Part shown: in pieces, positions 1 through 64,000 of the stretch
Layout: each line of letters starts with the position of its first letter
Numbering within the stretch: the first letter of the stretch is position 1
Source of the DNA: Petropleomorpha daqingensis
Lineage (GTDB): Bacteria > Actinomycetota > Actinomycetes > Mycobacteriales > Geodermatophilaceae
Reading direction: 5' to 3'
NCBI RefSeq assembly: GCF_013408985.1
Contig: NZ_JACBZT010000001.1
Coordinates: 4,109,197 to 4,173,196, forward strand
DNA: 64,000 nt
Made by a program: the position numbers and the translations under genes
Notes under the pieces: generated by a model
Databases searched by the model: none
Told to the model about the DNA's origin: nothing
Seen by the model: only the letters and a program-made list of their open reading frames with translations

Positions 1-282
1 GTCGCGGCGGTGCTGCGGCGTCCGCTGGAGTCGGCGATGCTGCTGCTCGTCGTGTCCGGACTGCAGGTGATCCTCGACCCGTTCGGCCTCGCGGCGCGGT
101 TCGTGCCGTTCTGGTCGGTGCGCGAGCTGGGCACCTGGACCGTCGACGGGACCGACGGCGGTTACGTCCGCCGGGCGCTGCTGCACGCCGTCGCCGTGGT
201 GGTGCTGCTCGGCGCGCTGACGGTCCTCGCCCGGGTCCGGGCTCTGCGTTCCCGCCCACACCTGCGCCTCATCGAGGTGTGA
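1..282 (+). CDS. Partial membrane protein, C-terminal end only
   Basis: The reading frame is already open at the first base and closes with TGA at 280-282, so only the last 93 residues are visible. They contain a hydrophobic stretch near residues 14-30 of the visible part and a second one (AVAVVVLLGALTVLA) near residues 65-80, followed by a short basic tail. This looks like the last transmembrane helices of an integral membrane protein. I do not recognise the family from this fragment. It is not obviously linked to dnaE, which starts about 190 bases later with its own ribosome binding site. Confidence 0.6.
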   Translation, partial: VAAVLRRPLESAMLLLVVSGLQVILDPFGLAARFVPFWSVRELGTWTVDGTDGGYVRRALLHAVAVVVLLGALTVLARVRALRSRPHLRLIEV

Positions 283-473
283 CGGAACGGACGCCGCGGC
301 CTGGGGAGACACGTTCTGTCAGACCCTCGGCGTAGACCTCGGACAGTGCGAGGATCGACCTACCGCCCACCGACCTCGCCCGACAGCACAGCACCTGCCG
401 GTCTTCCCCGCCGGTCGCCCGCCGGACGCACCGACGGTCGGGCACGCACGACCACCGAGGAGCACGACCGCCC

Positions 474-3400
474 GTGAGCAGCCCGTCCGATTCCTTCGCG
501 CACCTGCACGTGCACACCGAGTACTCGATGCTCGACGGCGCGGCGAAGCTGCCCGAGGTGACCAAGGCGGCCGCGGAGCAGGGCATGCCGGCGCTGGCGA
601 TGACCGACCACGGCAACGTGTTCGGCGCCTACGACTTCTACAAGCAGGCCAACGCCGCCGGCGTGAAGCCGATCATCGGCATGGAGGGCTACTACACCCC
701 CGGGTCGCGCTTCGACCGGGCGCCGTTCGACTTCGGCGACAACCTCATCGACGAGGACGGCGAGGGCGGTTCCTCGCGCGGCAAGGCCGCCTACACGCAC
801 ATGACGCTGCTGGCCCGCACCACCGAGGGCATGCACAACCTCTTCCGGATCTCCTCGCTGGCCAGCCTCGAGGGCCAGTACCGCAAGCCGCGCTTCGACC
901 GCGAGCTGCTCGAGCGGTACGGCACGGGCCTCATCGCCACCACCGGCTGCCCGTCGGGCGAGGTGAACATGTGGCTGCGCGCCGGCAAGGAGGACAAGGC
1001 CCGGCAGGCGGCGGCCGACTTCCAGGACATCTTCGGCAAGGAGAACTTCTACGCCGAGCTCATGGACCACGGCCTGTCCATCGAGAAGAAGACCCGCCCG
1101 CAGCTGATGGCCATCGCCAAGGACCTCGGCATCCCGCTGCTGGCCACCAACGACCTGCACTACACCCACCAGGACGACGCCGAGGCGCACGACGCCCTGC
1201 TGTGCATCCAGACCGGCGCCCGGCTCAACGAGACCAACCGCTTCAAGTTCAACGGCAACGGCTACTACCTCAAGAGCGCCGCCGAGATGCGCGCGCTGTT
1301 CCCCGGCGAGCTGGCCGTGGCCTGCGACAACACCCTGCTGATCGCCGAGCAGTGCGAGGTGGAGTTCACCGAGGGCGCCGACCTCATGCCCCGGTTCCCG
1401 CTGCCCGAGGGCGAGGACGAGACCTCCTGGTTCGTCAAGGAGGTCGAGCGGGGGCTGCACAAGCGCTGGCCGAACGGCATCCCGGACCACGTGCGCAAGC
1501 AGGCCGACTACGAGGTCGGGATCATCACCCAGATGGGCTTCCCCGGGTACTTCCTCGTGGTCGCCGACTTCATCAACTGGGCCAAGGACAACGGCATCCG
1601 GGTCGGCCCCGGCCGTGGCTCGGCCGCCGGCTCGCTGGCCGCCTACGCCATGGGCATCACCGACCTCGACCCGCTGGCGCACGGGCTGATCTTCGAGCGG
1701 TTCCTCAACCCCGAGCGCGTCTCGATGCCCGACGTCGACATCGACTTCGACGACCGCCGCCGCGGCGAGGTCATCCAGTACGTGTCGCGCAAGTACGGCG
1801 AGGAGCGGGTCAGCCAGATCGTCACCTACGGGACGATCAAGGCGAAGGCCGCGATCAAGGACGCCGCCCGCGTGCTCGACCGCCCCTACTCGGTCGGCGA
1901 CGAGCTCACCAAGCTCATGCCGCCGGACGTGATGGGCAAGGGCATCCCGCTGTCCGGGGTGTTCGACCCGGCCCACCCTCGCTACAAGGAGGCCGCGGAG
2001 TTCCGGTCCAAGTACGAGTCCGACCCCGGTGCGGCCGAGGTCGTCGACCAGGCCCGCAAGCTCGAGGGCCTGAAGCGGCAGTGGGGCGTGCACGCCGCCG
2101 GCGTGATCATCGGCCGCTACCCGCTCATCGACTCGATCCCGATCATGCGCCGGGAGGCCGACGGCGCCGTCATCACGCAATTCGACTACCCGACGTGCGA
2201 GACGCTCGGGCTGCTCAAGATGGACTTCCTGGGCCTGCGCAACCTCACCGTCATCGACGACGCGCTGCGCAACATCGTCGCCAACGGCAAGGACGCGATC
2301 GACCTCGACGAGCTCAGCAAGAACCTCACCGACCCGGCCACCTACGAGCTGCTCGCGCGCGGCGACACGCTCGGCGTCTTCCAGTTCGACGGCGGGCCGA
2401 TGCGCTCGCTGCTGCGGCTCATGCGCCCGGACAACTTCGAGGACATCTCCGCGGTCGGCGCGCTGTACCGGCCCGGCCCGATGGGTGCGAACTCGCACAC
2501 CAACTACGCGCTGCGCAAGAACGGTCAGCAGGAGATCACGCCGATCCACCCGGAGCTCGCCGAGCCCCTGGAGGACATCCTCGGCGGCACGTACGGCCTG
2601 ATCGTGTACCAGGAGCAGGTCATGGCGATCGCGCAGAAGGTCGCCGGGTACTCGCTCGGCAAGGCCGACCTGCTGCGCCGGGCCATGGGCAAGAAGAAGA
2701 AGTCGGTCCTGGACGCCGAGTTCGTCGGCTTCGAGGCCGGCATGAAGGAGCGCGGCTACTCCGCCGCGGCGATCAAGACGCTGTGGGACATCCTCGTCCC
2801 GTTCGCCGACTACGCGTTCAACAAGGCGCACTCGGCCGCCTACGGCCTGGTCTCCTACTGGACGGCGTACCTCAAGGCCAACTACCCGGCCGAGTACATG
2901 GCCGGCCTGCTCACCAGCGTCCAGGACGACAAGGACCGCCGGCCCGTCTACCTGGCCGAGTGCCGCCGCATGGGCATCAAGGTGCTGCCGCCCGACGTCA
3001 ACGAGTCCTCGTGGGACTTCACCGCTGTCGGCACCGACATCCGCTTCGGACTGGCGTCGGTCCGCAACGTCGGGCACAACGTCGTCGAGTCGATCGTCAA
3101 GGCCCGCGAGGAGAAGGGGGCGTTCAAGGACTTCCCCGACTTCATGCGCAAGATCGACACGGTGGCCTGCAACAAGAAGGTCATCGAGTCCCTCGCCAAG
3201 GCCGGCGCGTTCGACTCCCTCGGCCACTCCCGGCAGGGCATCGTCTCCATCCACGCCCAGGCCGTCGAGTCGGCGATGGGACTCAAGCGCAGGGAGGCCG
3301 AGGGGCAGTTCGACCTGTTCGGCAGCTTCGGCGACGGGGCCGAGGACGATCCGTTCGGCAGCGCGCTGAACCTCGTCATCCCGATGGCCGACTGGTCCAA

Positions 3401-4031
3401 GGCCGAGCGGCTGATGTTCGAGCGCGACATGCTCGGCCTCTACGTCTCCGACCACCCGCTGCACGGCGTCGAGCACGTGCTCGCCGCGCACGCCGACACC
3501 CCGATCGCCGAGATCAACGCCGGCGGGGTGGAGGACGGCGCCAACGTCACGATCGCCGGCATCCTCACCGCGGTCGGGCCGCGCACCAACAAGCAGGGCG
3601 CGCCCTGGGCGATCGCCACGGTCGAGGACCTCGAGTCCGGCATCGAGGTGCTGTTCTTCCCGAAGACGTGGGCGGAGTACTCCGAGCGCGTGGTCCGCGA
3701 CCAGATCGTCGTCGTCAAGGGCCGGATCAGCCGCCGCGACGACCAGCCGTCGCTGTTCGCCTCCGAGATCAGCATCCCCGAGCTCACCGAGGGCCCGCGC
3801 GGGCCGGTGCTGGTGTCGATGCCGGCGACCCGGTGCACCCCGCCGGTGGTGGAGCGGCTGCGCGAGGTGCTCGGCAGCCACCCCGGCACCACCGAGGTGC
3901 AGCTCAAGCTGATCAACGGCAGCCGCGAGACCGTGCTGCGCCTCGACCAGGGGCTGCGGGTGCGCCCGAGCACCGCGCTCATGGGCGACATCAAGGCGCT
4001 GCTCGGCCCGACCAGCGTCGCGATCCTCTGA
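474..4031 (+). CDS. dnaE: DNA polymerase III alpha subunit DnaE1
   Basis: Replicative DNA polymerase catalytic subunit, 1185 residues, the usual length for actinobacterial DnaE1. The N-terminus is a PHP domain (HLHVHTEYSMLDG near residue 10, TDHGN near residue 45). The palm carries the catalytic Asp triad in PDVDIDFDD at residues 419-427. GRGSAAGSLAAYAMG and FNKAHSAAYG are further C-family signatures. A helix-hairpin-helix region and a C-terminal OB fold (VTIAGILTAVG) follow. The GTG start at 474 is preceded by GAGGAG at 458-463. A strong hairpin ends the gene at 4068-4110, so it appears to be transcribed alone. Confidence 0.97.
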   Translation: MSSPSDSFAHLHVHTEYSMLDGAAKLPEVTKAAAEQGMPALAMTDHGNVFGAYDFYKQANAAGVKPIIGMEGYYTPGSRFDRAPFDFGDNLIDEDGEGGSSRGKAAYTHMTLLARTTEGMHNLFRISSLASLEGQYRKPRFDRELLERYGTGLIATTGCPSGEVNMWLRAGKEDKARQAAADFQDIFGKENFYAELMDHGLSIEKKTRPQLMAIAKDLGIPLLATNDLHYTHQDDAEAHDALLCIQTGARLNETNRFKFNGNGYYLKSAAEMRALFPGELAVACDNTLLIAEQCEVEFTEGADLMPRFPLPEGEDETSWFVKEVERGLHKRWPNGIPDHVRKQADYEVGIITQMGFPGYFLVVADFINWAKDNGIRVGPGRGSAAGSLAAYAMGITDLDPLAHGLIFERFLNPERVSMPDVDIDFDDRRRGEVIQYVSRKYGEERVSQIVTYGTIKAKAAIKDAARVLDRPYSVGDELTKLMPPDVMGKGIPLSGVFDPAHPRYKEAAEFRSKYESDPGAAEVVDQARKLEGLKRQWGVHAAGVIIGRYPLIDSIPIMRREADGAVITQFDYPTCETLGLLKMDFLGLRNLTVIDDALRNIVANGKDAIDLDELSKNLTDPATYELLARGDTLGVFQFDGGPMRSLLRLMRPDNFEDISAVGALYRPGPMGANSHTNYALRKNGQQEITPIHPELAEPLEDILGGTYGLIVYQEQVMAIAQKVAGYSLGKADLLRRAMGKKKKSVLDAEFVGFEAGMKERGYSAAAIKTLWDILVPFADYAFNKAHSAAYGLVSYWTAYLKANYPAEYMAGLLTSVQDDKDRRPVYLAECRRMGIKVLPPDVNESSWDFTAVGTDIRFGLASVRNVGHNVVESIVKAREEKGAFKDFPDFMRKIDTVACNKKVIESLAKAGAFDSLGHSRQGIVSIHAQAVESAMGLKRREAEGQFDLFGSFGDGAEDDPFGSALNLVIPMADWSKAERLMFERDMLGLYVSDHPLHGVEHVLAAHADTPIAEINAGGVEDGANVTIAGILTAVGPRTNKQGAPWAIATVEDLESGIEVLFFPKTWAEYSERVVRDQIVVVKGRISRRDDQPSLFASEISIPELTEGPRGPVLVSMPATRCTPPVVERLREVLGSHPGTTEVQLKLINGSRETVLRLDQGLRVRPSTALMGDIKALLGPTSVAIL

Positions 4032-4067
4032 GCGTTCGCGGGCACGGCCCCGCGTCGAAAGAGATGC

Positions 4068-4110
4068 ACGTCCGTGGCCCTCTCGCCCTCGGGGAGAGGG
4101 CCACTGACGT
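4068..4110 (+). terminator. Hairpin terminator after dnaE
   Basis: GTGGCCCTCTC (4074-4084) pairs perfectly with GAGAGGGCCAC (4094-4104). An outer ACGTC/GACGT pair (4068-4072 with 4106-4110) extends the stem. There is no T-run, as is common for actinobacterial terminators. Confidence 0.75.
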
Positions 4111-4174
4111 GTGATCACCTCGGGTCCCGCGAGGCGGTTGACCTTTTCCCAGGCTTCCGGGGTTCACTGGGGTC

Positions 4175-4876
4175 ATGAGCTCTCCCGACCCGGACGACCG
4201 CCCGGGCGCGGTTCCAGCGGCCGGGGCCGGCCCGGCGTGGTTCCCGCCCGCTCCGGCGGCGGCCGCGCCGCTGCCCGCCCGGCGACCGTGGTCGGCGTTC
4301 CGGGAGGTGCGCGGGGACCTGCGGACCGCCGCGGTCGTCGTCGCGGTGCTCGCGGTCTCCGGGTTCCTCGTCGGCCTGCTGTGGTGGCTGCTGGCGCCGC
4401 GCGCCGACTTCCGGATCACCGCCGAGGGACCGGCCGCGATCGGCAACCCGTCGGAGGAGCTCTTCGCCGCCGACGACGCCGTCTTCGCGCTGCTGATGGC
4501 CGGGCTCGGTCTGCTCGCCGGCCTGCTCGCCTGGTTCCTGCTACGGCGGCGCCGGGGCATCGCCACGCTGCTGGCGCTCGCCGTCGGGACGGCGGCCGCC
4601 GGCGTGATCGCCTGGCGGCTGGGCGAGCTGCTCGGGCCCGCGCCGAGCAAGGCGGAGCTGGCCGACGTCGGCGGCAAGGTCACCACCGCCCTGGGCCTGC
4701 ACTCGCTGCCCGCGCTGGCGGTGGGCCCCTTCTGCGCGGTCCTCGTCTACCTGGCCGCCTCGCTGTTCACCCGCCGCGACGACCTGGGCCGCTCGTACCT
4801 GCCACCGCCCGTGCTGGCCGCCGAACCGACGTTCCCCGAACCGTTCGACGCCCCCGCGGGCCGGTCGCAGGGCTGA
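4175..4876 (+). CDS. DUF2567-like membrane protein
   Basis: Integral membrane protein of 233 residues with no assigned function. A Pro/Ala-rich cytoplasmic N-terminus (about 45 residues) is followed by a first transmembrane helix (VVVVAVLAVSGFLVGLLWWLL, near 54-74). Helices near 105-120 and 128-148 and one near 180-200 (LPALAVGPFCAVLVYLAASLF) follow. The pattern of four helices with an extracytoplasmic loop after the first resembles actinobacterial DUF2567 proteins. A TTGACC box at 4138-4143 and TTCACT at 4163-4168 lie upstream of the ATG. It ends 4 bases before the convergent LON-domain gene, so the two transcripts probably meet here. Confidence 0.6.
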   Translation: MSSPDPDDRPGAVPAAGAGPAWFPPAPAAAAPLPARRPWSAFREVRGDLRTAAVVVAVLAVSGFLVGLLWWLLAPRADFRITAEGPAAIGNPSEELFAADDAVFALLMAGLGLLAGLLAWFLLRRRRGIATLLALAVGTAAAGVIAWRLGELLGPAPSKAELADVGGKVTTALGLHSLPALAVGPFCAVLVYLAASLFTRRDDLGRSYLPPPVLAAEPTFPEPFDAPAGRSQG

Positions 4877-4880
4877 CCGG

Positions 4881-5726
4881 TCAGTTCACCGTCATCGGGG
4901 TGGCGAACTCCTGCAGGGGCACGGGCACCGCGCCCAGGGTCTGCAGGATGGTCAGCTCGCGGCGCAGCAGCCGCGACTCCGCGGCCAGCCGCCGTCGGGT
5001 CGCCGAGATCGCCAGCAGCGCCTGGCGGTCCTCGGTGGTGAGCAGCGCCGCGGCCGCGACCAGCCAGGACAGCGCGCGGGGGTCGTCGGCCACGGCGCGC
5101 AGCAGCTCGGCGGTCTGGGCGCCGACGCTCAGCGCCGGGCCGTCGGCGGGATCGGCGAGGTCGGGGTCGAGGTCCTCGTCGTCCCCGGGTGTCCAGCCGC
5201 CGCCGCGCAGCGCCGCCACCTCGGCCACGTAGCGGGTGAACAGCTCCCGCACGCCGCGGACGACCACGGCCATCGAGCTGCGGGCGACCTCGGCGGCGAC
5301 GTCGTCCCCAGCCGGGCCGACCAGGCCCTCGGCGTCACCGGCCGCCTCCTCGGCGGCCTCCTCCTCGGCCAGCCACTCGACCTCGCCCTGCAGGTAGGGC
5401 GGGTCCTCCCCGACGACGACGTCGAGCAGCCGGAACCGGTCGGCGCCCACGGTGGTGATCCGGAACCGGCCGTCGGGCTGCGGCCGGACCGCCTGCAGCC
5501 GGGCCGAGCAGCCGACGTCGTAGAGCGCCTCGGCGGGGGAGACCCGCTCGACCTCCCAGCCCTGCCTGATCGCGACGACGCCGAAGAAGCGCTGCGGGCT
5601 GCCGGCCGGCAGCGCGATCAGGTCCTGCACCAGGCGGCGGTAGCGCGGCTCGAAGATCGACAGCGGCAGCACCACACCGGGGAACAGGGGCGACCCCAGG
5701 GGAAACAGCGGGATGAGCTCGCCCAC
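4881..5726 (-). CDS. LON peptidase substrate-binding domain protein
   Basis: Protein of 281 residues with a LON N-terminal (substrate-binding) domain and no protease or ATPase domain. The domain starts at once: [31 protein letters not shown] within the first 35 residues is the family signature. An acidic Glu/Ala-rich insert ([18 protein letters not shown]) lies mid-protein, and the C-terminal third is helical and Arg-rich ([26 protein letters not shown]). The GTG at 5726 is preferred because family homology begins right there and a TAGGCT -10 box sits 7 bases upstream, giving a leaderless mRNA. Longer upstream readings would run into the hisD promoter region. Role unknown; possibly protein quality control. 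Confidence 0.8.
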
Positions 5727-5733
5727 GGGCCCG

Positions 5734-5739
5734 AGCCTA
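5734..5739 (-). promoter_or_regulatory. -10 box of LON-domain gene (leaderless)
   Basis: Read on the minus strand this is TAGGCT, followed by 7 bases and then the GTG start at 5726. It lies back to back with a TACCCT at 5787-5792 that could serve the divergent hisD gene. Confidence 0.5.
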
Positions 5740-5826
5740 CGGTCGCCGGGCGGCAGGCGGCGGGCGGGCTCTCCCGGCGCGCTGGCTACCCTTGAGGTTC
5801 GCCCGCCCACTCCGGAGGTGTCGCCC

Positions 5827-7131
5827 GTGCTCGCCCGCATCGACCTGCGTGGATCTGCGTTGCCGCCGGCGCGCGAGCTCGCCGGCCTGCTGCCCCGGGC
5901 AGCCACCGACATCGACTCGGTCCTGGCCACCGTGCGCCCGCTCTGCGAGGACGTCCGGCTGCGCGGCGCCCAGGCCGTCCGGGAGATCACCGCCCGGCTC
6001 GACGGCGTCGACCTCGAGGACTTCGCCGTCCCGCAGGCCGCCCTCGACCGCGCCCTGGCCGAGTGCGACCCGACGCTGCGCGCCGCCCTGGAGGAGTCGA
6101 TCGCCCGGGTCCGCACGGTGCACGCCGACCAGCGGCGCACCGACGTGACCACCCAGGTGGTGCCCGGCGGGACGGTCACCGAGCGCTGGCTGCCGGTGCG
6201 CCGCGTCGGGCTGTACGTGCCCGGAGGCCTGGCGCCGCTGCTCTCGAGCGTCGTGATGAACGTGGTGCCGGCGCAGATCGCCGGGGTCGGCTCGATCGCG
6301 GTCGCCTCGCCGCCGCAGCGCGACCACGGGGGGCTGCCCGACCCGGGCGTGCTGGCCGCGTGCGCGCTGCTCGGCGTCACCGAGGTCTACGCGGTCGGCG
6401 GCGCGCAGGCGATCGCCGTCTTCGGCTACGGCGCGGGCTCCTGCGAGCCGGTCGACATGGTCACCGGGCCGGGCAACGTCTACACGACGGCGGCCAAGCG
6501 GCTGCTCCGCGGCCTGATCGGGATCGACTCCGAGGCCGGCCCGACCGAGGTCGCCGTCCTCGCCGACGACACCGCCGACCCCGTGCACGTCGCGGCCGAC
6601 CTGATCAGCCAGGCCGAGCACGACCCGCTGGCCGGCGCGGTGCTGGTGACGACGAGCGAGGCGCTCGCCGACGCCGTCCTCGACCTGGTCCCGGGGCAGG
6701 TGGCCGCCACCAAGCACTCCGACCGGATCATGACCGCCCTCGACGGCAGCCAGTCCGGCGTGGTGCTGGTCGACGACCTCGATGCCGGGCTCGCGGTGGT
6801 CGACGCCTACGCCGCCGAGCACCTGGAGATCCAGACCCGGAACGCCCGCGAGGTGGCGCTGCGCGTGCGCAACGCCGGCGCGATCTTCGTCGGACCGTGG
6901 TCGCCGGTGTCGCTGGGCGACTACGCGGCCGGGTCCAACCACGTGCTGCCCACCGGCGGCTGCGCGCGGCACTCCAGCGGGCTGTCGGTGCAGTCGTTCC
7001 TGCGCGGCATCCACGTCGTCGAGTACGACGAGCAGGCGCTGGCCGAGGTCGCCCCGCACATCGACGCGCTCGCCGGCGCCGAGGACCTGCCCGCGCACGC
7101 CGCCGCCGTGCGGGCCCGCACCCGCGCATGA
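5827..7131 (+). CDS. hisD: Histidinol dehydrogenase
   Basis: Catalyses the last two oxidations of histidine synthesis (histidinol to histidine, NAD-dependent, Zn enzyme); 434 residues, normal length. Visible signatures: [19 protein letters not shown], the [16 protein letters not shown] segment, [27 protein letters not shown] (Zn ligands Gln and His), [10 protein letters not shown] and [22 protein letters not shown]. The GTG at 5827 is chosen because GGAGGTG lies 7 bases upstream and family homology starts within ten residues. It opens the first histidine block; its ATGA overlap with hisC shows translational coupling. Confidence 0.97.
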
Positions 7132-8240
7132 CCGATCTGGACGCGCTCCCGCTGCGGCCGGAGCTCCGGGGTCGCACGCCCTACGGTGCGCCGCAGCTGA
7201 AGGTCACCCACCGGCTCAACACCAACGAGAACCCCTACCCGCTGCCCGCCGAGCTGCTCGCCGACCTCGGCACGGCGCTGGCCGAGGCGTCGCGGGAGCT
7301 CAACCGCTATCCCGACCGCGACGCGGTCGGCCTGCGCGCCGATCTCGCGACCTACCTGACCAGGACGTCGGGGGAGCGGATCGAGGCCGGACAGGTGTGG
7401 GCCGCGAACGGGTCGAACGAGGTGCTCCAGCAGCTGCTGCAGACCTTCGGCGGCAGCGGGCGGACCGCGCTGGGCTTCACGCCGTCGTACTCGATGCACC
7501 CGATCATCTCGGCGGGCACCGGCACGGCCTGGGTCGACGGGCACCGCAGGGCCGACTTCACCATCGACGCCGCCGCGGCGGTCGCCCAGGTGCGCGAGGT
7601 GCGGCCGGACGTCGTCTTCGTGACCAGCCCGAACAACCCGACCGGCACCGCCGTCGCCCTGGAGACGATCGCCGAGCTGTACGACGCCACAGACGGGGTG
7701 CTCATCGTCGACGAGGCGTACGCCGAGTTCGCGCGCGAGGGGACGCCGTCGGCGCTGACCCTGCTGCCCGGCCGGCCGCGGCTGGTGGTCAGCCGGACGA
7801 TGAGCAAGGCGTTCGGCATGGCCGGGCTGCGGCTGGGCTACCTGGCCGCCGACGCCGCCGTCGTCGACGCGCTGCAGCTGGTCCGGCTGCCGTACCACCT
7901 GTCCTCGCTGACGCAGGCGGCGGCGCGGACGGCGCTGGCGCACACCCCGGCGCTGCTGGCGACGGTCGAGGCGGTCAAGGTCGAGCGGGACCGCATCGTC
8001 GCGGCGCTGCCCGCCATGGGGCTGACCAGCGTGCCGAGCGACGCCAACTTCGTGCTGTTCGGCCGGTTCGCCGACGCGGCCGCCGCCTGGCAGGCGCTGC
8101 TCGACCGCGACGTCCTGGTCCGCGACGTCGGCCTGCCCGGCTGGCTGCGGGTCACGGCCGGGACGCCCGTGGAGACCGACGCCTTCCTCACCGCACTGGG
8201 TGAGGTCGCGCCGGAGTTCCGCGCCTCTCTGGGAGACTGA
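7128..8240 (+). CDS. hisC: Histidinol-phosphate aminotransferase
   Basis: PLP-dependent class I/II aminotransferase converting imidazole-acetol phosphate to histidinol phosphate; 370 residues. The N-terminal TNENPYPLP, the [13 protein letters not shown] loop and VDEAYAEF are family motifs, and Lys227 in [17 protein letters not shown] is the expected PLP Schiff-base lysine. The ATG overlaps the hisD stop (ATGA). It is followed by an 82-base gap with a repeat-like hairpin before hisB, the only real break inside this histidine block. Confidence 0.96.
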
Positions 8241-8244
8241 GCCC

Positions 8245-8320
8245 GGTGAGCGAGCTTGCGAGCTCACCAAGAACAGAGCCCGCCGCGGCGAACGAGCCGA
8301 CGAGCGTCAGCGAGGAGGCG
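8245..8320. repeat. Candidate dispersed repeat between hisC and hisB
   Basis: GGTGAGC (8245-8251) pairs with GCTCACC (8262-8268) over a 10-base loop, with a competing inner GAGCT/AGCTC pairing. The rest of the element (CGAGCCGACGAGCGTCAGCG, then GAGGAGGCG) is not coding in a conserved way and provides the ribosome binding site of hisB. Similar strings are, in my recollection, common between genes in actinomycetes. Only one copy is visible here, so repeat status is an inference. Confidence 0.35.
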
Positions 8321-8322
8321 TA

Positions 8323-8919
8323 GTGAGCCGCACTGCACGGGTGGAACGGGCGACCAGCGAGACCAAGCTGGTCGTCGAGCTCGACCTCGACGGCACGGGC
8401 GTCGGCGACATCAGCACCGGGGTCGGCTTCTACGACCACATGCTGACCGCGCTGGCCAAGCACAGCGGAATCGACCTCACCGTCCGGGCGGACGGCGACC
8501 TGCACATCGACGCCCACCACACCGTGGAGGACGTCGCGATCGCCCTCGGCCAGGCCTTCGCCGAGGCGCTGGGGGACAAGAAGGGCATCACCCGCTACGG
8601 CGACGCCACGATCCCGATGGACGAGGTGCTGGTCCAGGCCGCCGTCGACCTCTCCGGCCGCCCGTACTTCGTGCACGCCGAGCCCGAGACCATGACGCCG
8701 ATGATCGGGCCGGACTACCCGACGTCGCTGACCAAGCACGTGCTCGAGTCGTTCGCCTTCAACGCGCGGATCACCCTGCACGTGCGGGTGCTCTACGCCG
8801 GCCGCGACGCCCACCACATCGTCGAGGGGCAGTTCAAGGCCCTGGCCCGCGCGCTGCGCGTCGCCGTCGCGATCGACCCGCGGGTGGCCGGCGTCCCGTC
8901 GACCAAGGGCGCGCTGTAG
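8323..8919 (+). CDS. hisB: Imidazoleglycerol-phosphate dehydratase
   Basis: Mn-dependent dehydratase of the histidine pathway, 198 residues, with no fused phosphatase domain. Metal-binding motifs [15 protein letters not shown] and the second half-repeat [20 protein letters not shown] are intact, and [17 protein letters not shown] is also family-specific. GAGGAG about 8 bases before the GTG at 8323 supports this start; upstream in-frame codons would translate the repeat element instead. It is followed within 4 bases by a small membrane gene. Confidence 0.96.
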
Positions 8920-8923
8920 TCCG

Positions 8924-9154
8924 GTGGACTTCGGCCTGGTCCTGCTCATCGTGGGCGGCTTCCTGCTGGGCGGCGCCTGGAGCATGTGGCGGCAGAGCGG
9001 CGAGCAGGACGAGCCGCCGGCGACCGGCCGCCCGAAGCCGGGCGCGCAGGCCGCGCAGCCGCGTGGGCGATCGGTACCGCACGTCGTGATCGCGGTGATC
9101 CTGCTGATCGCCGCGCTGCTCGCCACGGCGTCGGGCATCCTGCGGCTCATCTGA
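8924..9154 (+). CDS. Small two-helix membrane protein between hisB and hisH
   Basis: A 76-residue hypothetical protein starting with GTG 4 bases after the hisB stop. Two hydrophobic segments are clear: [20 protein letters not shown] at residues 3-22 and [20 protein letters not shown] near 52-71. The linker between them is polar, Pro- and Gln-rich. Its place in the histidine transcript suggests co-expression only; nothing in the sequence suggests an enzymatic role. No family recognised. Confidence 0.6.
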
Positions 9155-9173
9155 GCGGCTCACCGGGACGCCG

Positions 9174-9179
9174 TACCGT
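9174..9179 (+). promoter_or_regulatory. -10 box of hisH (leaderless)
   Basis: TACCGT followed by 7 bases and the GTG start of hisH. This suggests hisH can be transcribed separately from hisB. Confidence 0.45.
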
Positions 9180-9186
9180 GGGCAGC

Positions 9187-9825
9187 GTGAAGAAGGTCGT
9201 CGTCCTGGACTACGGCTCGGGCAACCTGCGCTCGGCCGAGCGCGCACTGGCCCGGGTCGGCGCCGACGTCACCGTGACCGCCGACGCGCAGCAGGCGCTC
9301 GACGCCGACGGCCTCGTCGTCCCGGGCGTGGGCGCGTTCGCCGCGTGCATGCAGGGGCTGCGCGCGGTCGACGGGCCGCGGGTCATCGGCCGGCGGCTGG
9401 CCGGCGGCCGCCCGGTGCTCGGCATCTGCGTCGGCATGCAGATCCTCTTCGAGCGCGGGGTCGAGCACGGGCACGACGCCGAGGGCTGCGGCGAGTGGCC
9501 GGGCGTCGTCGAGCAGCTCAAGGCCCCCGTGCTGCCGCACATGGGCTGGAACACCGTCGAGTCGCCGCAGGGCAGCGTCCTGTTCGACGGCCTCGCCGAC
9601 CAGCGCTTCTACTTCGTGCACTCCTACGGCGTCCGCGACTTCCCGCTCGGCAGCGACGGCACCCCCTCGCGGATCAAGCCCCCGCTGGTCACCTGGGCCG
9701 AGCACGGCGACCGCTTCGTCGCCGGCGTCGAGAACGGCGCCCTGTCGGCCACCCAGTTCCACCCCGAGAAGAGCGGTGACGCCGGGGCTCAGCTGCTCAG
9801 GAACTGGCTGGACACGCTGGACTGA
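9187..9825 (+). CDS. hisH: Imidazole glycerol phosphate synthase, glutaminase subunit
   Basis: Class I glutamine amidotransferase that feeds ammonia to HisF; 212 residues. The catalytic triad is visible: Cys81 in LGICVGMQ, and His192 and Glu194 in TQFHPEKSG. The oxyanion-loop segment [12 protein letters not shown] is also present. The GTG at 9187 sits 7 bases after a TACCGT -10 box. Its partner hisF lies about 7 kb downstream beyond an insertion of unrelated genes. Confidence 0.96.
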
Positions 9826-9851
9826 CGACAGCCCGCAGGCGGGCCGACACC

Positions 9852-9857
9852 TAGGGT
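9852..9857 (+). promoter_or_regulatory. -10 box of M28 peptidase gene (leaderless)
   Basis: TAGGGT, 6 bases before the GTG start at 9864. Confidence 0.5.
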
Positions 9858-9863
9858 GACGCC

Positions 9864-12185
9864 GTGCCTGCCACGCCGATGCCCCGAGGTCGAGGGCGGC
9901 TTCCCGGTCTCGCCGTCCCCCTTCTGGTCACGGCGCTGCTGCTCGGCCTGATCGCGTGGACGGTCGTCGCCCTGCAGCCGCCGCAGCCGAAGCCCGCGAG
10001 CGCACCGGCGGGCGAGTTCAGCGCCGCGCGGGCCTTCGAGCACGTCCAGCAGATCGCCGTCCGCACCCACGTCGCGGGCAGCGCGGCCGACGCCGACGTC
10101 GTCGACTACCTGGTCTCGACGCTGTCGAGCTACGGGCTGGACACCCGCGTGCAGACCTCCGTCGGCAGCTACGCGGCCCTGCACGGCACCACCGAGATGG
10201 CCAGTGTCCGCAACGTCGTCGGCGTCCTGCCGGGCACCGACCCCACCGGGCGGCTCTTCCTCGTCGCCCACCACGACTCGGTCGAGACCGGCCCGGGCGC
10301 GAGCGACGACGGCGCCGGGGTCTCCTCGCTGCTGGAGACCGTCCGCGCGCTGACGCAGGGGCCGCGGCTGAAGAACGACGTCGTGGTCGTCTTCACCGAC
10401 GCCGAGGAGGCCTGCCTCTGCGGCGCCGAGGCCTTCGTGCACTCGCACCCGCTGGCCAACCGGGGCGGCGTCGTCCTCAACTTCGAGGCCCGCGGCACCA
10501 GCGGCCCCCCGATCATGTTCGAGACCTCGCTCGGCAACGCCGACCTGACCGAGGTCTACGCCGACGCCGTGCCCGACCCGGTGGCCACCAGCTTCGCCGT
10601 CGAGGTCTACCGGGCGCTGCCCAACGACACCGACTTCACCCCGTTCCGCGAGAGCGGTGAGTTCACCGGGCTGAACACCGCGTTCATCGACGGTGCCGCC
10701 GCCTACCACGCCCCGCAGGACACCCCCGACCGGCAGGACCAGGCCAGCCTGCAGGGCGAGGGGGAGAACGCGCTCGCCCTCGCCCAGGCCTTCGGCGACC
10801 GCGACCTGACCGCGCTGAGCACGGCCTCCGGCGGCGACGCCACGTACTTCCCGGTGCTCGGCCGGCTGGTCCGCTACCCGGGCTCGTGGGTGTGGCCGCT
10901 GGCGATCGCGGCGATCGTGCTCGTGCTCGGGCTGGTCGTCGTCCTCGCCCGGCGGGGGATCAGCTCGATCGGCCGGACGGCGGCCGCCACCGGGCTCGCC
11001 GTCCTGCCGCTGGCCGCCGCGCCGTTCGCCGCGCAGGAGCTGTGGTCGCTGCTGGTCCTCATCAGGCCCGGCTACGCCTCGATGCTCGACCCGTGGCGCC
11101 CCGGCTGGTACCGCGTCGCCGCGGTCGCGGTGGTCCTCACCGTGGTGCTGCTCTGGTACGCCCTGCTGCGCCGGCGGATCGGGGGCGCGGCGCTCGCCAC
11201 CGGCGGCCTCGTCTGGCTGGCCGTCCTCGGTGCCGTGCTCGCCGCGCTGGCCCCCGGCGGCTCCTACCTCGCGGCGATCCCGGCGCTGGCCGGCGCGCTG
11301 ACGGGTCTGCTCGCCGTGCTGGTCCCGGCCACCCGGCCGGTCGCCGCGCTGCTCGGCGGCGCGGTCGCGGTCGTCGTCCTCGCCCCGACCGTCGCCCTCT
11401 TCCTGCCCGCGCTCGGGCTCTCCGCCGTCGCGGCCCCGGCGTTCGTCGCCACGCTGTGCGCGGTCGCGCTGCTGCCCGCGGTCGAGCTGCTGTTCGACGA
11501 CGGCGGTCCGCGCCTGGCCGCCGCGGCGGTGCCGGGGGTCGCGTTCGTCGTCGCCTGCGCCGTCATCGGCCTGCAGGTCGACCGCTTCGACGCGCGGCAC
11601 CCGATCCCGAGCCAGCTGGTCTACGCGCTCGACACCGACACCGGCGAGGCCCGCTGGGCCACCACGGAGGCCGACCCGGTCGCGTACACGAAGCAGTACG
11701 TCGACGAGAAGAAGCAGCTCGACGAGCCCTACCCCTACATCGGCGGCAAGGACGTCTGGACCGGGCAGGCGCAGGCCGCGTCCCTCGTCGCCCCGGCGGT
11801 CCAGACGCTGTCCGACCGGCCGAGCCAGGACGGCCGGGAGATCACCGTGCGGGTGACGCCGCAGCGCCAGGGGGCGCGGCTGCTCGTGCTGCAGCTCGAC
11901 GCCGGCGCCGGCACGGTGGTCGCCGCCCGGGCCGAAGGGCGCGACGTGGAGAAGAACGCGCTCGGCGGGCACACGCTGTGGATCACCTACCACGCACCGC
12001 CCGCCGACGGCGTCGAGATCACCTACACGGTCAAGGACCCGGGCAGCGTGGAGCTCTGGGTCTGCGACGGCAGCGACGGCCTCGACGGGCTGCCCGGCTT
12101 CGTCCCGCGCCCGGACGACGTCAGCGCCGCCGGCTCGCACAGCTCCGACCTCGTGCTGGTCGCGAAGACGGTGCCGCTGTCCTGA
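9864..12185 (+). CDS. M28 family zinc peptidase with multi-helix membrane domain
   Basis: Membrane-bound aminopeptidase-like protein, 773 residues. An N-terminal transmembrane anchor (residues 14-37) precedes a di-zinc M28 domain (about 50-320). That domain holds AHHDS at 135-139, the bridging Asp in GASDDGAGVSS near 148-152, the catalytic Glu pair in DAEEAC at 179-184, and a late His in AAYHAPQDTPDR. Residues 340-580 form about eight hydrophobic helices, and the last 190 residues form an extracytoplasmic beta-rich region. The peptidase-membrane-beta layout resembles eukaryotic ER Fxna/ERMP1 proteins. Substrate unknown; the peptidase domain should face outside. It converges on the molybdopterin gene with a 1-base gap. 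Confidence 0.85.
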   Translation: MPATPMPRGRGRLPGLAVPLLVTALLLGLIAWTVVALQPPQPKPASAPAGEFSAARAFEHVQQIAVRTHVAGSAADADVVDYLVSTLSSYGLDTRVQTSVGSYAALHGTTEMASVRNVVGVLPGTDPTGRLFLVAHHDSVETGPGASDDGAGVSSLLETVRALTQGPRLKNDVVVVFTDAEEACLCGAEAFVHSHPLANRGGVVLNFEARGTSGPPIMFETSLGNADLTEVYADAVPDPVATSFAVEVYRALPNDTDFTPFRESGEFTGLNTAFIDGAAAYHAPQDTPDRQDQASLQGEGENALALAQAFGDRDLTALSTASGGDATYFPVLGRLVRYPGSWVWPLAIAAIVLVLGLVVVLARRGISSIGRTAAATGLAVLPLAAAPFAAQELWSLLVLIRPGYASMLDPWRPGWYRVAAVAVVLTVVLLWYALLRRRIGGAALATGGLVWLAVLGAVLAALAPGGSYLAAIPALAGALTGLLAVLVPATRPVAALLGGAVAVVVLAPTVALFLPALGLSAVAAPAFVATLCAVALLPAVELLFDDGGPRLAAAAVPGVAFVVACAVIGLQVDRFDARHPIPSQLVYALDTDTGEARWATTEADPVAYTKQYVDEKKQLDEPYPYIGGKDVWTGQAQAASLVAPAVQTLSDRPSQDGREITVRVTPQRQGARLLVLQLDAGAGTVVAARAEGRDVEKNALGGHTLWITYHAPPADGVEITYTVKDPGSVELWVCDGSDGLDGLPGFVPRPDDVSAAGSHSSDLVLVAKTVPLS

Positions 12186-12186
12186 C

Positions 12187-13221
12187 CTATTGCAGGGGGA
12201 ACGGCGACTGCACCCACCACGGGGCGTCGACCACCTCCAGCCGGACCACCCACTTCACCCACCAGAAGCCGCGCCGCCCGGGCGCGACCAGCCGCACCGG
12301 GGCGCCGTGCCCGGCCGACAGCGCCGTCCCGGCGGCCGAGGTGGCCAGCAGCAGGTGCGCGGCGTCGGCCAGCGGCAGGCGGCGGGTGTAGCCGGTCGCC
12401 GAGACGACGTCGACGCTGCCACCGTCGGGGAGGTCCAGCCCGGCGAGCAGCCGGTCCAGCCGGACGCCGGACCACTCCTGCTCGGCGTACCAGCCGCCGG
12501 TGCAGTCGAGGACGGCGCGCACCCGGTCACCGCGGTCGAGGTCGGCGACCGGGACGACCACCGACCGCCCGCCGGCCACGACGGTGACACCACGGGGCGG
12601 GTCGGCAGGCAGCTCGTCGGTGAACCACTGGGTGACCGGCATGGCCTCGGGATCGCCGCTGCCGCGCTCCGCCGAGCCGGTCGCCCGGCGGCGGGCGCCC
12701 GGCGCGCCGGTCAGCCGCAGCACGCCTTCGAGCCCGCCCCACAGCGCGGCGGCGCCCAGCCCGAGCGCGCCGGTCTGCAGCAGCGCCCGCCGCTGCAGGT
12801 CGGTGGTGCGGAACCGCTGGCGCCGGCCCCACACGTGCGTGCCGAGCACGACCAGCGTGCAGATCGCCGCCCCGACGTGCACCTGCAGCGCCGTCACGCC
12901 GGCCCACGGGCCGGTCGCGCCCACCGCGTGCATCACGCCGGAGACGACGGTCAGGACGACGAGCACGGCCAGGAACACGGCGGTCCCCGGCGCCCGGACC
13001 GAACGCGGCAGCCGCCAGGCCCGGCGGACGACGACGGTCTTCCACGGCACGAGCAGCAGCAGCCCGAGGCCGGCGGCACCGTGCACGGCCACCACGACGC
13101 GGGCCGGCCCGGGCGTGCCGACCGCGTAGGCCAGCAGCCCGGTCGCCCCGGCGAGGACGAGGAGGGTCAGCAGCCCCAGGTTGGTGCGCCGCCCGGCGCG
13201 GCGGGGCAGCCGCAGCGCCAT
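12187..13221 (-). CDS. Membrane-anchored molybdopterin-dependent oxidoreductase
   Basis: Sulfite-oxidase-family molybdopterin protein of 344 residues. The N-terminal half (about 1-160) has four to five transmembrane helices containing several His residues (VHGAAGLG, MHAVGATG, VHVGAAI, GTHVWG), which could ligate heme b. A basic cytoplasmic stretch leads to a last hydrophobic segment (LQTGALGLGAAALWGGLEGV). The soluble domain has LDCTGGWYAEQEWSGV, where Cys240 is the expected Mo ligand, and a C-terminal RLVAPGRRGFWWVKWV, typical of this family. It follows the DUF1707 gene by 7 bases on the same strand. Electron-transfer partner and substrate are unknown. Confidence 0.82.
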   Translation of the reverse strand: MALRLPRRAGRRTNLGLLTLLVLAGATGLLAYAVGTPGPARVVVAVHGAAGLGLLLLVPWKTVVVRRAWRLPRSVRAPGTAVFLAVLVVLTVVSGVMHAVGATGPWAGVTALQVHVGAAICTLVVLGTHVWGRRQRFRTTDLQRRALLQTGALGLGAAALWGGLEGVLRLTGAPGARRRATGSAERGSGDPEAMPVTQWFTDELPADPPRGVTVVAGGRSVVVPVADLDRGDRVRAVLDCTGGWYAEQEWSGVRLDRLLAGLDLPDGGSVDVVSATGYTRRLPLADAAHLLLATSAAGTALSAGHGAPVRLVAPGRRGFWWVKWVVRLEVVDAPWWVQSPFPLQ

Positions 13222-13228
13222 CCCCGGA

Positions 13229-13600
13229 TCACCAGCGCCGGCTCCACCGCCGGGACCGGAGGACGAAGAACAGCAGCAGGAGCGGGAAGATCGGCACGAC
13301 GCCGTGCACGGCCAGGACCATCGACATCGACACCACCACGGCTGCCAGCACGATGGCCGCCGCGGACGGCGCCCACGCCGGCGGACGCGACCGACGGGGG
13401 GCGACCGGCGTCGGGTCCGGCGGCAGGTCGGTGAACAACGGCGGCAGCTGGTCGAGGTAGACCGCGGCGTGCGCCTGGCCGACCCGCTCGTCGAACTCTT
13501 CGACGGTCAGCCGTCCCTCGCCGAGATGCCGGCCCAGCCGTTCCACGGCCTTCGCGCGGTCGGCATCGCCGGCGCGCATCCGGGGCTGCAGGTCTCCCAT
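13229..13600 (-). CDS. DUF1707 domain membrane protein
   Basis: A 123-residue protein with an N-terminal DUF1707 (SHOCT-like) motif: MRAGDADRAKAVERLGRHLGEGRLTVEEFDERVGQ covers residues 7-41. A Pro-rich linker and two hydrophobic stretches (AAIVLAAVVVSMSMVLAVHG and VVPIFPLLLLFFVL) follow, ending in a basic tail. The ATG at 13600 has AGGAGG 8 bases upstream; an upstream ATG at 13633 lacks this. It lies just before the molybdopterin gene, so the two are probably co-transcribed. DUF1707 proteins have no settled function. Confidence 0.75.
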   Translation of the reverse strand: MGDLQPRMRAGDADRAKAVERLGRHLGEGRLTVEEFDERVGQAHAAVYLDQLPPLFTDLPPDPTPVAPRRSRPPAWAPSAAAIVLAAVVVSMSMVLAVHGVVPIFPLLLLFFVLRSRRWSRRW

Positions 13601-13736
13601 GTCCGGAGCCTCCTTCGTCCGCTGGCACCCCATCGTGCTCCGCGTTGCTGTGCGACGTCGTCGTCCGCCGTGCGCGAGCTGTGTACGGAGATCGACGTAC
13701 GGGCCAACGCAGGGGAGCGGTCGGCAGTGCCCGGGG

Positions 13737-14498
13737 TCAGCTGCGCAGGTACGAGGCCCCGTTGACGTCGACGATCGTGCCGGTGGAGAACCGCGCCTCC
13801 GGCGAGGCCAGCCACAGCACCGCGGTGGCCACCTCCTCGGGGCGGGCCACCCGGCCGAGCGGCGACTGCGCCCGGACGGCGTCGCCGCCGGGACCGTCCA
13901 GCACCTCGCGGGCCATCTCGGTCTGGACGAAGCCGGGTGCCACGCAGGTCACCGAGATGCCGTGCGGCGCCAGCGCGAGCGCCATCGACTGGGCGAACGC
14001 GTTCAGCCCGGCCTTGGACGCGCCGTACGCCGGCGTGTTCGGTTCGCCGCGGAACGCGCCGCGGCTGGAGACGTTGACCACCGCGCCACCGCCCGCGGCG
14101 ATCAGGTGCGGCACGGCGCGGAAAGTGGCGTTGGCGGCGCCGAGCAGGTTGACCGCCAGGGTCCTGGCCCAGGCCGCCTGCCACTCCTCGTAGGAGACCT
14201 CCAGCGGCGGGTGGGCGGTGAAGACGCCGGCGTTGTTCACCAGGACGTCGAGCCGGCCGAGGGCGGCCGCGGCGTCGTCCACCATCGCCCCGACCGCCTC
14301 GGGTTCGGCCATGTCCGCCTGCACGAGCGCGTGCCCCTCGCCCGGCAGCCCCGCGAGCACCTCCTCGGCCCGCTCCCGCGAGGAGCCCCAGTGGACCGCG
14401 ACGCGGTCGCCCCGCTCGGCGAAGGCGCGGGCGATCACCCGGCCGATGCCGCGCGAGCCGCCGGTGACCAGGACACCGCGAGCCTCACCAGCGGCCAC
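13737..14498 (-). CDS. SDR family oxidoreductase (FabG-like)
   Basis: Short-chain dehydrogenase/reductase of 253 residues. Cofactor motif TGGSRGIG at residues 12-19, NNAG near 90, the active-site Ser in VVNVSSRGAF, and the YGASK Tyr-Lys pair are all present. The C-terminal RVARPEEVATAVLWLASPEARFSTGTIVDVNGA is typical of FabG-like enzymes. The GTG at 14498 overlaps the end of the nitroreductase gene by 14 bases, so the two are coupled, with the nitroreductase first. Substrate cannot be told from sequence. Confidence 0.88.
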   Translation of the reverse strand: MAAGEARGVLVTGGSRGIGRVIARAFAERGDRVAVHWGSSRERAEEVLAGLPGEGHALVQADMAEPEAVGAMVDDAAAALGRLDVLVNNAGVFTAHPPLEVSYEEWQAAWARTLAVNLLGAANATFRAVPHLIAAGGGAVVNVSSRGAFRGEPNTPAYGASKAGLNAFAQSMALALAPHGISVTCVAPGFVQTEMAREVLDGPGGDAVRAQSPLGRVARPEEVATAVLWLASPEARFSTGTIVDVNGASYLRS

Positions 14499-15093
14499 GG
14501 TGCACGACCTCCTCGACGCCGCGGCGGCCCCGCTTCAGCGAGGGGGAGCGGCGGTCGTCGGCGCCGGCGTAGCCGACCGCGATGCAGCCGATCGCCGTGT
14601 GGTCGTCGGGCACCCCGAATGCCTCGTGGAAGGGCGGGTGCTGCTCGGCCTGGATGCCGAAGAAGCACGCCGCCAGGCCCTCGTCGACGGCGGTGAGCAG
14701 CATCAGCAGCGAGGCCATGCCCGTGTCGATGTGCCAGTACGGGATCGGCCAGTGGCTCTCGTCGAGGTCCTGCCAGGGCTTGTCCGGCTCGGCGTAGCGC
14801 TCGAGGTAGGCCCGCTTGTGCGACAGCGGCACGATGATCAGCGGCGCCCGGCGCATCCGCACCAGCCAGGCGTCCATCGTCTGCTCGTCCTCGGCCGAGG
14901 TGGTCGCCGCCCAGAACCGGTCGCGCTCCTCGGGCGTCTCCAGCACCAGGAACGCCCAGCCCTGGCTGAAGCCGGCCGACGGCGCGTGCAGCGCGTGCTC
15001 GAGCAGCCGTTCGCGCACCTCGGGCGGTACCGGCCGGTCGGGGTCGTAGTCGCGGACCATGCGCCGCTTGCGGACGACGTCGGCGAATTCCAT
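14485..15093 (-). CDS. Nitroreductase family flavoprotein
   Basis: FMN-dependent nitroreductase-family protein, 202 residues. MEFADVVRKRRMVRDYDPDRPVPPEV at the N-terminus and the APSAGFSQGWAFLVLE segment are the FMN-binding signature. The C-terminal half has GMASLLMLLTAVDEGLAACFFG and IGCIAVGYAG. ATG 15093 matches the normal family start. It is divergent from the mycofactocin-type SDR across a 79-base gap that must hold both promoters. Possible role: reduction of nitro or quinone compounds, or a biosynthetic flavin step; not resolved. Confidence 0.85.
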   Translation of the reverse strand: MEFADVVRKRRMVRDYDPDRPVPPEVRERLLEHALHAPSAGFSQGWAFLVLETPEERDRFWAATTSAEDEQTMDAWLVRMRRAPLIIVPLSHKRAYLERYAEPDKPWQDLDESHWPIPYWHIDTGMASLLMLLTAVDEGLAACFFGIQAEQHPPFHEAFGVPDDHTAIGCIAVGYAGADDRRSPSLKRGRRGVEEVVHRGRW

Positions 15094-15172
15094 GCCCGCA
15101 CTCTGCCCGGCGCGAGGACCGATCGATACGTTGCGGGGGTCAACCGGTCGGTGCCGAGACGGGAGCACAGCC

Positions 15173-15988
15173 ATGGCAGGACGCCTCAGCGGCAAGGTCG
15201 CCTTCATCACCGGCGCGGGCCGCGGCATGGGCCGCAGCCACGCCGTCCGGTTCGCCCGCGAGGGTGCCGACGTCGTCGTGCTGGACACCCCCGGCGAGCT
15301 GCCGGACATCCCGTACGACCAGCCCACGCCGGAAGACCTCGACGAGACGGTGCGGCTGGTCGAGGCCGAGGATCAGCGGGCAGTGGTCGTCCGCCGCGAC
15401 GTGCGCGACCTCGAGGGCATGCGCGCCGACGTGGACGCGGCGGTGGGCGAGCTCGGCCGGCTGGACGTCGTCGTCGCCAACGCCGGCATCTGCACGCCGA
15501 GCGCCTGGGACACGGTCACCCCGCAGCAGTTCCAGAACACCCTCGACATCAACGTCACCGGCGTCTGGAACACGGTCATGGTGGGCGCGCCGCACGTGGT
15601 CCGGGCCGGCGGCGGCTCGATCATCCTGATCAGCTCGGCGGCCGGGCTGAAGGTGCAGCCGTTCATGGTCCACTACACGACCAGCAAGTTCGCCGTCCGC
15701 GGCATGGCCAAGGCCTTCGCCACGGAGCTGGCCAAGCACAACATCCGGGTCAACAGCGTCCACCCCACGGGCGTGGCCACGCCCATGGGCACCGGGGACA
15801 TGCAGGCCGCGCTGGGCGGTCCGATGGCCGCCGACCAGCGGCTCGGGGCGATGTTCATGAACATGCTGCCGGTCGAGGGCACCGACCCCTCCGACGTCTC
15901 CGACACCGTCGTCTTCCTCGCGTCCGACGAGTCGCGGTTCGTCACCGCCCACGAGCTCGCCCCGGACGCGGGCGTCACGGAGATGTGA
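15173..15988 (+). CDS. Mycofactocin-coupled SDR family oxidoreductase
   Basis: SDR of 271 residues with the features of the mycofactocin-coupled subfamily. These are the cofactor loop [24 protein letters not shown] and the subfamily-specific insertion ([20 protein letters not shown], near residues 48-67) that is thought to shield the nicotinamide. NAG, the [19 protein letters not shown] active site and [12 protein letters not shown] follow. The ATG at 15173 is 9 bases after GGGAG. No mycofactocin biosynthesis genes are in the window, so the redox carrier would have to be encoded elsewhere. Confidence 0.85.
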
Positions 15989-15991
15989 ACC

Positions 15992-15997
15992 TAGGCT
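15992..15997 (+). promoter_or_regulatory. -10 box of priA (leaderless)
   Basis: TAGGCT followed by 7 bases and the GTG start at 16005. Confidence 0.55.
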
Positions 15998-16004
15998 CTG
16001 GCAC

Positions 16005-16730
16005 GTGCCGAAGCTGCAGCTGCTCCCCGCCGTCGACGTCGCCGACGGCCAGGCCGTGCGCCTGGTCCAGGGCGAGGCCGGCAGCGAGACCTCCTACGGC
16101 GACCCGCTGGAGGCGGCGCTGGCCTGGCAGCGCGACGGCGCGGAGTGGGTGCACCTGGTCGACCTCGACGCCGCGTTCGGCCGCGGGTCCAACCGCGAGC
16201 TGCTGGCCCGGGTGGTCGGCGAGCTGGACGTCGACGTCGAGCTCTCCGGCGGCATCCGGGACGACGCGTCGCTCGAGGCGGCCCTGGCCACCGGCTGCCG
16301 GCGGGTCAACCTCGGCACCGCCGCGCTGGAGTCGCCGGAGTGGTGCGCGCAGGCGATCGCCGAGCACGGCGACCGGATCGCCGTCGGCCTCGACGTCCGC
16401 GGCACCCGGCTGGCCGCGCGGGGCTGGACCCGGGAGGGCGGCGAGCTGTACGAGACGCTGGCCCGGCTCGACGAGGAGGGCTGCGCCCGCTACGTCGTCA
16501 CCGACATCACCAAGGACGGCACGCTGCGCGGGCCGAACCTCGACCTGCTGCGCGAGGTCTGCGCCGCCACCGACCGGCCGGTGATCGCCTCCGGTGGGGT
16601 GAGCTCGCTCGAGGACATCCGCGCGCTCGCCGGGCTGACGACGATCGGTGTCGAGGGCGCGATCGTCGGCAAGGCGCTCTACGCCGGCGCGTTCACGCTC
16701 CCCGAGGCCCTGGAGGTGGCGTCGTCGTGA
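16005..16730 (+). CDS. priA: Phosphoribosyl isomerase A, HisA/TrpF bifunctional
   Basis: (beta/alpha)8 isomerase of 241 residues. It performs the HisA step of histidine synthesis (ProFAR to PRFAR) and, in actinobacteria, also the TrpF step of tryptophan synthesis. [29 protein letters not shown] carries catalytic Asp11; the second acid lies in [19 protein letters not shown]. Two phosphate-binding loops are visible (ELSGGIRDD and [12 protein letters not shown]). The trp genes at 29.6-34.9 kb include no separate trpF, which supports the dual role. It is the first gene of the priA-Rid-hisF transcript. Confidence 0.94.
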
Positions 16731-17119
16731 CGGTGCTCCGGTTCGGGTCGGACACCCCGTGGGAGGGCGTGGTCGGGTACAGCCGCGTCGTCGTCCGCGG
16801 GGACACGGCCTGGGTCAGCGGGACGACGGCCACCGTGGACGGCGTCGTCGTCCACCCCGGCGACGCGTACGCGCAGACGAAGCAGGCGATCACGAACCTG
16901 ACCGAGGCGCTGGAGCGGGCCGGCTTCACGCTGGCCGACGTCGTCCGCACCCGGATGTTCGTCACCGACATCAGCCGGTGGGAGGAGATCGGCCGGGCGC
17001 ACGGCGAGGCGTTCGGCGACGTCCGCCCGGCGACCTCGATGCTGCAGGTCGCGGCGCTGATCGACCCCGCGATGCTGGTCGAGATCGAGGCCGACGCCGT
17101 CCGGGAAGGGGTGGCGTGA
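16727..17119 (+). CDS. RidA (YjgF/YER057c/UK114) family protein
   Basis: Rid-family protein of 130 residues. [20 protein letters not shown], the [30 protein letters not shown] helix-strand unit and the [26 protein letters not shown] ending are characteristic. RidA members hydrolyse reactive enamine/imine intermediates; whether this one does is not shown. It overlaps both priA (GTGA) and hisF (GTGA), so it is translated as part of the histidine operon. Confidence 0.88.
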
Positions 17120-17910
17120 GCCTCGCCGTGCGGGTGATCCCGTGCCTGGACGTCGACGCCGGCCGGGTGGTCAAGGGCGTCAACTTCGTCGACCTCGTCG
17201 ACGCCGGCGACCCGGTCGAGATGGCCCGCGTCTACGACGCCGAGGGCGCCGACGAGCTCACCTTCCTCGACATCACGGCCAGCTCCGGCGACCGCGAGAC
17301 CACCTATGACGTCGTCCGGCGGACCGCGGAGAGCGTGTTCATCCCGCTGACCGTCGGCGGCGGCGTGCGGTCGGTGGACGACGTCGACCGGCTGCTCCGC
17401 GCCGGGGCGGACAAGGTCGCGGTCAACACCGCCGCGGTCGCGCGGCCGGAGCTGATCGCCGAGATCGCCGACCGGTTCGGCAACCAGGTGCTGGTGCTGT
17501 CGCTGGACGCCCGCCGGGTGCAGGACGGCGCGGTGACCGACTCCGGCTTCGAGATCACCACGCACGGCGGTCGGCGCGGCACCGGCCGGGACGCCGTCGA
17601 GTGGGTGGTGCAGGCCGCGCAGCTCGGCGTCGGCGAGGTGCTGCTCAACTCCATGGACGCCGACGGCACCCGGCAGGGCTTCGACACCGAGCTGATCCGC
17701 GCGGTGCGCCGCGAGGTCGGCGTGCCGGTGATCGCCAGCGGGGGAGCGGGCGCGGTCGCGCACTTCCCGCCCGCCGTCGAGGCCGGCGCCGACGCCGTCC
17801 TGGCCGCGAGCGTCTTCCACTTCGGGATCCTGCGGATCGGGGACGTCAAGGCCGGTCTGGCCGCCGCCGGCGTCCCCGTGCGCGAGGAAGTCGACCACCC
17901 GACGCGCTGA
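17116..17910 (+). CDS. hisF: Imidazole glycerol phosphate synthase, cyclase subunit
   Basis: Partner of HisH; closes the imidazole ring to give IGP and AICAR. 264 residues, a complete (beta/alpha)8 barrel. Catalytic Asp near residue 11 in [18 protein letters not shown]; phosphate loops [12 protein letters not shown] and [12 protein letters not shown]; the second catalytic Asp in [15 protein letters not shown]. The GTG overlaps the Rid stop. hisF ends this histidine block; hisI lies 11 kb further on. Confidence 0.96.
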
Positions 17911-17953
17911 GAAGTCGCTGGACGGCGGCGTTCCGCTTACCGAGACTCCAGCG

Positions 17954-19363
17954 GTGCTCCTCACGCTGTCGACCACCCACCGTCCCGCGACCGACCTGGG
18001 CTTCCTGCTGCACAAGAACCCGGCCCGAGCGCAGACGGTCGAGATCGGCGCGGGCACGGCGCACGTCTTCTACCCGGAGGCCACGGACGAGCGCTGCACG
18101 GTCGCGCTGCTGCTCGAGGTCGACCCGATCGCGCTGGTCAGGGGCTCGCGCGGCGCGGAGGGGTTCAGCCTCGGCCAGTACGTCAACGACCGGCCCTACG
18201 CCGCCTCCAGCCTGCTCGCCGTCGCGCTCGGCAAGGCGTTCGCCAGCGCCCGGCGCGGCGTGAGCAAGGAGCGCCCCGAGCTCCCCGGGACCGCGCTCCC
18301 GCTGGAGGTGCACCTGCCGGCGCTGTCCTGCCGCGGCGGGGCCGAGATGGCTCGACGGTTCTTCGAACCGCTCGGCTGGACCGTCGACGCGCGCGCCGTC
18401 CCGCTGGACCCCGAGTTCCCGCAGTGGGGGGACTCCCGCTACGTCGACCTGCGGCTGACCGGCACGCTGCGGCTCGCCGACGCGATCAACCACCTCTACG
18501 TCGCGCTGCCGGTGCTCGACGACGCCAAGCACTACTGGGTGGGCACCGACGAGGTGGACAAGCTGCTGCGCGCCGGCGGCGGCTGGCTGGCCGGCCACCC
18601 CGAGCGGGAGCTGATCACCCGCCGCTACCTCGCCCACCGGGGCAGCCTCGCCCGGCAGGCCATGGCCCGGCTCGCCGAGGTCGACGACCTGGACACCGAG
18701 CGGCTGGACGACGCCGTCCCCGAGGAGCCCGTCGACACGCCGGTGCCGCTGGTGCTGCAGCGGCACGGCGCGGTGCTCGCCGCGCTGCGCTCGGCCGGCG
18801 CGACCCGGGTGCTCGACCTCGGCTGCGGCGACGGTGCCCTGCTGCGGGCGCTGCTCGACGAGCGGCAGCTCACCGAGATCGTCGGCGTCGACGTCAGCGC
18901 CCGCGCCCTGGAGATCGCCGCCCGCCGGCTGCACCTCGACCGGCTGCCCGAGCGGCAGCGGGATCGCATCACGCTGCGCCAGGGCGCGCTGACCTACACC
19001 GATGCCCGGCTGCGCGGCTACGACGCCGCCGTGCTCATGGAGGTGGTCGAGCACCTCGACCCCGACCGGTTGCCCGCCCTCGAGCGCACCGTCTTCGCCG
19101 ACGCCGCGCCGGGCACGGTGGTCGTCACGACGCCGAACGTGGAGCACAACGTCCGTTACGAGAACCTCGCCGCGGGCTCGATGCGCCACCGCGACCACCG
19201 CTTCGAGTGGACCCGCGCCGAGTTCGCCGACTGGGCGAGCGGCGTCGCCGGCCGGCACGGCTACGCCGTCCGGTTCGTCCCCGTCGGTTCCGACGACCCC
19301 GAGGTCGGCCCGCCCACGCAGATGGCCGTGTTCACGCGGACGGCGCAGGAGGCCGCCGCGTGA
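17954..19363 (+). CDS. hen1: 3'-terminal RNA ribose 2'-O-methyltransferase Hen1
   Basis: Bacterial Hen1, 469 residues. It methylates the 2'-OH at the cleaved 3' end of RNA during repair so the mended tRNA resists recutting by a ribotoxin. The N-terminal half (to about 230) is the bacterial-specific region that activates Pnkp ligase. The C-terminal half is a SAM methyltransferase with VLDLGCGDGALLRALL and the metal-binding set Glu363, Glu366, His367 (MEVVEHLDPDR) and His415 (HRDHRFEW), spaced as in the Clostridium thermocellum enzyme. It overlaps pnkp by GTGA. The GTG start at 17954 has no clear ribosome binding site. Confidence 0.93.
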   Translation: MLLTLSTTHRPATDLGFLLHKNPARAQTVEIGAGTAHVFYPEATDERCTVALLLEVDPIALVRGSRGAEGFSLGQYVNDRPYAASSLLAVALGKAFASARRGVSKERPELPGTALPLEVHLPALSCRGGAEMARRFFEPLGWTVDARAVPLDPEFPQWGDSRYVDLRLTGTLRLADAINHLYVALPVLDDAKHYWVGTDEVDKLLRAGGGWLAGHPERELITRRYLAHRGSLARQAMARLAEVDDLDTERLDDAVPEEPVDTPVPLVLQRHGAVLAALRSAGATRVLDLGCGDGALLRALLDERQLTEIVGVDVSARALEIAARRLHLDRLPERQRDRITLRQGALTYTDARLRGYDAAVLMEVVEHLDPDRLPALERTVFADAAPGTVVVTTPNVEHNVRYENLAAGSMRHRDHRFEWTRAEFADWASGVAGRHGYAVRFVPVGSDDPEVGPPTQMAVFTRTAQEAAA

Positions 19364-21879
19364 GCGAGCTCGCCGTCCCCGATCTCGCGCTGGTGGTGCT
19401 GATCGGCGCCTCCGGCTCGGGCAAGTCCACCTTCGCCCGCCGGCACTTCCGCGGCACGCAGGTCCTGTCCAGCGACTTCTGCCGCGGGCTGGTCGCCGAC
19501 GACGAGAACGACCAGGCGGCCACGCCGGACGCCTTCGAGGTGCTGCACGCGATCGCCGGCGTCCGGCTGCGCCGCGGGCTGCTCACCGTCGTCGACGCCA
19601 CCAACGTCAAGCGCGAGGACCGCGCGTCGCTGGTCGCGCTCGCCACGGCGCACGACGTGCTGCCCGTGGCGATCGTGCTGGACCTGCCGGAGGGCGTGCT
19701 GCTGCAGCGCACCGCCGAACGCCCCGACCGCGACCTCGACCCGGGCGTGATCCGCCGGCAGCGCTCCGACCTGCGCCGGGGGCTGCGTGGGCTGGGCCGC
19801 GAGGGCTTCCGCAAGGTGCACGTCCTCGCCACGCCCGAGGACGTCGACGCCGCGACGATCACCTACGAGAAGCAGTTCAACGACCGCCGCGAGCTGACCG
19901 GCCCGTTCGACGTCGTCGGCGACGTGCACGGCTGCCGCGCCGAGCTCGAGGAGCTGCTCACCGCGCTCGGCTACGCCCTGACCCGCGACGCGCAGGGCCG
20001 GCCGGTCGACGCCGAGCACCCGGACGGCCGGACGGCGCTGTTCGTGGGCGACCTCGTCGACCGCGGCCCCGACTCACCGGGCGTGCTGCGCCTGGTGATG
20101 GGCATGGTCGCCGCCGGCCACGCCCTCTGCGTGCCGGGCAACCACGAGAACAAGCTGGTCAGGGCCCTGCGCGGGCGCACCGTGCAGGTCACCCACGGGC
20201 TGGCCGAGACGCTCGCGCAGCTGGAGCAGGAGCCCGCCGAGTTCCGCGAGGACGTCGAGCGGTTCTGCTACGGCCTGGTCAGCCACTACGTCCTGGACGG
20301 CGGCGCGCTCGTCGTCGCGCACGCGGGGCTGCCGGAGAAGCTGCAGGGGCGGGCGAGCGGCCGGGTCCGCTCCTTCGCCCTCTACGGCGACACGACGGGG
20401 GAGACCGACGAGTTCGGGCTCCCGGTGCGCTACCCGTGGGCGACGGAGTACCGCGGGCGGGCCATGGTGCTCTACGGGCACACGCCGGTGCCCGAGCCCG
20501 AGTGGGTCAACAACACGATGTGCCTCGACACCGGCTGCGTGTTCGGCGGCCGGCTGACCGCGCTGCGCTATCCGGAGCGCGAGGTCGTCTCGGTCCCGGC
20601 GCACCGCACGTACTACGAGCCGGCCCGACCCTTCCTGCCGGAGGGGGCGGCCGCCCCGGCGGCGGTGGCCCGGGCGGACGACGTCCTGGACGTCGAGGGC
20701 GTGCTCGGCAAGCGGATCGTCGAGACCCGGGTGGCCGGTCGGATCACCGTGCGCGCGGAGAACGCCGCGGCCGCGATCGAGGTGATGAGCCGGTTCGCGA
20801 TCGCACCGCAGCGGCTGCTGCACCTGCCGCCGACGATGAGCCCGGTCGCGACCTCAGGTCTGCCCGGGCTGCTGGAGCACCCCGCGGAGGCGTTCGCCTA
20901 CTACCGGGGCGAGGGCGTGGCCGAGGTGGTCTGCCAGGAGAAGCACATGGGCTCGCGGGCCGTGGCGCTGGTCCGCGCCGACGGCACGGGCGCGGTGCAC
21001 ACCCGCACCGGCCGGTCGTTCTTCGGCCCGGACCTGACCGCCGACCTGCTCGGCCGGCTGGCCGCGGCGGTGCGCGGCGCCGGCCTGTTCGACGAGCTCG
21101 GCTCCGACTGGGTGCTGCTCGACGCCGAGCTGCTGCCGTGGTCGGCGAAGGCGGAGGAGCTCATCCGCACCCAGTACGCGGCGGTCGGCGCGGCGGCGCG
21201 TGCCGCGCTGCTAGCGGCGGTGTCGGTGCTCGAGCAGGCGGCCGCGCACGGGCTGGACGTCGGCGAGCTGCTCGACCGGCAGCGGGGGAGGGCGGACGAC
21301 GCCGCGGCGTTCACGGCTGCCTACCGCCGCTACTGCTGGCCGACCGACGGGCTGGCCGGGATCTCGATCGCGCCGTTCCAGGTGCTCGCCGCGGCCGGGA
21401 CGACGTTCGCCGACCGGCCGCACGCCTGGCACCTGGCGCAGGCCGACCGGCTGGTGGCCGCCGATCCGGAGCTGGTCCGCCCGACCGCGCACCGGTTCGT
21501 CGACGTCACCGACCCCGCATCCGAGCAGACCGCGGCGGAGTGGTGGACGGAGCTCACCGAGGCCGGCGGGGAGGGCATGGTGGTCAAGCCGGCCGCCAAC
21601 CTCACGAAGGGCCGCCGCGGGTACGTGCAGCCGGGGCTCAAGGTCCGCGGCCGGGAGTACCTGCGGATCATCTACGGCCCCGACTACACCCGCCCGGAGA
21701 ACCTCGAGCGACTGCGCGAGCGCAACCTCGGGCGCAAGCGCGGCCTGGCGCACCGCGAGTACGCGCTGGGGCTGGAGGCGCTGGAGCGGGTGGCGCGCGG
21801 CGAGCCGCTGTGGCGGGTGCACGAGTGCGTGTTCGCCGTCCTGGCGCTGGAGTCCGAACCCGTCGACCCCCGCCTGTGA
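19360..21879 (+). CDS. pnkp: Polynucleotide kinase-phosphatase-ligase Pnkp
   Basis: Three-domain RNA repair enzyme of 839 residues. The kinase domain has Walker A GASGSGKSTF (Lys22, Ser23). The metallophosphoesterase domain has DVVGDVHGC (Asp188, His190), GDLVDRGPDSPG and GNHENKL. The ligase-like adenylyltransferase domain has CQEKHMGSRAV, with Lys528 as the likely AMP acceptor, and GGEGMVVKPAANLTKGRRG. It heals 2',3'-cyclic phosphate and 5'-OH ends and, together with Hen1, seals broken RNA. GTG at 19360 overlaps the hen1 stop. All three active sites look intact. Confidence 0.95.
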   Translation: MSELAVPDLALVVLIGASGSGKSTFARRHFRGTQVLSSDFCRGLVADDENDQAATPDAFEVLHAIAGVRLRRGLLTVVDATNVKREDRASLVALATAHDVLPVAIVLDLPEGVLLQRTAERPDRDLDPGVIRRQRSDLRRGLRGLGREGFRKVHVLATPEDVDAATITYEKQFNDRRELTGPFDVVGDVHGCRAELEELLTALGYALTRDAQGRPVDAEHPDGRTALFVGDLVDRGPDSPGVLRLVMGMVAAGHALCVPGNHENKLVRALRGRTVQVTHGLAETLAQLEQEPAEFREDVERFCYGLVSHYVLDGGALVVAHAGLPEKLQGRASGRVRSFALYGDTTGETDEFGLPVRYPWATEYRGRAMVLYGHTPVPEPEWVNNTMCLDTGCVFGGRLTALRYPEREVVSVPAHRTYYEPARPFLPEGAAAPAAVARADDVLDVEGVLGKRIVETRVAGRITVRAENAAAAIEVMSRFAIAPQRLLHLPPTMSPVATSGLPGLLEHPAEAFAYYRGEGVAEVVCQEKHMGSRAVALVRADGTGAVHTRTGRSFFGPDLTADLLGRLAAAVRGAGLFDELGSDWVLLDAELLPWSAKAEELIRTQYAAVGAAARAALLAAVSVLEQAAAHGLDVGELLDRQRGRADDAAAFTAAYRRYCWPTDGLAGISIAPFQVLAAAGTTFADRPHAWHLAQADRLVAADPELVRPTAHRFVDVTDPASEQTAAEWWTELTEAGGEGMVVKPAANLTKGRRGYVQPGLKVRGREYLRIIYGPDYTRPENLERLRERNLGRKRGLAHREYALGLEALERVARGEPLWRVHECVFAVLALESEPVDPRL

Positions 21880-21890
21880 CGATGCGCTCG

Positions 21891-21960
21891 TCCTCTCGGG
21901 GTGACGCCGCACGCGGTGGTGGCGCGCAGGCTGGGGTCACGGGCGGGTGGACCGAGAGGA
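21891..21960 (+). promoter_or_regulatory. Inverted repeat that can sequester a ribosome binding site
   Basis: TCCTCTCGG (21891-21899) is perfectly complementary to CCGAGAGGA (21952-21960). Inside it GTGAC (21901-21905) pairs with GTCAC (21936-21940). The 3' arm contains the AGAGGA ribosome binding site of the 30-codon gene starting at 21968. A terminator for hen1-pnkp is an alternative reading. Confidence 0.5.
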
Positions 21961-21967
21961 GAGATCG

Positions 21968-22060
21968 GTGGGCGGCTGGCTCATGTGGGGCTTGGTCCTT
22001 CCGGTGCTGCTGGTCGTCGCCGGGCTCGTCAGCGCCGGTCGCCGCAACCGCCGGCACTGA
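21968..22060 (+). CDS. 30-residue single-helix membrane protein
   Basis: Very short gene with a GTG start 5-8 bases after a strong GAGAGGAGAG. The peptide is Trp/Leu/Val-rich (MGGWLMWGLVLPVLLVVAGL at residues 1-20) and ends in a basic tail rich in Arg (RRNRRH). It is one transmembrane helix with a positive C-terminus, as in small membrane regulators and some toxins. It lies 88 bases after pnkp, on the same strand. Function unknown; coding status rests on the ribosome binding site and hydrophobic pattern only. Confidence 0.45.
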   Translation: MGGWLMWGLVLPVLLVVAGLVSAGRRNRRH

Positions 22061-22066
22061 CCCCGG

Positions 22067-22672
22067 TCAGGAGATCGCGACCCGGGCGACGTCCTTGCGG
22101 CCGCTGACCCACAGCAGCAGCTCCAGCGGCTCGCCGGTGACGGTCTTCACGGTCTCGCCGCTGCCCAGCCGCTTCTCCTCGCCGGGGACGTCGGCGCGGC
22201 GCAGCACCAGCGACCGGCCGCGGGCCGCCCGGCGGGCCAGGATCACGACCGCCCGCCAGATCTGGTCCTGGTCGGCCTTCGCCAGCTTGCGCGGGGTCCA
22301 GCCGGGGCGCGCGCGCCGCACGTCCTCGTGGTGGATGACGAACTCGGTCGTGTTGAACAGCGGCCCCAGGCCCGGCCAGCCCATCGGCGACCAGCGCGGC
22401 GCACCGTCACGCACCTGCCGCACCACGTCGGCGTAGTCGGCGGACTCCCGCAGCCGGTCCTCGACCCGGTGCGCCCAGGCCCCGAGCGCGGGGGAGACCT
22501 GCTCCAGCCCGTAGCCGGGCATCGCGTCGACCCGGCGGTCGCGGGTGGCCACGTGGGCGGCCAGGTGCGCCGTCGTCCACCCCTCGCAGCAGGTCGGCGC
22601 GTCGGGACCCAGCTTCTCCAGGAGGTCGGCGAGCTCGGCGCGCTCCCGGTCGGCGAGGGAAGAGCTGCTCAT
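22067..22672 (-). CDS. TIGR03085 family metal-binding protein (DinB-like)
   Basis: Protein of 201 residues of the actinobacterial TIGR03085 group, related to the DinB/mycothiol-dependent maleylpyruvate isomerase N-terminal fold. Typical features are ADRERAELADLLEKLGPDAPTCCEGWTTAHLAAHVATRDRRVDA in the first 50 residues and FNTTEFVIHHEDVRRARPGW near 107-126. These give the three His ligands (HLAAH region and HHED) expected for a divalent metal. ATG 22672 lies 6 bases after TAACGT on its strand. Role unknown; members are thought to use low-molecular-weight thiols. Confidence 0.8.
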   Translation of the reverse strand: MSSSSLADRERAELADLLEKLGPDAPTCCEGWTTAHLAAHVATRDRRVDAMPGYGLEQVSPALGAWAHRVEDRLRESADYADVVRQVRDGAPRWSPMGWPGLGPLFNTTEFVIHHEDVRRARPGWTPRKLAKADQDQIWRAVVILARRAARGRSLVLRRADVPGEEKRLGSGETVKTVTGEPLELLLWVSGRKDVARVAIS

Positions 22673-22678
22673 CCCGCC

Positions 22679-22684
22679 ACGTTA
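22679..22684 (-). promoter_or_regulatory. -10 box of TIGR03085 gene (leaderless)
   Basis: Read on the minus strand, TAACGT followed by 6 bases and the ATG at 22672. Confidence 0.5.
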
Positions 22685-22732
22685 CGTCCGGTGATCGCGG
22701 GCGCGTAGCACTTAGCGGACCTAACGATCACG

Positions 22733-22738
22733 TACAGT
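22733..22738 (+). promoter_or_regulatory. Possible -10 box of ABC exporter operon
   Basis: TACAGT lies 34 bases before the start at 22773, a normal leadered arrangement; the -35 element is unclear (TTAGCG at 22712-22717 would give a 15-base spacer). Confidence 0.3.
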
Positions 22739-22772
22739 GTCCGCACCGCCCCGAGAACCCTGGAGGACAGCT

Positions 22773-24548
22773 GTGCCCCGCCGCCGAGACGCCGTCGTGC
22801 GGCGCGGACTGCGCCACGTCGGACGAGCCATCCGCGAGCAGAAGGGCATCTTCGCCCTCGCGGTGCTCGGCAGCAGCCTCTACGGCGCGATGACCGTGGC
22901 CAGCGCCTACGTCATCGGCGGGGTGACCGACCGGCTGATCCTCCCGGCGTTCCGCGACGGCCGCACGACGGCCGGTGCGCTGATCCTCGCCGCCACCGCG
23001 ATCATCGTGGTCGCCGTCCTCAAGGTGCTCGGCATCCTCGGCCGCCGGCTGTTCGCCGGGATCATGAGCTACCGGCTGCAGGCCGACTACCGCCGCCGGG
23101 TCACCGGCCAGTACCTGCGGCTGCCGCTGTCCTGGCACCAGCGCCACCCGACCGGGCAGCTGCTGTCCAACGCGAACTCCGACGTCGAGAGCTCGTGGTT
23201 CTTCGTCTCGCCGCTGCCGTTCGCCTGCGGCGCGCTGGTGATGATCGCGATCACCGTGACCGCGCTGCTGCTCACCGACGTCTGGCTGGCGCTGGTCGGC
23301 CTGATCGTCTTCCCGCTGGTCTTCGCGGCCAACTACTTCTACTCGCAGGCGATGAGCCCGCGGATGCAGCGGGCCCAGCAGCTGCGCGCCGAGGTCAGCG
23401 AGATCGCCCACGAGAGCTTCGACGCCGCCCTGGTCGTGAAGACCCTCGGCCGCGAGGACACCGAGACCGCCCGCTTCGAGACGCGCGCGCGGGAGCTGCG
23501 CGACGGCCTGGTCGACGTCGGCCGGGTGCGGGGGCTCTTCGACCCGATGCTCGAGGCGCTGCCCAACCTCGGCATCCTCGCGATCCTGCTGGTCGGGGCG
23601 ACCCAGGTGGCCGGTGGCAGCACCAACGCCGGCGCGCTGGTGTCGATCGCCTACCTGTTCAGCCTGCTCACCCTGCCGATCCGCGCGATCGGCTGGGTGC
23701 TCGCCGACCTGCCCCGCGCGCTCGCGGGCTTCGACCGGGTCCGGCCGGTGCTCGACGCCACCGGCGAGACGCCGCACGGTCCGGACGCCGCACCGGCCGG
23801 CACCGGCGGCGCCTCGCTGTCCGTCCGGAACCTCGACTTCGCCTTCGAGGGCGCGCACCGCAGCACGCTCACCGGCGTCACCTTCGACGTCCAGGCCGGG
23901 ACGACGCTCGCCGTCGTCGGGCCGACCGGCTCGGGCAAGTCGACGCTGGCGGGCCTGCTGGTCCGGCTGGTCGACCCCGCCGACGGCCACGTGCTGCTCG
24001 ACGGCGTCGACCTGCGCACGCTGCGGGAGGGCGAGGTCAGCGGGCAAGCCGCGTTCGTGCCGCAGGGCACCTTCCTCTTCGACGACTCGGTGCGCGGCAA
24101 CGTGACCCTCGGTGGCGACTTCGACGACGAGCAGGTCTGGGCGGCGCTGCGCACCGCGGCCGCCGACCGGTTCGTCGCGGCGCTGCCCGAGGGCCTGGAC
24201 ACCCGCGTCGGCGAGCGCGGCGCGACCCTGTCCGGCGGCCAGCGGCAGCGGCTGGCGCTGGCCCGCGCCGTCGTCCGCTCGCCCCGGTTGCTGGTGCTCG
24301 ACGACGCGACCAGCGCCGTCGACCCGGCGGTCGAGCAGCAGATCCTCGACGCCCTGCGGGCCACCGACCCGCCGTCCACCGTCGTGGTCGTCGCCTACCG
24401 GCAGGCGACGATCGCGCTGGCCGACGAGGTGGTCTGGATCGAGCACGGCCAGGTGCTGGCCCGCGGCACCCACGAGGAGCTGCTCGCCGAGGTCCCCGGC
24501 TACGCCGCGCTGGTGCGCGCCTACCAGCAGGCGGAGGTGGCCGCGTGA
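22773..24548 (+). CDS. Heterodimeric ABC exporter subunit with degenerate ATP site
   Basis: Half-transporter of 591 residues: six transmembrane helices (about 25-310), then an ATP-binding domain. Walker A GPTGSGKST contains Lys389 and the signature is LSGGQ. The Walker B is followed by Asp511 where the catalytic Glu normally sits (LLVLDDATSAVD). The switch His is replaced by Tyr542 (VVAYRQ). Such substitutions mark the non-hydrolysing site of heterodimeric exporters. The start is fixed by GGAGGA 9 bases upstream of the GTG. It overlaps the partner gene by 4 bases (GTGA). Substrate unknown; multidrug or lipid export is the usual role. Confidence 0.92.
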   Translation: MPRRRDAVVRRGLRHVGRAIREQKGIFALAVLGSSLYGAMTVASAYVIGGVTDRLILPAFRDGRTTAGALILAATAIIVVAVLKVLGILGRRLFAGIMSYRLQADYRRRVTGQYLRLPLSWHQRHPTGQLLSNANSDVESSWFFVSPLPFACGALVMIAITVTALLLTDVWLALVGLIVFPLVFAANYFYSQAMSPRMQRAQQLRAEVSEIAHESFDAALVVKTLGREDTETARFETRARELRDGLVDVGRVRGLFDPMLEALPNLGILAILLVGATQVAGGSTNAGALVSIAYLFSLLTLPIRAIGWVLADLPRALAGFDRVRPVLDATGETPHGPDAAPAGTGGASLSVRNLDFAFEGAHRSTLTGVTFDVQAGTTLAVVGPTGSGKSTLAGLLVRLVDPADGHVLLDGVDLRTLREGEVSGQAAFVPQGTFLFDDSVRGNVTLGGDFDDEQVWAALRTAAADRFVAALPEGLDTRVGERGATLSGGQRQRLALARAVVRSPRLLVLDDATSAVDPAVEQQILDALRATDPPSTVVVVAYRQATIALADEVVWIEHGQVLARGTHEELLAEVPGYAALVRAYQQAEVAA

Positions 24549-26359
24549 CCGAGATCAGGCTGACCGCCGACGAGCGGCCGGAGAGCGCCTTCGCCACCTT
24601 GCGCCGGGGCCTGCGGATGATGCCGGAGTTCCGCCGCGGCCTGCCGGTCACCTTCCTGCTCGCGCTGATCGCCACCGCCGGCCGGGTCGTCGTCCCGATC
24701 GCCGTCCAGCAGACCATCGACAAGGGCCTGTCCGGACCGGGCGGCCCCGACCTCGAGCTGGTCCGCACCCTGGTGCTGGTCTGCGCCGTCGTCGTGCTGG
24801 TCACCGCCGTCGCCGTCTACCGGATGAACGTCCGGCTGTTCCGGACGACGGAGACCGCGCTGGCCGGCCTCCGGGTCCGGGCCTTCCGGCACGTGCACGA
24901 CCTGTCGGTGCTGCACCAGCAGGGCCAGAAGCGCGGCTCTCTGGTCTCCCGGGTGACCAGCGACGTCGACCAGCTGTCGGTGTTCATGCAGTGGGGCGGC
25001 GTGCTCGGCGTGATCAGCGTCGGCCAACTCATCGTCGCCACCGGCGTCATGGCCTTCTACTCGTGGCAGCTCACCCTCGTGGTGCTGGTCTGCTTCATCC
25101 CGCTCGCCTTCGCGGTCAAGCTGTTCGCCCGCAAGCTCGCCCGCGTCTACGGCGTCGTCCGCGAGCGGATCGGCGACGTGCTGGCCGCGGTCTCCGAGTC
25201 GGTCGTCGGTGCCTCCACCGTGCGGGCCTACGGCGTGCGCGAGCGCACCGCCGCCCGGATCGACCACGCGATCGGTCGGCACTACCGCGCCTCGGTCGAC
25301 GCCCAGAAGACGACGGCGGCGGTCTACGTCACCGGCGAGCTGGTGGCCGCGATCGCCAACGCGGCCGTCGTCGTCATCGGCGTCCTGCTGGGCATCGGCG
25401 GGCACATCACCGCGGGCACCCTGGTCGCCTTCCTGTTCCTCGTCACGCTGTTCGTCGCCCCGGTGCAGACGGCCAGCGAGGTGCTCAACGAGGCGCAGAA
25501 CGCCGTCGCCGGGTTCCGCCGCGTGCTCGACGTCCTGGACACCGAGCCCGACGTCCGCGACCCCGCGCTCGAGGGGCACGGCCGCGACCTGCCCGAGGGT
25601 CCGCTGTCGGTCCGCTTCGACCACGTCTCCTTCCGCTACGCGCCGGGCGCCCGCAAGGCCCTGGACGACGTCGACCTCGAGATCGCGCCGCGCCGCCGGG
25701 TCGCGATCGTGGGCGAGACGGGATCGGGCAAGACCACCTTCGCCAAGCTGGTCACCCGGCTGATGGACCCGGTCGAGGGCCGGGTGCTGCTGTCCGGGGT
25801 GCCGCTCCAGGACGTCGCCTTCGCCGGCCTGCGCGAGCGGGTGGTGATGGTGCCGCAGGACGGCTTCCTGTTCGACGCGACCGTCGCCGACAACGTCCGC
25901 TACGGCCGGCCCGGCATGACCGACGCGCACGTCGCCGCGGCCTTCGACGAGCTCGGGCTCGGTGCCTGGGTCGAGGGCCTGGCCGACGGCGTGGCCACGC
26001 CGGTCGGCCAGCGCGGCGAGTCGCTGTCGGCGGGGGAGCGGCAGCTCGTGGCCGTGGCCCGTGCCTACGTGGCCGACCCCGACCTGCTCGTGCTCGACGA
26101 GGCCACGAGCGCGGTCGACCCGGCCACCGAGCAGCGGCTCACCCGCGCCCTCGACACGCTCACCGACGGCCGGACGACGCTCACGATCGCGCACCGGCTC
26201 TCCACCGCCGAGCGCGCCGACGAGGTGCTGGTCGTCGACGGCGGGCGGGTCGTGCAGCGCGGCACGCACGCCCAGCTGGTCCGGGCCGAGGGGCCCTACG
26301 CCCGGCTGCACGCGTCGTGGCGCCGCTCGTCGGCGGGCGAACCCGAGCCGGTCCGGTAG
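24545..26359 (+). CDS. Heterodimeric ABC exporter subunit with catalytic ATP site
   Basis: Partner half-transporter of 604 residues. Transmembrane domain about 30-330; Walker A GETGSGKTT; Walker B LLVLDEATSAVD with catalytic Glu519; switch His550 in TIAHRLST. Its signature is altered (LSAGERQL instead of LSGGQ). That is the expected complement, because this signature faces the degenerate Walker motifs of the other subunit. A ccccgc-tga-gcgggg hairpin follows 28 bases after the stop, ending the two-gene operon. Confidence 0.93.
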   Translation: MTEIRLTADERPESAFATLRRGLRMMPEFRRGLPVTFLLALIATAGRVVVPIAVQQTIDKGLSGPGGPDLELVRTLVLVCAVVVLVTAVAVYRMNVRLFRTTETALAGLRVRAFRHVHDLSVLHQQGQKRGSLVSRVTSDVDQLSVFMQWGGVLGVISVGQLIVATGVMAFYSWQLTLVVLVCFIPLAFAVKLFARKLARVYGVVRERIGDVLAAVSESVVGASTVRAYGVRERTAARIDHAIGRHYRASVDAQKTTAAVYVTGELVAAIANAAVVVIGVLLGIGGHITAGTLVAFLFLVTLFVAPVQTASEVLNEAQNAVAGFRRVLDVLDTEPDVRDPALEGHGRDLPEGPLSVRFDHVSFRYAPGARKALDDVDLEIAPRRRVAIVGETGSGKTTFAKLVTRLMDPVEGRVLLSGVPLQDVAFAGLRERVVMVPQDGFLFDATVADNVRYGRPGMTDAHVAAAFDELGLGAWVEGLADGVATPVGQRGESLSAGERQLVAVARAYVADPDLLVLDEATSAVDPATEQRLTRALDTLTDGRTTLTIAHRLSTAERADEVLVVDGGRVVQRGTHAQLVRAEGPYARLHASWRRSSAGEPEPVR

Positions 26360-26386
26360 CCCTCAGCGAACTCCCAGGAGCGCGGG

Positions 26387-26401
26387 CCCCGCTGAGCGGG
26401 G
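26387..26401 (+). terminator. Short hairpin after ABC exporter operon
   Basis: CCCCGC and GCGGGG pair perfectly over a 3-base loop; a T/C-rich stretch follows. Confidence 0.5.
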
Positions 26402-26410
26402 TTCCCGTCC

Positions 26411-26416
26411 TATCCT
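26411..26416 (+). promoter_or_regulatory. -10 box of membrane protein gene (leaderless)
   Basis: TATCCT, 8 bases before the ATG at 26425. Confidence 0.45.
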
Positions 26417-26424
26417 TCCGCGCC

Positions 26425-26937
26425 ATGCCGTCCTCCTCCCGATCCCGGGTGGCGGCGCGACGCTCCCCGCGGTCCGCGCCGCTGGCCCGCCCGGTCCCGG
26501 CCGCGGCGATGGCGCGCCCGATGGAGGCGCCGTTCGCCGCCGTCCTCGGGCTGCTCGTCGCCGCCGAGTTCCTCTACCTGGGCTGGCTGCTCTACGAGCC
26601 GGGGTCGCTGCTGGACTGGTACGTCGTCGTCCCGGCCCTGCTGGCCGCCGGCACCGTGGCGGGGGCGGTGCTCGTCTTCCTGGGCCGCGGCCGGGGCTGG
26701 ATCGTGCTCACCGCCGGCAGCGTGCTCCTGCTGCTCACCCTGCTCGCCCTCGTGCTGCTCTTCGGGGCGCTCGGGGGCGGCGCGGCGCTGTGGCAGGCGC
26801 TGCTGCTGCTCATCGGCCCGATCGGCTGCCTGGCGCTCACGCTGCGCCGGCCGGTGCGGGCCTGGAGCGGCCGCAGAACGGGGCGTGGGGGGAGTCGCTC
26901 CGCGGGGGGACGGCGGGAGGGCACCCGCTCCCGTTAA
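26425..26937 (+). CDS. Four-helix hypothetical membrane protein
   Basis: Protein of 170 residues with a basic, Ser/Arg-rich N-terminus (about 35 residues). Four hydrophobic segments follow: AAVLGLLVAAEFLYLGWLL, VVVPALLAAGTVAGAVLVFLG, IVLTAGSVLLLLTLLALVLL and ALLLLIGPIGCLALTL. The tail is very basic and Gly/Arg-rich. No family is recognised. Its stop codon (TAA, 26935-26937) is also the first half of the TAACGT box of the next gene. Confidence 0.65.
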   Translation: MPSSSRSRVAARRSPRSAPLARPVPAAAMARPMEAPFAAVLGLLVAAEFLYLGWLLYEPGSLLDWYVVVPALLAAGTVAGAVLVFLGRGRGWIVLTAGSVLLLLTLLALVLLFGALGGGAALWQALLLLIGPIGCLALTLRRPVRAWSGRRTGRGGSRSAGGRREGTRSR

Positions 26938-26940
26938 CGT
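26935..26940 (+). promoter_or_regulatory. -10 box of FAD dehydrogenase gene (leaderless)
   Basis: TAACGT, 6 bases before the GTG at 26947 and overlapping the stop codon of the preceding gene. Confidence 0.5.
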
Positions 26941-26946
26941 TCGCCC

Positions 26947-28602
26947 GTGACTACCGACACCGACGTCGTCGTCGTAGGGGCCGGACTGGCCGGGCTGGTC
27001 GCCACCGCGGAGCTGGCCGATGCCGGCAAGCGGGTCGTCCTGGTCGACCAGGAGCCCGAGGGCTCCCTCGGCGGGCAGGCCTGGTGGTCCTTCGGCGGGC
27101 TGTTCCTCGTCGACTCCCCGGAGCAGCGGCGGCTGCGGGTCCACGACTCGCTGGAGCTGGCCCGGCAGGACTGGTTCGGCACCGCCGGGTTCGACCGCGA
27201 GGAGGACCACTGGCCGCGGCAGTGGGCCGAGGCGTACCTGCAGTTCGCGGCGGGGGAGAAGCGGTCCTGGCTCAAGTCGCAGGGCATCGGGTTCTTCCCG
27301 ATCGTCGGCTGGGCCGAGCGCGGCGGCTACACCGCCACCGGCCACGGCAACTCGGTGCCCCGGTTCCACATCGTCTGGGGCACGGGTCCGGGCATCGTCG
27401 CACCGTTCGCCCGCCGGGTGCAGGAGGCCGCCGAGAAGGGCCTGGTCCAGCTCCGGTTCCGGCACCGCGTCGACGACCTGGTGGTCACCGACGGCGCGGT
27501 CACCGGCGTGCGCGGGCACGTGCTCGAGCCCAGCGACATCGCCCGCGGCGAGGCCAGCTCGCGGGTCGAGGTCGAGCCGTTCGAGATCGCCGCCCAGGCC
27601 GTCGTCGTCACCTCCGGGGGCATCGGCGGCAACCACGACCTGGTCCGCAAGAACTGGCCGGCCCGCCTGGGCCCGGTGCCGAAGCGGCTGCTCTCCGGCG
27701 TCCCGGCCCACGTCGACGGCCGGATGCTGGTGGCCACCGAGGCCGCCGGTGCCAGCGTGGTCAACGGCGACCGCATGTGGCACTACACCGAGGGCGTGGC
27801 CAACCACTCGCCGGTCTGGGACAAGCACGGCATCCGGATCCTGCCGGGGCCCTCGTCGCTGTGGCTGGACGCCACCGGGCAGCGACTGCCGGTGCCGCTG
27901 TTCCCCGGCTTCGACACCCTCGGCACGCTGGCCCACATCGGGCAGACCGGCTACGAGCACACCTGGTTCGTCGCCACCCAGAAGATCGTCGGCAAGGAGT
28001 TCGCGCTCTCCGGCTCGGAGCAGAACCCCGACCTGACCGGCAAGGACGTCCGGCTGCTGCTCAAGCGGGCCCGCGTCGAGGTCGCCCCGCCGGTGCAGGC
28101 CTTCCTCGACCGCGGCGAGGACTTCGTCGTCGCCCGCTCGCTGCCCGAGCTGGTCGAGGGGATGAACCGGATCACCGGCGGCACCCCGCACCTCGACCTG
28201 GCCACGGTCGAGGCCGAGATCGTCGCGCGAGACCGCGAGGTGGCCAACCCGTTCACCAAGGACCTGCAGATGACCGCGATCCGCGGCGCGCGCAGCTACC
28301 TGGGGGACAAGCTGATCCGCGTGGCGGCGCCGCACCGGCTGCTCGACCCGGACGCCGGGCCGCTGGTCGCCGTCCGGCTCAACCTGCTCACCCGCAAGAC
28401 GCTCGGCGGGCTGGAGACCGACCTGTCCGGCCGGGTGCTGCGCCCGGGCGGGGAACCGTTCCCGGGCCTGTACGCCGCCGGTGAGGTCTCCGGCTTCGGC
28501 GGCGGCGGCATGCACGGCTACCGGTCGCTCGAGGGCACCTTCCTCGGCGGCTGCCTGTTCTCCGGGCGCACCGCCGGCCGGGCGCTGGCGGCGGCCCTGT
28601 GA
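26947..28602 (+). CDS. FAD-binding dehydrogenase (ketosteroid dehydrogenase-like)
   Basis: Flavoprotein of 551 residues in the fumarate reductase/succinate dehydrogenase-flavoprotein-like superfamily (PRK12834 type). The dinucleotide-binding VVVVGAGLAGLVATAELADAG is at residues 8-28. GGQAWWSFGGLFLVDSP, VVVTSGGIGGNHDLVRKNWP and the C-terminal FAD motif GLYAAGEVSGFGGGGMHGYRSLEGTFLGGCLFSGR are typical. Homologues are often annotated as 3-ketosteroid dehydrogenase-like, but no steroid genes are nearby, so substrate is open. Overlaps the next gene by GTGA. Confidence 0.88.
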   Translation: MTTDTDVVVVGAGLAGLVATAELADAGKRVVLVDQEPEGSLGGQAWWSFGGLFLVDSPEQRRLRVHDSLELARQDWFGTAGFDREEDHWPRQWAEAYLQFAAGEKRSWLKSQGIGFFPIVGWAERGGYTATGHGNSVPRFHIVWGTGPGIVAPFARRVQEAAEKGLVQLRFRHRVDDLVVTDGAVTGVRGHVLEPSDIARGEASSRVEVEPFEIAAQAVVVTSGGIGGNHDLVRKNWPARLGPVPKRLLSGVPAHVDGRMLVATEAAGASVVNGDRMWHYTEGVANHSPVWDKHGIRILPGPSSLWLDATGQRLPVPLFPGFDTLGTLAHIGQTGYEHTWFVATQKIVGKEFALSGSEQNPDLTGKDVRLLLKRARVEVAPPVQAFLDRGEDFVVARSLPELVEGMNRITGGTPHLDLATVEAEIVARDREVANPFTKDLQMTAIRGARSYLGDKLIRVAAPHRLLDPDAGPLVAVRLNLLTRKTLGGLETDLSGRVLRPGGEPFPGLYAAGEVSGFGGGGMHGYRSLEGTFLGGCLFSGRTAGRALAAAL

Positions 28603-29237
28603 GCGATCCCTGGGCCGACCCGAACGCGCAGGCCTACGCCGGCCCGCCGGCCACCGACCCGCCGCCGGCCCCGCAGCCGCCGCCGTACGGGTACCCGCCG
28701 TACGGCTACCCGGGGTACCCGCCCTACGGGTACCCGCCGTACGGCTACCCGCCGGTCCCGGCCGGGCCGCGCCGGCCGGGGCAGGTCATCGCCGCCGCCG
28801 TGCTCGCGTTCTGCCAGGCCGCGTTCGTCATGGTGGCGTCGATCTACGTCGTGCTGTTCTCGTCGCTGATCGACATCGCCGCGGACGCCGATCCCACCTC
28901 CGCACCGCCGGAGGAGGTGTCGCAGCTGGCCGGCGAGGGCACCGTGGTCGGCATCGTGCAGGTCGCCTCGGCGGTGCTGCTCATCGTCGCCGGGGTCCTG
29001 GCGCTCAACTCCCGCCGCCGGCGCTCGCTGGTCGTGCTGGTGGTGGGCTTCGCCGTCCAGGTGCTGCTGTGCATCTACTGGGCGGTGCGGCTGTCGGTGA
29101 TCGCGTCGGAGATCCCCGGCTCGGGCTCCACGAGCGCGTTCCTGGCCTTCGCGCTGGTGTTCTTCGCCGGGCCGGCGGTCGGGCTCGGGCTGGTGCTGCT
29201 CGGCGGCGGACGACGCTGGTTCGACACCGCGCGCTGA
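28599..29237 (+). CDS. Membrane protein with Pro-Tyr-Gly repeat N-terminus
   Basis: Protein of 212 residues. The first 60 are Pro/Tyr/Gly-rich, with five copies of a PPYGY-type repeat near residues 28-52, a low-complexity stretch common in actinobacterial membrane proteins. Three to four hydrophobic segments follow ([89 protein letters not shown]). The GTG overlaps the stop of the FAD dehydrogenase. No function known. Confidence 0.7.
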
Positions 29238-29267
29238 CCGGCACTGCTCCCCGGGGGCGGCGGCAGG

Positions 29268-29273
29268 GACAAT
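29268..29273 (+). promoter_or_regulatory. -10 box of hisI (leaderless)
   Basis: GACAAT followed by 7 bases and the ATG at 29281; the same GACAAT hexamer occurs before trpB. Confidence 0.45.
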
Positions 29274-29280
29274 CGTCGGC

Positions 29281-29643
29281 ATGCCCGCCGTCGAGAACGC
29301 ACTGGACCCGGAGGTCGCCGCGCTGCTGCGCCGCGATCCCGCGGGGCTGGTCGCCGCCGTCGTCCAGCAGCACGACACCGGTGAGGTGCTCATGCTCGCG
29401 TGGATGGACGACGAGGCGCTGCACCGCACCCTGACGACCGGTCGGGCCACGTACTGGTCGCGCAGCCGGCGCGAGTACTGGGTGAAGGGCGAGACCTCCG
29501 GGCACCGGCAGTGGGTGCGCGAGGTGCGCCTGGACTGCGACGGCGACGCGCTGCTGGTGCTCGTCGACCAGGAGGGCCCGGCCTGCCACACCGGCGAGCG
29601 CTCGTGCTTCCACCGGCCGCTGTCGGCGGAGGTGGCCGCGTGA
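29281..29643 (+). CDS. hisI: Phosphoribosyl-AMP cyclohydrolase
   Basis: Zn/Mg enzyme of histidine synthesis that opens the adenine ring of PR-AMP; 120 residues, with no fused HisE domain. [39 protein letters not shown], the metal-binding Asp/Cys stretch [30 protein letters not shown] and its Cys residues are all conserved. ATG follows a GACAAT -10 box by 7 bases. Overlaps trpE (GTGA), so histidine and tryptophan genes share a transcript. Confidence 0.96.
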
Positions 29644-31139
29644 AGCTCGGGGAGACCAGCCCGACGCGGGAGGAGTTCGCGCAGCTCGACCAGCCGGTCG
29701 TCCCGGTGACCCGCAAGCTGCTCGCCGACGCCGAGACCGCGGTCGGCATCTACCGCAAGCTCGCCGCCGGACGGACCGGCACGGTGCTGCTCGAGTCCGC
29801 CGAGCAGGGCAAGCAGTGGTCGCGGTTCAGCTTCGTCGGCGTCCGCAGCGCCGGGGTGCTGACCGAGACCGACGGCGCCGCGCAGTGGCTGGGGGAGCCG
29901 ATCGCCGGCCTCACCGACGCGCTGCCCGCCGACCCGCTGGCCGCCGTCCACACGCTGGCCAGAGCGCTGCGCTCGCCGCGCACCGAGGGCCTGCCCCCGC
30001 TCACCGGCGGGCTGGTCGGCTACCTCGGCTACGACGTCGTCCGCCGCCTGGAGCGGCTGCCGGTCATCAGCACCGACGACCTCGGCATGCCGGAGCTGGC
30101 GATGATGCTGGTCACCGACCTCGCCGTGCTCGACCACCACGACGGCACGGTGCTGCTCATCGCCAACGCGCTCGAGCGGACGCCCGAGGCCTACGACGAC
30201 GCGGTCACCCGGCTCGACGCGATGGCCGCCGACCTGGTGAAGGCGACCCCGCCCGGGGTCGCCGTCCTGGAGACCGCCGAGGCCCCGCCGGTGCGCAGCA
30301 ACATGGCGTCGGGCGTCTACGAGGACGGCGTCGAGCGGATCCGTGAGCACATCCGCGCCGGCGACGCCTTCCAGGTCGTGCTCAGCCAGCGCTTCGAGCT
30401 GACCACCGACGTGGACGCGCTCGACCTGTACCGGGTGCTGCGGGTGACCAATCCCTCGCCCTACATGTACCTGCTGCGCTTCGCCGGCCGCGAGACGCCG
30501 TTCGACGTCGTGGGCTCCTCGCCGGAGGCGCTGGTGACGGTGACCGGCTCGTCGGCCGTCGTGCACCCGCCGGCCGGCACCCGCCCGCGCGGGGCGACCC
30601 CGGAGGAGGACGTCACGCTCGCCGACGACCTGCTGGCCGACCCCAAGGAGCGGGCCGAGCACGTGATGCTGGTCGACCTGGCCCGCAACGACCTCGGCCG
30701 GGTCAGCGTGCCGGGCACGGTCGAGGTGCCCGACTTCATGCGGATCGAGCACTACAGCCACGTCATGCACCTGGTCTCGACCGTCGCCGGGCAGGTCGAG
30801 CACGACCGGGACGCTCTCGACGTCTTCGACGCCACCTTCCCGGCCGGCACGGTGTCGGGGGCGCCCAAGCCGCGGGCGATGGAGATCATCGAGTCGCTCG
30901 AACCCACCCGGCGCGCGCTGTACGCCGGCACCGTCGGTTACCTCGACGCCGGGGGCGACATGGACATGGCGATCGCGATCCGCACCGCCGTCCTGCACCA
31001 GGGACGGGCGTACGTGCAGGCGGGCGCGGGGATCGTGGCCGACAGCGACCCGGCGACCGAGGAGGCCGAGACGCGGCACAAGGCGCGGGCGGTGCTGTCG
31101 GCGATCGCGACGGCGGAGGGCCTGAAGGAGGTCCGGTGA
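29640..31139 (+). CDS. trpE: Anthranilate synthase component I
   Basis: Chorismate-binding enzyme that makes anthranilate; 499 residues. The tryptophan feedback site motif LLES is at the N-terminal part ([18 protein letters not shown]). Catalytic region: [86 protein letters not shown] and [12 protein letters not shown]. No trpG glutaminase gene is nearby, so the glutaminase must be encoded elsewhere. Coupled to hisI upstream and to the membrane gene downstream. Confidence 0.96.
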
Positions 31140-31762
31140 ACGCGCGCCGCGAGCTCACCGGGGCCGTCCTCGGGGCGGCCGTGGCCGGCGGGCTGGCGCT
31201 GTTCGCCGCCGGGCAGCGCTGGGCCGGGGTGACCGCGGAGCGCCCGCGGCCGCTGCCGCCGGTGGTCGGGTCGCTCACCGGGTCGGCCGCCGCGCCCCTG
31301 GTCCCGGCGATGGGACTGCTGCTGCTCGCCGCCGCGGTCGCGCTGTTCGCCGTGAGCGGGGTGGTGCGGGCGGTGCTGGGCGGCGTGCTGGTCGTCGCGG
31401 GGGGCGTGCTCGTGTGGTCCGCCGTCCGGGCGCTGAACGGTGGCCTGGCCGAGGCGTCCACCCAGCTGCCCGGGGTCGGGCGGGTCGCGGGCCCGGTGAC
31501 GGTCGATCCCGCGGCCGGCTGGCCGGTGGCCGTGATCGTCGCCGGGCTGCTCGCCGTCGCCGTCGGGCTGCTGGTCGCCGTCCGGGGACGCGGCTGGCCC
31601 GGGATGGGACGGCGGTACGAGCGTCCCGGCGCGCCGGCGGCCCGTCAGCGCACCGAGGAGGAGCGGGCGACCGACGCGTGGCGGGCGCTGGACCGGGGAG
31701 AGGACCCGACCGCGGACCCCGCGGAAGCGCCGTCCGACGCGCCCGGGTCAGGGACGCATTAG
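31136..31762 (+). CDS. Tryptophan-associated membrane protein (TIGR02234 type)
   Basis: Membrane protein of 208 residues found in actinobacterial trp operons between trpE and trpC. Helices: [20 protein letters not shown] (7-26), [40 protein letters not shown] (two helices, about 57-96) and [21 protein letters not shown] (near 129-149). The [10 protein letters not shown] segment after helix 1 and the cytoplasmic tail with RYERP are usual. Starts in GTGA overlap with trpE. Biochemical role unknown; context suggests a link to tryptophan handling. Confidence 0.85.
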
Positions 31763-31787
31763 CAGGTCGCAGGGCGCGCCGAACCCC

Positions 31788-31805
31788 CGCCCCCTGGCAG
31801 GGGCG
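31788..31805 (+). terminator. Hairpin between trpE block and trpC
   Basis: CGCCCC pairs with GGGGCG over a 6-base loop, 25 bases after the membrane gene stop. It may end or attenuate the hisI-trpE transcript before trpC. Confidence 0.45.
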
Positions 31806-31820
31806 GTCGTCGGTCCCTTC

Positions 31821-31826
31821 TAGAGT
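31821..31826 (+). promoter_or_regulatory. Possible -10 box for trpC
   Basis: TAGAGT lies 95 bases before the trpC ATG and just after the hairpin, which would give trpC its own leadered transcript. No Trp-rich leader peptide is visible in the 158-base gap. Confidence 0.3.
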
Positions 31827-31920
31827 GGGTCCACCGATCCGGCTGGTGAGGGGATGTACCCGTGCGAAGTCCGAGAAACCCCGGAGAAGTGTGCGCGAGC
31901 CCACTCCGCGGGACGACGTC

Positions 31921-32754
31921 ATGACGGAGATCCCCCAGCAGCACGGCACCGTGCTCGACGCGATCCTGGTCGGCGTCCGGGAGGACGTCGCCGCCCGCGA
32001 GGCGCTCACGCCCCTCGAGGAGGTCAAGGCCGCAGCCGCCGCCACCCGCCCCGCGCTCGACGCGCTGGCCGCGCTGCGGGCTCCCGGCGTGGGCGTGATC
32101 GCCGAGGTGAAGCGGCAGAGCCCGAGCAAGGGCCCGCTGGCCGAGATCCCCGATCCGGCCGAGCTGGCCCGCCAGTACGCCGCCGGCGGGGCGCGGGTGA
32201 TCAGCGTGCTCACCGAGCGGCGCCGCTTCGGCGGCTCGCAGGCCGACCTGGACGCCGTCCGGGCCGCGGTGGACGTACCGGTGCTGTGCAAGGACTTCGT
32301 CGTCTCGGCCTACCAGGTGCACGAGGCGCGGGCGCACGGGGCGGACGTCGTCCTGCTCATCGTCGCCGCGCTGGAGCAGAACGCGCTGATGGGACTGCTG
32401 GAGCGGGTCGAGTCGCTCGGCATGACCGCGCTGGTCGAGGTGCACACCGAGGCCGAGGCCGACCGCGCGCTGGGCGCCGGCGCCTCGGTGATCGGCGTCA
32501 ACGCCCGCGACCTGACCACCCTGCAGGTCGACATGTCCACCTTCGAGCGGATCGCGCCGGGGCTGCCCTCGGGGATCGTGAAGGTGGCCGAGTCCGGCGT
32601 GCGCGGCCCGCGCGACCTCATCGCCTACGCCGCCGCCGGGGCCGACGCCGTCCTGGTCGGGGAGGGGCTGGTCACCGCCGGCGACGCCCGCCAGGCCGTC
32701 GCCGACCTGGTCACCGCGGGCTCCCACCCCGCCACGCCACGCGCCGCCCGCTGA
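31921..32754 (+). CDS. trpC: Indole-3-glycerol phosphate synthase
   Basis: TIM-barrel synthase making indole-3-glycerol phosphate; 277 residues, not fused to Trp[22 protein letters not shown] carries catalytic Glu and Lys; [44 protein letters not shown] and [14 protein letters not shown] follow. The ATG at 31921 fits the family N-terminus. An in-frame GTG at 31891 with GGAGAA too close upstream is a less likely start. Its C-terminus has a short Ala/Pro/Arg tail. Confidence 0.95.
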
Positions 32755-32784
32755 CCCCTTCACCGCTTCCGCGGGGACGCGCGG

Positions 32785-32790
32785 GACAAT
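32785..32790 (+). promoter_or_regulatory. -10 box of trpB (leaderless)
   Basis: GACAAT, 6 bases before the ATG at 32797. Confidence 0.45.
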
Positions 32791-32796
32791 GGCGCC

Positions 32797-34142
<1,346 letters not shown>

Positions 34143-34146
<4 letters not shown>

Positions 34147-34937
34147 GCACGCTGGCCGAGGCCATCGCGGGCGCGAAGGCCCACGACCGCGCCGCGCTGG
34201 TCGCCTATCTCCCCGTCGGCTACCCGGACGTGCCCACCTCGATCGCGGGGATGGTCGCCGCGGTCGAGGCCGGTGCGGACATCGTCGAGATCGGCATCCC
34301 CTACAGCGACCCGGGCATGGACGGGCCGGTCATCCAGCAGGCCGTCGACGTCGCCGTCCGGGCCGGGGTCGGCATGCGCGACGTGCTGCAGGCCGTCGAG
34401 GCGGTGGCCGCCGCGGGCGCCGTCCCGGTGCCGATGAGCTACTGGAACCCGATCGAGCGCTACGGCGTGGCCCGGTTCGCGCGCGACCTGGCCGCCGCCG
34501 GGGGAGCGGGCGCGATCACCCCCGACCTGATCCCCGACGAGGCGGCCGAGTGGCTCGCCGCGTCCGACGAGCACGGGCTGGACCGCGTGTTCCTCGTCGC
34601 GCCGTCCTCCACCGAGGCCCGGCTGCGCTCGACCACCGCGGCCTGCCGCGGCTTCGTCTACGCCGCCTCGACGATGGGCGTCACCGGCACCCGGGCCACG
34701 GTCAGCGACACCGCCGAGAAGCTCGTGGCCCGGACCCGGGCGGTCGCGCCGGACCTGCCGGTCTGCGTCGGGCTGGGTGTGTCGAACGCCGAGCAGGCGG
34801 CGGAGGTCGCCTCCTTCGCCGACGGCGTCATCGTCGGTTCGGCCTACGTGCGGCAGATGATCGACGGCGGTCCGGACGCCGTCCGCGCGCTGTCCGCGCA
34901 GCTGGCCGACGGGGTGCGCAGAGGGGTACGGGCATGA
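34143..34937 (+). CDS. trpA: Tryptophan synthase alpha subunit
   Basis: Cleaves indole-3-glycerol phosphate and channels indole to TrpB; 264 residues. Catalytic Glu and Asp lie in [64 protein letters not shown] and [26 protein letters not shown] are further family motifs. Coupled to trpB upstream and lgt downstream by 4-base overlaps. Confidence 0.96.
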
Positions 34938-35893
34938 TCCTCGCGAGCATCCCCAGCCCGGCGCAGGGCGTCTGGCACCTCGGCCCGCTGCCGGTGCGGG
35001 CGTACGCGCTGTGCATCATCGCCGGGATCATCATCTGCTGCTGGATCAGCGAGAAGCGCTGGGTGGCCCGCGGCGGGGCACCCGGCGACGTGCTCGACAT
35101 CGCCGTCTGGGCGGTGCCCTTCGGCATCATCGGCGGCCGGCTCTACCACGTGATCACCACGCCCGAGCCGTACTTCGGCGAGAACGGCGACCCGCTCAAG
35201 GCGTTCGCCATCTGGGAGGGCGGCCTCGGCATCTGGGGCGCGATCATCCTCGGTGGGGTCGGTGCCTGGATCGCCTGCCACCGCCGCAAGATCCCGCTGC
35301 CGGCGTTCGCCGACGCCATCGCCCCGGGCATCCTGGTCGCCCAGGCGATCGGCCGGCTCGGCAACTACTTCAACCAGGAGCTGTACGGCCGGCCCACCGA
35401 CCTGCCGTGGGCCCTCGAGATCGACCCGGCGCACCGGGTGCCCGGCTACGAGAACGTCGCCCTCTACCACCCGACGTTCCTCTACGAACTGGTCTGGAAC
35501 CTGATCGCCGCCGGGCTGGTCGTCTGGGCCGACAAGCGGTTCCGGCTCAGCCACGGGCGGGCCTTCGCGCTGTACGTGGCGCTGTACTGCCTGGGCCGCG
35601 GCTGGATCGAGATGCTGCGGATCGACACGGCCGAGCACTTCTTCGGCCTGCGGCTCAACGTCTTCACCTCGATCGTCCTCGGGCTGCTCGCCGTGGCCTA
35701 CATGGTCTGGCAGCGCGGACGGCCGCGTGAGGTGATCGACCGGGGAGCGACGAAGGCCACATCCCGGTCGGCGAGGGCCTCGCGAGGGCCGAAGGCGGCC
35801 GTCGAGGCGTCCGACGCCGAGGGGCAGACCGCCGACCGGGTCGCCGCTGACCAGCGAAGACGCGGGGATGCAGAACCCGACGCAGACGCCTGA
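34934..35893 (+). CDS. lgt: Prolipoprotein diacylglyceryl transferase
   Basis: Integral membrane enzyme that adds diacylglycerol to the lipobox cysteine of preprolipoproteins such as the substrate-binding protein at 51946; 319 residues, seven predicted helices. Family motifs: GIIGGRLYHVIT, IWEGGLGIWGAIILGG and the Lgt signature ILVAQAIGRLGNYFNQELYGRPTDLPW with its Arg and Asn residues. YHPTFLYELVWNL carries the catalytic His region. A polar Arg/Ala/Glu-rich cytoplasmic tail of about 50 residues follows. It overlaps trpA by ATGA, an arrangement common in actinobacteria. Confidence 0.96.
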   Translation: MILASIPSPAQGVWHLGPLPVRAYALCIIAGIIICCWISEKRWVARGGAPGDVLDIAVWAVPFGIIGGRLYHVITTPEPYFGENGDPLKAFAIWEGGLGIWGAIILGGVGAWIACHRRKIPLPAFADAIAPGILVAQAIGRLGNYFNQELYGRPTDLPWALEIDPAHRVPGYENVALYHPTFLYELVWNLIAAGLVVWADKRFRLSHGRAFALYVALYCLGRGWIEMLRIDTAEHFFGLRLNVFTSIVLGLLAVAYMVWQRGRPREVIDRGATKATSRSARASRGPKAAVEASDAEGQTADRVAADQRRRGDAEPDADA

Positions 35894-35921
35894 GCACGAC
35901 GCGCCGCGGAGAAGGTTTATC

Positions 35922-35951
35922 GGTACAGGCCGTGTGTTACGGCTGTGTACC
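35922..35951 (+). promoter_or_regulatory. Two-step inverted repeat in the lgt-gltB gap
   Basis: GGTACA (35922-35927) pairs with TGTACC (35946-35951), and inside it GCCGT pairs with ACGGC over a 5-base loop. It lies 29 bases after the lgt stop and 237 bases before gltB, and could be a terminator or an operator. The rest of this 294-base gap holds no gene that I can see. Confidence 0.45.
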
Positions 35952-36187
35952 CTTCTGTCGCGACCCGCCAGCGATCCTGAGCGGGTCCGCATCCGTCGGA
36001 ACCGGGCCAGTGCCGCCCCGTGGACGACCGCCCAACGGACACCCGCCCGGTGGGCTCCGCGAGTCGAGGCCGCCAGGACGTACGCGTCCGGCGACGCGGC
36101 TCCACCGCCGCCCACCTTTCGAACACCCCGGCTCTCGCCCGCGACCTCTTCCCCCAGGCGCGGGACCACGCCGACGACGGGAGTGAC

Positions 36188-39100
36188 ATGTCCGACCTCA
36201 CCGCCCCCGCCGTGCCCATGTCCCCGCTGACGCGGCCCGCGGTGCCCTTCTCCGCCGTCCCGGCGGCGCACGGGCTGTACGACCCGGCCAACGACAAGGA
36301 CGCCTGCGGCGTCGCCTTCGTCGCCGACGCCCGGGGACGACGCTCGCGCGCCATCGTGGCGGCCGGGCTCACCGCACTGCACAACCTCGACCACCGCGGC
36401 GCCGCCGGCTCCGAGCCGAACTCGGGCGACGGCGCGGGCATCCTCACGCAGGTCCCCGACGCGCTGCTGCGCGCCGAGGTCGACTTCGAGCTGCCGCCGA
36501 TGGGGGAGTACGCCGTCGGCGTGGCCTTCCTGCCGGTCGACGAGACCGAGCGCGCCGCCCGGGTCGAGGACGTCGCCCGCCTGGCCGCCGAGGAGGGCCT
36601 GACCGTCCTCGGCTGGCGCGAGCTGCCGGTCGACCCCGACGGCGCCGACGTCGGCCCGACCGCCCGCGCGGTCATGCCGCACTTCGCGCAACTGTTCGTC
36701 GCCGAGACCATGGCCGCGCGCGCCGACGAGAAGGCCTTCGGCGGCAACGTCGAGTGCAACGGCGTGAGCCGGCTGGAGCGGCGCGCCTTCGTGCTGCGCA
36801 AGCGGGCCGAGCGCTCCGCCCGCGAGGCCGGCAGCTCCCTGTACCTGCCGTCGCTGTCGTCGCGGACCATCACCTACAAGGGGATGCTGACCACCGACCA
36901 GCTGCCGGCGTTCTTCCCCGACCTGCGCGACGAGCGCTACGAGTCGGCGATCGCCCTGGTGCACAGCCGGTTCTCGACCAACACCTTCCCGAGCTGGCCG
37001 CTGGCCCACCCGTTCCGGCTGATCGCGCACAACGGCGAGATCAACACGATCAAGGGCAACCGCAACCGCATGCGGGCCCGCGAGTCGATGCTCGAGACCC
37101 AGCTGTTCGACGCCCCCGAGGGCAGCCCGGCCGCCGAGCTCGGCCTGGAGCGGATCTTCCCGATCACCGCCGGCGACTTCAGCGACTCGGCGACCTTCGA
37201 CGAGGCGCTCGAGCTGCTGCACCTGTCCGGCCGGTCGCTGCCGCACGCGGTGCTGATGATGATCCCGGAGGCGTGGGAGAACCACGACGAGATGGACCCG
37301 GCCCGCCGGGCCTTCTACCGGTTCCACGCCTCGATCATGGAGCCCTGGGACGGGCCGGCCGCGGTGGCGTTCACCGACGGCACGCTCATCGGCGCGGTCC
37401 TCGACCGCAACGGCCTGCGCCCCGGCCGCTGGTGGCACACCAAGGACGACCTCGTCGTCCTGGCCAGCGAGGTCGGCGTGCTCGACATCCCGGCCGCCGA
37501 CGTCGTCGCCAAGGGCCGGCTGCAGCCGGGCCGCATGTTCCTCGTCGACACCTCCGCCGGGCGGATCGTGTCCGACGAGGAGGTCAAGGGCGCCCTGGCC
37601 GCCGCGCAGCCGTACGACGACTGGCTGCACGCCGGGCTGGTCCAGCTGCCCTCGCTGCCGGAGCGGCGGCGCGCGCGGCCCAGCCACGAGTCGGTCGTGC
37701 GCCGGCAGCTGGTGTTCGGCTACACCGAGGAGGAGCTGCGCGTCCTGCTGACGCCGATGGCCTCCTCCGGCGCCGAGCCGATCGGCTCGATGGGCACCGA
37801 CACCCCGGTGGCGGCGCTGTCGGACCGCTCGCGGCTGCTCTACGACTACTTCGGGCAGCTGTTCGCGCAGGTGACCAACCCGCCGCTGGACGCCATCCGC
37901 GAGGAGCTGGTGACCAGCCTCGGGCGGACCTTCGGCCCGGAGCAGAACCTGCTCGAGGCCGTCCCGGCGTCCTGCCGGCAGGTGTTCCTGCCGTTCCCGG
38001 TCATCGACAACGACGAGCTGGCCAAGATCCTGCACATCGACGACGACGGCGACCTGCCCGGCTTCGCCGCCGTCCGGATCACCGGTCACTTCGACGTCAA
38101 CGGCGGCGGCCCCGGCCTCGCCCAGGCGCTGGAGGACCTGCGCACCAAGGTGAGCAAGGCGATCGCCGCCGGCGCGCGGGTCATCGTGCTGTCCGACCGC
38201 GACGCCGACGAGAAGCGCGCGCCGATCCCGTCGCTGCTGATGACCGCCGCGGTGCACCACCACCTGATCCGGGAGAAGACCCGGATGAAGGTCGGCCTGG
38301 TCGTCGAGTCCGGCGACTGCCGCGAGGTGCACCACGTCGCGCTGCTGCTCGGCTACGGCGCCGCCGCGGTCAACCCGTACCTGGCGTTCGAGAGCGTCGA
38401 GGATCTCATCCGCGACGGCTCGCTGGTGGGCGTCGAGCCGGCCCAGGCGATCCGCAACATGGTCAAGGCGCTCGGCAAGGGCGTCCTCAAGGTCATGAGC
38501 AAGATGGGCATCAGCACCGTCGGCTCGTACACGATGGCGCAGATCTTCGAGGCCATCGGCCTGTCGCGGGAGATCGTCGACGAGTACTTCACCGGCACCT
38601 CCGCCCCGCTCGGCGGCGTGGGCATCGACGTCCTGGCCGAGGAGGTCGCCGTCCGGCACCGCCGGGCCTATCCGCCGAACCCGACCGAGCGGGCGCACCG
38701 CCGGCTGGAGACCGGCGGCGAGTACCAGTGGCGCCGCGAGGGCGAGGTGCACCTGTTCAACCCCGAGACGGTGTTCCTGCTGCAGCACGCCACCCGGTCG
38801 CGGCAGTACGAGGTCTTCGAGCGCTACACGCAGACCGTCGACGAGCTCTCGGCGGACGCCGCGACGCTGCGCGGCCTGTTCACGCTGAAGACCGGCGTGC
38901 GCGCGCCGGTGCCGATCGACGAGGTCGAGCCGGTCAGCGAGATCGTCAAGCGGTTCTCCACCGGCGCGATGAGCTACGGGTCCATCTCGCAGGAGGCCCA
39001 CGAGACGCTCGCCATCGCCATGAACCGGCTCGGTGCCCGCTCGAACACCGGCGAGGGCGGCGAGGACCCCGACCGCTTCGTGCCCGACCCGAACGGCGAC

Positions 39101-40861
39101 CTGCGCCGCTCGGCGATCAAGCAGGTCGCCAGCGGCCGCTTCGGCGTCACCAGCGAGTACCTGGTCAACGCCGATGACATCCAGATCAAGATGGCCCAGG
39201 GCGCCAAGCCCGGTGAGGGCGGCCAGCTGCCCGGCCAGAAGGTCTACCCGTGGGTGGCGCGCACCCGGCACTCCACGCCGGGCGTCGGCCTGATCAGCCC
39301 GCCGCCGCACCACGACATCTACTCGATCGAGGACCTCAAGCAGCTGATCCACGACCTGAAGAACGCCAACAACCAGGCGCGGGTCCACGTCAAGCTGGTC
39401 TCCGAGGTGGGGGTCGGCACGGTCGCGGCCGGGGTGAGCAAGGCGCACTCCGACGTCGTCCTGATCTCCGGGCACGACGGCGGCACCGGCGCGGCGCCGC
39501 TGACCTCGCTCAAGCACGCCGGCTCGCCGTGGGAGCTCGGCCTGGCCGAGACCCAGCAGACGCTGCTGGCCAACGGGCTGCGCGACCGGATCACCGTGCA
39601 GGTCGACGGGCAGATGAAGACCGGCCGCGACGTGATCATCGGCGCCCTGCTGGGTGCCGAGGAGTACGGCTTCGCGACCGCGCCGCTGGTCGTCTCCGGC
39701 TGCGTGATGATGCGCGTCTGCCACCTGGACACCTGCCCGGTCGGCGTCGCGACCCAGAACCCGGAGCTGCGCAAGCGGTTCACCGGGCGGCCGGAGTTCG
39801 TCGTCACCTTCTTCGAGTTCCTCGCCGAGCAGGTCCGGGGCTACCTCGCCGAGCTGGGCTTCCGCTCGCTGGACGAGGCGATCGGCCACGTGGAGCTGCT
39901 CGACACGCGCAAGGCGGTCGACCACTGGAAGGCCGCGGGCCTGGACCTCACACCGGTGCTCGCCGTCCCGGAGCTGCCCGAGGGCACGCCCCGGCGGCGG
40001 GTGCGCGAGCAGGACCACGCCCTCGACATCGCGCTGGACCAGACGCTGATCCAGCTGTGCGAGGGAGCGCTGCTCGACGCGCGGCCGGTCAGCCTCGAGC
40101 TGCCGGTGCGCAACGTCAACCGCACGGTCGGCACGATGCTCGGCTCGATGGTCACCCGCCGCTTCGGCGGCGAGGGCCTGCCCGACGGCACGATCGACCT
40201 GACCTTCACCGGGTCGGCCGGGCAGTCGTTCGGCGCGTTCGTGCCCCGGGGCATGACCATGCGGCTGTTCGGCGACGCCAACGACTACGTGGGCAAGGGC
40301 CTGTCCGGCGGGCGGATCATCGTCCGGCCGGCGCGCGAGGCCACCTTCGCGGCGGAGGACAACGTCGTCGCGGGCAACGTGATCGGCTATGGCGCGACCG
40401 GTGGCGAGATCTTCCTGCGCGGCCGGGTCGGCGAGCGGTTCTGCGTGCGCAACTCCGGTGCGCTGGCCGTCGTCGAGGGCGTGGGTGACCACGCGCTGGA
40501 GTACATGACCGGCGGGCGCGCGGTGATCCTCGGCCCGACCGGCCGGAACGTCGCGGCCGGCATGTCCGGCGGCATCGCCTACGTGCTCGACCTCGCCGTG
40601 CACCGGGTGAACACCGAGATGGTCGACATCGAGCCGCTCGACGTCGAGTCCGCGCAGTGGCTGCGCGACGTCCTGGTGCGCTACTCGGAGGACACCGAGT
40701 CGCCGGTGGCCGGGGCGCTGCTGGCCGACTGGGGACGCTGGGCCGACCAGTTCAGCGTGATCATGCCCCGCGACTACCGCCGCGCTCTCGAGGCGCAGCG
40801 GATGGCGGAAGCGAACGGTACGGATGTGGACAGGGCGCTGATGGAGGCTGCTCGTGGCTGA
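36188..40861 (+). CDS. gltB: Glutamate synthase large subunit
   Basis: Converts glutamine and 2-oxoglutarate to two glutamates (ammonia assimilation with glutamine synthetase); 1557 residues. A propeptide of 39 residues precedes Cys40 (DKDACGVAF), the expected amidotransferase nucleophile. FMN-binding region: [26 protein letters not shown] and [17 protein letters not shown]. The 3Fe-4S cysteines lie in [24 protein letters not shown]. The C-terminal GXGXG domain carries the many Gly repeats ([22 protein letters not shown]). ATG 36188 follows GGGAG; it overlaps gltD by 8 bases. Confidence 0.96.
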
Positions 40862-42356
40862 CTCGACCGGTTTCCTCAAGTACGAGCGGAAGCTGCCGCC
40901 GCGGCGCCCGGTCGACCTGCGGCTGCTGGACTGGAAGGACGTCTACCTCTCCCGCAAGAACGGGGAGGACGAGGTCTTCCCGCTCGCCGACGTCCGGGAG
41001 CAGGCCGCCCGCTGCATGGACTGCGGCATCCCGTTCTGCCACCACGGCTGCCCGCTGGGCAACCTCATCCCCGAGTGGAACGACCTGGCCCGCCGGGACG
41101 ACTGGTCCGAGGCGATCGAGCGGCTGCACGCGACCAACAACTTCCCGGAGTTCACCGGGAAGCTGTGCCCGGCGCCGTGCGAGGGCTCCTGCGTGCTCAA
41201 CCTGCAGGAGTCGCCGGTCACGATCAAGCAGATCGAGTGGGAGATCATCGACCAGGCGTTCCAGCGCGACCTGGTGACGCCGCGGCCGGCGCAGGAGCGC
41301 ACCGGCAAGAAGGTCGCCGTCGTCGGCTCCGGCCCGGCCGGGCTGGCCGCCGCGCAGCAGCTGACCCGCGCCGGGCACGACGTCACCGTCTACGAGCGGG
41401 CCGACCGGATCGGTGGGCTGCTCCGCTACGGCATCCCCGAGTTCAAGATGGAGAAGGCCGTGCTGGACCGGCGGCTGGACCAGATGCGGGCCGAGGGCAC
41501 CCGGTTCGTCACCGGCGTCGAGGTCGGCGGCCCTGCGGACGGCGACCTGTCGGTCGAGCAGCTGCGCGAGGAGTTCGACGCCGTCGTCCTCGCCGGTGGC
41601 GCCACGGTCGGCCGCGACCTGCCCGCCCCGGGCCGCGAGCTCACGGGCATCCACCTCGCCATGGAGTACCTGCCCTTCGGCAACCGGCAGGCGCTCGGCG
41701 AGCTCGACGAGCCGCCGATCACCGCGACGGGCAAGCACGTGGTGATCATCGGTGGCGGTGACACCGGCGCCGACTGCCTCGGCACCGCGCACCGGCAGGG
41801 CGCGCTCTCGGTGACGCAGCTGGAGATCATGCCGGCGCCGCCGGACCGCCGTGACCACGGCAGCAACCCCTGGCCGACCTACCCGATGATCATGCGCGTC
41901 TCCAGCGCGCACGAGGAGGGCGGCGAGCGGCTCTACGCCGTCAACACCGAGCGCTTCCTGGGTCATGAGGACGGCCCCGCCCACGGCCACGTGCGCGCGC
42001 TGCTGCTCCACGAGGTCGAGCGGGTCGAGGGCCGGTTCCAGAAGATCGAGGGCACCGAGCAGGAGCTGCCCGCCGAGCTGGTGCTGCTGGCCATGGGCTT
42101 CACCGGCGCGCAGCGGGAGGGCCTCGTCGACACCCTCGGCGTCGAGGTCGACCAGCGCGGCAACGTCGCCCGCGACGGCGAGTTCATGTCCACCGTGCCC
42201 GGCGTCTTCGTCGCCGGCGACATGGGCCGCGGCCAGTCGCTCATCGTCTGGGCGATCGCCGAGGGCCGCGCCGCCGCGGCCGCCGCCGACAGCTGGCTGA
42301 CCGGCGACTCGATGCTGCCCCGCCCGATCACCCCGACGGCGGTCGCGCTGCGCTGA
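40854..42356 (+). CDS. gltD: Glutamate synthase small subunit
   Basis: NADPH-dependent subunit that feeds electrons to GltB; 500 residues. The N-terminal Fe-S ligation motif [24 protein letters not shown] is followed by FAD-binding [34 protein letters not shown]-binding [15 protein letters not shown] and the C-terminal [26 protein letters not shown] follow. Start GTG overlaps gltB, so expression is coupled. A strong hairpin ends the operon 10 bases after the stop. Confidence 0.96.
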
Positions 42357-42365
42357 TCCGCTCGA

Positions 42366-42405
42366 CCCGGGCCGGGTCCTCGCCGTGTGGCGGGGCCCGG
42401 CCCGA
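42366..42405 (+). terminator. Strong hairpin terminator after gltBD
   Basis: A G+C stem of about 16 base pairs (CGGGCCGGG and CCCGGCCCG at its base) with a GTGTG loop. Confidence 0.8.
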
Positions 42406-42420
42406 GTCGTCTCCTGGGCC

Positions 42421-42502
42421 GTGGGGTCCCCACTTTCGCGGTGTTCCTGTTGCTCTTGCGGTGCTGCAGGACCGCGAGAGCGAGAGAAGAACCGCAAGAG
42501 CA
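42421..42502. repeat. Nested inverted-repeat element upstream of pyk
   Basis: Begins with the palindrome GTGGGG-T-CCCCAC (42421-42433). TTTCGCGGT (42434-42442) and GCTCTTGCGGT (42452-42462) are direct near-copies. ACCGCGAGAGC (42471-42481) and ACCGCAAGAGC (42491-42501) are inverted copies; the outer pair 42451-42462/42491-42502 is a perfect 12-base match. No open reading frame is supported here. It looks like a REP/MITE-like unit, but copy number elsewhere is unknown. Confidence 0.5.
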
Positions 42503-42582
42503 GCGAGGGGAGCGACGGTGAACTCCTGAGGCGGATGTGAGCGCTCACAGGGGTGGCTCCGGCAGGCCGGGGGGCGTCCCGA

Positions 42583-42588
42583 TAGCGT
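42583..42588 (+). promoter_or_regulatory. -10 box of pyk (leaderless)
   Basis: TAGCGT, 7 bases before the ATG at 42596. Confidence 0.5.
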
Positions 42589-42595
42589 TTGCGCC

Positions 42596-44014
42596 ATGAC
42601 GCGCCGCGCCAAGATCGTCTGCACGCTGGGACCGAAGACGAGCAGCCTGGAACAGGTCACCGCGCTCGTCGAAGCGGGCATGGACGTCGCCCGCCTCAAC
42701 TTCAGCCACGGCGCGCACGAGGACCACGCCGCCGCCTACACCGCGGTGCGCCAGGCTTCCGATCGCACGGGCCACGCGGTCGCCGTCCTCGCCGACCTGC
42801 AGGGCCCCAAGATCCGCCTCGGCACCTTCGTCGACGGTCCCGTCGTCTGGGAGACCGGCAGCCGCGTCTGCGTCACCGTCGAGGACGTGCCCGGGACCGC
42901 GCAGCGCGTCTCCACCACCTACAAGGGCCTGGCCAACGACGTGCGCGTCGGCGACCGCCTCCTGGTGGACGACGGCAAGCTCGCGCTGTCCGTGGTCGAG
43001 GTGAACGGCCCCGACGTGTGGTGCCTGGTCACCGAGGGCGGCCCGGTCTCCAACAACAAGGGCCTGTCCCTGCCCGGCGTCGCGGTGAGCGTGCCGGCGC
43101 TGTCGGACAAGGACGAGGAGGACCTGCGCTTCGCCCTGCACCTGTCGGTCGACTTCGTCGCGCTGTCGTTCGTCCGCTCGCCGGCCGACGTCGAGCTGGT
43201 GCGCGAGATCATGCGCCAGGAGGACATCGAGGTCCCGGTCATCGCCAAGCTGGAGAAGCCGGAGGCGATCGACAACCTCGAGGCGATCGTCGAGGCCTTC
43301 GACGGGATCATGGTGGCCCGTGGCGACCTGGGCGTGGAGCTGCCGCTCGAGCAGGTGCCGCTCGTGCAGAAGCGCGCCGTCCAGGCGGCCCGCGAGCGGA
43401 ACAAGCCGGTCATCGTCGCCACGCAGATGCTCGAGTCGATGATCGAGTCGTCGCGGCCGACCCGTGCTGAGGCCTCCGATGTCGCCAACGCCGTCCTGGA
43501 CGGCGCGGACGCGGTGATGCTGTCGGGGGAGACCTCGGTCGGCAGGCACCCGATCGCCGCCGTCCGGACGATGGAACGGATCATCGACGCCGTCGAGAGC
43601 CACGGCGAGATCCGCGCACCCGAGGTGAGCCGCCGGTCGCGGTCGCGCTCCGGCGCGATCGTGCGCGCGGCCAAGGACGTCGGCGAGACCCTCGACGTCA
43701 AGGCGCTGGCGACCTTCACGCAGACCGGCGACACCGCGCGCCGGCTCGCCGCGCTGCACCCCCGCCAGCCGCTGCTGGCCTTCACGATCGACGCCCGCGT
43801 GCGCAGCCAGCTGGCGCTGTCCTGGGGCGTGGAGACGTTCATCGTCCCCGAGGTCTCGCACACCGACGACATGGTCCGGCAGGTGGACTTCTCGCTGCTG
43901 TCGATCGGCCGGCTCAAGGAGGGCGACCGCGTCGTCGTCGTGGCCGGCAGCCCGCCGAACACCGTCGGCTCGACCAACCTGATCCGGGTCCACGAGGTGG
44001 GCACCGACTCGTGA
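42596..44014 (+). CDS. pyk: Pyruvate kinase
   Basis: Last step of glycolysis, PEP plus ADP to pyruvate plus ATP; 472 residues. TKIVCTLGP-like start (AKIVCTLGPKTSS), MDVARLNFSHG, the substrate-binding VIAKLEKPEAIDNL with catalytic Lys, GIMVARGDLGVELPLEQVP, VIVATQMLESMIESSRPTRAEASDVANAVLDGADAVMLSGETSVG and a normal regulatory C-terminal domain are present. Overlaps tesB by 4 bases. Confidence 0.96.
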   Translation: MTRRAKIVCTLGPKTSSLEQVTALVEAGMDVARLNFSHGAHEDHAAAYTAVRQASDRTGHAVAVLADLQGPKIRLGTFVDGPVVWETGSRVCVTVEDVPGTAQRVSTTYKGLANDVRVGDRLLVDDGKLALSVVEVNGPDVWCLVTEGGPVSNNKGLSLPGVAVSVPALSDKDEEDLRFALHLSVDFVALSFVRSPADVELVREIMRQEDIEVPVIAKLEKPEAIDNLEAIVEAFDGIMVARGDLGVELPLEQVPLVQKRAVQAARERNKPVIVATQMLESMIESSRPTRAEASDVANAVLDGADAVMLSGETSVGRHPIAAVRTMERIIDAVESHGEIRAPEVSRRSRSRSGAIVRAAKDVGETLDVKALATFTQTGDTARRLAALHPRQPLLAFTIDARVRSQLALSWGVETFIVPEVSHTDDMVRQVDFSLLSIGRLKEGDRVVVVAGSPPNTVGSTNLIRVHEVGTDS

Positions 44015-44874
44015 GCGAGTCCACCGCGCCGCTGATGGCGGTGCTCGGGCTCGAGGAGCGGGAGGAGGACGTCTTCGTCGGCCAGACGCCGACGACGCCC
44101 TCGCAGCGGGTCTTCGGCGGCCAGGTGGCCGGGCAGGCGCTGATGGCCGCCGGGCTGACCACGCCGGGCGACCGGAGCGTGCACTCGCTGCACTCCTACT
44201 TCCTGCGCCCGGGCGACCCGAACGAGGAGATCCGCTACGTCGTCGAGCGGATCCGCGACGGCCGCACGTTCAGCACCCGTCGCGTCCTGGCCCACCAGCG
44301 GCGCAAGGGCGAGGACGTCGCCATCTACGCCCTCACGGCCGACTTCACCGCCGGCGAGCGGGCGCTGGCCGAGCACTCGCTGCCGATGCCGGACGTCCCC
44401 GGCCCCGAGGGGCTGCCCGGCATCCCCGACGTCGTCGCCCGGCACCCGGAGCGAGGGGCCTTCATGGAGGCGATGAGCGCCGCGGTCGAGCAGCGGTTCC
44501 TCGAGGACCCTTTCTCGCCGGTGGCCAAGAAGTACCCGGACACCCAGCACCGGACCTGGCTGCGGGTGGCCGGCCGGCTGCCCGACGACCCCGCCGTGCA
44601 CGCCGCGGCGCTGACGTTCGCCAGCGACCTCACCCTGCTCTCGTCCGGCGTGGCCCGGCTGGGCGTCGGCTGGGGCGGCTTCATGGGCGCGAGCCTCGAC
44701 CACACGGTCTGGTTCCACCGGCCGATGCGCCCCGACGAGTGGTTCCTCTACGAGGGCGACAGCCCGGTGGCCTCGGCCGGTCGCGCGCTGTGCATCGGCC
44801 AGATCTGGACCGTCGACGGCGAGCACGTCGCCACGGTGGCCCAGGAGGGGCTCATCCGCGCCGTCCGGGAGTGA
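44011..44874 (+). CDS. tesB: Acyl-CoA thioesterase II
   Basis: Double hot-dog thioesterase hydrolysing acyl-CoA esters; 287 residues. RVFGGQVAGQALMAA, LHSYFLRPGDPNEEIRYVVERIRDGRTFSTRRV, LTFASDLTLL with the catalytic Asp, and SLDHTVWFHRPMRPDEWFLYEGDSPVASAGRALCIGQIW are the TesB signature. GTGA overlap with pyk, an arrangement shared with mycobacteria. The 3' end overlaps the convergent ABC gene by 23 bases. Confidence 0.94.
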   Translation: MSESTAPLMAVLGLEEREEDVFVGQTPTTPSQRVFGGQVAGQALMAAGLTTPGDRSVHSLHSYFLRPGDPNEEIRYVVERIRDGRTFSTRRVLAHQRRKGEDVAIYALTADFTAGERALAEHSLPMPDVPGPEGLPGIPDVVARHPERGAFMEAMSAAVEQRFLEDPFSPVAKKYPDTQHRTWLRVAGRLPDDPAVHAAALTFASDLTLLSSGVARLGVGWGGFMGASLDHTVWFHRPMRPDEWFLYEGDSPVASAGRALCIGQIWTVDGEHVATVAQEGLIRAVRE

Positions 44875-46888
44875 CGACGGCGGGCGCCTTCCCGGTGACG
44901 GCGTCCTCCTCGCTGTCGGCCGGCCCGCGGAACTGGCTGGCGTAGAGCCGCTGGTAGGCGCCGCCGGCGGCGAGCAGTTCCTCGTGGGTCCCCGACTCGA
45001 CGATCCGGCCGGCCTCCATGACCAGGATCAGGTCGGCGTCGCGGATCGTGGACAGCCGGTGGGCGATCACGAAGCTGGTCCGGTCGGCCCGCAGCGCCGC
45101 CATGGCGTGCTGCACGAGCACCTCGGTGCGGGTGTCCACCGAGCTGGTCGCCTCGTCGAGGATCAGCAGCGACGGGTCGGCCAGGAACGCGCGGGCGATC
45201 GTGATCAGCTGCTTCTCCCCGACGCTGACGTTGCTCGCCTCGTCGTCCAGGACCGTGTCGTAGCCGTCGGGCAGGCTGCGCACGAACCGGTCGACGAAGG
45301 CCGCCTCGGCCGCGGCGTGGATCTGCTCGTCGCTCGCCTCCGGGTCGCCGTAGCCGATGTTGTCCCGGATCGTGCCGCCGAACAGCCAGGTGTCCTGCAG
45401 CACCATGCCGACGTGCGCCCGCAGGTCCTCGCGGCGCAGCGCGGTGATGTCGACGCCGTCCAGGGTGATCCGGCCGGCGTCCAGCTCGTAGAACCGCATG
45501 ATCAGGTTCACCAGCGTCGTCTTGCCGGCCCCGGTCGGGCCCACGATGGCGACCGTCTGCCCGGGCTCGGCGACCAGCGAGAGGTCCTCGATCAGCGGCT
45601 GGTCGGGGGAGTAGCGGAAGGAGATGTGCTCGAACTCGACCCGGCCGCGCCGGGTGGTGGGGACGACGGCGTCCACCGGGTCGGGGACCTGCTCCTCGGC
45701 GTCGAGCAGCTCGAAGACCCGCTCGGCGGAGGCGACGCCGGACTGCAGCAGGTTGGCCATCGAGGCGACCTGGGTCAGCGGCTGCATGAACTGCCGGGAG
45801 TACTGGATGAACGCCTGCACGTCGCCGAGGCTGATCGCGCCGGTGGCCACCCGGACGCCGCCGACGACGGCCACGGCCACGTAGTTGAGGTTCCCGAGGA
45901 ACATCATCGCCGGCATGATCAGCCCCGAGACGAACTGGGCCCCGAAGCTGGCGCGGAAGAGGTCCTCGTTGCGCTCCTCGAAGGACCGCTGCACCTCGCG
46001 CTGCCGGCCGAAGACGGTCACCAGCTCGTGACCGGTGAACGCCTCCTCGATGTGCGCGTTGAGCGCGCCGGTGTTCTTCCACTGGGCGACGAACATCTTC
46101 TGCGAGCGCTTGGCGATCCGGGTGGTGATCGCCATCGAGATCGGGATGGTCACCAGGGCGATCAGCGCCAGCAGCGGGGAGATGACCAGCATCAGCACGA
46201 CGACGCCGATCACGGTCAGCAGCGAGGTGAGCAGCTGGCTCAGCGTCTGCTGGAGGCTCTGGGCGATGTTGTCGATGTCGTTGGTGACCCGGCTGAGCAG
46301 CTCGCCGCGGGGCTGGGTGTCGAAGTAGCGCAGCGGCAGGCGGTGCAGCTTGGCCTCGACGTCGGTGCGCAGCCGGAACATCGACCGCTGCACGGCGGTG
46401 GTGAGCAGGTAGCCCTGCAGCCAGCTGAACAGCGAGGCGCCCGCGTACAGCGCGATCGCCCAGAGCAGCACGGTGCCCAGCGCGCCGAAGTCGATGCCGT
46501 GCCCGGGGACCACGTGGTTGCTCGTGATGATGTCGGCGACGTTGCCGTGCCCGGCCGCCCGGGCCGCGTCGGCGGCCTCCTGGGTGGTCAGCCCCGCAGG
46601 CAGCTGCCGGCCGAGGATCCCGGCGAAGATGATGTCGGTCGCCCGGCCGAGGAGCTTGGGACCCGACACCGACAGCCCGACGGCGGTGATCGCCAGCAGG
46701 ACGACGCCGACGAGCATGCCGCGCTCGGGGGAGAGGCGGCCCAGCAGCCGCTTCATCGAGGGGCCGAACGACATCGCCTTCGCCGCCGGCATGCCCATCG
46801 CGGCCATCGGTCCGCGGCCGAAGCCGGGCCCCGCAGGCCGGGGCGGCGGGCCGACCGGGCGCTCGGGGGCGGTGGTGGGGCGCGTCAT
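44852..46888 (-). CDS. Heterodimeric ABC exporter subunit with catalytic ATP site
   Basis: Half-transporter of 678 residues. A Pro/Gly-rich N-terminus of about 50 residues precedes six helices (about 60-390). The periplasmic loop after helix 1 is unusually long (about 70 residues, TDIIFAGILGRQ to HVVPGHGIDFG), as in Rv1273c-like exporters. The ATPase domain has GPTGAGKTT, LLILDEATSSVD with catalytic Glu, and VIAHRLST with switch His; its signature is degenerate (VSVGEKQL). ATG 46888 overlaps the upstream partner gene by 4 bases. Part of the tetR-controlled operon. Confidence 0.92.
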   Translation of the reverse strand: MTRPTTAPERPVGPPPRPAGPGFGRGPMAAMGMPAAKAMSFGPSMKRLLGRLSPERGMLVGVVLLAITAVGLSVSGPKLLGRATDIIFAGILGRQLPAGLTTQEAADAARAAGHGNVADIITSNHVVPGHGIDFGALGTVLLWAIALYAGASLFSWLQGYLLTTAVQRSMFRLRTDVEAKLHRLPLRYFDTQPRGELLSRVTNDIDNIAQSLQQTLSQLLTSLLTVIGVVVLMLVISPLLALIALVTIPISMAITTRIAKRSQKMFVAQWKNTGALNAHIEEAFTGHELVTVFGRQREVQRSFEERNEDLFRASFGAQFVSGLIMPAMMFLGNLNYVAVAVVGGVRVATGAISLGDVQAFIQYSRQFMQPLTQVASMANLLQSGVASAERVFELLDAEEQVPDPVDAVVPTTRRGRVEFEHISFRYSPDQPLIEDLSLVAEPGQTVAIVGPTGAGKTTLVNLIMRFYELDAGRITLDGVDITALRREDLRAHVGMVLQDTWLFGGTIRDNIGYGDPEASDEQIHAAAEAAFVDRFVRSLPDGYDTVLDDEASNVSVGEKQLITIARAFLADPSLLILDEATSSVDTRTEVLVQHAMAALRADRTSFVIAHRLSTIRDADLILVMEAGRIVESGTHEELLAAGGAYQRLYASQFRGPADSEEDAVTGKAPAVVTPGRRG

Positions 46889-48633
46889 GCCGGCGTCTCC
46901 ACGGTGCTGGCCTCCATCGCGTGCTGGGACTCCACGATCTCCTGGTAGGTGGGGCAGGTCTCGAGCAGCTCGTCGTGCGTGCCCAGGCCCGCGACCCGGC
47001 CGTCCTCGAGGACGACGATCTGGTCGGCGTCGGCGATCGTGGAGACCCGCTGGGCGACGATGAGCACCGTCGCCTCGCGGGTCCACGGCCGCAGCGCCGT
47101 CCTCAGCCGGGCGTCGGTGGCCAGGTCGAGGGCCGAGAACGAGTCGTCGAACAGGTAGATCTGCGGACGGCGGACCAGCGCGCGGGCGATCGCCAGCCGC
47201 TGCCGCTGACCCCCGGAGAAGTTCGTGCCGCCCTGGCTCACCGGCGCCTCGAGTCCCTCCGGCAGCGCGCTGACGAAGTCGGTGGCCTGCGCGATCTCGA
47301 GCGCGGCCCAGAGCTCCTCGTCGGTCGCGTCGGTCCGGCCGTAGCGCAGGTTGCTCGCGACCGTGCCGCTGAACAGGAACGCCTTCTGCGGCACCAGGCC
47401 GATCCGGTCCCACAGCTCGTCGGGCGCCAGCTCGCGGACGTCCACCCCGTCGACGACCACCGCGCCGCCGGTGACGTCGAGCAGCCGCGGCACGAGGGAG
47501 AGCAGCGTCGACTTGCCCGCGCCCGTGCTGCCGATGATCGCCGTCGTCTTCCCGGGCTCGGCGCGGAAGGAGATGCCGCGCAGCACCGGCGCCGCCGCAC
47601 CCGGGTAGCGCAGCTCGACGTCCCGGAACTCCAGCTCGCCGACGGCGGGCACGTCGGTGACCGGCGCGGTCGGCGGGGCGATCGAGGAGTCGGTGGAGAC
47701 GACCTCCATGATCCGGTCGGCGCAGACCGAGGCGCGCGGGATCATGACCGCCATGAACGTCGCCATCATGACCGACATGAGGATGAGCGTCAGGTAGAGC
47801 AGGAAGGCGGTCAGCGCGCCGATCTGGATCTCCTCGGAGTCCACCCGGCCGGCGCCGAACCACAGCACCGCGACGCTGGAGACGTTCAGGATCAGCAGCA
47901 CGGTGGGGAAGATCAGCGCCTGGAGCCGTCCGGCCCGCAGCGCGGTGTTAGTGAGCTCGGCGTTGGCGGCGCCGAACCGGCGGACCTCGTGCCGCTCGCG
48001 GACGAACGCGCGGACCACGCGGATGCCGGTGAGCTGCTCGCGCAGCACGCGGTTGACGTTGTCGATGCGCACCTGCATGGCGCGGAACTGCGGCACCATC
48101 CGGACGACGATCGCGCCGATCGAGACGAGCAGCGCCGGGACGCAGACGAGCATGAGCCAGGACAGGCCGACGTCCTCGCGCAGCGCCATGATCACGCCGC
48201 CGATGCACATGATCGGTGCGCCGATCATCAGCGTGCAGGTCATGACGACGAGCATCTGCACCTGCTGGACGTCGTTGGTCGTGCGCGTGATCAGCGAGGG
48301 CGCGCCGAACCGGGCCATCTCCTGGGCGGAGAACGTCCCGACGCGGCCGAAGATGGCGCCGCGCACGTCGCGACCGAACGCCATCGCGGTGCGGGCGCCG
48401 AACCAGACCGCGCCGATCGAGCAGGCGATCTGCACGACGGTGACCCCGAGCATCAGGCCGCCGACGCGCAGGATGTAGCCGGTGTCCCCGGTCACGACCC
48501 CGCTGTCGATGATGTCGGCGTTGAGGCTGGGCAGGTACAGCGAGGCCATGGTGGAGACCAGCTGCAGGCCGACCACCGCCAGCAGCGGACGCTTGTAGGG
48601 CTGCAGGTGACCGCGCAGCAGCCGGATCAGCAT
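46885..48633 (-). CDS. Heterodimeric ABC exporter subunit with degenerate ATP site
   Basis: Half-transporter of 582 residues that starts directly with the membrane domain (LIRLLRGHLQPYKRPLLAVVG). ATPase motifs: GSTGAGKST, signature FSGGQ, Walker B IYLFDDSFSALD with Asp in place of the catalytic Glu, and VAQRVST with Gln in place of the switch His. The canonical signature and degenerate Walker B/His complement the partner exactly. It overlaps the TetR gene by 7 bases and the partner by 4. Drug efflux is the likeliest role given the local regulator. Confidence 0.92.
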   Translation of the reverse strand: MLIRLLRGHLQPYKRPLLAVVGLQLVSTMASLYLPSLNADIIDSGVVTGDTGYILRVGGLMLGVTVVQIACSIGAVWFGARTAMAFGRDVRGAIFGRVGTFSAQEMARFGAPSLITRTTNDVQQVQMLVVMTCTLMIGAPIMCIGGVIMALREDVGLSWLMLVCVPALLVSIGAIVVRMVPQFRAMQVRIDNVNRVLREQLTGIRVVRAFVRERHEVRRFGAANAELTNTALRAGRLQALIFPTVLLILNVSSVAVLWFGAGRVDSEEIQIGALTAFLLYLTLILMSVMMATFMAVMIPRASVCADRIMEVVSTDSSIAPPTAPVTDVPAVGELEFRDVELRYPGAAAPVLRGISFRAEPGKTTAIIGSTGAGKSTLLSLVPRLLDVTGGAVVVDGVDVRELAPDELWDRIGLVPQKAFLFSGTVASNLRYGRTDATDEELWAALEIAQATDFVSALPEGLEAPVSQGGTNFSGGQRQRLAIARALVRRPQIYLFDDSFSALDLATDARLRTALRPWTREATVLIVAQRVSTIADADQIVVLEDGRVAGLGTHDELLETCPTYQEIVESQHAMEASTVETPA

Positions 48634-49274
48634 GCGGGGACCTCCATCGTGTGCGCGGGCCGCGGAGGGGCGGTGTCCCGTCGGCGCAGGCCGTCGAGCA
48701 GCAGCGAGACGATCTCGGTGGGCGGCAGGGGCTCGGTGTCGACCAGGCGGTGGCTGCTCAGCGCCAGCGTGATCAGCCGGAGCCGGCGTGCCGTCTCCTG
48801 CGGCGAGCAGCGCAGCTCGTCGCGGTCGGGGTCGACGAGCAGCGCGAGGGCGTCGACCACGCGGGCCTCGGAGGCACGGATCCGCCAGCCGCGGTCGCGG
48901 TCGTGCTCGCGGTGCGGCAGCGACCCGTGCGCGGCGAAGGCGTGCATCAGGCCGGCGATGCGGCGACCGCGCGCCTGCATGAGCTCCACCGCGGCGACCA
49001 GCCGGTCCTCCAGCGGCGCCGTCCGGTCCAGCTCGGCGATCGCATCGACGACGGTGGAGGGGTCGAAGGCGCTGGCGAGCACCGCCTCCATGAGGTCCTG
49101 CTTGCTCGGGAAGACCCGGAAGATGGTGCCTTCCGCGACACCGGCGGCCTCGGCGATCAGCCGGGTGCTCACGTCGGTGCCGTGCTCGAGCACCAGCGGC
49201 AGGGTGGCGGCGATCAGCGCCTCACGCCGCTCCTCGGGCGGGAGGGCCGCAGCGCGGCGGGACGGTGTGGTCAC
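48627..49274 (-). CDS. TetR family transcriptional regulator
   Basis: TetR-type repressor of 215 residues, first gene of the exporter operon. The helix-turn-helix covers about residues 35-55 (STRLIAEAAGVAEGTIFRVFPSKQDLMEAVL); the rest is a helical ligand-binding domain. The GTG at 49274 is preferred: a TAGTGT -10 box ends 6 bases before it. The GTG at 49280 would directly abut the -10. A perfect palindrome lies just upstream, so autoregulation is likely. It ends 7 bases inside the next gene. Confidence 0.88.
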   Translation of the reverse strand: MTTPSRRAAALPPEERREALIAATLPLVLEHGTDVSTRLIAEAAGVAEGTIFRVFPSKQDLMEAVLASAFDPSTVVDAIAELDRTAPLEDRLVAAVELMQARGRRIAGLMHAFAAHGSLPHREHDRDRGWRIRASEARVVDALALLVDPDRDELRCSPQETARRLRLITLALSSHRLVDTEPLPPTEIVSLLLDGLRRRDTAPPRPAHTMEVPAC

Positions 49275-49280
49275 GGCCAC

Positions 49281-49286
49281 ACACTA
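49281..49286 (-). promoter_or_regulatory. -10 box of tetR-ABC operon (leaderless)
   Basis: Read on the minus strand, TAGTGT followed by 6 bases and the GTG at 49274. Confidence 0.55.
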
Positions 49287-49290
49287 CATG

Positions 49291-49308
49291 TGAGTGAGTC
49301 CTCACTCA
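49291..49308. promoter_or_regulatory. TetR operator palindrome
   Basis: TGAGTGA-GTCC-TCACTCA, perfect 7-base arms. It sits 4 bases upstream of the -10 box of the regulator, across the spacer and -35 area, the position expected for repression by the adjacent TetR protein. Confidence 0.75.
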
Positions 49309-49320
49309 TTCAATTTTCGC

Positions 49321-50946
49321 TCAGGGCGTGTCCGCCTCCGAGAGGTCCTCCTGGGCGGCGGCCTGCGTCGCGGTCTCGTCCTGGGCTGCGGGCGTCTCGA
49401 CGGCGGGCGTCTCCGCGGCGGGGACCTCCGCGCGCTCGGCCGCGGCCGCGGCCCGGCGCTCCTCCGCCTCCCGGGCCCGCTGGGCCGCCGCCTCGGCGAA
49501 GTCGTTGGCCAGCCAGTCGTGGTTCTCGCAGAGCAGCGCCCACAGCCGGTCGACGTGCTCGCGGGTGGTCGCCGGTGTGCCGATCGCCACGCGCAGCACC
49601 GGCTGCCCGCCGACGGTGGTGTGGGTCAGGAACACCTCGCCGCCGTCGTTGAGCCGCTCCAGCAGCGTCATCGTGGCCACGTCGGCGTCGACGTCGCCGG
49701 CCCAGCGCGGCTTGAGGCAGACCAGCGAGAACGGGTGCTTCGTGACGACGTCGAACCGGTCGTCGGCGTCGACCAGGGCGGCGAACTCCTGCGCGAGCGC
49801 GACGTCCCCGCGGATGTGCTCGCGCAGCCCCTCGGCGCCGTACCAGCGCAGCACGAACCAGAGCTTCAGCGCGCGGAAGCGCCGGCCCAGCTCGATCTGC
49901 CAGTCGCGGTAGTCGACGACCGCGCCCGCCTCGGTGGCGGCGTTGCGCAGGTACTCCGGCAGGATCGACAGCGCACCGGTGAGCGCGGCCCGGTCGGCGA
50001 CCCAGAACAGCGTCGCGTCGAAGCCGGTGAGCAGCCACTTGTGCGCGTCGGTGGTGTAGCTGTCGGCCCACTCGACGCCGGCCTGCAGCTCGCGCAGCTC
50101 CGGGACGACGCCGCTCACGCCCGCGTACGCGGCGTCGACGTGCAGCCAGACGCCGGCCTCGCGGCAGATCGGGCCGAGCTCGGCCAGCGGGTCGATCGCC
50201 GTCGTCGACGTGGTCCCGACGGTGGCGCAGACCAGCACGGGGGTGAACCCGCGGGCGGTGTCCCGCTCCAGGCGGGCCTTGAGCGACGCGGGGCGCATCG
50301 CGAGGTCGCCGTCCACCTCGACGATGCGGACGGCGTCGCTGCCCAGGCCGGCGATGCGCGCCGCCTTCTCCATGGAGGAGTGCGTCTCGGCGGAGACGTA
50401 GACCAGGGCCCGGTCGGGATCGACGCCGTGCCGGACGGTGCCGCCCTTGCTGGCGCGGTGCAGCGCCGCGAGCAGCGCGACCAGGTTGGCGCCGGAGCTG
50501 GAGTCCTGGACCACCCCGCCGCCGGTGCTGGTGGAGAGGAACGTCTCGGGCAGCCTGAGCAGGCCGGCGAACCAGTCCATGACGTGCTGCTCGAGCTCGG
50601 TGGCCGCGGGGCTGGTCACCCACGACATGCCCTGCACGCCGAGCCCGGCGGAGACCAGGTCGCCGAGCACCGACGGCCCGGAGGTGTTGGCGGGGAAGTA
50701 GCCGAAGAAGCCCGGGTGCTGCCAGTGGGTGACGCCGGGCAGGACGACGCGCTCCAGGTCGGCGAGGACGGCGGAGATCGGCTCACCCTGCTCCGGCGGG
50801 GACGCCGGCAGCGCCGCCCGGACGTCGCCGGGGGAGACCTGCGACCGGACGGGGAACGACCCGATGCGCGTCCAGTAGTCGGCGATCCAGTCCACGACCT
50901 CGTGGCCGTGCTGCCGGAACTGCTCGGGCGTCATGTGAGCGGTCAC
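49321..50946 (-). CDS. Aromatic-L-amino-acid decarboxylase family PLP enzyme
   Basis: Group II PLP-dependent decarboxylase of 541 residues. MTPEQFRQHGHEVVDWIADYW, the GVTHWQHPGFFGYFPAN substrate loop, TGGGVVQDSSSGANLVALLAA, WLHVDAAYAG and the PLP lysine in TTDAHKWLLTGFDATLFW match tryptophan/DOPA/tyrosine decarboxylases. An Ala/Glu-rich coiled or disordered tail of about 70 residues is added at the C-terminus. GTG 50946 follows a TAGGTT -10 box by 6 bases; that box lies just beyond the 3' end of the tRNA gene. Substrate could be an aromatic amino acid; not certain. Confidence 0.88.
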   Translation of the reverse strand: MTAHMTPEQFRQHGHEVVDWIADYWTRIGSFPVRSQVSPGDVRAALPASPPEQGEPISAVLADLERVVLPGVTHWQHPGFFGYFPANTSGPSVLGDLVSAGLGVQGMSWVTSPAATELEQHVMDWFAGLLRLPETFLSTSTGGGVVQDSSSGANLVALLAALHRASKGGTVRHGVDPDRALVYVSAETHSSMEKAARIAGLGSDAVRIVEVDGDLAMRPASLKARLERDTARGFTPVLVCATVGTTSTTAIDPLAELGPICREAGVWLHVDAAYAGVSGVVPELRELQAGVEWADSYTTDAHKWLLTGFDATLFWVADRAALTGALSILPEYLRNAATEAGAVVDYRDWQIELGRRFRALKLWFVLRWYGAEGLREHIRGDVALAQEFAALVDADDRFDVVTKHPFSLVCLKPRWAGDVDADVATMTLLERLNDGGEVFLTHTTVGGQPVLRVAIGTPATTREHVDRLWALLCENHDWLANDFAEAAAQRAREAEERRAAAAAERAEVPAAETPAVETPAAQDETATQAAAQEDLSEADTP

Positions 50947-50952
50947 GCCCTG

Positions 50953-50958
50953 AACCTA
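50953..50958 (-). promoter_or_regulatory. -10 box of decarboxylase gene (leaderless)
   Basis: Read on the minus strand, TAGGTT, 6 bases before the GTG at 50946 and 5 bases past the tRNA 3' end. The -35 would lie inside the tRNA gene. Confidence 0.45.
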
Positions 50959-50963
50959 TGCGG

Positions 50964-51037
50964 TGCCCCCGGTGCGACTCGAACGCACACTGCGCGGGTT
51001 TTGAATCCGCTCCCTCTGCCGATTGGGGTACGGGGGC
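50964..51037 (-). tRNA. tRNA-Leu (anticodon CAA), short form
   Basis: On the minus strand a 74-base cloverleaf: acceptor GCCCCCG/CGGGGGC, discriminator A, perfect T-arm GTGCG-TTCGAGT-CGCAC and D-loop with GG. The anticodon loop TTCAAAA gives CAA, reading UUG. CCA is not encoded. The variable loop is only about 5 bases although leucine tRNAs normally have a long arm. The anticodon stem (GCGGA/CCCGC) ends in an A-C mismatch next to the loop. The D-stem has three good pairs. Isotype is less certain than tRNA status. Confidence 0.75.
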
Positions 51038-51121
51038 GCGCCGGGCGTCCCGGCTCCAGCAGGGTAGCGGGCGGTCTCAGAGGTATGGCGCACAGCACCG
51101 ACGCGGTCACGCGGGTCTCGA

Positions 51122-51127
51122 TAGGCT
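51122..51127 (+). promoter_or_regulatory. -10 box of pdtaR (leaderless)
   Basis: TAGGCT, 7 bases before the GTG at 51135. Confidence 0.55.
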
Positions 51128-51134
51128 GCGCAGC

Positions 51135-51734
51135 GTGAGCAGCCAGACGACACGGGTCCTCATCGCCGAGGACGAGGCGCTGATCCGCCTCGACCTCAAG
51201 GAGATGCTCGAGGAGGAGGGCTACACCGTCGTCGCCGAGGTCGGGGACGGGCAGCAGGCCGTGGACCAGGCGGAGGAGCTCCGTCCCGACCTGGTCATCC
51301 TCGACATCCAGATGCCGGTGCTCGACGGGCTGGCGGCGGCCGAGCAGATCGCGAAGGCGCGCACCGCCCCGGTCATCGTGCTCACCGCGTTCAGCCAGCG
51401 CGAACTGGTCGAGCGGGCCCGCGACGCCGGCGCGATGGCCTACCTGGTCAAGCCGTTCAACAAGAACGACCTGGTGCCGGCGATCGAGGTCGCCCGCGCC
51501 CGCTTCGCCGAGATGACGGCGCTCGACGGCGAGGTGCGCACCCTCGAGGAGCGGCTGGAGGCCCGCAAGATCGTCGAGAAGGCCAAGGGCCGGCTCATGG
51601 CCGAGCGGGGCATCACCGAGGCCGACGCGTTCCGGTGGATCCAGCGGACGGCGATGAACGAGCGCACCTCCATGAAAGCGCTGGCCGAGCGGCTGCTGGC
51701 CGAGGATCCCGCGGCGGAGAGCTCCACCGCCTGA
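51135..51734 (+). CDS. pdtaR: Two-component response regulator with ANTAR RNA-binding domain
   Basis: Response regulator of 199 residues. The receiver domain (1-125) has acidic residues EDE, phospho-acceptor Asp57 (LVILDIQMPVLDG) and Lys near 107 (YLVKPF). The C-terminal ANTAR domain (ARKIVEKAKGRLMAERGITEADAFRWIQRTAMNERTSMKALAERLL) binds paired hairpins in mRNA to prevent termination. Matches mycobacterial PdtaR, whose kinase PdtaS is encoded elsewhere. Gene context (tRNA upstream, polA-rpsA downstream) is conserved in actinobacteria. Confidence 0.95.
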   Translation: MSSQTTRVLIAEDEALIRLDLKEMLEEEGYTVVAEVGDGQQAVDQAEELRPDLVILDIQMPVLDGLAAAEQIAKARTAPVIVLTAFSQRELVERARDAGAMAYLVKPFNKNDLVPAIEVARARFAEMTALDGEVRTLEERLEARKIVEKAKGRLMAERGITEADAFRWIQRTAMNERTSMKALAERLLAEDPAAESSTA

Positions 51735-51797
51735 CGGTTCCGGTACCAGGACGGCGCTCGTGACGGCGCGTGATCATGCGTGTCTGTGCCGAACCTG

Positions 51798-51813
51798 TGA
51801 GGTCACGACCTCA
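51798..51813. promoter_or_regulatory. Palindrome upstream of substrate-binding protein gene
   Basis: TGAGGT-CACG-ACCTCA, 45 bases before a TAGGTT (51858-51863) that could be the -10 box. A possible operator in the 211-base gap; no regulator is known for it. Confidence 0.35.
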
Positions 51814-51945
51814 TTACGGAAAGTCTCGGAGGGGGCTGCAGAGCGCCTCGCTGCGGTTAGGTTCTGCGCACCGATCGGGCGGTCGACCGGCGTTCTTTCG
51901 CCGTGCGGCCCTCCGACAGCGACGCACACCTCTGGGAGTTGCTTG

Positions 51946-53286
51946 ATGCGCACTGGCACCATCGCCCGCAGCATCGCAGTCGCCGGGGCCGCTCTGCTCG
52001 CTGTCTCCGCCTGTGGCGGCAGCAGCGATGACAACAGCAGCAGCGGTTCGAGCGGCAGCAGCGGCGAGAAGCAGACGAACGTCTACGGCACCGACGGCAA
52101 CATGGGCAACGCGCTCGGTGAGGACTTCACCAAGGAGGGCTCGCTCGCCGGCATGAGCGGCACGACCCCTCTGACGAACCTCAACGACGACTTCAAGAAG
52201 CGCCTGCTCACCATCGACCCGGCGCTCAAGGACTACAACTACGCCGGTGAGTCGTACGACGCCGTGATGATCACGGCCTTGGCGGCGCAGATGGCCGGCA
52301 CGAACGACGCGAACACCTTCAAGGCGTTCGTGAACGGCGTGACGGTCGGCGGCGACAAGTGCTCCGACTTCAAGTCCTGCCTCGACATCATCAACGGTGG
52401 CGGCAACCCCGACCTCGACGGCATCACCGGTCCGCTGAGCTTCACCGACCCCGGTGAGCCGGCGCAGGCCTCCTTCGGCCTGCTGCACTTCGGTGCCGAC
52501 AACAAGATCGACGACGCGAAGACCAAGTTCGTGCTCGCCGGCGACGAGGCCAACGCCACCACCAACGAGGGCCCGAACGGCGGCAAGGCGGCTACCCCCA
52601 ACGCCACCGGCAACCCGCTGATCATCGGCACCCTGCTGCCGCAGACCGGCAACCTGGCCTTCCTCGGCCCGCCGGAGATCGCCGGCGTCAAGCTCGCCAT
52701 CCAGGACATCAACGCCGCTGGTGGCGTTCTGGGCCAGCCGGTCCAGCTGGTCGAGGGCGACTCGGGCGACACCTCCACGGACACGGCCACGCAGACGGTC
52801 GACCGGCTGCTGCAGGCCAACGTCAACGCGATCATCGGTGCCGCGTCCTCCGGCGTGAGCCAGACGGTCATCGACCGGATCACCGGCGCCGGCGTCCTGG
52901 AGTTCTCCCCGGCGAACACGTCGGACATCTTCACGACGTACAACGACAACGGGCTGTACTTCCGTACCGCCCCGCCGGACCTGCTGCAGGCCCAGGCGCT
53001 GTCGGACCTGATCTCGGGTGACGGCAACACGTCGGTCGGGATCCTGGCGCTCAACGACCCGTACGGCACGGGTCTGGCCGACAACACCGAGAAGGACCTC
53101 ATCGCGGCCGGCCTGAGCCAGGGCGACATCAAGAAGATCATCTACGACCCGCAGGCGGCGAACTACGACTCCGAGGTCCAGCAGATGGTCGACTTCGCGC
53201 CCGACGCCATCGTGGTGATCGGCTTCGAGGAGTCCTCGAAGATCATCCAGGGTCTCAACGCCCAGGGCATCGGCCCGCAGCGCTGA
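51946..53286 (+). CDS. Branched-chain amino acid ABC substrate-binding lipoprotein, circularly permuted
   Basis: Lipoprotein of 446 residues in the Leu/Ile/Val-binding (LivJ/K) family. Signal peptide with lipobox VSAC (Cys23), then a Ser/Gly linker to about residue 42. Residues 43-205 (NVYGTDGNMG through DKCSDFKSC to LLHFGADNK) correspond to the segment that normally ends these proteins. Residues 223-446 (NPLIIGTLLPQTG, DINAAGGVLGQ, VGILALNDPYGTGL, AIVVIGFEESSK, LNAQGIGPQR) correspond to the normal beginning. The order is therefore swapped, with nothing missing and one open frame. GGGAG precedes the ATG. A clean terminator follows. Probably works with the LivHMGF proteins at 53.9-58.1 kb. Confidence 0.88.
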   Translation: MRTGTIARSIAVAGAALLAVSACGGSSDDNSSSGSSGSSGEKQTNVYGTDGNMGNALGEDFTKEGSLAGMSGTTPLTNLNDDFKKRLLTIDPALKDYNYAGESYDAVMITALAAQMAGTNDANTFKAFVNGVTVGGDKCSDFKSCLDIINGGGNPDLDGITGPLSFTDPGEPAQASFGLLHFGADNKIDDAKTKFVLAGDEANATTNEGPNGGKAATPNATGNPLIIGTLLPQTGNLAFLGPPEIAGVKLAIQDINAAGGVLGQPVQLVEGDSGDTSTDTATQTVDRLLQANVNAIIGAASSGVSQTVIDRITGAGVLEFSPANTSDIFTTYNDNGLYFRTAPPDLLQAQALSDLISGDGNTSVGILALNDPYGTGLADNTEKDLIAAGLSQGDIKKIIYDPQAANYDSEVQQMVDFAPDAIVVIGFEESSKIIQGLNAQGIGPQR

Positions 53287-53300
53287 CCCGCTCGCTCCAC

Positions 53301-53340
53301 CACGGAGGCCCGGTACCCGCGAGGGTGCCGGGCCTCCGTG
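53301..53340 (+). terminator. Strong hairpin terminator
   Basis: An 18-base-pair stem (CACGGAGGCCCGGTACCC with GGGTGCCGGGCCTCCGTG, one G-T pair) closed by a GCGA loop, 15 bases after the stop of the substrate-binding protein gene. Confidence 0.85.
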
Positions 53341-53369
53341 CCGTTCAGGGGCCGTTGGGGGGGCCGATG

Positions 53370-53445
53370 GCGCCGAGATGGCGATCTGTGCGCGCAACAC
53401 GCGCGCACGCGCCGGTCGAGCGCGCACGAAGTGCCTTCTCGGCGC
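53370..53445. repeat. Nested inverted-repeat element
   Basis: Outer arms GCGCCGAGA (53370-53378) and TCTCGGCGC (53437-53445) are perfect complements. Inside, GTGCGCGC (53388-53395) pairs with GCGCGCAC (53401-53408) over AACAC, and a third copy GCGCGCAC lies at 53420-53427. No coding frame is supported. Its layout (one arm, then two copies of the opposite arm) resembles the element upstream of pyk, with different sequence. Confidence 0.5.
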
Positions 53446-53464
53446 GCGGCGGGGGCCGGCCGGC

Positions 53465-53887
53465 TCAGCGCTGCAGGTGCTGGCCCTCCGGCTGCCAGTC
53501 GGCGGGCCGGCCGACGTGGTTGGAGAACTCCACCGACCAGCGCCACCAGGACCGGTCCGGGGCGTGCTCCCACGCGGTCAGGACGCCGACCTCCCCGCCC
53601 GGCAGCAGCACGGGCAGGCCGAGGTGGCTCTCGTCCGGCCAGATCTCGGCGCGCCGCAGCTCGCCGCCGGCGAGCTCGAGCAGCGTGATGGGGGAGTAGT
53701 CGCCGTCCCGGTCGGGCTCCCCGCGGGCCACCGTCGTCCCGTCGTCGGCGCGGACGTGCACGCGCAGGTGCGCGGGGGCGGCGTGCACCAGCACGCGGGA
53801 GAAGCCCCCGGCGGTCAGCGCGAGGGCGAACTCCAGCCCGTTCATGCCGCCGTCGCGGGAGCGCAGCTCCCAGGTCCAGTTGGCCAC
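53465..53887 (-). CDS. Hypothetical protein, 140 residues
   Basis: Soluble, Trp-rich protein with no signal peptide or membrane helix. It begins ANWTWELRSRDGGMNGLEFA, contains a mixed beta pattern (RVLVHAAPAHLRVHVRADDGTTVARG) and ends with WWRWSVEFSNHVGRPADWQPEG, so it is probably a small beta-sandwich fold. It is the gene nearest livF on the same strand (the stop of livF lies 4 bases from its start), so it may be the last cistron of the liv operon. I do not recognise a functional family. Confidence 0.6.
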   Translation of the reverse strand: MANWTWELRSRDGGMNGLEFALALTAGGFSRVLVHAAPAHLRVHVRADDGTTVARGEPDRDGDYSPITLLELAGGELRRAEIWPDESHLGLPVLLPGGEVGVLTAWEHAPDRSWWRWSVEFSNHVGRPADWQPEGQHLQR

Positions 53888-53891
53888 GGGC

Positions 53892-54749
53892 CTACTGTGC
53901 CTTGGCGAGCGTCCCCAGGTAGAGCTCGATGACCTTCGGGTCGGTCATCAGCGACTGGCCGGTGTCGGTGTAGGCGTTGCGGCCCTGGTCGAGGACGTAG
54001 CCGCGGTCGCAGATCTGCAGGCACCGGCGGGCGTTCTGCTCGACCATGATGATCGAGACGCCGGTGGCGTTGATCCGCCGGCAGCGGATGAACACCTCGT
54101 CCTGGTAGGCCGGCGACAGGCCCGCCGAGGGCTCGTCGAGCAGCAGCACCGACGGGTCCATCATCAGCGCCCGGCCCATCGCGACCATCTGCCGCTCGCC
54201 GCCGGACAGCGACCCGGCCTTGCCCTTGCGCCGCTCGCCGAGCAGCGGGAACAGGTCGATGACGTAGTCGAAGCGCTCCTTGAACGTCTTCGGCCGCAGG
54301 TACACGCCCATCTGCATGTTCTCCTCGATGGTGAGCGAGGGGAACACGTTGTTGTTCTGCGGCACGTAGCCGACGCCGAGGGACACCAGCCGGTGGGCCG
54401 GCGCGGAGGTGATGTCCTCCCCGCGCAGGGTCACCGCGCCCGAGCGCACCGGGATCAGCCCGAAGAGGGTCTTCAGCAGCGTCGACTTCCCGGCCCCGTT
54501 GGGACCGATGATGCCGACCAGTTCGCCGTCCTGGAGGTAGAAGTCGCAACCGCGCAGGATGTTGACCCCGGGGACGTAGCCGGCCACCAGGTCGTCGGCG
54601 CGCACCAGCGCGCCCTCGGCCAGCCGCTGGTGCTCCTCGCGGGTGGCGGCCTTCTCCGCCGGCGACAGCGTGTCGGTGGCGGTCGCCGCCTCGTCGGCGC
54701 GGGTGATGTCCTCGCCGGACTCGTCGACCTCGAACAACGGCTCGCTCAT
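53892..54749 (-). CDS. livF: Branched-chain amino acid ABC transporter ATPase LivF
   Basis: ATPase subunit, 285 residues. An acidic N-terminal extension of about 50 residues (DESGEDITRADEAATATD) precedes the ABC domain: GIIGPNGAGKSTLLKTLFGLI, Q-loop VPQNNNVFPSLTIEENM, signature SLSGGERQMVAMGRALM, Walker B LLLDEPSAGLSP, switch His replaced by Gln in IIMVEQNARR (usual for LivF). Overlaps livG by 4 bases. Confidence 0.92.
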   Translation of the reverse strand: MSEPLFEVDESGEDITRADEAATATDTLSPAEKAATREEHQRLAEGALVRADDLVAGYVPGVNILRGCDFYLQDGELVGIIGPNGAGKSTLLKTLFGLIPVRSGAVTLRGEDITSAPAHRLVSLGVGYVPQNNNVFPSLTIEENMQMGVYLRPKTFKERFDYVIDLFPLLGERRKGKAGSLSGGERQMVAMGRALMMDPSVLLLDEPSAGLSPAYQDEVFIRCRRINATGVSIIMVEQNARRCLQICDRGYVLDQGRNAYTDTGQSLMTDPKVIELYLGTLAKAQ

Positions 54750-55756
54750 CGGTCGGTCCCTTCCTTCGCCTCGGAGCTGAAGACCTCGCCGTCCACGTTC
54801 TCCTCGCGGGCGATCTCGCGCTCGGCCTGGGCGAGCACGCGGTCCTCCTCCTCGGCGGTCAGCGGTGCGTCGTGGTGGGCCCCGAGGTAGGCGTCGACGA
54901 CGGCCTGGTTCTGGCTGATCGACTCCGGCGGGCCCTCGGCGATCACCCGGCCGGCGGCCATGACGACGACCCAGTCGCTGATGTCCCGGACGACGTCCAT
55001 GTCGTGCTCGACGAAGATCACCGTCATGCCCTGCTCGCGCAGGTCCTTGACGTGGCCGAGCAGGCTCTGGGTGAGCGCCGGGTTCACGCCGGCCATCGGC
55101 TCGTCGAGCATGACGACCTTGGGGTCGCTCATCAGCGCGCGGGCCATCTCGAGCAGCTTGCGCTGGCCGCCGGACAGCGTGCCGGCGAAGTCGTCCTTCT
55201 TGGCGTCGAGCTTGAACCGCTGGAGCAGGTCCATGGCCTTCTCGGTGTTGGCCTTCTCCTGCGCCCTCCACGTGCCGGGGATCAGGGCGCGCAGGAAGCT
55301 CTCGCCGCGCTGGCCCTGCGCCCCGAGCAGCATGTTCTGCAGCACGGTGAGGCGGGACAGCGCCTTGGTCAGCTGGAAGGTGCGGACGACGCCGAGCCGG
55401 GCGACCTGGTGTGGCGCGGTGTGCCCCATGTCGCGACCGTCGAACGTCCAGGAGCCGGTGTTGGGCTGGTCGAACCCGGTGAGCAGGTTGAACAGCGTCG
55501 TCTTGCCGGCACCGTTGGGCCCGATCAGGCCGGTGATCCCGCCGCGCTGGATCTCCAGGTGGTCGACCGCGACCGCGGTCAGACCACCGAAGGTGCGGGT
55601 GATGCCGTCGACGACGACGGCCGCGTCGGGCTTGGCGACGCCGACCTCCCACGGCACGTCGCGCAGCGCGGCCTGGGCGAGCCGACGGGGTGCGCCCGCG
55701 CCGGACGCTGACGCACCTGAGGACGTGGCGCCGGCAGGGGTGGGCTCAGCGGGCAT
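54746..55756 (-). CDS. livG: Branched-chain amino acid ABC transporter ATPase LivG
   Basis: ATPase subunit, 336 residues, longer than the usual 255 because of an Ala/Gly/Ser-rich N-terminal extension (about 45) and an acidic C-terminal tail (about 40). ABC motifs: FGGLTAVAVDHLEI, GLIGPNGAGKTTLFNLLTGF, VVRTFQLTKALSRLTVLQNMLLGAQ (typical of LivG), TLSGGQRKLLEMARALM, VVMLDEPMAGVNP, and FVEHDMDVV with switch His. Its start overlaps livM by 11 bases. Confidence 0.93.
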   Translation of the reverse strand: MPAEPTPAGATSSGASASGAGAPRRLAQAALRDVPWEVGVAKPDAAVVVDGITRTFGGLTAVAVDHLEIQRGGITGLIGPNGAGKTTLFNLLTGFDQPNTGSWTFDGRDMGHTAPHQVARLGVVRTFQLTKALSRLTVLQNMLLGAQGQRGESFLRALIPGTWRAQEKANTEKAMDLLQRFKLDAKKDDFAGTLSGGQRKLLEMARALMSDPKVVMLDEPMAGVNPALTQSLLGHVKDLREQGMTVIFVEHDMDVVRDISDWVVVMAAGRVIAEGPPESISQNQAVVDAYLGAHHDAPLTAEEEDRVLAQAEREIAREENVDGEVFSSEAKEGTDR

Positions 55757-56744
55757 CGATCATCACCTCTCGTCGGTCCCCGAAGATCCCCTGTGGTCGG
55801 AAGATCAGCAACAACATCAGCCCGACGCCGACGAGCACGAAGCGGATCTGCGCGACGTCGGTCGAGGAGAGCAACCCGGCCGGGATGATGCCCTTGTCGA
55901 TGAGCAGCCGGAGCCCCGTGTCGGCGAACTGCAGGATGAACAGCAGCAGCATGCTCCCCACGACGGGTCCGAGCACGCGGGCCGCGCCGCCGAGGATGAG
56001 CGCCGCGTAGGCGAGGAACGTGTTGGCGTTCTGGTACTGGTCGGGGATCGCCGAGCCGGTGCCGATGGCGTAGACCATGCCGCCGAAGGCACCGATCACA
56101 CCGCCGAGCACGAGGGACTGCATCTTGTACGCGTAGACGTTCTTGCCGAGCGCCCGGACGGCGTCCTCGTCCTCGCGGATCGACTTGACCACCCGGCCCC
56201 ACGGGCTGCGGACCAGCAGCCAGGTGAGCAGGCTGAAGACGACGACGAGCAGCCAGCCGATGAGGGCCACCCAGAGCTCGCCGCCGCTCCAGCGGGTGCC
56301 GAGGACCGGGTAGCGCGTGGAGGTGTCCCACGGCGCCAGCGCGATGAAGTCGTGGTTGAACGAGGCCAGGCCGCGGGTGCCGCCGGTGACCGAGGTGGCC
56401 GACACCGAGCGGAACAGGAGCCGCAACCCCTCGGCGGCGGCGATGGTGACGATGGCCAGGTAGTCCGCGCGCAGCCGCAGGGTCGGCAGACCCAGCAGCA
56501 GCGCGAGCACGACCGCCGCGCCGATCGCGACGAGCACGCCGACCCAGAAGTTCAGGCCCCACTGGGTCACCGAGACCGCGATGCCGAACCCGCCCAGCAT
56601 CGCGAACGCGATCTGACCGAAGTTGAGCAGGCCGGTGTAGCCGAAGTGCATGTTCAGGCCGATGGCCAGCAGCGCGAAGAAGATGGCCTGGAAGCCCAGG
56701 GCCGACTTGCCCGCGACTGCGACCGCGTTGAGGAGATCGCTCAC
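55746..56744 (-). CDS. livM: Branched-chain amino acid ABC transporter permease LivM
   Basis: Permease of 332 residues with about eight to nine helices. LNMHFGYTGLLNFGQIAFAMLGGF near the N-terminus, LGLPTLRLRADYLAIVTIAAAEGLRLLFR, TGGTRGLA, the cytoplasmic coupling loop GRVVKSIREDEDAVRALGKNVYAYK and a final LIFRPQGIFGDRRE are LivM hallmarks. The GTG at 56744 lies 5 bases after the livH stop. Confidence 0.93.
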   Translation of the reverse strand: MSDLLNAVAVAGKSALGFQAIFFALLAIGLNMHFGYTGLLNFGQIAFAMLGGFGIAVSVTQWGLNFWVGVLVAIGAAVVLALLLGLPTLRLRADYLAIVTIAAAEGLRLLFRSVSATSVTGGTRGLASFNHDFIALAPWDTSTRYPVLGTRWSGGELWVALIGWLLVVVFSLLTWLLVRSPWGRVVKSIREDEDAVRALGKNVYAYKMQSLVLGGVIGAFGGMVYAIGTGSAIPDQYQNANTFLAYAALILGGAARVLGPVVGSMLLLFILQFADTGLRLLIDKGIIPAGLLSSTDVAQIRFVLVGVGLMLLLIFRPQGIFGDRREVMIDAR

Positions 56745-56749
56745 TGGCT

Positions 56750-58051
56750 TCAGCCGATCCGTGCGCGGGAGCCCAGGATCCCCTGGGGCCGGATGACGAG
56801 GATGACGATGAGCAGCAGCAGGCCCCCGACGTACTTCATGTCGTCGGGGATCACCAGCGTGGACATCTGGACGAAGACGCCGACGATGATGCTGCCGACG
56901 AGGGCGCCGTAGGCCGTGCCCAGACCGCCGAGCGTGACGCCGGCGAACATGAGCAGCAGCAGCCGGAAGCCCATGTCCCACTGCACCTGGTCGGACAGGC
57001 CGAGCAGGACGCCGCCGAGCGTGGCCAGCGCGCCGCCCATCATCCAGACGACCAGGATCACCCGGTTGACGTCGATGCCCGAGGACGAGGCGAGGTCGCG
57101 GTTGTCGGCGACGGCGCGCATCGCCTTGCCGATCTTGGTGCGCTGCAGCATGACGGCGACCAGCACCAGGACGACGACCGAGATGATGATCGAGAACAGC
57201 GCCCGGTTGGTCAGGGTGAAGACGCCGTAGTCGACCGCCCGCTGGTTCTGGAAGTCGGCGTAGGGGTTGGAGAACCCGCCGTAGACGATCTGGATCAGGT
57301 ACCGCAGCGCGAGCGACAGACCGATCGAGACCACCAGGGCGGCCACCAGGCCCGTGCCGCGCCTGCGCAGCGGCCGCCACAGGGCGAGTTCGTTGAGGGC
57401 GCCGACGGCGGCGCCGGCCACCATCGCGATCAGCGTCGCCGGGATCAGCGGGACGCCGCCGCGCACGTTGATGTACCAGGCGATGATCGCGCCGATCGTG
57501 ACCAGCTCGCCGTGGGCGAAGTTGGTCAGGCCGGTCGTCCCGAAGATCAGCGACAGGCCGACGGCGCACATCGCGATCAGCAGGCCGAACCGCAGGCCGT
57601 CGACCAGCAGCTGGACGGCGCGGACGTTGCCGCCGCCGGTGCGGCTGCCGTCGCTGAGCCCGAACAGCACCGGCTGCTGGCGGTTGGGCCCGACGGTGAC
57701 CGTGCGGGTGTCCTCACCGTTGAGCTTGACGGTGTCGGGCAGGTCCTTCTCGTTGATCGAGACGACGTACTGGCCGGGACCGGGCACGTCCACGGCGAAC
57801 TTGCCGTCCGAGTCCGTCTTCGCCGAGCCGACGTCGTCCCCGTTCGGCGTGGTGACCGTGATCTCCACGTCCTCGATGGGACCGCTGCGGCTGGTCTGGA
57901 GCGTGCCGATGACCTGCTCGCCCTCGGCCGAGGCGATGCCCGGCGTCAGGGTGGCCAAGCCGCCGGCGAAGATCGTCACCAGAAGCAGCCGGAGCAGGAT
58001 CCTGCGTACGCCGGAGGATCGACTCCGGGTACCGCCTCCCGCGTGGGTCAC
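56750..58051 (-). CDS. livH: Branched-chain amino acid permease LivH with secreted N-terminal domain
   Basis: Permease of 433 residues; the normal LivH part (about 290 residues) starts near 145 (VQLLVDGLRFGLLIAMCAVGLSLIFGTTGLTNFAHGELVTIGA) and ends LVIRPQGILGSRARIG. Before it lies a signal-peptide-like segment (ILLRLLLVTIFAGGLATLTPGIASA, residues 18-42). An extracytoplasmic beta-sandwich follows (about 46-125), resembling carboxypeptidase regulatory/CNA-B-like domains, with a GKFAVDVPGPGQYVVSI core. GTG 58051 has GGGAGG at good spacing. First gene of livHMGF; no substrate-binding gene is on this strand. Confidence 0.92.
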   Translation of the reverse strand: MTHAGGGTRSRSSGVRRILLRLLLVTIFAGGLATLTPGIASAEGEQVIGTLQTSRSGPIEDVEITVTTPNGDDVGSAKTDSDGKFAVDVPGPGQYVVSINEKDLPDTVKLNGEDTRTVTVGPNRQQPVLFGLSDGSRTGGGNVRAVQLLVDGLRFGLLIAMCAVGLSLIFGTTGLTNFAHGELVTIGAIIAWYINVRGGVPLIPATLIAMVAGAAVGALNELALWRPLRRRGTGLVAALVVSIGLSLALRYLIQIVYGGFSNPYADFQNQRAVDYGVFTLTNRALFSIIISVVVLVLVAVMLQRTKIGKAMRAVADNRDLASSSGIDVNRVILVVWMMGGALATLGGVLLGLSDQVQWDMGFRLLLLMFAGVTLGGLGTAYGALVGSIIVGVFVQMSTLVIPDDMKYVGGLLLLIVILVIRPQGILGSRARIG

Positions 58052-58098
58052 GCAACCTCCCTGATCGAACGGTTGAGCAGGGACCGTAGTTCATTCCT

Positions 58099-58145
58099 GT
58101 GTCGCGGCTGTCTCCGTTCGTCCAGCTGTGACCTTTCCGCGACAC
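58099..58145. promoter_or_regulatory. Inverted repeat upstream of livH
   Basis: GTGTCGCGG (58099-58107) and CCGCGACAC (58137-58145) are perfect 9-base arms; the second runs into the self-complementary ACACGCGCGTGT (58142-58153). Located in the 190-base gap between divergent livH and the GNAT gene, it may bind a regulator. Confidence 0.4.
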
Positions 58146-58241
58146 GCGCGTGTGCTCACCGTGGGTGTCCTACCGGCGCGCCGCCGTGATCATCGGGTCT
58201 CCGAGGTGCACGCTGCCGCCACCACCGGTAGGGAGGCTCGG

Positions 58242-58826
58242 GTGCCTGGAACCGCGTCGCGGTCGCGCGTCGCTACGCGCACCGCGCTGCCCGACGATCT
58301 GCCCGCGGTCGTCTCCCTCGTCCGCCAGCACCGGGTCGAGGCGCACGCCGAGGGCGTGCTCACGGGGCAGCTGCCCGGCGCGGCGGCCGCCGGCGGGTTC
58401 GCCCGGCTGCTCGCCGATCCCGCCCACTGCGTCGTCCTCGCCGTCCTGCCCGGCCCGGACGGCGAGCTGCCGGTGGGGCTGGCCGTGCTCGGCGTCGACC
58501 CGCTGTCGGTCCTGCTCGGGGTGCCGCAGGTGACGGTGGACAACCTGGTCGTCCACCGGGAGCACCGGCGGATCGGGGTGGGGACGGCGCTGCTGTCGGC
58601 CGCTGCCGATTTCGCCGCGGAGGTCGGTGCCGACCACGTGGTGGCCACCGCGGGCGGCCACGAGCCCGAGCGGCTGCGCTTCCTGGGCCGGATGGGCTTC
58701 GCACCGCTGAGCACCCGGCGGATCGTCCCCCGCGAGACGCTGGTCCGCGCGCTGGCGGCCTGGCAGCGCAGCCGGCGGGCGATCCCCGTGCCGCGGCGGG
58801 TGCCGTCGCTGGGTCGCCGCTCCTAG
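58242..58826 (+). CDS. GNAT family N-acetyltransferase
   Basis: Acetyl-CoA-dependent transferase of 194 residues. The core has TVDNLVVHREHRRIGVGTALLSAAADFAAEVGADHVVATAGG, where RRIGVG is the acetyl-CoA pyrophosphate loop (near residues 109-114), and RFLGRMGFAPLSTRR at the end of the fold. GGGAGG precedes the GTG at 58242. It overlaps the convergent thioesterase gene by 4 bases. Substrate unknown. Confidence 0.82.
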   Translation: MPGTASRSRVATRTALPDDLPAVVSLVRQHRVEAHAEGVLTGQLPGAAAAGGFARLLADPAHCVVLAVLPGPDGELPVGLAVLGVDPLSVLLGVPQVTVDNLVVHREHRRIGVGTALLSAAADFAAEVGADHVVATAGGHEPERLRFLGRMGFAPLSTRRIVPRETLVRALAAWQRSRRAIPVPRRVPSLGRRS

Positions 58827-59224
58827 CTCTTGGTCAGGCAGGTCAGCCGGCCGGTCGCCGTCGGGCGGCCCTGCTCGTCGCTGACCTCGATGAGGAAGGT
58901 GCCCAGGGTCCGGCCGCGCCGCACCGGGGTGCAGACGGCGGTCACCGAGCCCTCCGTGGCCGAGCGCAGGTAGCTGACGTTGAGCTCGATGCCGACCACC
59001 TGCCGGTCCGGTCCGGCCGCGAGGGCTGCGGCCCAGGAGCCCACCGTCTCCATGAGCGCGCACGTCGCGCCGCCGTGCAGCAGGCCGTAGGGCTGCTGGT
59101 TGCCCTCCACCGGCATCGTGGCGACCAGGCGGTCGGGGTCGTAGTCGGTGATCCGGATGCCCAGCTTGTCGTCGAGGGGGCTGATCGAGCCGGTGGGCAG
59201 CCAGTCGGGCCGGGCGGTGGTCAC
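58823..59224 (-). CDS. PaaI family hot-dog thioesterase
   Basis: Single hot-dog domain protein of 133 residues. LDDKLGIRITDYDPDRLVATMPVEGNQQPYGLLHGGATCALMETVGSWAA contains the HGG motif and catalytic-helix Glu of PaaI/YdiI-type acyl-CoA thioesterases; VGIELNVSYLR and the C-terminal RPTATGRLTCL complete the fold. The GTG at 59224 is used because it directly precedes family homology and has GGGAG upstream; longer readings would overlap the polA promoter. Substrate unknown. Confidence 0.86.
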   Translation of the reverse strand: MTTARPDWLPTGSISPLDDKLGIRITDYDPDRLVATMPVEGNQQPYGLLHGGATCALMETVGSWAAALAAGPDRQVVGIELNVSYLRSATEGSVTAVCTPVRRGRTLGTFLIEVSDEQGRPTATGRLTCLTKS

Positions 59225-59274
59225 GACTCCCGACGGTAACCAGCGGCCGGGGCGGTCCTGTCGGGGGGCGCACC

Positions 59275-59280
59275 TAGGAT
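59275..59280 (+). promoter_or_regulatory. -10 box of polA (leaderless)
   Basis: TAGGAT, the consensus actinobacterial -10, 8 bases before the ATG at 59289. Confidence 0.55.
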
Positions 59281-59288
59281 CGGAGCCG

Positions 59289-62015
59289 ATGTCCGCTCCC
59301 GCTGCTGCCCCCGCCGGCACGACGACGGGGCCGCGCCCCCGCCTGCTGCTCCTCGACGGCCACTCGCTGGCCTACCGGGCGTTCTTCGCGCTGCCCGTCG
59401 AGAACTTCTCGACGACCACGGGCCAGCCGACGAACGCCGTCTACGGCTTCACGTCGATGCTGATCAACATCCTGCGCGACGAGCAGCCCACCCATCTGGC
59501 CGTCGCCTTCGACGTGGGCCGCAAGACCTTCCGCTCGGAGATCTACGCCGAGTACAAGGCGAACCGCTCGGAGAGCCCGACGGACTTCCGCGGCCAGGTC
59601 AGCCTCATCCAGGAGGTGCTCGGCGCGCTGCGGATCCCGTTCATCACCGCCGAGGGCTACGAGGCCGACGACGTGATCGCCACGCTGACCACGCAGGCGG
59701 TCGACGCGGGCATGGACGTGCTGATCGGCACGGGCGACCGCGACGCGCTGCAGCTGGTCAACGAGCACGTCACCGTGCTCTACCCGCGCAAGGGCGTCTC
59801 CGACCTGACCCGGTTCACCCCGGAGGAGGTCGAGGCCAAGTACAACCTGACGCCGGCGCAGTACCCGGACTTCGCCGCGCTGCGCGGCGACCCGAGCGAC
59901 AACCTCCCGAACATCCCGAGCGTGGGGGAGAAGACCGCGGCCAAGTGGGTCCGCGAGTACGGCTCGCTGGACGCGCTGGTCGACCAGGTCGACACGGTCA
60001 AGGGCAAGGTCGGCGACGCGCTGCGCGCGCACCTGTCCTCGGTGCTGCAGAACCGGCGGCTGACCGAGCTAGACCGGCAGGTGCCGCTCGAGGTGGGCCC
60101 GGACGACCTCGCCGTCCAGGCGTGGGACCGCAACGAGGTACACACCCTCTTCGACAACCTGCAGTTCCGGGTGCTGCGCGACCGGCTGTTCGCCACGCTG
60201 ACCAGCGCCGAGCCGGAGGTCGAGGGCGGCTTCGACGTCGCCGTCGACGACGTGGCGCCCGGGCAGCTCGGCGCCTGGCTCGGCGAGCACGCGATCGGCC
60301 GGACCGGCCTGATCTTCCGGGGCACCTGGGGGCGCGGCACCGGCGAGCTGACCGGGCTGGCGCTGGCCGCGGGCGACGACCACGCCGTCTTCGTCGACCT
60401 CGGGCCGGCGCTCGACGTGGCCGACGAGCAGGCGCTCGCGGCCTGGCTGGCCGACCCGGCGCGGCCCAAGGTCGTGCACGACGTCAAGGGCCCGCTGCTG
60501 GCGATCTGGGCGCGGGGCTGGGACCTCGCCGGCGTGGTGAGCGACACCGCGCTGGCCGCCTACCTGGCCACGCCCGGGCAGCGCTCGTTCGACCTGGGCG
60601 ACCTCGCCGTCCGGTACCTGCGCCGCGAGCTCAAGGACGCCGCCGCCGAGGAGGCCCAGCTCACCCTCGACGGCCTCGGCCCGTCCGAGGAGGACCTCGC
60701 CCGCGACGCGGCGAAGGCCGACGTCCTCAAGGCGGTCGCGGTCAACGACCTGTCCGACGCCCTCGAGACCGTGCTCGGGCAGCGCGGCGGCGACCGGCTG
60801 CTCGGCGAGCTCGAGCTGCCGCTGTCGTTCGTGCTCGCGCGCATGGAGCAGCGCGGCATCGCCGCGGACCTCGACTTCCTCACCGAGCTGCAGCGCGAGT
60901 TCGCCGACGAGGTCGCCGCCGCGGCGGCGGAGTGCTACGCGGTGATCGGCCGCGAGGTGAACCTCGGCTCGCCGAAGCAGCTGCAGACCGTCCTGTTCGA
61001 CGAGCTCGGCCTGCCGAAGACCAAGAAGATCAAGAGCGGCTACACCACCGACGCCGACGCGCTGACCAACCTGCTGGCGCAGACCGGGCACCCGTTCCTC
61101 GAGAGCCTGCTGCGGCACCGCGACGTGACGCGGCTGCGCACGGTCATCGACGGGCTGATCCCGATGGTCGACGACGCCGGTCGCATCCACACGACCTACC
61201 AGCAGACGATCGCGGCCACCGGCCGGCTGTCCTCGATCGACCCGAACCTGCAGAACATCCCGATCCGCTCCGCGGAGGGCCGCCGGATCCGGCAGGCGTT
61301 CGTGGTCGGCCCGGGCTTCGAGTCGCTGATGACGGCGGACTACAGCCAGATCGAGATGCGGATCATGGCGCACCTGTCGGAGGACGCCGGGCTGATCGAG
61401 GCCTTCACGTCGGGAGAGGACCTGCACTCCTTCGTCGCGTCGCGGGCGTTCGGCATCCCGATCGAGGACGTCGACCCGGAGATGCGCCGGCGGATCAAGG
61501 CGATGAGCTACGGCCTGGCGTACGGGCTGTCGGCCTACGGCCTGGCGCAGCAGCTGCGGATCACCCCGGAGGAGGCGCGCGAGCAGATGCACGCCTACTT
61601 CGAGCGCTTCGGCGGCATCCGCGACTACCTCGACGGGGTGGTCGACGACGCGCGGCAGACCGGCTACACCGAGACGACGCTCGGCCGCCGGCGCTACCTG
61701 CCGGACCTGACCAGCGACAACCGGCAGCGGCGGGAGATGGCCGAGCGGATGGCGCTCAACGCGCCCATCCAGGGCTCTGCCGCCGACGTCATCAAGGTCG
61801 CGATGCTCGAGGTCGAGCGGGCGATCGCCGCCGAGGGCCTGAAGTCGCGGATGCTGCTGCAGGTGCACGACGAGCTCGTCCTCGAGGTCGCGCCGGGGGA
61901 GAAGGAGGCCCTCGAGGCGCTGGTCCGGCGCGAGATGGCCGGCGCGGCGCAGCTGTCGGTGCCGCTGGAGGTCTCGGTCGGCTTCGGCGCCAGCTGGGAC
62001 GCGGCGGCCCACTGA
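59289..62015 (+). CDS. polA: DNA polymerase I
   Basis: Repair and Okazaki-fragment polymerase, 908 residues. The 5'-nuclease domain (about 18-310) has LLLLDGHSLAYRAFFAL, EGYEADDVIATL, GTGDRDALQLV and LRGDPSDNLPNIPSVGEKTAAKWV. The middle domain (about 320-510) lacks the DxE motif of a working 3'-5' exonuclease, as usual in actinobacteria. Polymerase motifs are intact: MTADYSQIEMRIMAHLS (motif A), RRIKAMSYGLAYGLSAYGLA (motif B) and LLQVHDELVLEV (motif C). A hairpin terminator follows the stop by 7 bases. Confidence 0.97.
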   Translation: MSAPAAAPAGTTTGPRPRLLLLDGHSLAYRAFFALPVENFSTTTGQPTNAVYGFTSMLINILRDEQPTHLAVAFDVGRKTFRSEIYAEYKANRSESPTDFRGQVSLIQEVLGALRIPFITAEGYEADDVIATLTTQAVDAGMDVLIGTGDRDALQLVNEHVTVLYPRKGVSDLTRFTPEEVEAKYNLTPAQYPDFAALRGDPSDNLPNIPSVGEKTAAKWVREYGSLDALVDQVDTVKGKVGDALRAHLSSVLQNRRLTELDRQVPLEVGPDDLAVQAWDRNEVHTLFDNLQFRVLRDRLFATLTSAEPEVEGGFDVAVDDVAPGQLGAWLGEHAIGRTGLIFRGTWGRGTGELTGLALAAGDDHAVFVDLGPALDVADEQALAAWLADPARPKVVHDVKGPLLAIWARGWDLAGVVSDTALAAYLATPGQRSFDLGDLAVRYLRRELKDAAAEEAQLTLDGLGPSEEDLARDAAKADVLKAVAVNDLSDALETVLGQRGGDRLLGELELPLSFVLARMEQRGIAADLDFLTELQREFADEVAAAAAECYAVIGREVNLGSPKQLQTVLFDELGLPKTKKIKSGYTTDADALTNLLAQTGHPFLESLLRHRDVTRLRTVIDGLIPMVDDAGRIHTTYQQTIAATGRLSSIDPNLQNIPIRSAEGRRIRQAFVVGPGFESLMTADYSQIEMRIMAHLSEDAGLIEAFTSGEDLHSFVASRAFGIPIEDVDPEMRRRIKAMSYGLAYGLSAYGLAQQLRITPEEAREQMHAYFERFGGIRDYLDGVVDDARQTGYTETTLGRRRYLPDLTSDNRQRREMAERMALNAPIQGSAADVIKVAMLEVERAIAAEGLKSRMLLQVHDELVLEVAPGEKEALEALVRREMAGAAQLSVPLEVSVGFGASWDAAAH

Positions 62016-62363
<348 letters not shown>

Positions 62364-63218
62364 TCATGCGTCCGGCTTGGTGCAGACCAGGATCAGCGTT
62401 CCGGGGACGAGCGCCCCGCGCGCCGGGGACCACTGCCCCCACACCTGCGTCCGGCCCGGCGTCCACTCCGGCTCGACCATGTCGACCAGCACCAGGCCGG
62501 CGCCGACGACGGCCCGCACCCAGTCGCCGACCGTCCGGTGGTGCTCGACGTAGACGATCTGCTCCGCGTCGTCGGTCTCCACGTACGGCCGCCGGTCGAA
62601 GTAGGAACCGGTGACCCGCAGGTCGTCGGGATCGGGCGAGTCGGGGAGCGGCCAGCGCATGGGGTGGTTCACCGACGCGACGAACCGGCCTCCGGGCCGC
62701 AGCACCCGCGCGACCTCGCGCAGCGCGCCCTCCACGTCGGCCACGAACGGCAGCCCGCCGAACGCCGAGCAGGCCAGGTCGACGCTCGCGTCGGCGAGCG
62801 GCAGCGCGCCGGCGTCGCCCTGCACGAGGGGGACGTCGACGCCGGTGAGCGTGTTCAGCGCGGCGGCCCGGACCAGCATGCCGCCCGACAAGTCCAGCCC
62901 GATCGGCTCGGCCCCGGCCCGGCGCAGCCAGCGCGAGCACGGCGCGGAGCCGCAGCCGATCTCGAGCACCCGCCGGCCCGCGACGTCGCCGAGCAGGTGC
63001 GCGTCGTCCTCCCGCAGCCCCTCCGGGCACCAGAGGAAGTCGACGTCGCCGAGGTCGCGGCCGTGCTCGGCGAGGTAGGCCGGCGCCGCGGCGTCCCACC
63101 ACCGGCGGTTGGCCCGCGCCGACTCCGCCGAACCGGCGTCCCGGCGGGCCACGCCGCTCGCGGCCGGGTAGCCGTCGGTGCCGAGTGGAATGGGGTCGGC
63201 GGGCGGGGGAGCGCTCAT
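62364..63218 (-). CDS. Class I SAM-dependent methyltransferase
   Basis: Methyltransferase of 284 residues. Motif I is VLEIGCGSAPCSRWL (near residues 85-99), then LDLSGGMLVRA and PLADASVDLACSAFGGLPF (motif II region) and VLRPGGRFVASVNHP (motif III). ANRRWWDAAAPAYLAEHG at the N-terminus is frequent in this actinobacterial group. ATG 63218 has GGAGAGG close upstream. Its stop directly abuts that of the AAC(2') remnant (TGA-TCA). Substrate unknown. Confidence 0.85.
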   Translation of the reverse strand: MSAPPPADPIPLGTDGYPAASGVARRDAGSAESARANRRWWDAAAPAYLAEHGRDLGDVDFLWCPEGLREDDAHLLGDVAGRRVLEIGCGSAPCSRWLRRAGAEPIGLDLSGGMLVRAAALNTLTGVDVPLVQGDAGALPLADASVDLACSAFGGLPFVADVEGALREVARVLRPGGRFVASVNHPMRWPLPDSPDPDDLRVTGSYFDRRPYVETDDAEQIVYVEHHRTVGDWVRAVVGAGLVLVDMVEPEWTPGRTQVWGQWSPARGALVPGTLILVCTKPDA

Positions 63219-63270
63219 GTCCTCTCCAGCGTGGCACGCGGGACGGCGGTGCAGGGGCTTTCGACCCAGG

Positions 63271-63300
63271 TGGACCGACCACCCCCGGCGTCCGTACCAT
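63271..63300 (+). promoter_or_regulatory. Candidate rpsA promoter
   Basis: TGGACC (63271-63276) and TACCAT (63295-63300) with an 18-base spacer, about 140 bases before rpsA. The leader so formed contains a perfect CCCGCGG/CCGCGGG stem at 63375-63381/63390-63396. Confidence 0.4.
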
Positions 63301-63439
63301 GGGAATGCGCCAGAGGTCTGTCAGCGTTGTGCCCCTGTCCGGGGAACGGCGCCCGCCGGCTCTCCCCGCTCTTCCCCGCGGTCAACCGGCCGCGGGTGTC
63401 CCTGTCCCTACGCATTCCCCGTCCGGAGCACTCGACCAC

Positions 63440-64000
63440 ATGACCTCCACCCAGGTCCGTCCTTCCAGCACTCCCCAGATCGCGGTCAACGACATCGGCA
63501 CCGAAGAGGACTTCCTCGCCGCGATCGACCAGACCATCAAGTACTTCAACGACGGCGACATCGTCGAAGGCGTGATCGTCAAGGTCGACCGGGACGAGGT
63601 GCTGCTGGACATCGGCTACAAGACCGAGGGTGTCATCCCCTCGCGTGAGCTCTCCATCAAGCACGACGTCGACCCCAACGAGGTCGTCAAGGTCGGCGAC
63701 GAGGTGGAGGCTCTGGTTCTCCAGAAGGAGGACAAGGAAGGCCGCCTGATCCTGTCCAAGAAGCGCGCCCAGTACGAGCGCGCCTGGGGCACGATCGAGG
63801 CCAAGAAGGAAGCCGACGAGGTCGTCACCGGCACCGTCATCGAGGTCGTCAAGGGTGGCCTCATCCTCGACATCGGCCTGCGCGGGTTCCTCCCCGCGTC
63901 GCTGGTCGAGATGCGGCGCGTCCGCGACCTGCAGCCCTACGTGGGCCGCGAGCTCGAGGCCAAGATCATCGAGCTCGACAAGAACCGCAACAACGTCGTC
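63440..64000 (+). CDS. rpsA: 30S ribosomal protein S1 (partial, 5' part)
   Basis: The first 187 codons are inside the window; the gene runs off the end. After a 30-residue N-terminus the first S1 (OB-fold) repeat starts at GDIVEGVIVKVDRDEVLLDIGYKTEGVIPSRELS. It is followed by VNPNEV-like VDPNEVVKVGDEVEALVL and the second repeat (GTVIEVVKGGLILDIGLRGFLPASLVEMRRV). ATG 63440 is preceded by GGAG 12 bases upstream. Position directly after polA is conserved in actinobacteria. Product binds mRNA on the ribosome. Confidence 0.96.
   Translation, partial: MTSTQVRPSSTPQIAVNDIGTEEDFLAAIDQTIKYFNDGDIVEGVIVKVDRDEVLLDIGYKTEGVIPSRELSIKHDVDPNEVVKVGDEVEALVLQKEDKEGRLILSKKRAQYERAWGTIEAKKEADEVVTGTVIEVVKGGLILDIGLRGFLPASLVEMRRVRDLQPYVGRELEAKIIELDKNRNNVV

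Follow-up and report, generated by a model that had tools for sequence, protein, structure and literature searches.

A circularly permuted substrate-binding lipoprotein beside LivHMGF-type importer genes in Petropleomorpha daqingensis, and phylogenetic evidence for repeated permutation of its gene family

The window, a 64,000-nucleotide stretch of Petropleomorpha daqingensis DNA analysed as a whole, contains a gene for a substrate-binding protein (SBP) that is a permuted derivative of the Peripla_BP_6 family and no standard member of it. The rotated order is conserved within Geodermatophilaceae, and its chromosomal neighbourhood (pdtaR, SBP, convergent livFGMH) is shared with normal-order orthologues elsewhere in the Actinomycetota. 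The gene tree indicates five or more independent permutations of this family within the phylum. In the list below, old refers to the normal order, and L109 is a normal-order relative from Rhodococcus.

51946..53286, + strand: permuted substrate-binding lipoprotein gene, 446 amino acids and stop (open reading frame, family scan, BLASTP)
51946..52014, + strand: signal peptide and lipobox, residues 1-23 (VSAC, Cys23), from sequence
52015..52071, + strand: Ser/Gly/Asp-rich tether linker, residues 24-42, from sequence and from pLDDT below 50 for residues 1-39
52072..52545, + strand: old C-terminal part, residues 43-200 (NVYGTDGN to TKFVLAGD), from BLASTP and element match to L109
52093..52095, + strand: Asp50, aligned with Asp297 of L109, which is invariant in 25 normal-order rows
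52546..52611, + strand: joint, residues 201-222, leading from old C-terminus to old N-terminus, from alignment and pLDDT
52612..53283, + strand: old N-terminal part, residues 223-446, ending in GIGPQR; Peripla_BP_6 positions 4-217, 59% identical to L109
53301..53340, + strand: GC-rich hairpin of 18 bp between convergent genes (z=-5.9), without T run

Rotated order and predicted fold

An earlier note on this DNA proposed a circularly permuted lipoprotein whose lipobox and linker lead straight into the normally C-terminal segment and which stops at GIGPQR, where that segment should begin. The reading frame, strand and coordinates are as it gave them, and BLASTP against L109 agrees with the proposed order. 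Residues 198-444 of the window protein (P0001) align with L109 residues 42-287 at 59% identity, and residues 44-188 align with L109 residues 291-434 at 53% identity. These are the two off-diagonal lines that the note had suggested looking for in a dot plot. They meet at the break, and only three L109 residues (288-290) fall between them; the order is therefore rotated, and almost nothing has been lost at the break. A misreading of the order is rejected on these alignments and on the normal profile spans of SBPs from the same genome. The circular permutation is thus supported by sequence, by conservation, by a confidently predicted fold whose elements come in rotated order, and by a gene neighbourhood in common with orthologues of normal order.

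The Pfam profile Peripla_BP_6 matches residues 227-444 only, which correspond to profile positions 4-217 of 343 (115 bits, cut-off 31.7); in L109 the match covers positions 2-315. Other significant Pfam matches are to ANF_receptor and Peripla_BP_5, and the best PDB sequence matches are LivJ-type amino-acid SBPs, over the old N-terminal half only. A profile search of the source genome finds Peripla_BP_6 at seven places. The window gene is there at profile 4-218, five other proteins have normal order (profile from 1-2 to 321-342), and the seventh place (profile 20-235, 28.4 bits, below cut-off) was read by eye as a sugar-type SBP. The window protein departs from the canonical collinear LivJ/LivK order both in its off-diagonal alignments and in its rotated structural elements, and the permutation accounts for the fact that profile models built on sequence order recognise only one half of each such protein. 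That Pfam and PDB sequence searches see only about residues 223-446 might point to two unrelated domains shuffled together, with residues 43-200 not being the old C-terminal part, but this has practically no probability and is rejected, as residues 44-188 share their 53% identity and the same element order with the C-terminal part of a normal-order relative, and all 192 classified proteins (181 distinct) match both halves.

The ATG at 51946 gives an MRTG-like start common to most of the close relatives listed; the longer mechanical open reading frame begins at 51760. The lipobox motif AVSAC is at residues 19-23, and with the signal peptide it marks the product as a predicted lipoprotein. Related proteins of Geodermatophilaceae (group I below) have the lipobox cysteine at the same or the next position. 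The first residues after the linker are T44-N-V-Y-G-T-D-G, the old C-terminal part opening with NVYGTDGNMG. The joint is Gly/Asn/Ala-rich, and the old N-terminal part that follows opens with NPLIIGTLLPQTG. Since the alignment from residue 198 reaches back into the old tether linker of L109, the joint may retain a remnant of that linker, although the suggestion is a weak one. The note's claim that a terminator follows the gene at once holds only in part: the 18-bp hairpin does lie after the stop and is a plausible terminator of the SBP gene, but a T run is absent and the scan for terminators gave no site there.

Structural modelling by AlphaFold2 predicts a LivJ-like two-lobed fold. The model of the window protein, based on 26 permuted sequences, has a mean pLDDT of 89.1 and a pTM of 0.85; the control model of L109, based on 25 normal sequences, has values of 86.7 and 0.82. 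Residues 1-39 are below 50, and the three 10-residue blocks of 201-230, which include the joint, reach 93, 87 and 97. The predicted helices and strands match those of L109 in rotated order. Fifteen elements of the old N-terminal part, beginning with strand 226-231 and ending with helix 430-439, are matched by L109 69-74 to 273-282 at a constant offset of 157, and the old C-terminal part, from strand 45-48 to strand 194-199, corresponds to L109 292-296 to 434-443 at an offset of about 246. In normal order the cut would thus come behind element 15, in the stretch of L109 that separates helix 273-282 from strand 292-296. This fits the note's placing of the new termini in a loop of lobe 2, the lobe being assigned by LivJ numbering.

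With VIA-align, the permuted model superposes on solved LivJ-type chains over 220 residues (best Z 17.3, rmsd 3.2), which is the coverage expected if the aligner keeps sequence order; the normal L109 model does so over 338 residues (best Z 37.0, rmsd 3.3). Neither Foldseek nor VIA-align lists a full-length match for the permuted model, and the normal control gives a full match.

In the 26 permuted rows Ser302, Thr325 and Tyr373 do not vary, nor do their L109 counterparts Ser145, Thr168 and Tyr216 in the 25 normal rows. Together with Asp50, these are residues that we take, from LivJ and Atu2422, to line the ligand pocket, Asp50 presumably binding the amino group of the ligand. Asp50 is missing from the invariant list of the permuted rows; one set of these proteins, group II, has that segment at the other end.

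Conservation and chromosomal setting

A family scan finds a match at E<=1e-30 in 95 of 112 Geodermatophilaceae genomes, with 12 of 12 genera represented. Ninety-two of the 112 have the gene full-length, in the same order and without a stop (full-length meaning one place that covers the query from residue <=16 to >=444), and the orthologues that the note had asked for are therefore at hand. Three genomes (G492, G494, G023) have a fragment only, and 17 show no match at 1e-30, some of these genomes being incomplete. A family sample gives a full-length match in 21 of 25 genomes. Group I permuted proteins occur in Blastococcus, Modestobacter, Geodermatophilus and Klenkia, and three of them are identical to family-genome proteins; it is these named loci that assign the scanned genomes (family code f1) to Geodermatophilaceae. 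An assembly or sequencing error that swapped the halves of a normal gene is vanishingly unlikely and is rejected: a single contig could in principle be wrong, but no support for an error was found, and independent assemblies share the permuted order, in one-contig and draft genomes of the family and in other families as well.

Both halves appear to be under constraint. In nine of nine pairs compared, dN/dS is below 1 in both: the old N part ranges from 0.08 to 0.36 and the old C part from 0.07 to 0.59, whereas the joint and linker range from 0 to 1.4. Low values in both halves are the pattern expected of a functional protein.

Paralogues are also present in the family. Four genomes (G002, G021, G499, G500) have a second permuted paralogue, 61-65% identical to the window protein. 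The second permuted paralogue of Klenkia taihuensis (L079) has no liv genes adjoining it in the locus examined. Three further genomes (G502, G505, G518) have a 42-44% identical relative that matches the old N part only (residues 201-445 at most), and these are presumably normal-order paralogues.

The neighbours of the SBP gene in the window are the following.

50958..51734, + strand: ANTAR response regulator of PdtaR type, upstream; Pfam Response_reg and ANTAR, a conserved neighbour
53892..54749, - strand: livF ATPase, a conserved neighbour that converges on the SBP gene; start set by eye
54746..55756, - strand: livG ATPase, from locus comparison and Pfam
55746..56744, - strand: livM permease, from Pfam; start placed by eye
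56750..58051, - strand: livH permease with an N-terminal secreted beta-sandwich-like domain, from Pfam

Among 80 named loci, a pdtaR-type ANTAR gene upstream together with a convergent livF downstream is found at 10 of 28 permuted and 26 of 52 normal loci. A downstream livF is found at 16 of 28 permuted and 49 of 52 normal loci, although some contigs end too early to tell. Permuted genes of groups IIa, IV and V and one normal gene have the same SBP-livFGMH arrangement (loci L206-L209). Group IIb (L204, L205) has a different one, the SBP gene being divergent from livH, and none of the eight named group III loci adjoins liv genes within the stretch examined.

Two features of the locus deserve mention. 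LivH has at its N-terminus (57700-58051, - strand) a signal-like segment and a beta-sandwich-like domain before the membrane part; this domain scores 29.4 bits against PF13620 CarboxypepD_reg, below the cut-off of 32.3. By tblastn, LivH matches extend into the domain region beside permuted and normal SBPs alike, and its presence does not seem linked to the permutation. A role in docking is possible. In addition, a decarboxylase-like open reading frame (by eye) at 49321-50946 (- strand) lies beside pdtaR in those group I loci that reach that far.

Recurrence of the permutation in Actinomycetota

The window protein is not an isolated case. The tree implies that its gene family was permuted five times or more, and the window protein stands for one of these events. 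The genome searches covered Actinomycetota, and 192 proteins were classified, 72 as permuted and 120 as normal; 181 are distinct, some genes coming from two collections. The class sample has a long collinear match in 11 of 138 genomes matching at 1e-40 (394 searched, top four candidates each) and the phylum sample in 8 of 62 genomes (396 searched). Plasmid records with a match number 89, the best being 48-50% identical in Nonomuraea and Arthrobacter and the others listed distant. The permuted forms make up six clades in the best tree.

Group I: Geodermatophilaceae
Group III: Micromonosporaceae (Micromonospora, Salinispora, Asanoa, Catellatospora)
Group IV: Nocardioidaceae (Marmoricola and G895)
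Group V: Actinomycetes metagenome-assembled genomes (MAGs) and genomes of the family codes f151 and f158
Group IIa: Acidimicrobiia such as Ferrithrix and Acidimicrobium
Group IIb: two genomes of family f30, a family absent among the matches listed in the class sample around G351

The main tree has 68 rows of rotated sequences, 34 permuted and 34 normal, rows having been removed by hand on grounds of length, redundancy and computing time. Shared 4-mers served to find near-identical rows, which were left out in both orders. Partial or broken rows were removed (L064, L106, L018, L066, L197, L083 and other truncated normals), as were 18 further normals (L055, L056, L058-L060, L088, L094, L095b2, L099, L100b3, L105, L107, L111, L115, L121, L134, L167, L175) and several permuted rows. 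Others were dropped with the outgroups (L164, L154, L006, L011, L014, L043, L048, L049, L082, L114, L139, L161, L162, L169, L198, L201, L202), and L110b2 was left out for its long branch.

Well-supported branches of this tree force at least five changes of order (bootstrap range 5-6); the tree is unrooted, and the count is of changes without direction, not of gains. A return to the exact old order is unlikely. Each half taken alone needs five changes (5-6), of which at least three are forced, one half tree carrying a long-branch warning for L136. An earlier quick tree of 96 rows (33 permuted, 63 normal), used as a check, has six changes, five of them forced, and a quick tree with four distant outgroups likewise forced five. 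Rooting with four distant SBPs of the source genome was dropped, as their branches were 8-10 long and the outgroup was split.

One ancient permutation, inherited or transferred horizontally, could in principle give a scattered distribution if the tree is in error or if normal paralogues have exchanged sequence with the permuted gene by gene conversion. The cut is in the same loop in groups I, III, IV and V, groups I and III cannot be told from one clade, and tandem copies, a setting for gene conversion, do exist at the locus. However, gene transfer alone cannot split a gene tree, and the AU test rejects one clade for all permuted forms (p=1.7e-7, log-likelihood 326 worse). Conversion would have had to rewrite both halves repeatedly, since each half separately needs five changes. 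In addition, group II is cut elsewhere, about 22 residues on, and the genes around the SBP are arranged differently in IIa and IIb. A single origin is accordingly improbable.

The AU test also rejects one clade for IV and V (p=1.6e-5) and for I and II (p=5e-48). Rejection of group II as one clade (p=3e-4) and of I, III and IIa as one clade (p=1e-3) is to be read more softly, as the split and the subgroup were picked after viewing the trees. Groups I and III are compatible with one clade (p=0.37), and the cautious count of independent origins is therefore five, six being that of the best tree.

Three other sequences from the survey may be recorded. L110:6963-8423, from an Acidimicrobiaceae MAG, is a very divergent normal-order paralogue (branch 1.95) beside a normal copy. 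L164 (G722) is a highly diverged permutant of group II type, 40% identical. L064:7827-9188, from an Acidimicrobiales MAG, is a permuted gene whose frame seems to shift ahead of the joint, perhaps through a sequencing error.

The cuts fall at two sites. Among 40 permuted proteins placed on L109, 38 fall within a few residues of one site or the other. In groups I, III, IV and V the end is mostly at L109 residue 289, otherwise at 290-292, and in group II it is at 311-313, some 22 residues later; the outliers are L081 at 299 and L103, misaligned at 361. Correspondingly, the window protein and single members of groups III, IV and V lose the Peripla_BP_6 match at profile position 216-217, whereas the only member of group II that was scanned keeps it up to 238. 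On the predicted structure, the two neighbouring cut loops flank the conserved Asp and, by LivJ numbering, presumably belong to lobe 2.

Origin, possible working and known systems

The window protein would serve as SBP to the neighbouring LivHMGF system, an ABC importer of the branched-chain amino-acid type, and would have an ordinary two-lobed 'Venus flytrap' fold made from a circularly permuted polypeptide. The old termini would be joined by a linker of about 22 residues and the new termini would lie in a lobe-2 loop just before the Asp50 strand, such that the lipid tether enters lobe 2 in place of lobe 1. By LivJ topology, the joint would add a fourth lobe-to-lobe connection. An amino-acid-like ligand would be bound by closure of the lobes and then passed to LivHM. 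The permutation most likely arose in place at the pdtaR-SBP-livFGMH locus, by tandem duplication, fusion of the copies and trimming. This reading of the protein as a permuted importer SBP, with its fold, its ligand, the in-place duplication route and at least five independent permutations taken together, is very probably correct.

Tandem normal-order copies, which such a route needs, occur at the locus and suggest an origin of the permutants by duplication. Five of eight Nonomuraea pdtaR-liv loci have two or three copies head to tail, 72-85% identical (L088, L089, L100 with three copies, L093, L101 with two), and a Nocardioidaceae MAG, from the family of group IV, has two that are 61% identical (L095:5241-8022). 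The loci examined contain no fused or half-trimmed duplication intermediate. When the surroundings of the window gene were searched loosely for a decayed second copy, every match was either at chance level or antisense (best E 0.015).

Perhaps the rotated order is real but neutral: loops of lobe 2 may tolerate termini, and tandem duplication may produce permutants steadily. This has a little less than an even chance of being right, and it is compatible with the permuted-importer explanation because it denies only an advantage. Normal and permuted orthologues are found at the same locus with the same transporter genes, the pocket-equivalent Ser, Thr and Tyr are invariant in both orders, and the cuts fall in loops of the predicted structure. 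On the other hand, the six groups use only two neighbouring loops of the 26 between the 27 elements of L109, and all appear to shift the tether to the same lobe, which tolerance in many loops would not predict. This raises the question of whether repeated permutation is adaptive. A tether moved to lobe 2, near the presumed ligand-binding Asp, and a fourth hinge strand might alter opening, closing or docking. The proposal is tentative and rather unlikely as matters stand; if true, there would be a convergent adaptive change of topology that used either of two cut sites, one before and one after the ligand Asp.

Compared with SBPs of LivJ/LivK type (PF13458 Peripla_BP_6; type I, cluster B), the window protein is homologous over both halves and shares the lipobox, the equivalents of Ser302, Thr325, Tyr373 and Asp50, and the livHMGF neighbourhood. 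It differs in being rotated, the new termini lying in a loop assigned to lobe 2 and the old termini being joined by a linker.

The earlier note knew of no permuted member of this family, and in open-licence PMC literature neither a permuted amino-acid-family SBP nor repeated permutation of an SBP was found described. A permuted type I SBP is nevertheless known, TpMglB-2 (Tp0684) of Treponema, a glucose-binding lipoprotein classed as 'Type Ic / Cluster Bc' (PMC4990184). According to the available part of that account, the chain is opened between strands 3 and 4 of the N lobe, and the strand order is 5-4-6-1-2-3; the lobes gain a fourth crossing, and tethering is put forward as something that might have favoured the rearrangement (PMC4990184). 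The moved segment aligned at only 13% identity, an origin from another gene was considered, and this part of the account reports no repeated origin (PMC4990184). As far as that description goes, the two proteins are alike in being circularly permuted type I SBPs with a lipobox, and both would gain a fourth lobe crossing. They differ in that the window protein is of amino-acid type by its Pfam and PDB matches and not of the sugar-binding family, its group appears to be cut in the other lobe and at two sites, the origins are by the tree multiple, and the moved parts are more than 50% identical to a normal-order relative, as against 13%.

Natural permutation in DNA methyltransferases and in saposin/swaposin has been explained by tandem duplication and trimming, and the portion available of a review sets out duplication and fission/fusion models (PMC3320104). 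Those cases, as far as they are set out there, concern other folds, whereas here normal, permuted and tandem copies at the same locus can be compared directly. Natural circular permutations have mostly been compared between distant relatives. The present family offers normal and permuted relatives more than 50% identical, at the same chromosomal locus and with the same partner genes, whose order has by the tree changed at least five times. Thus, the steps of permutation, the loops that tolerate it and the relevance of the tether point become testable, and the repeated swapping of halves in one gene amounts to a natural experiment in the rewiring of protein folds.
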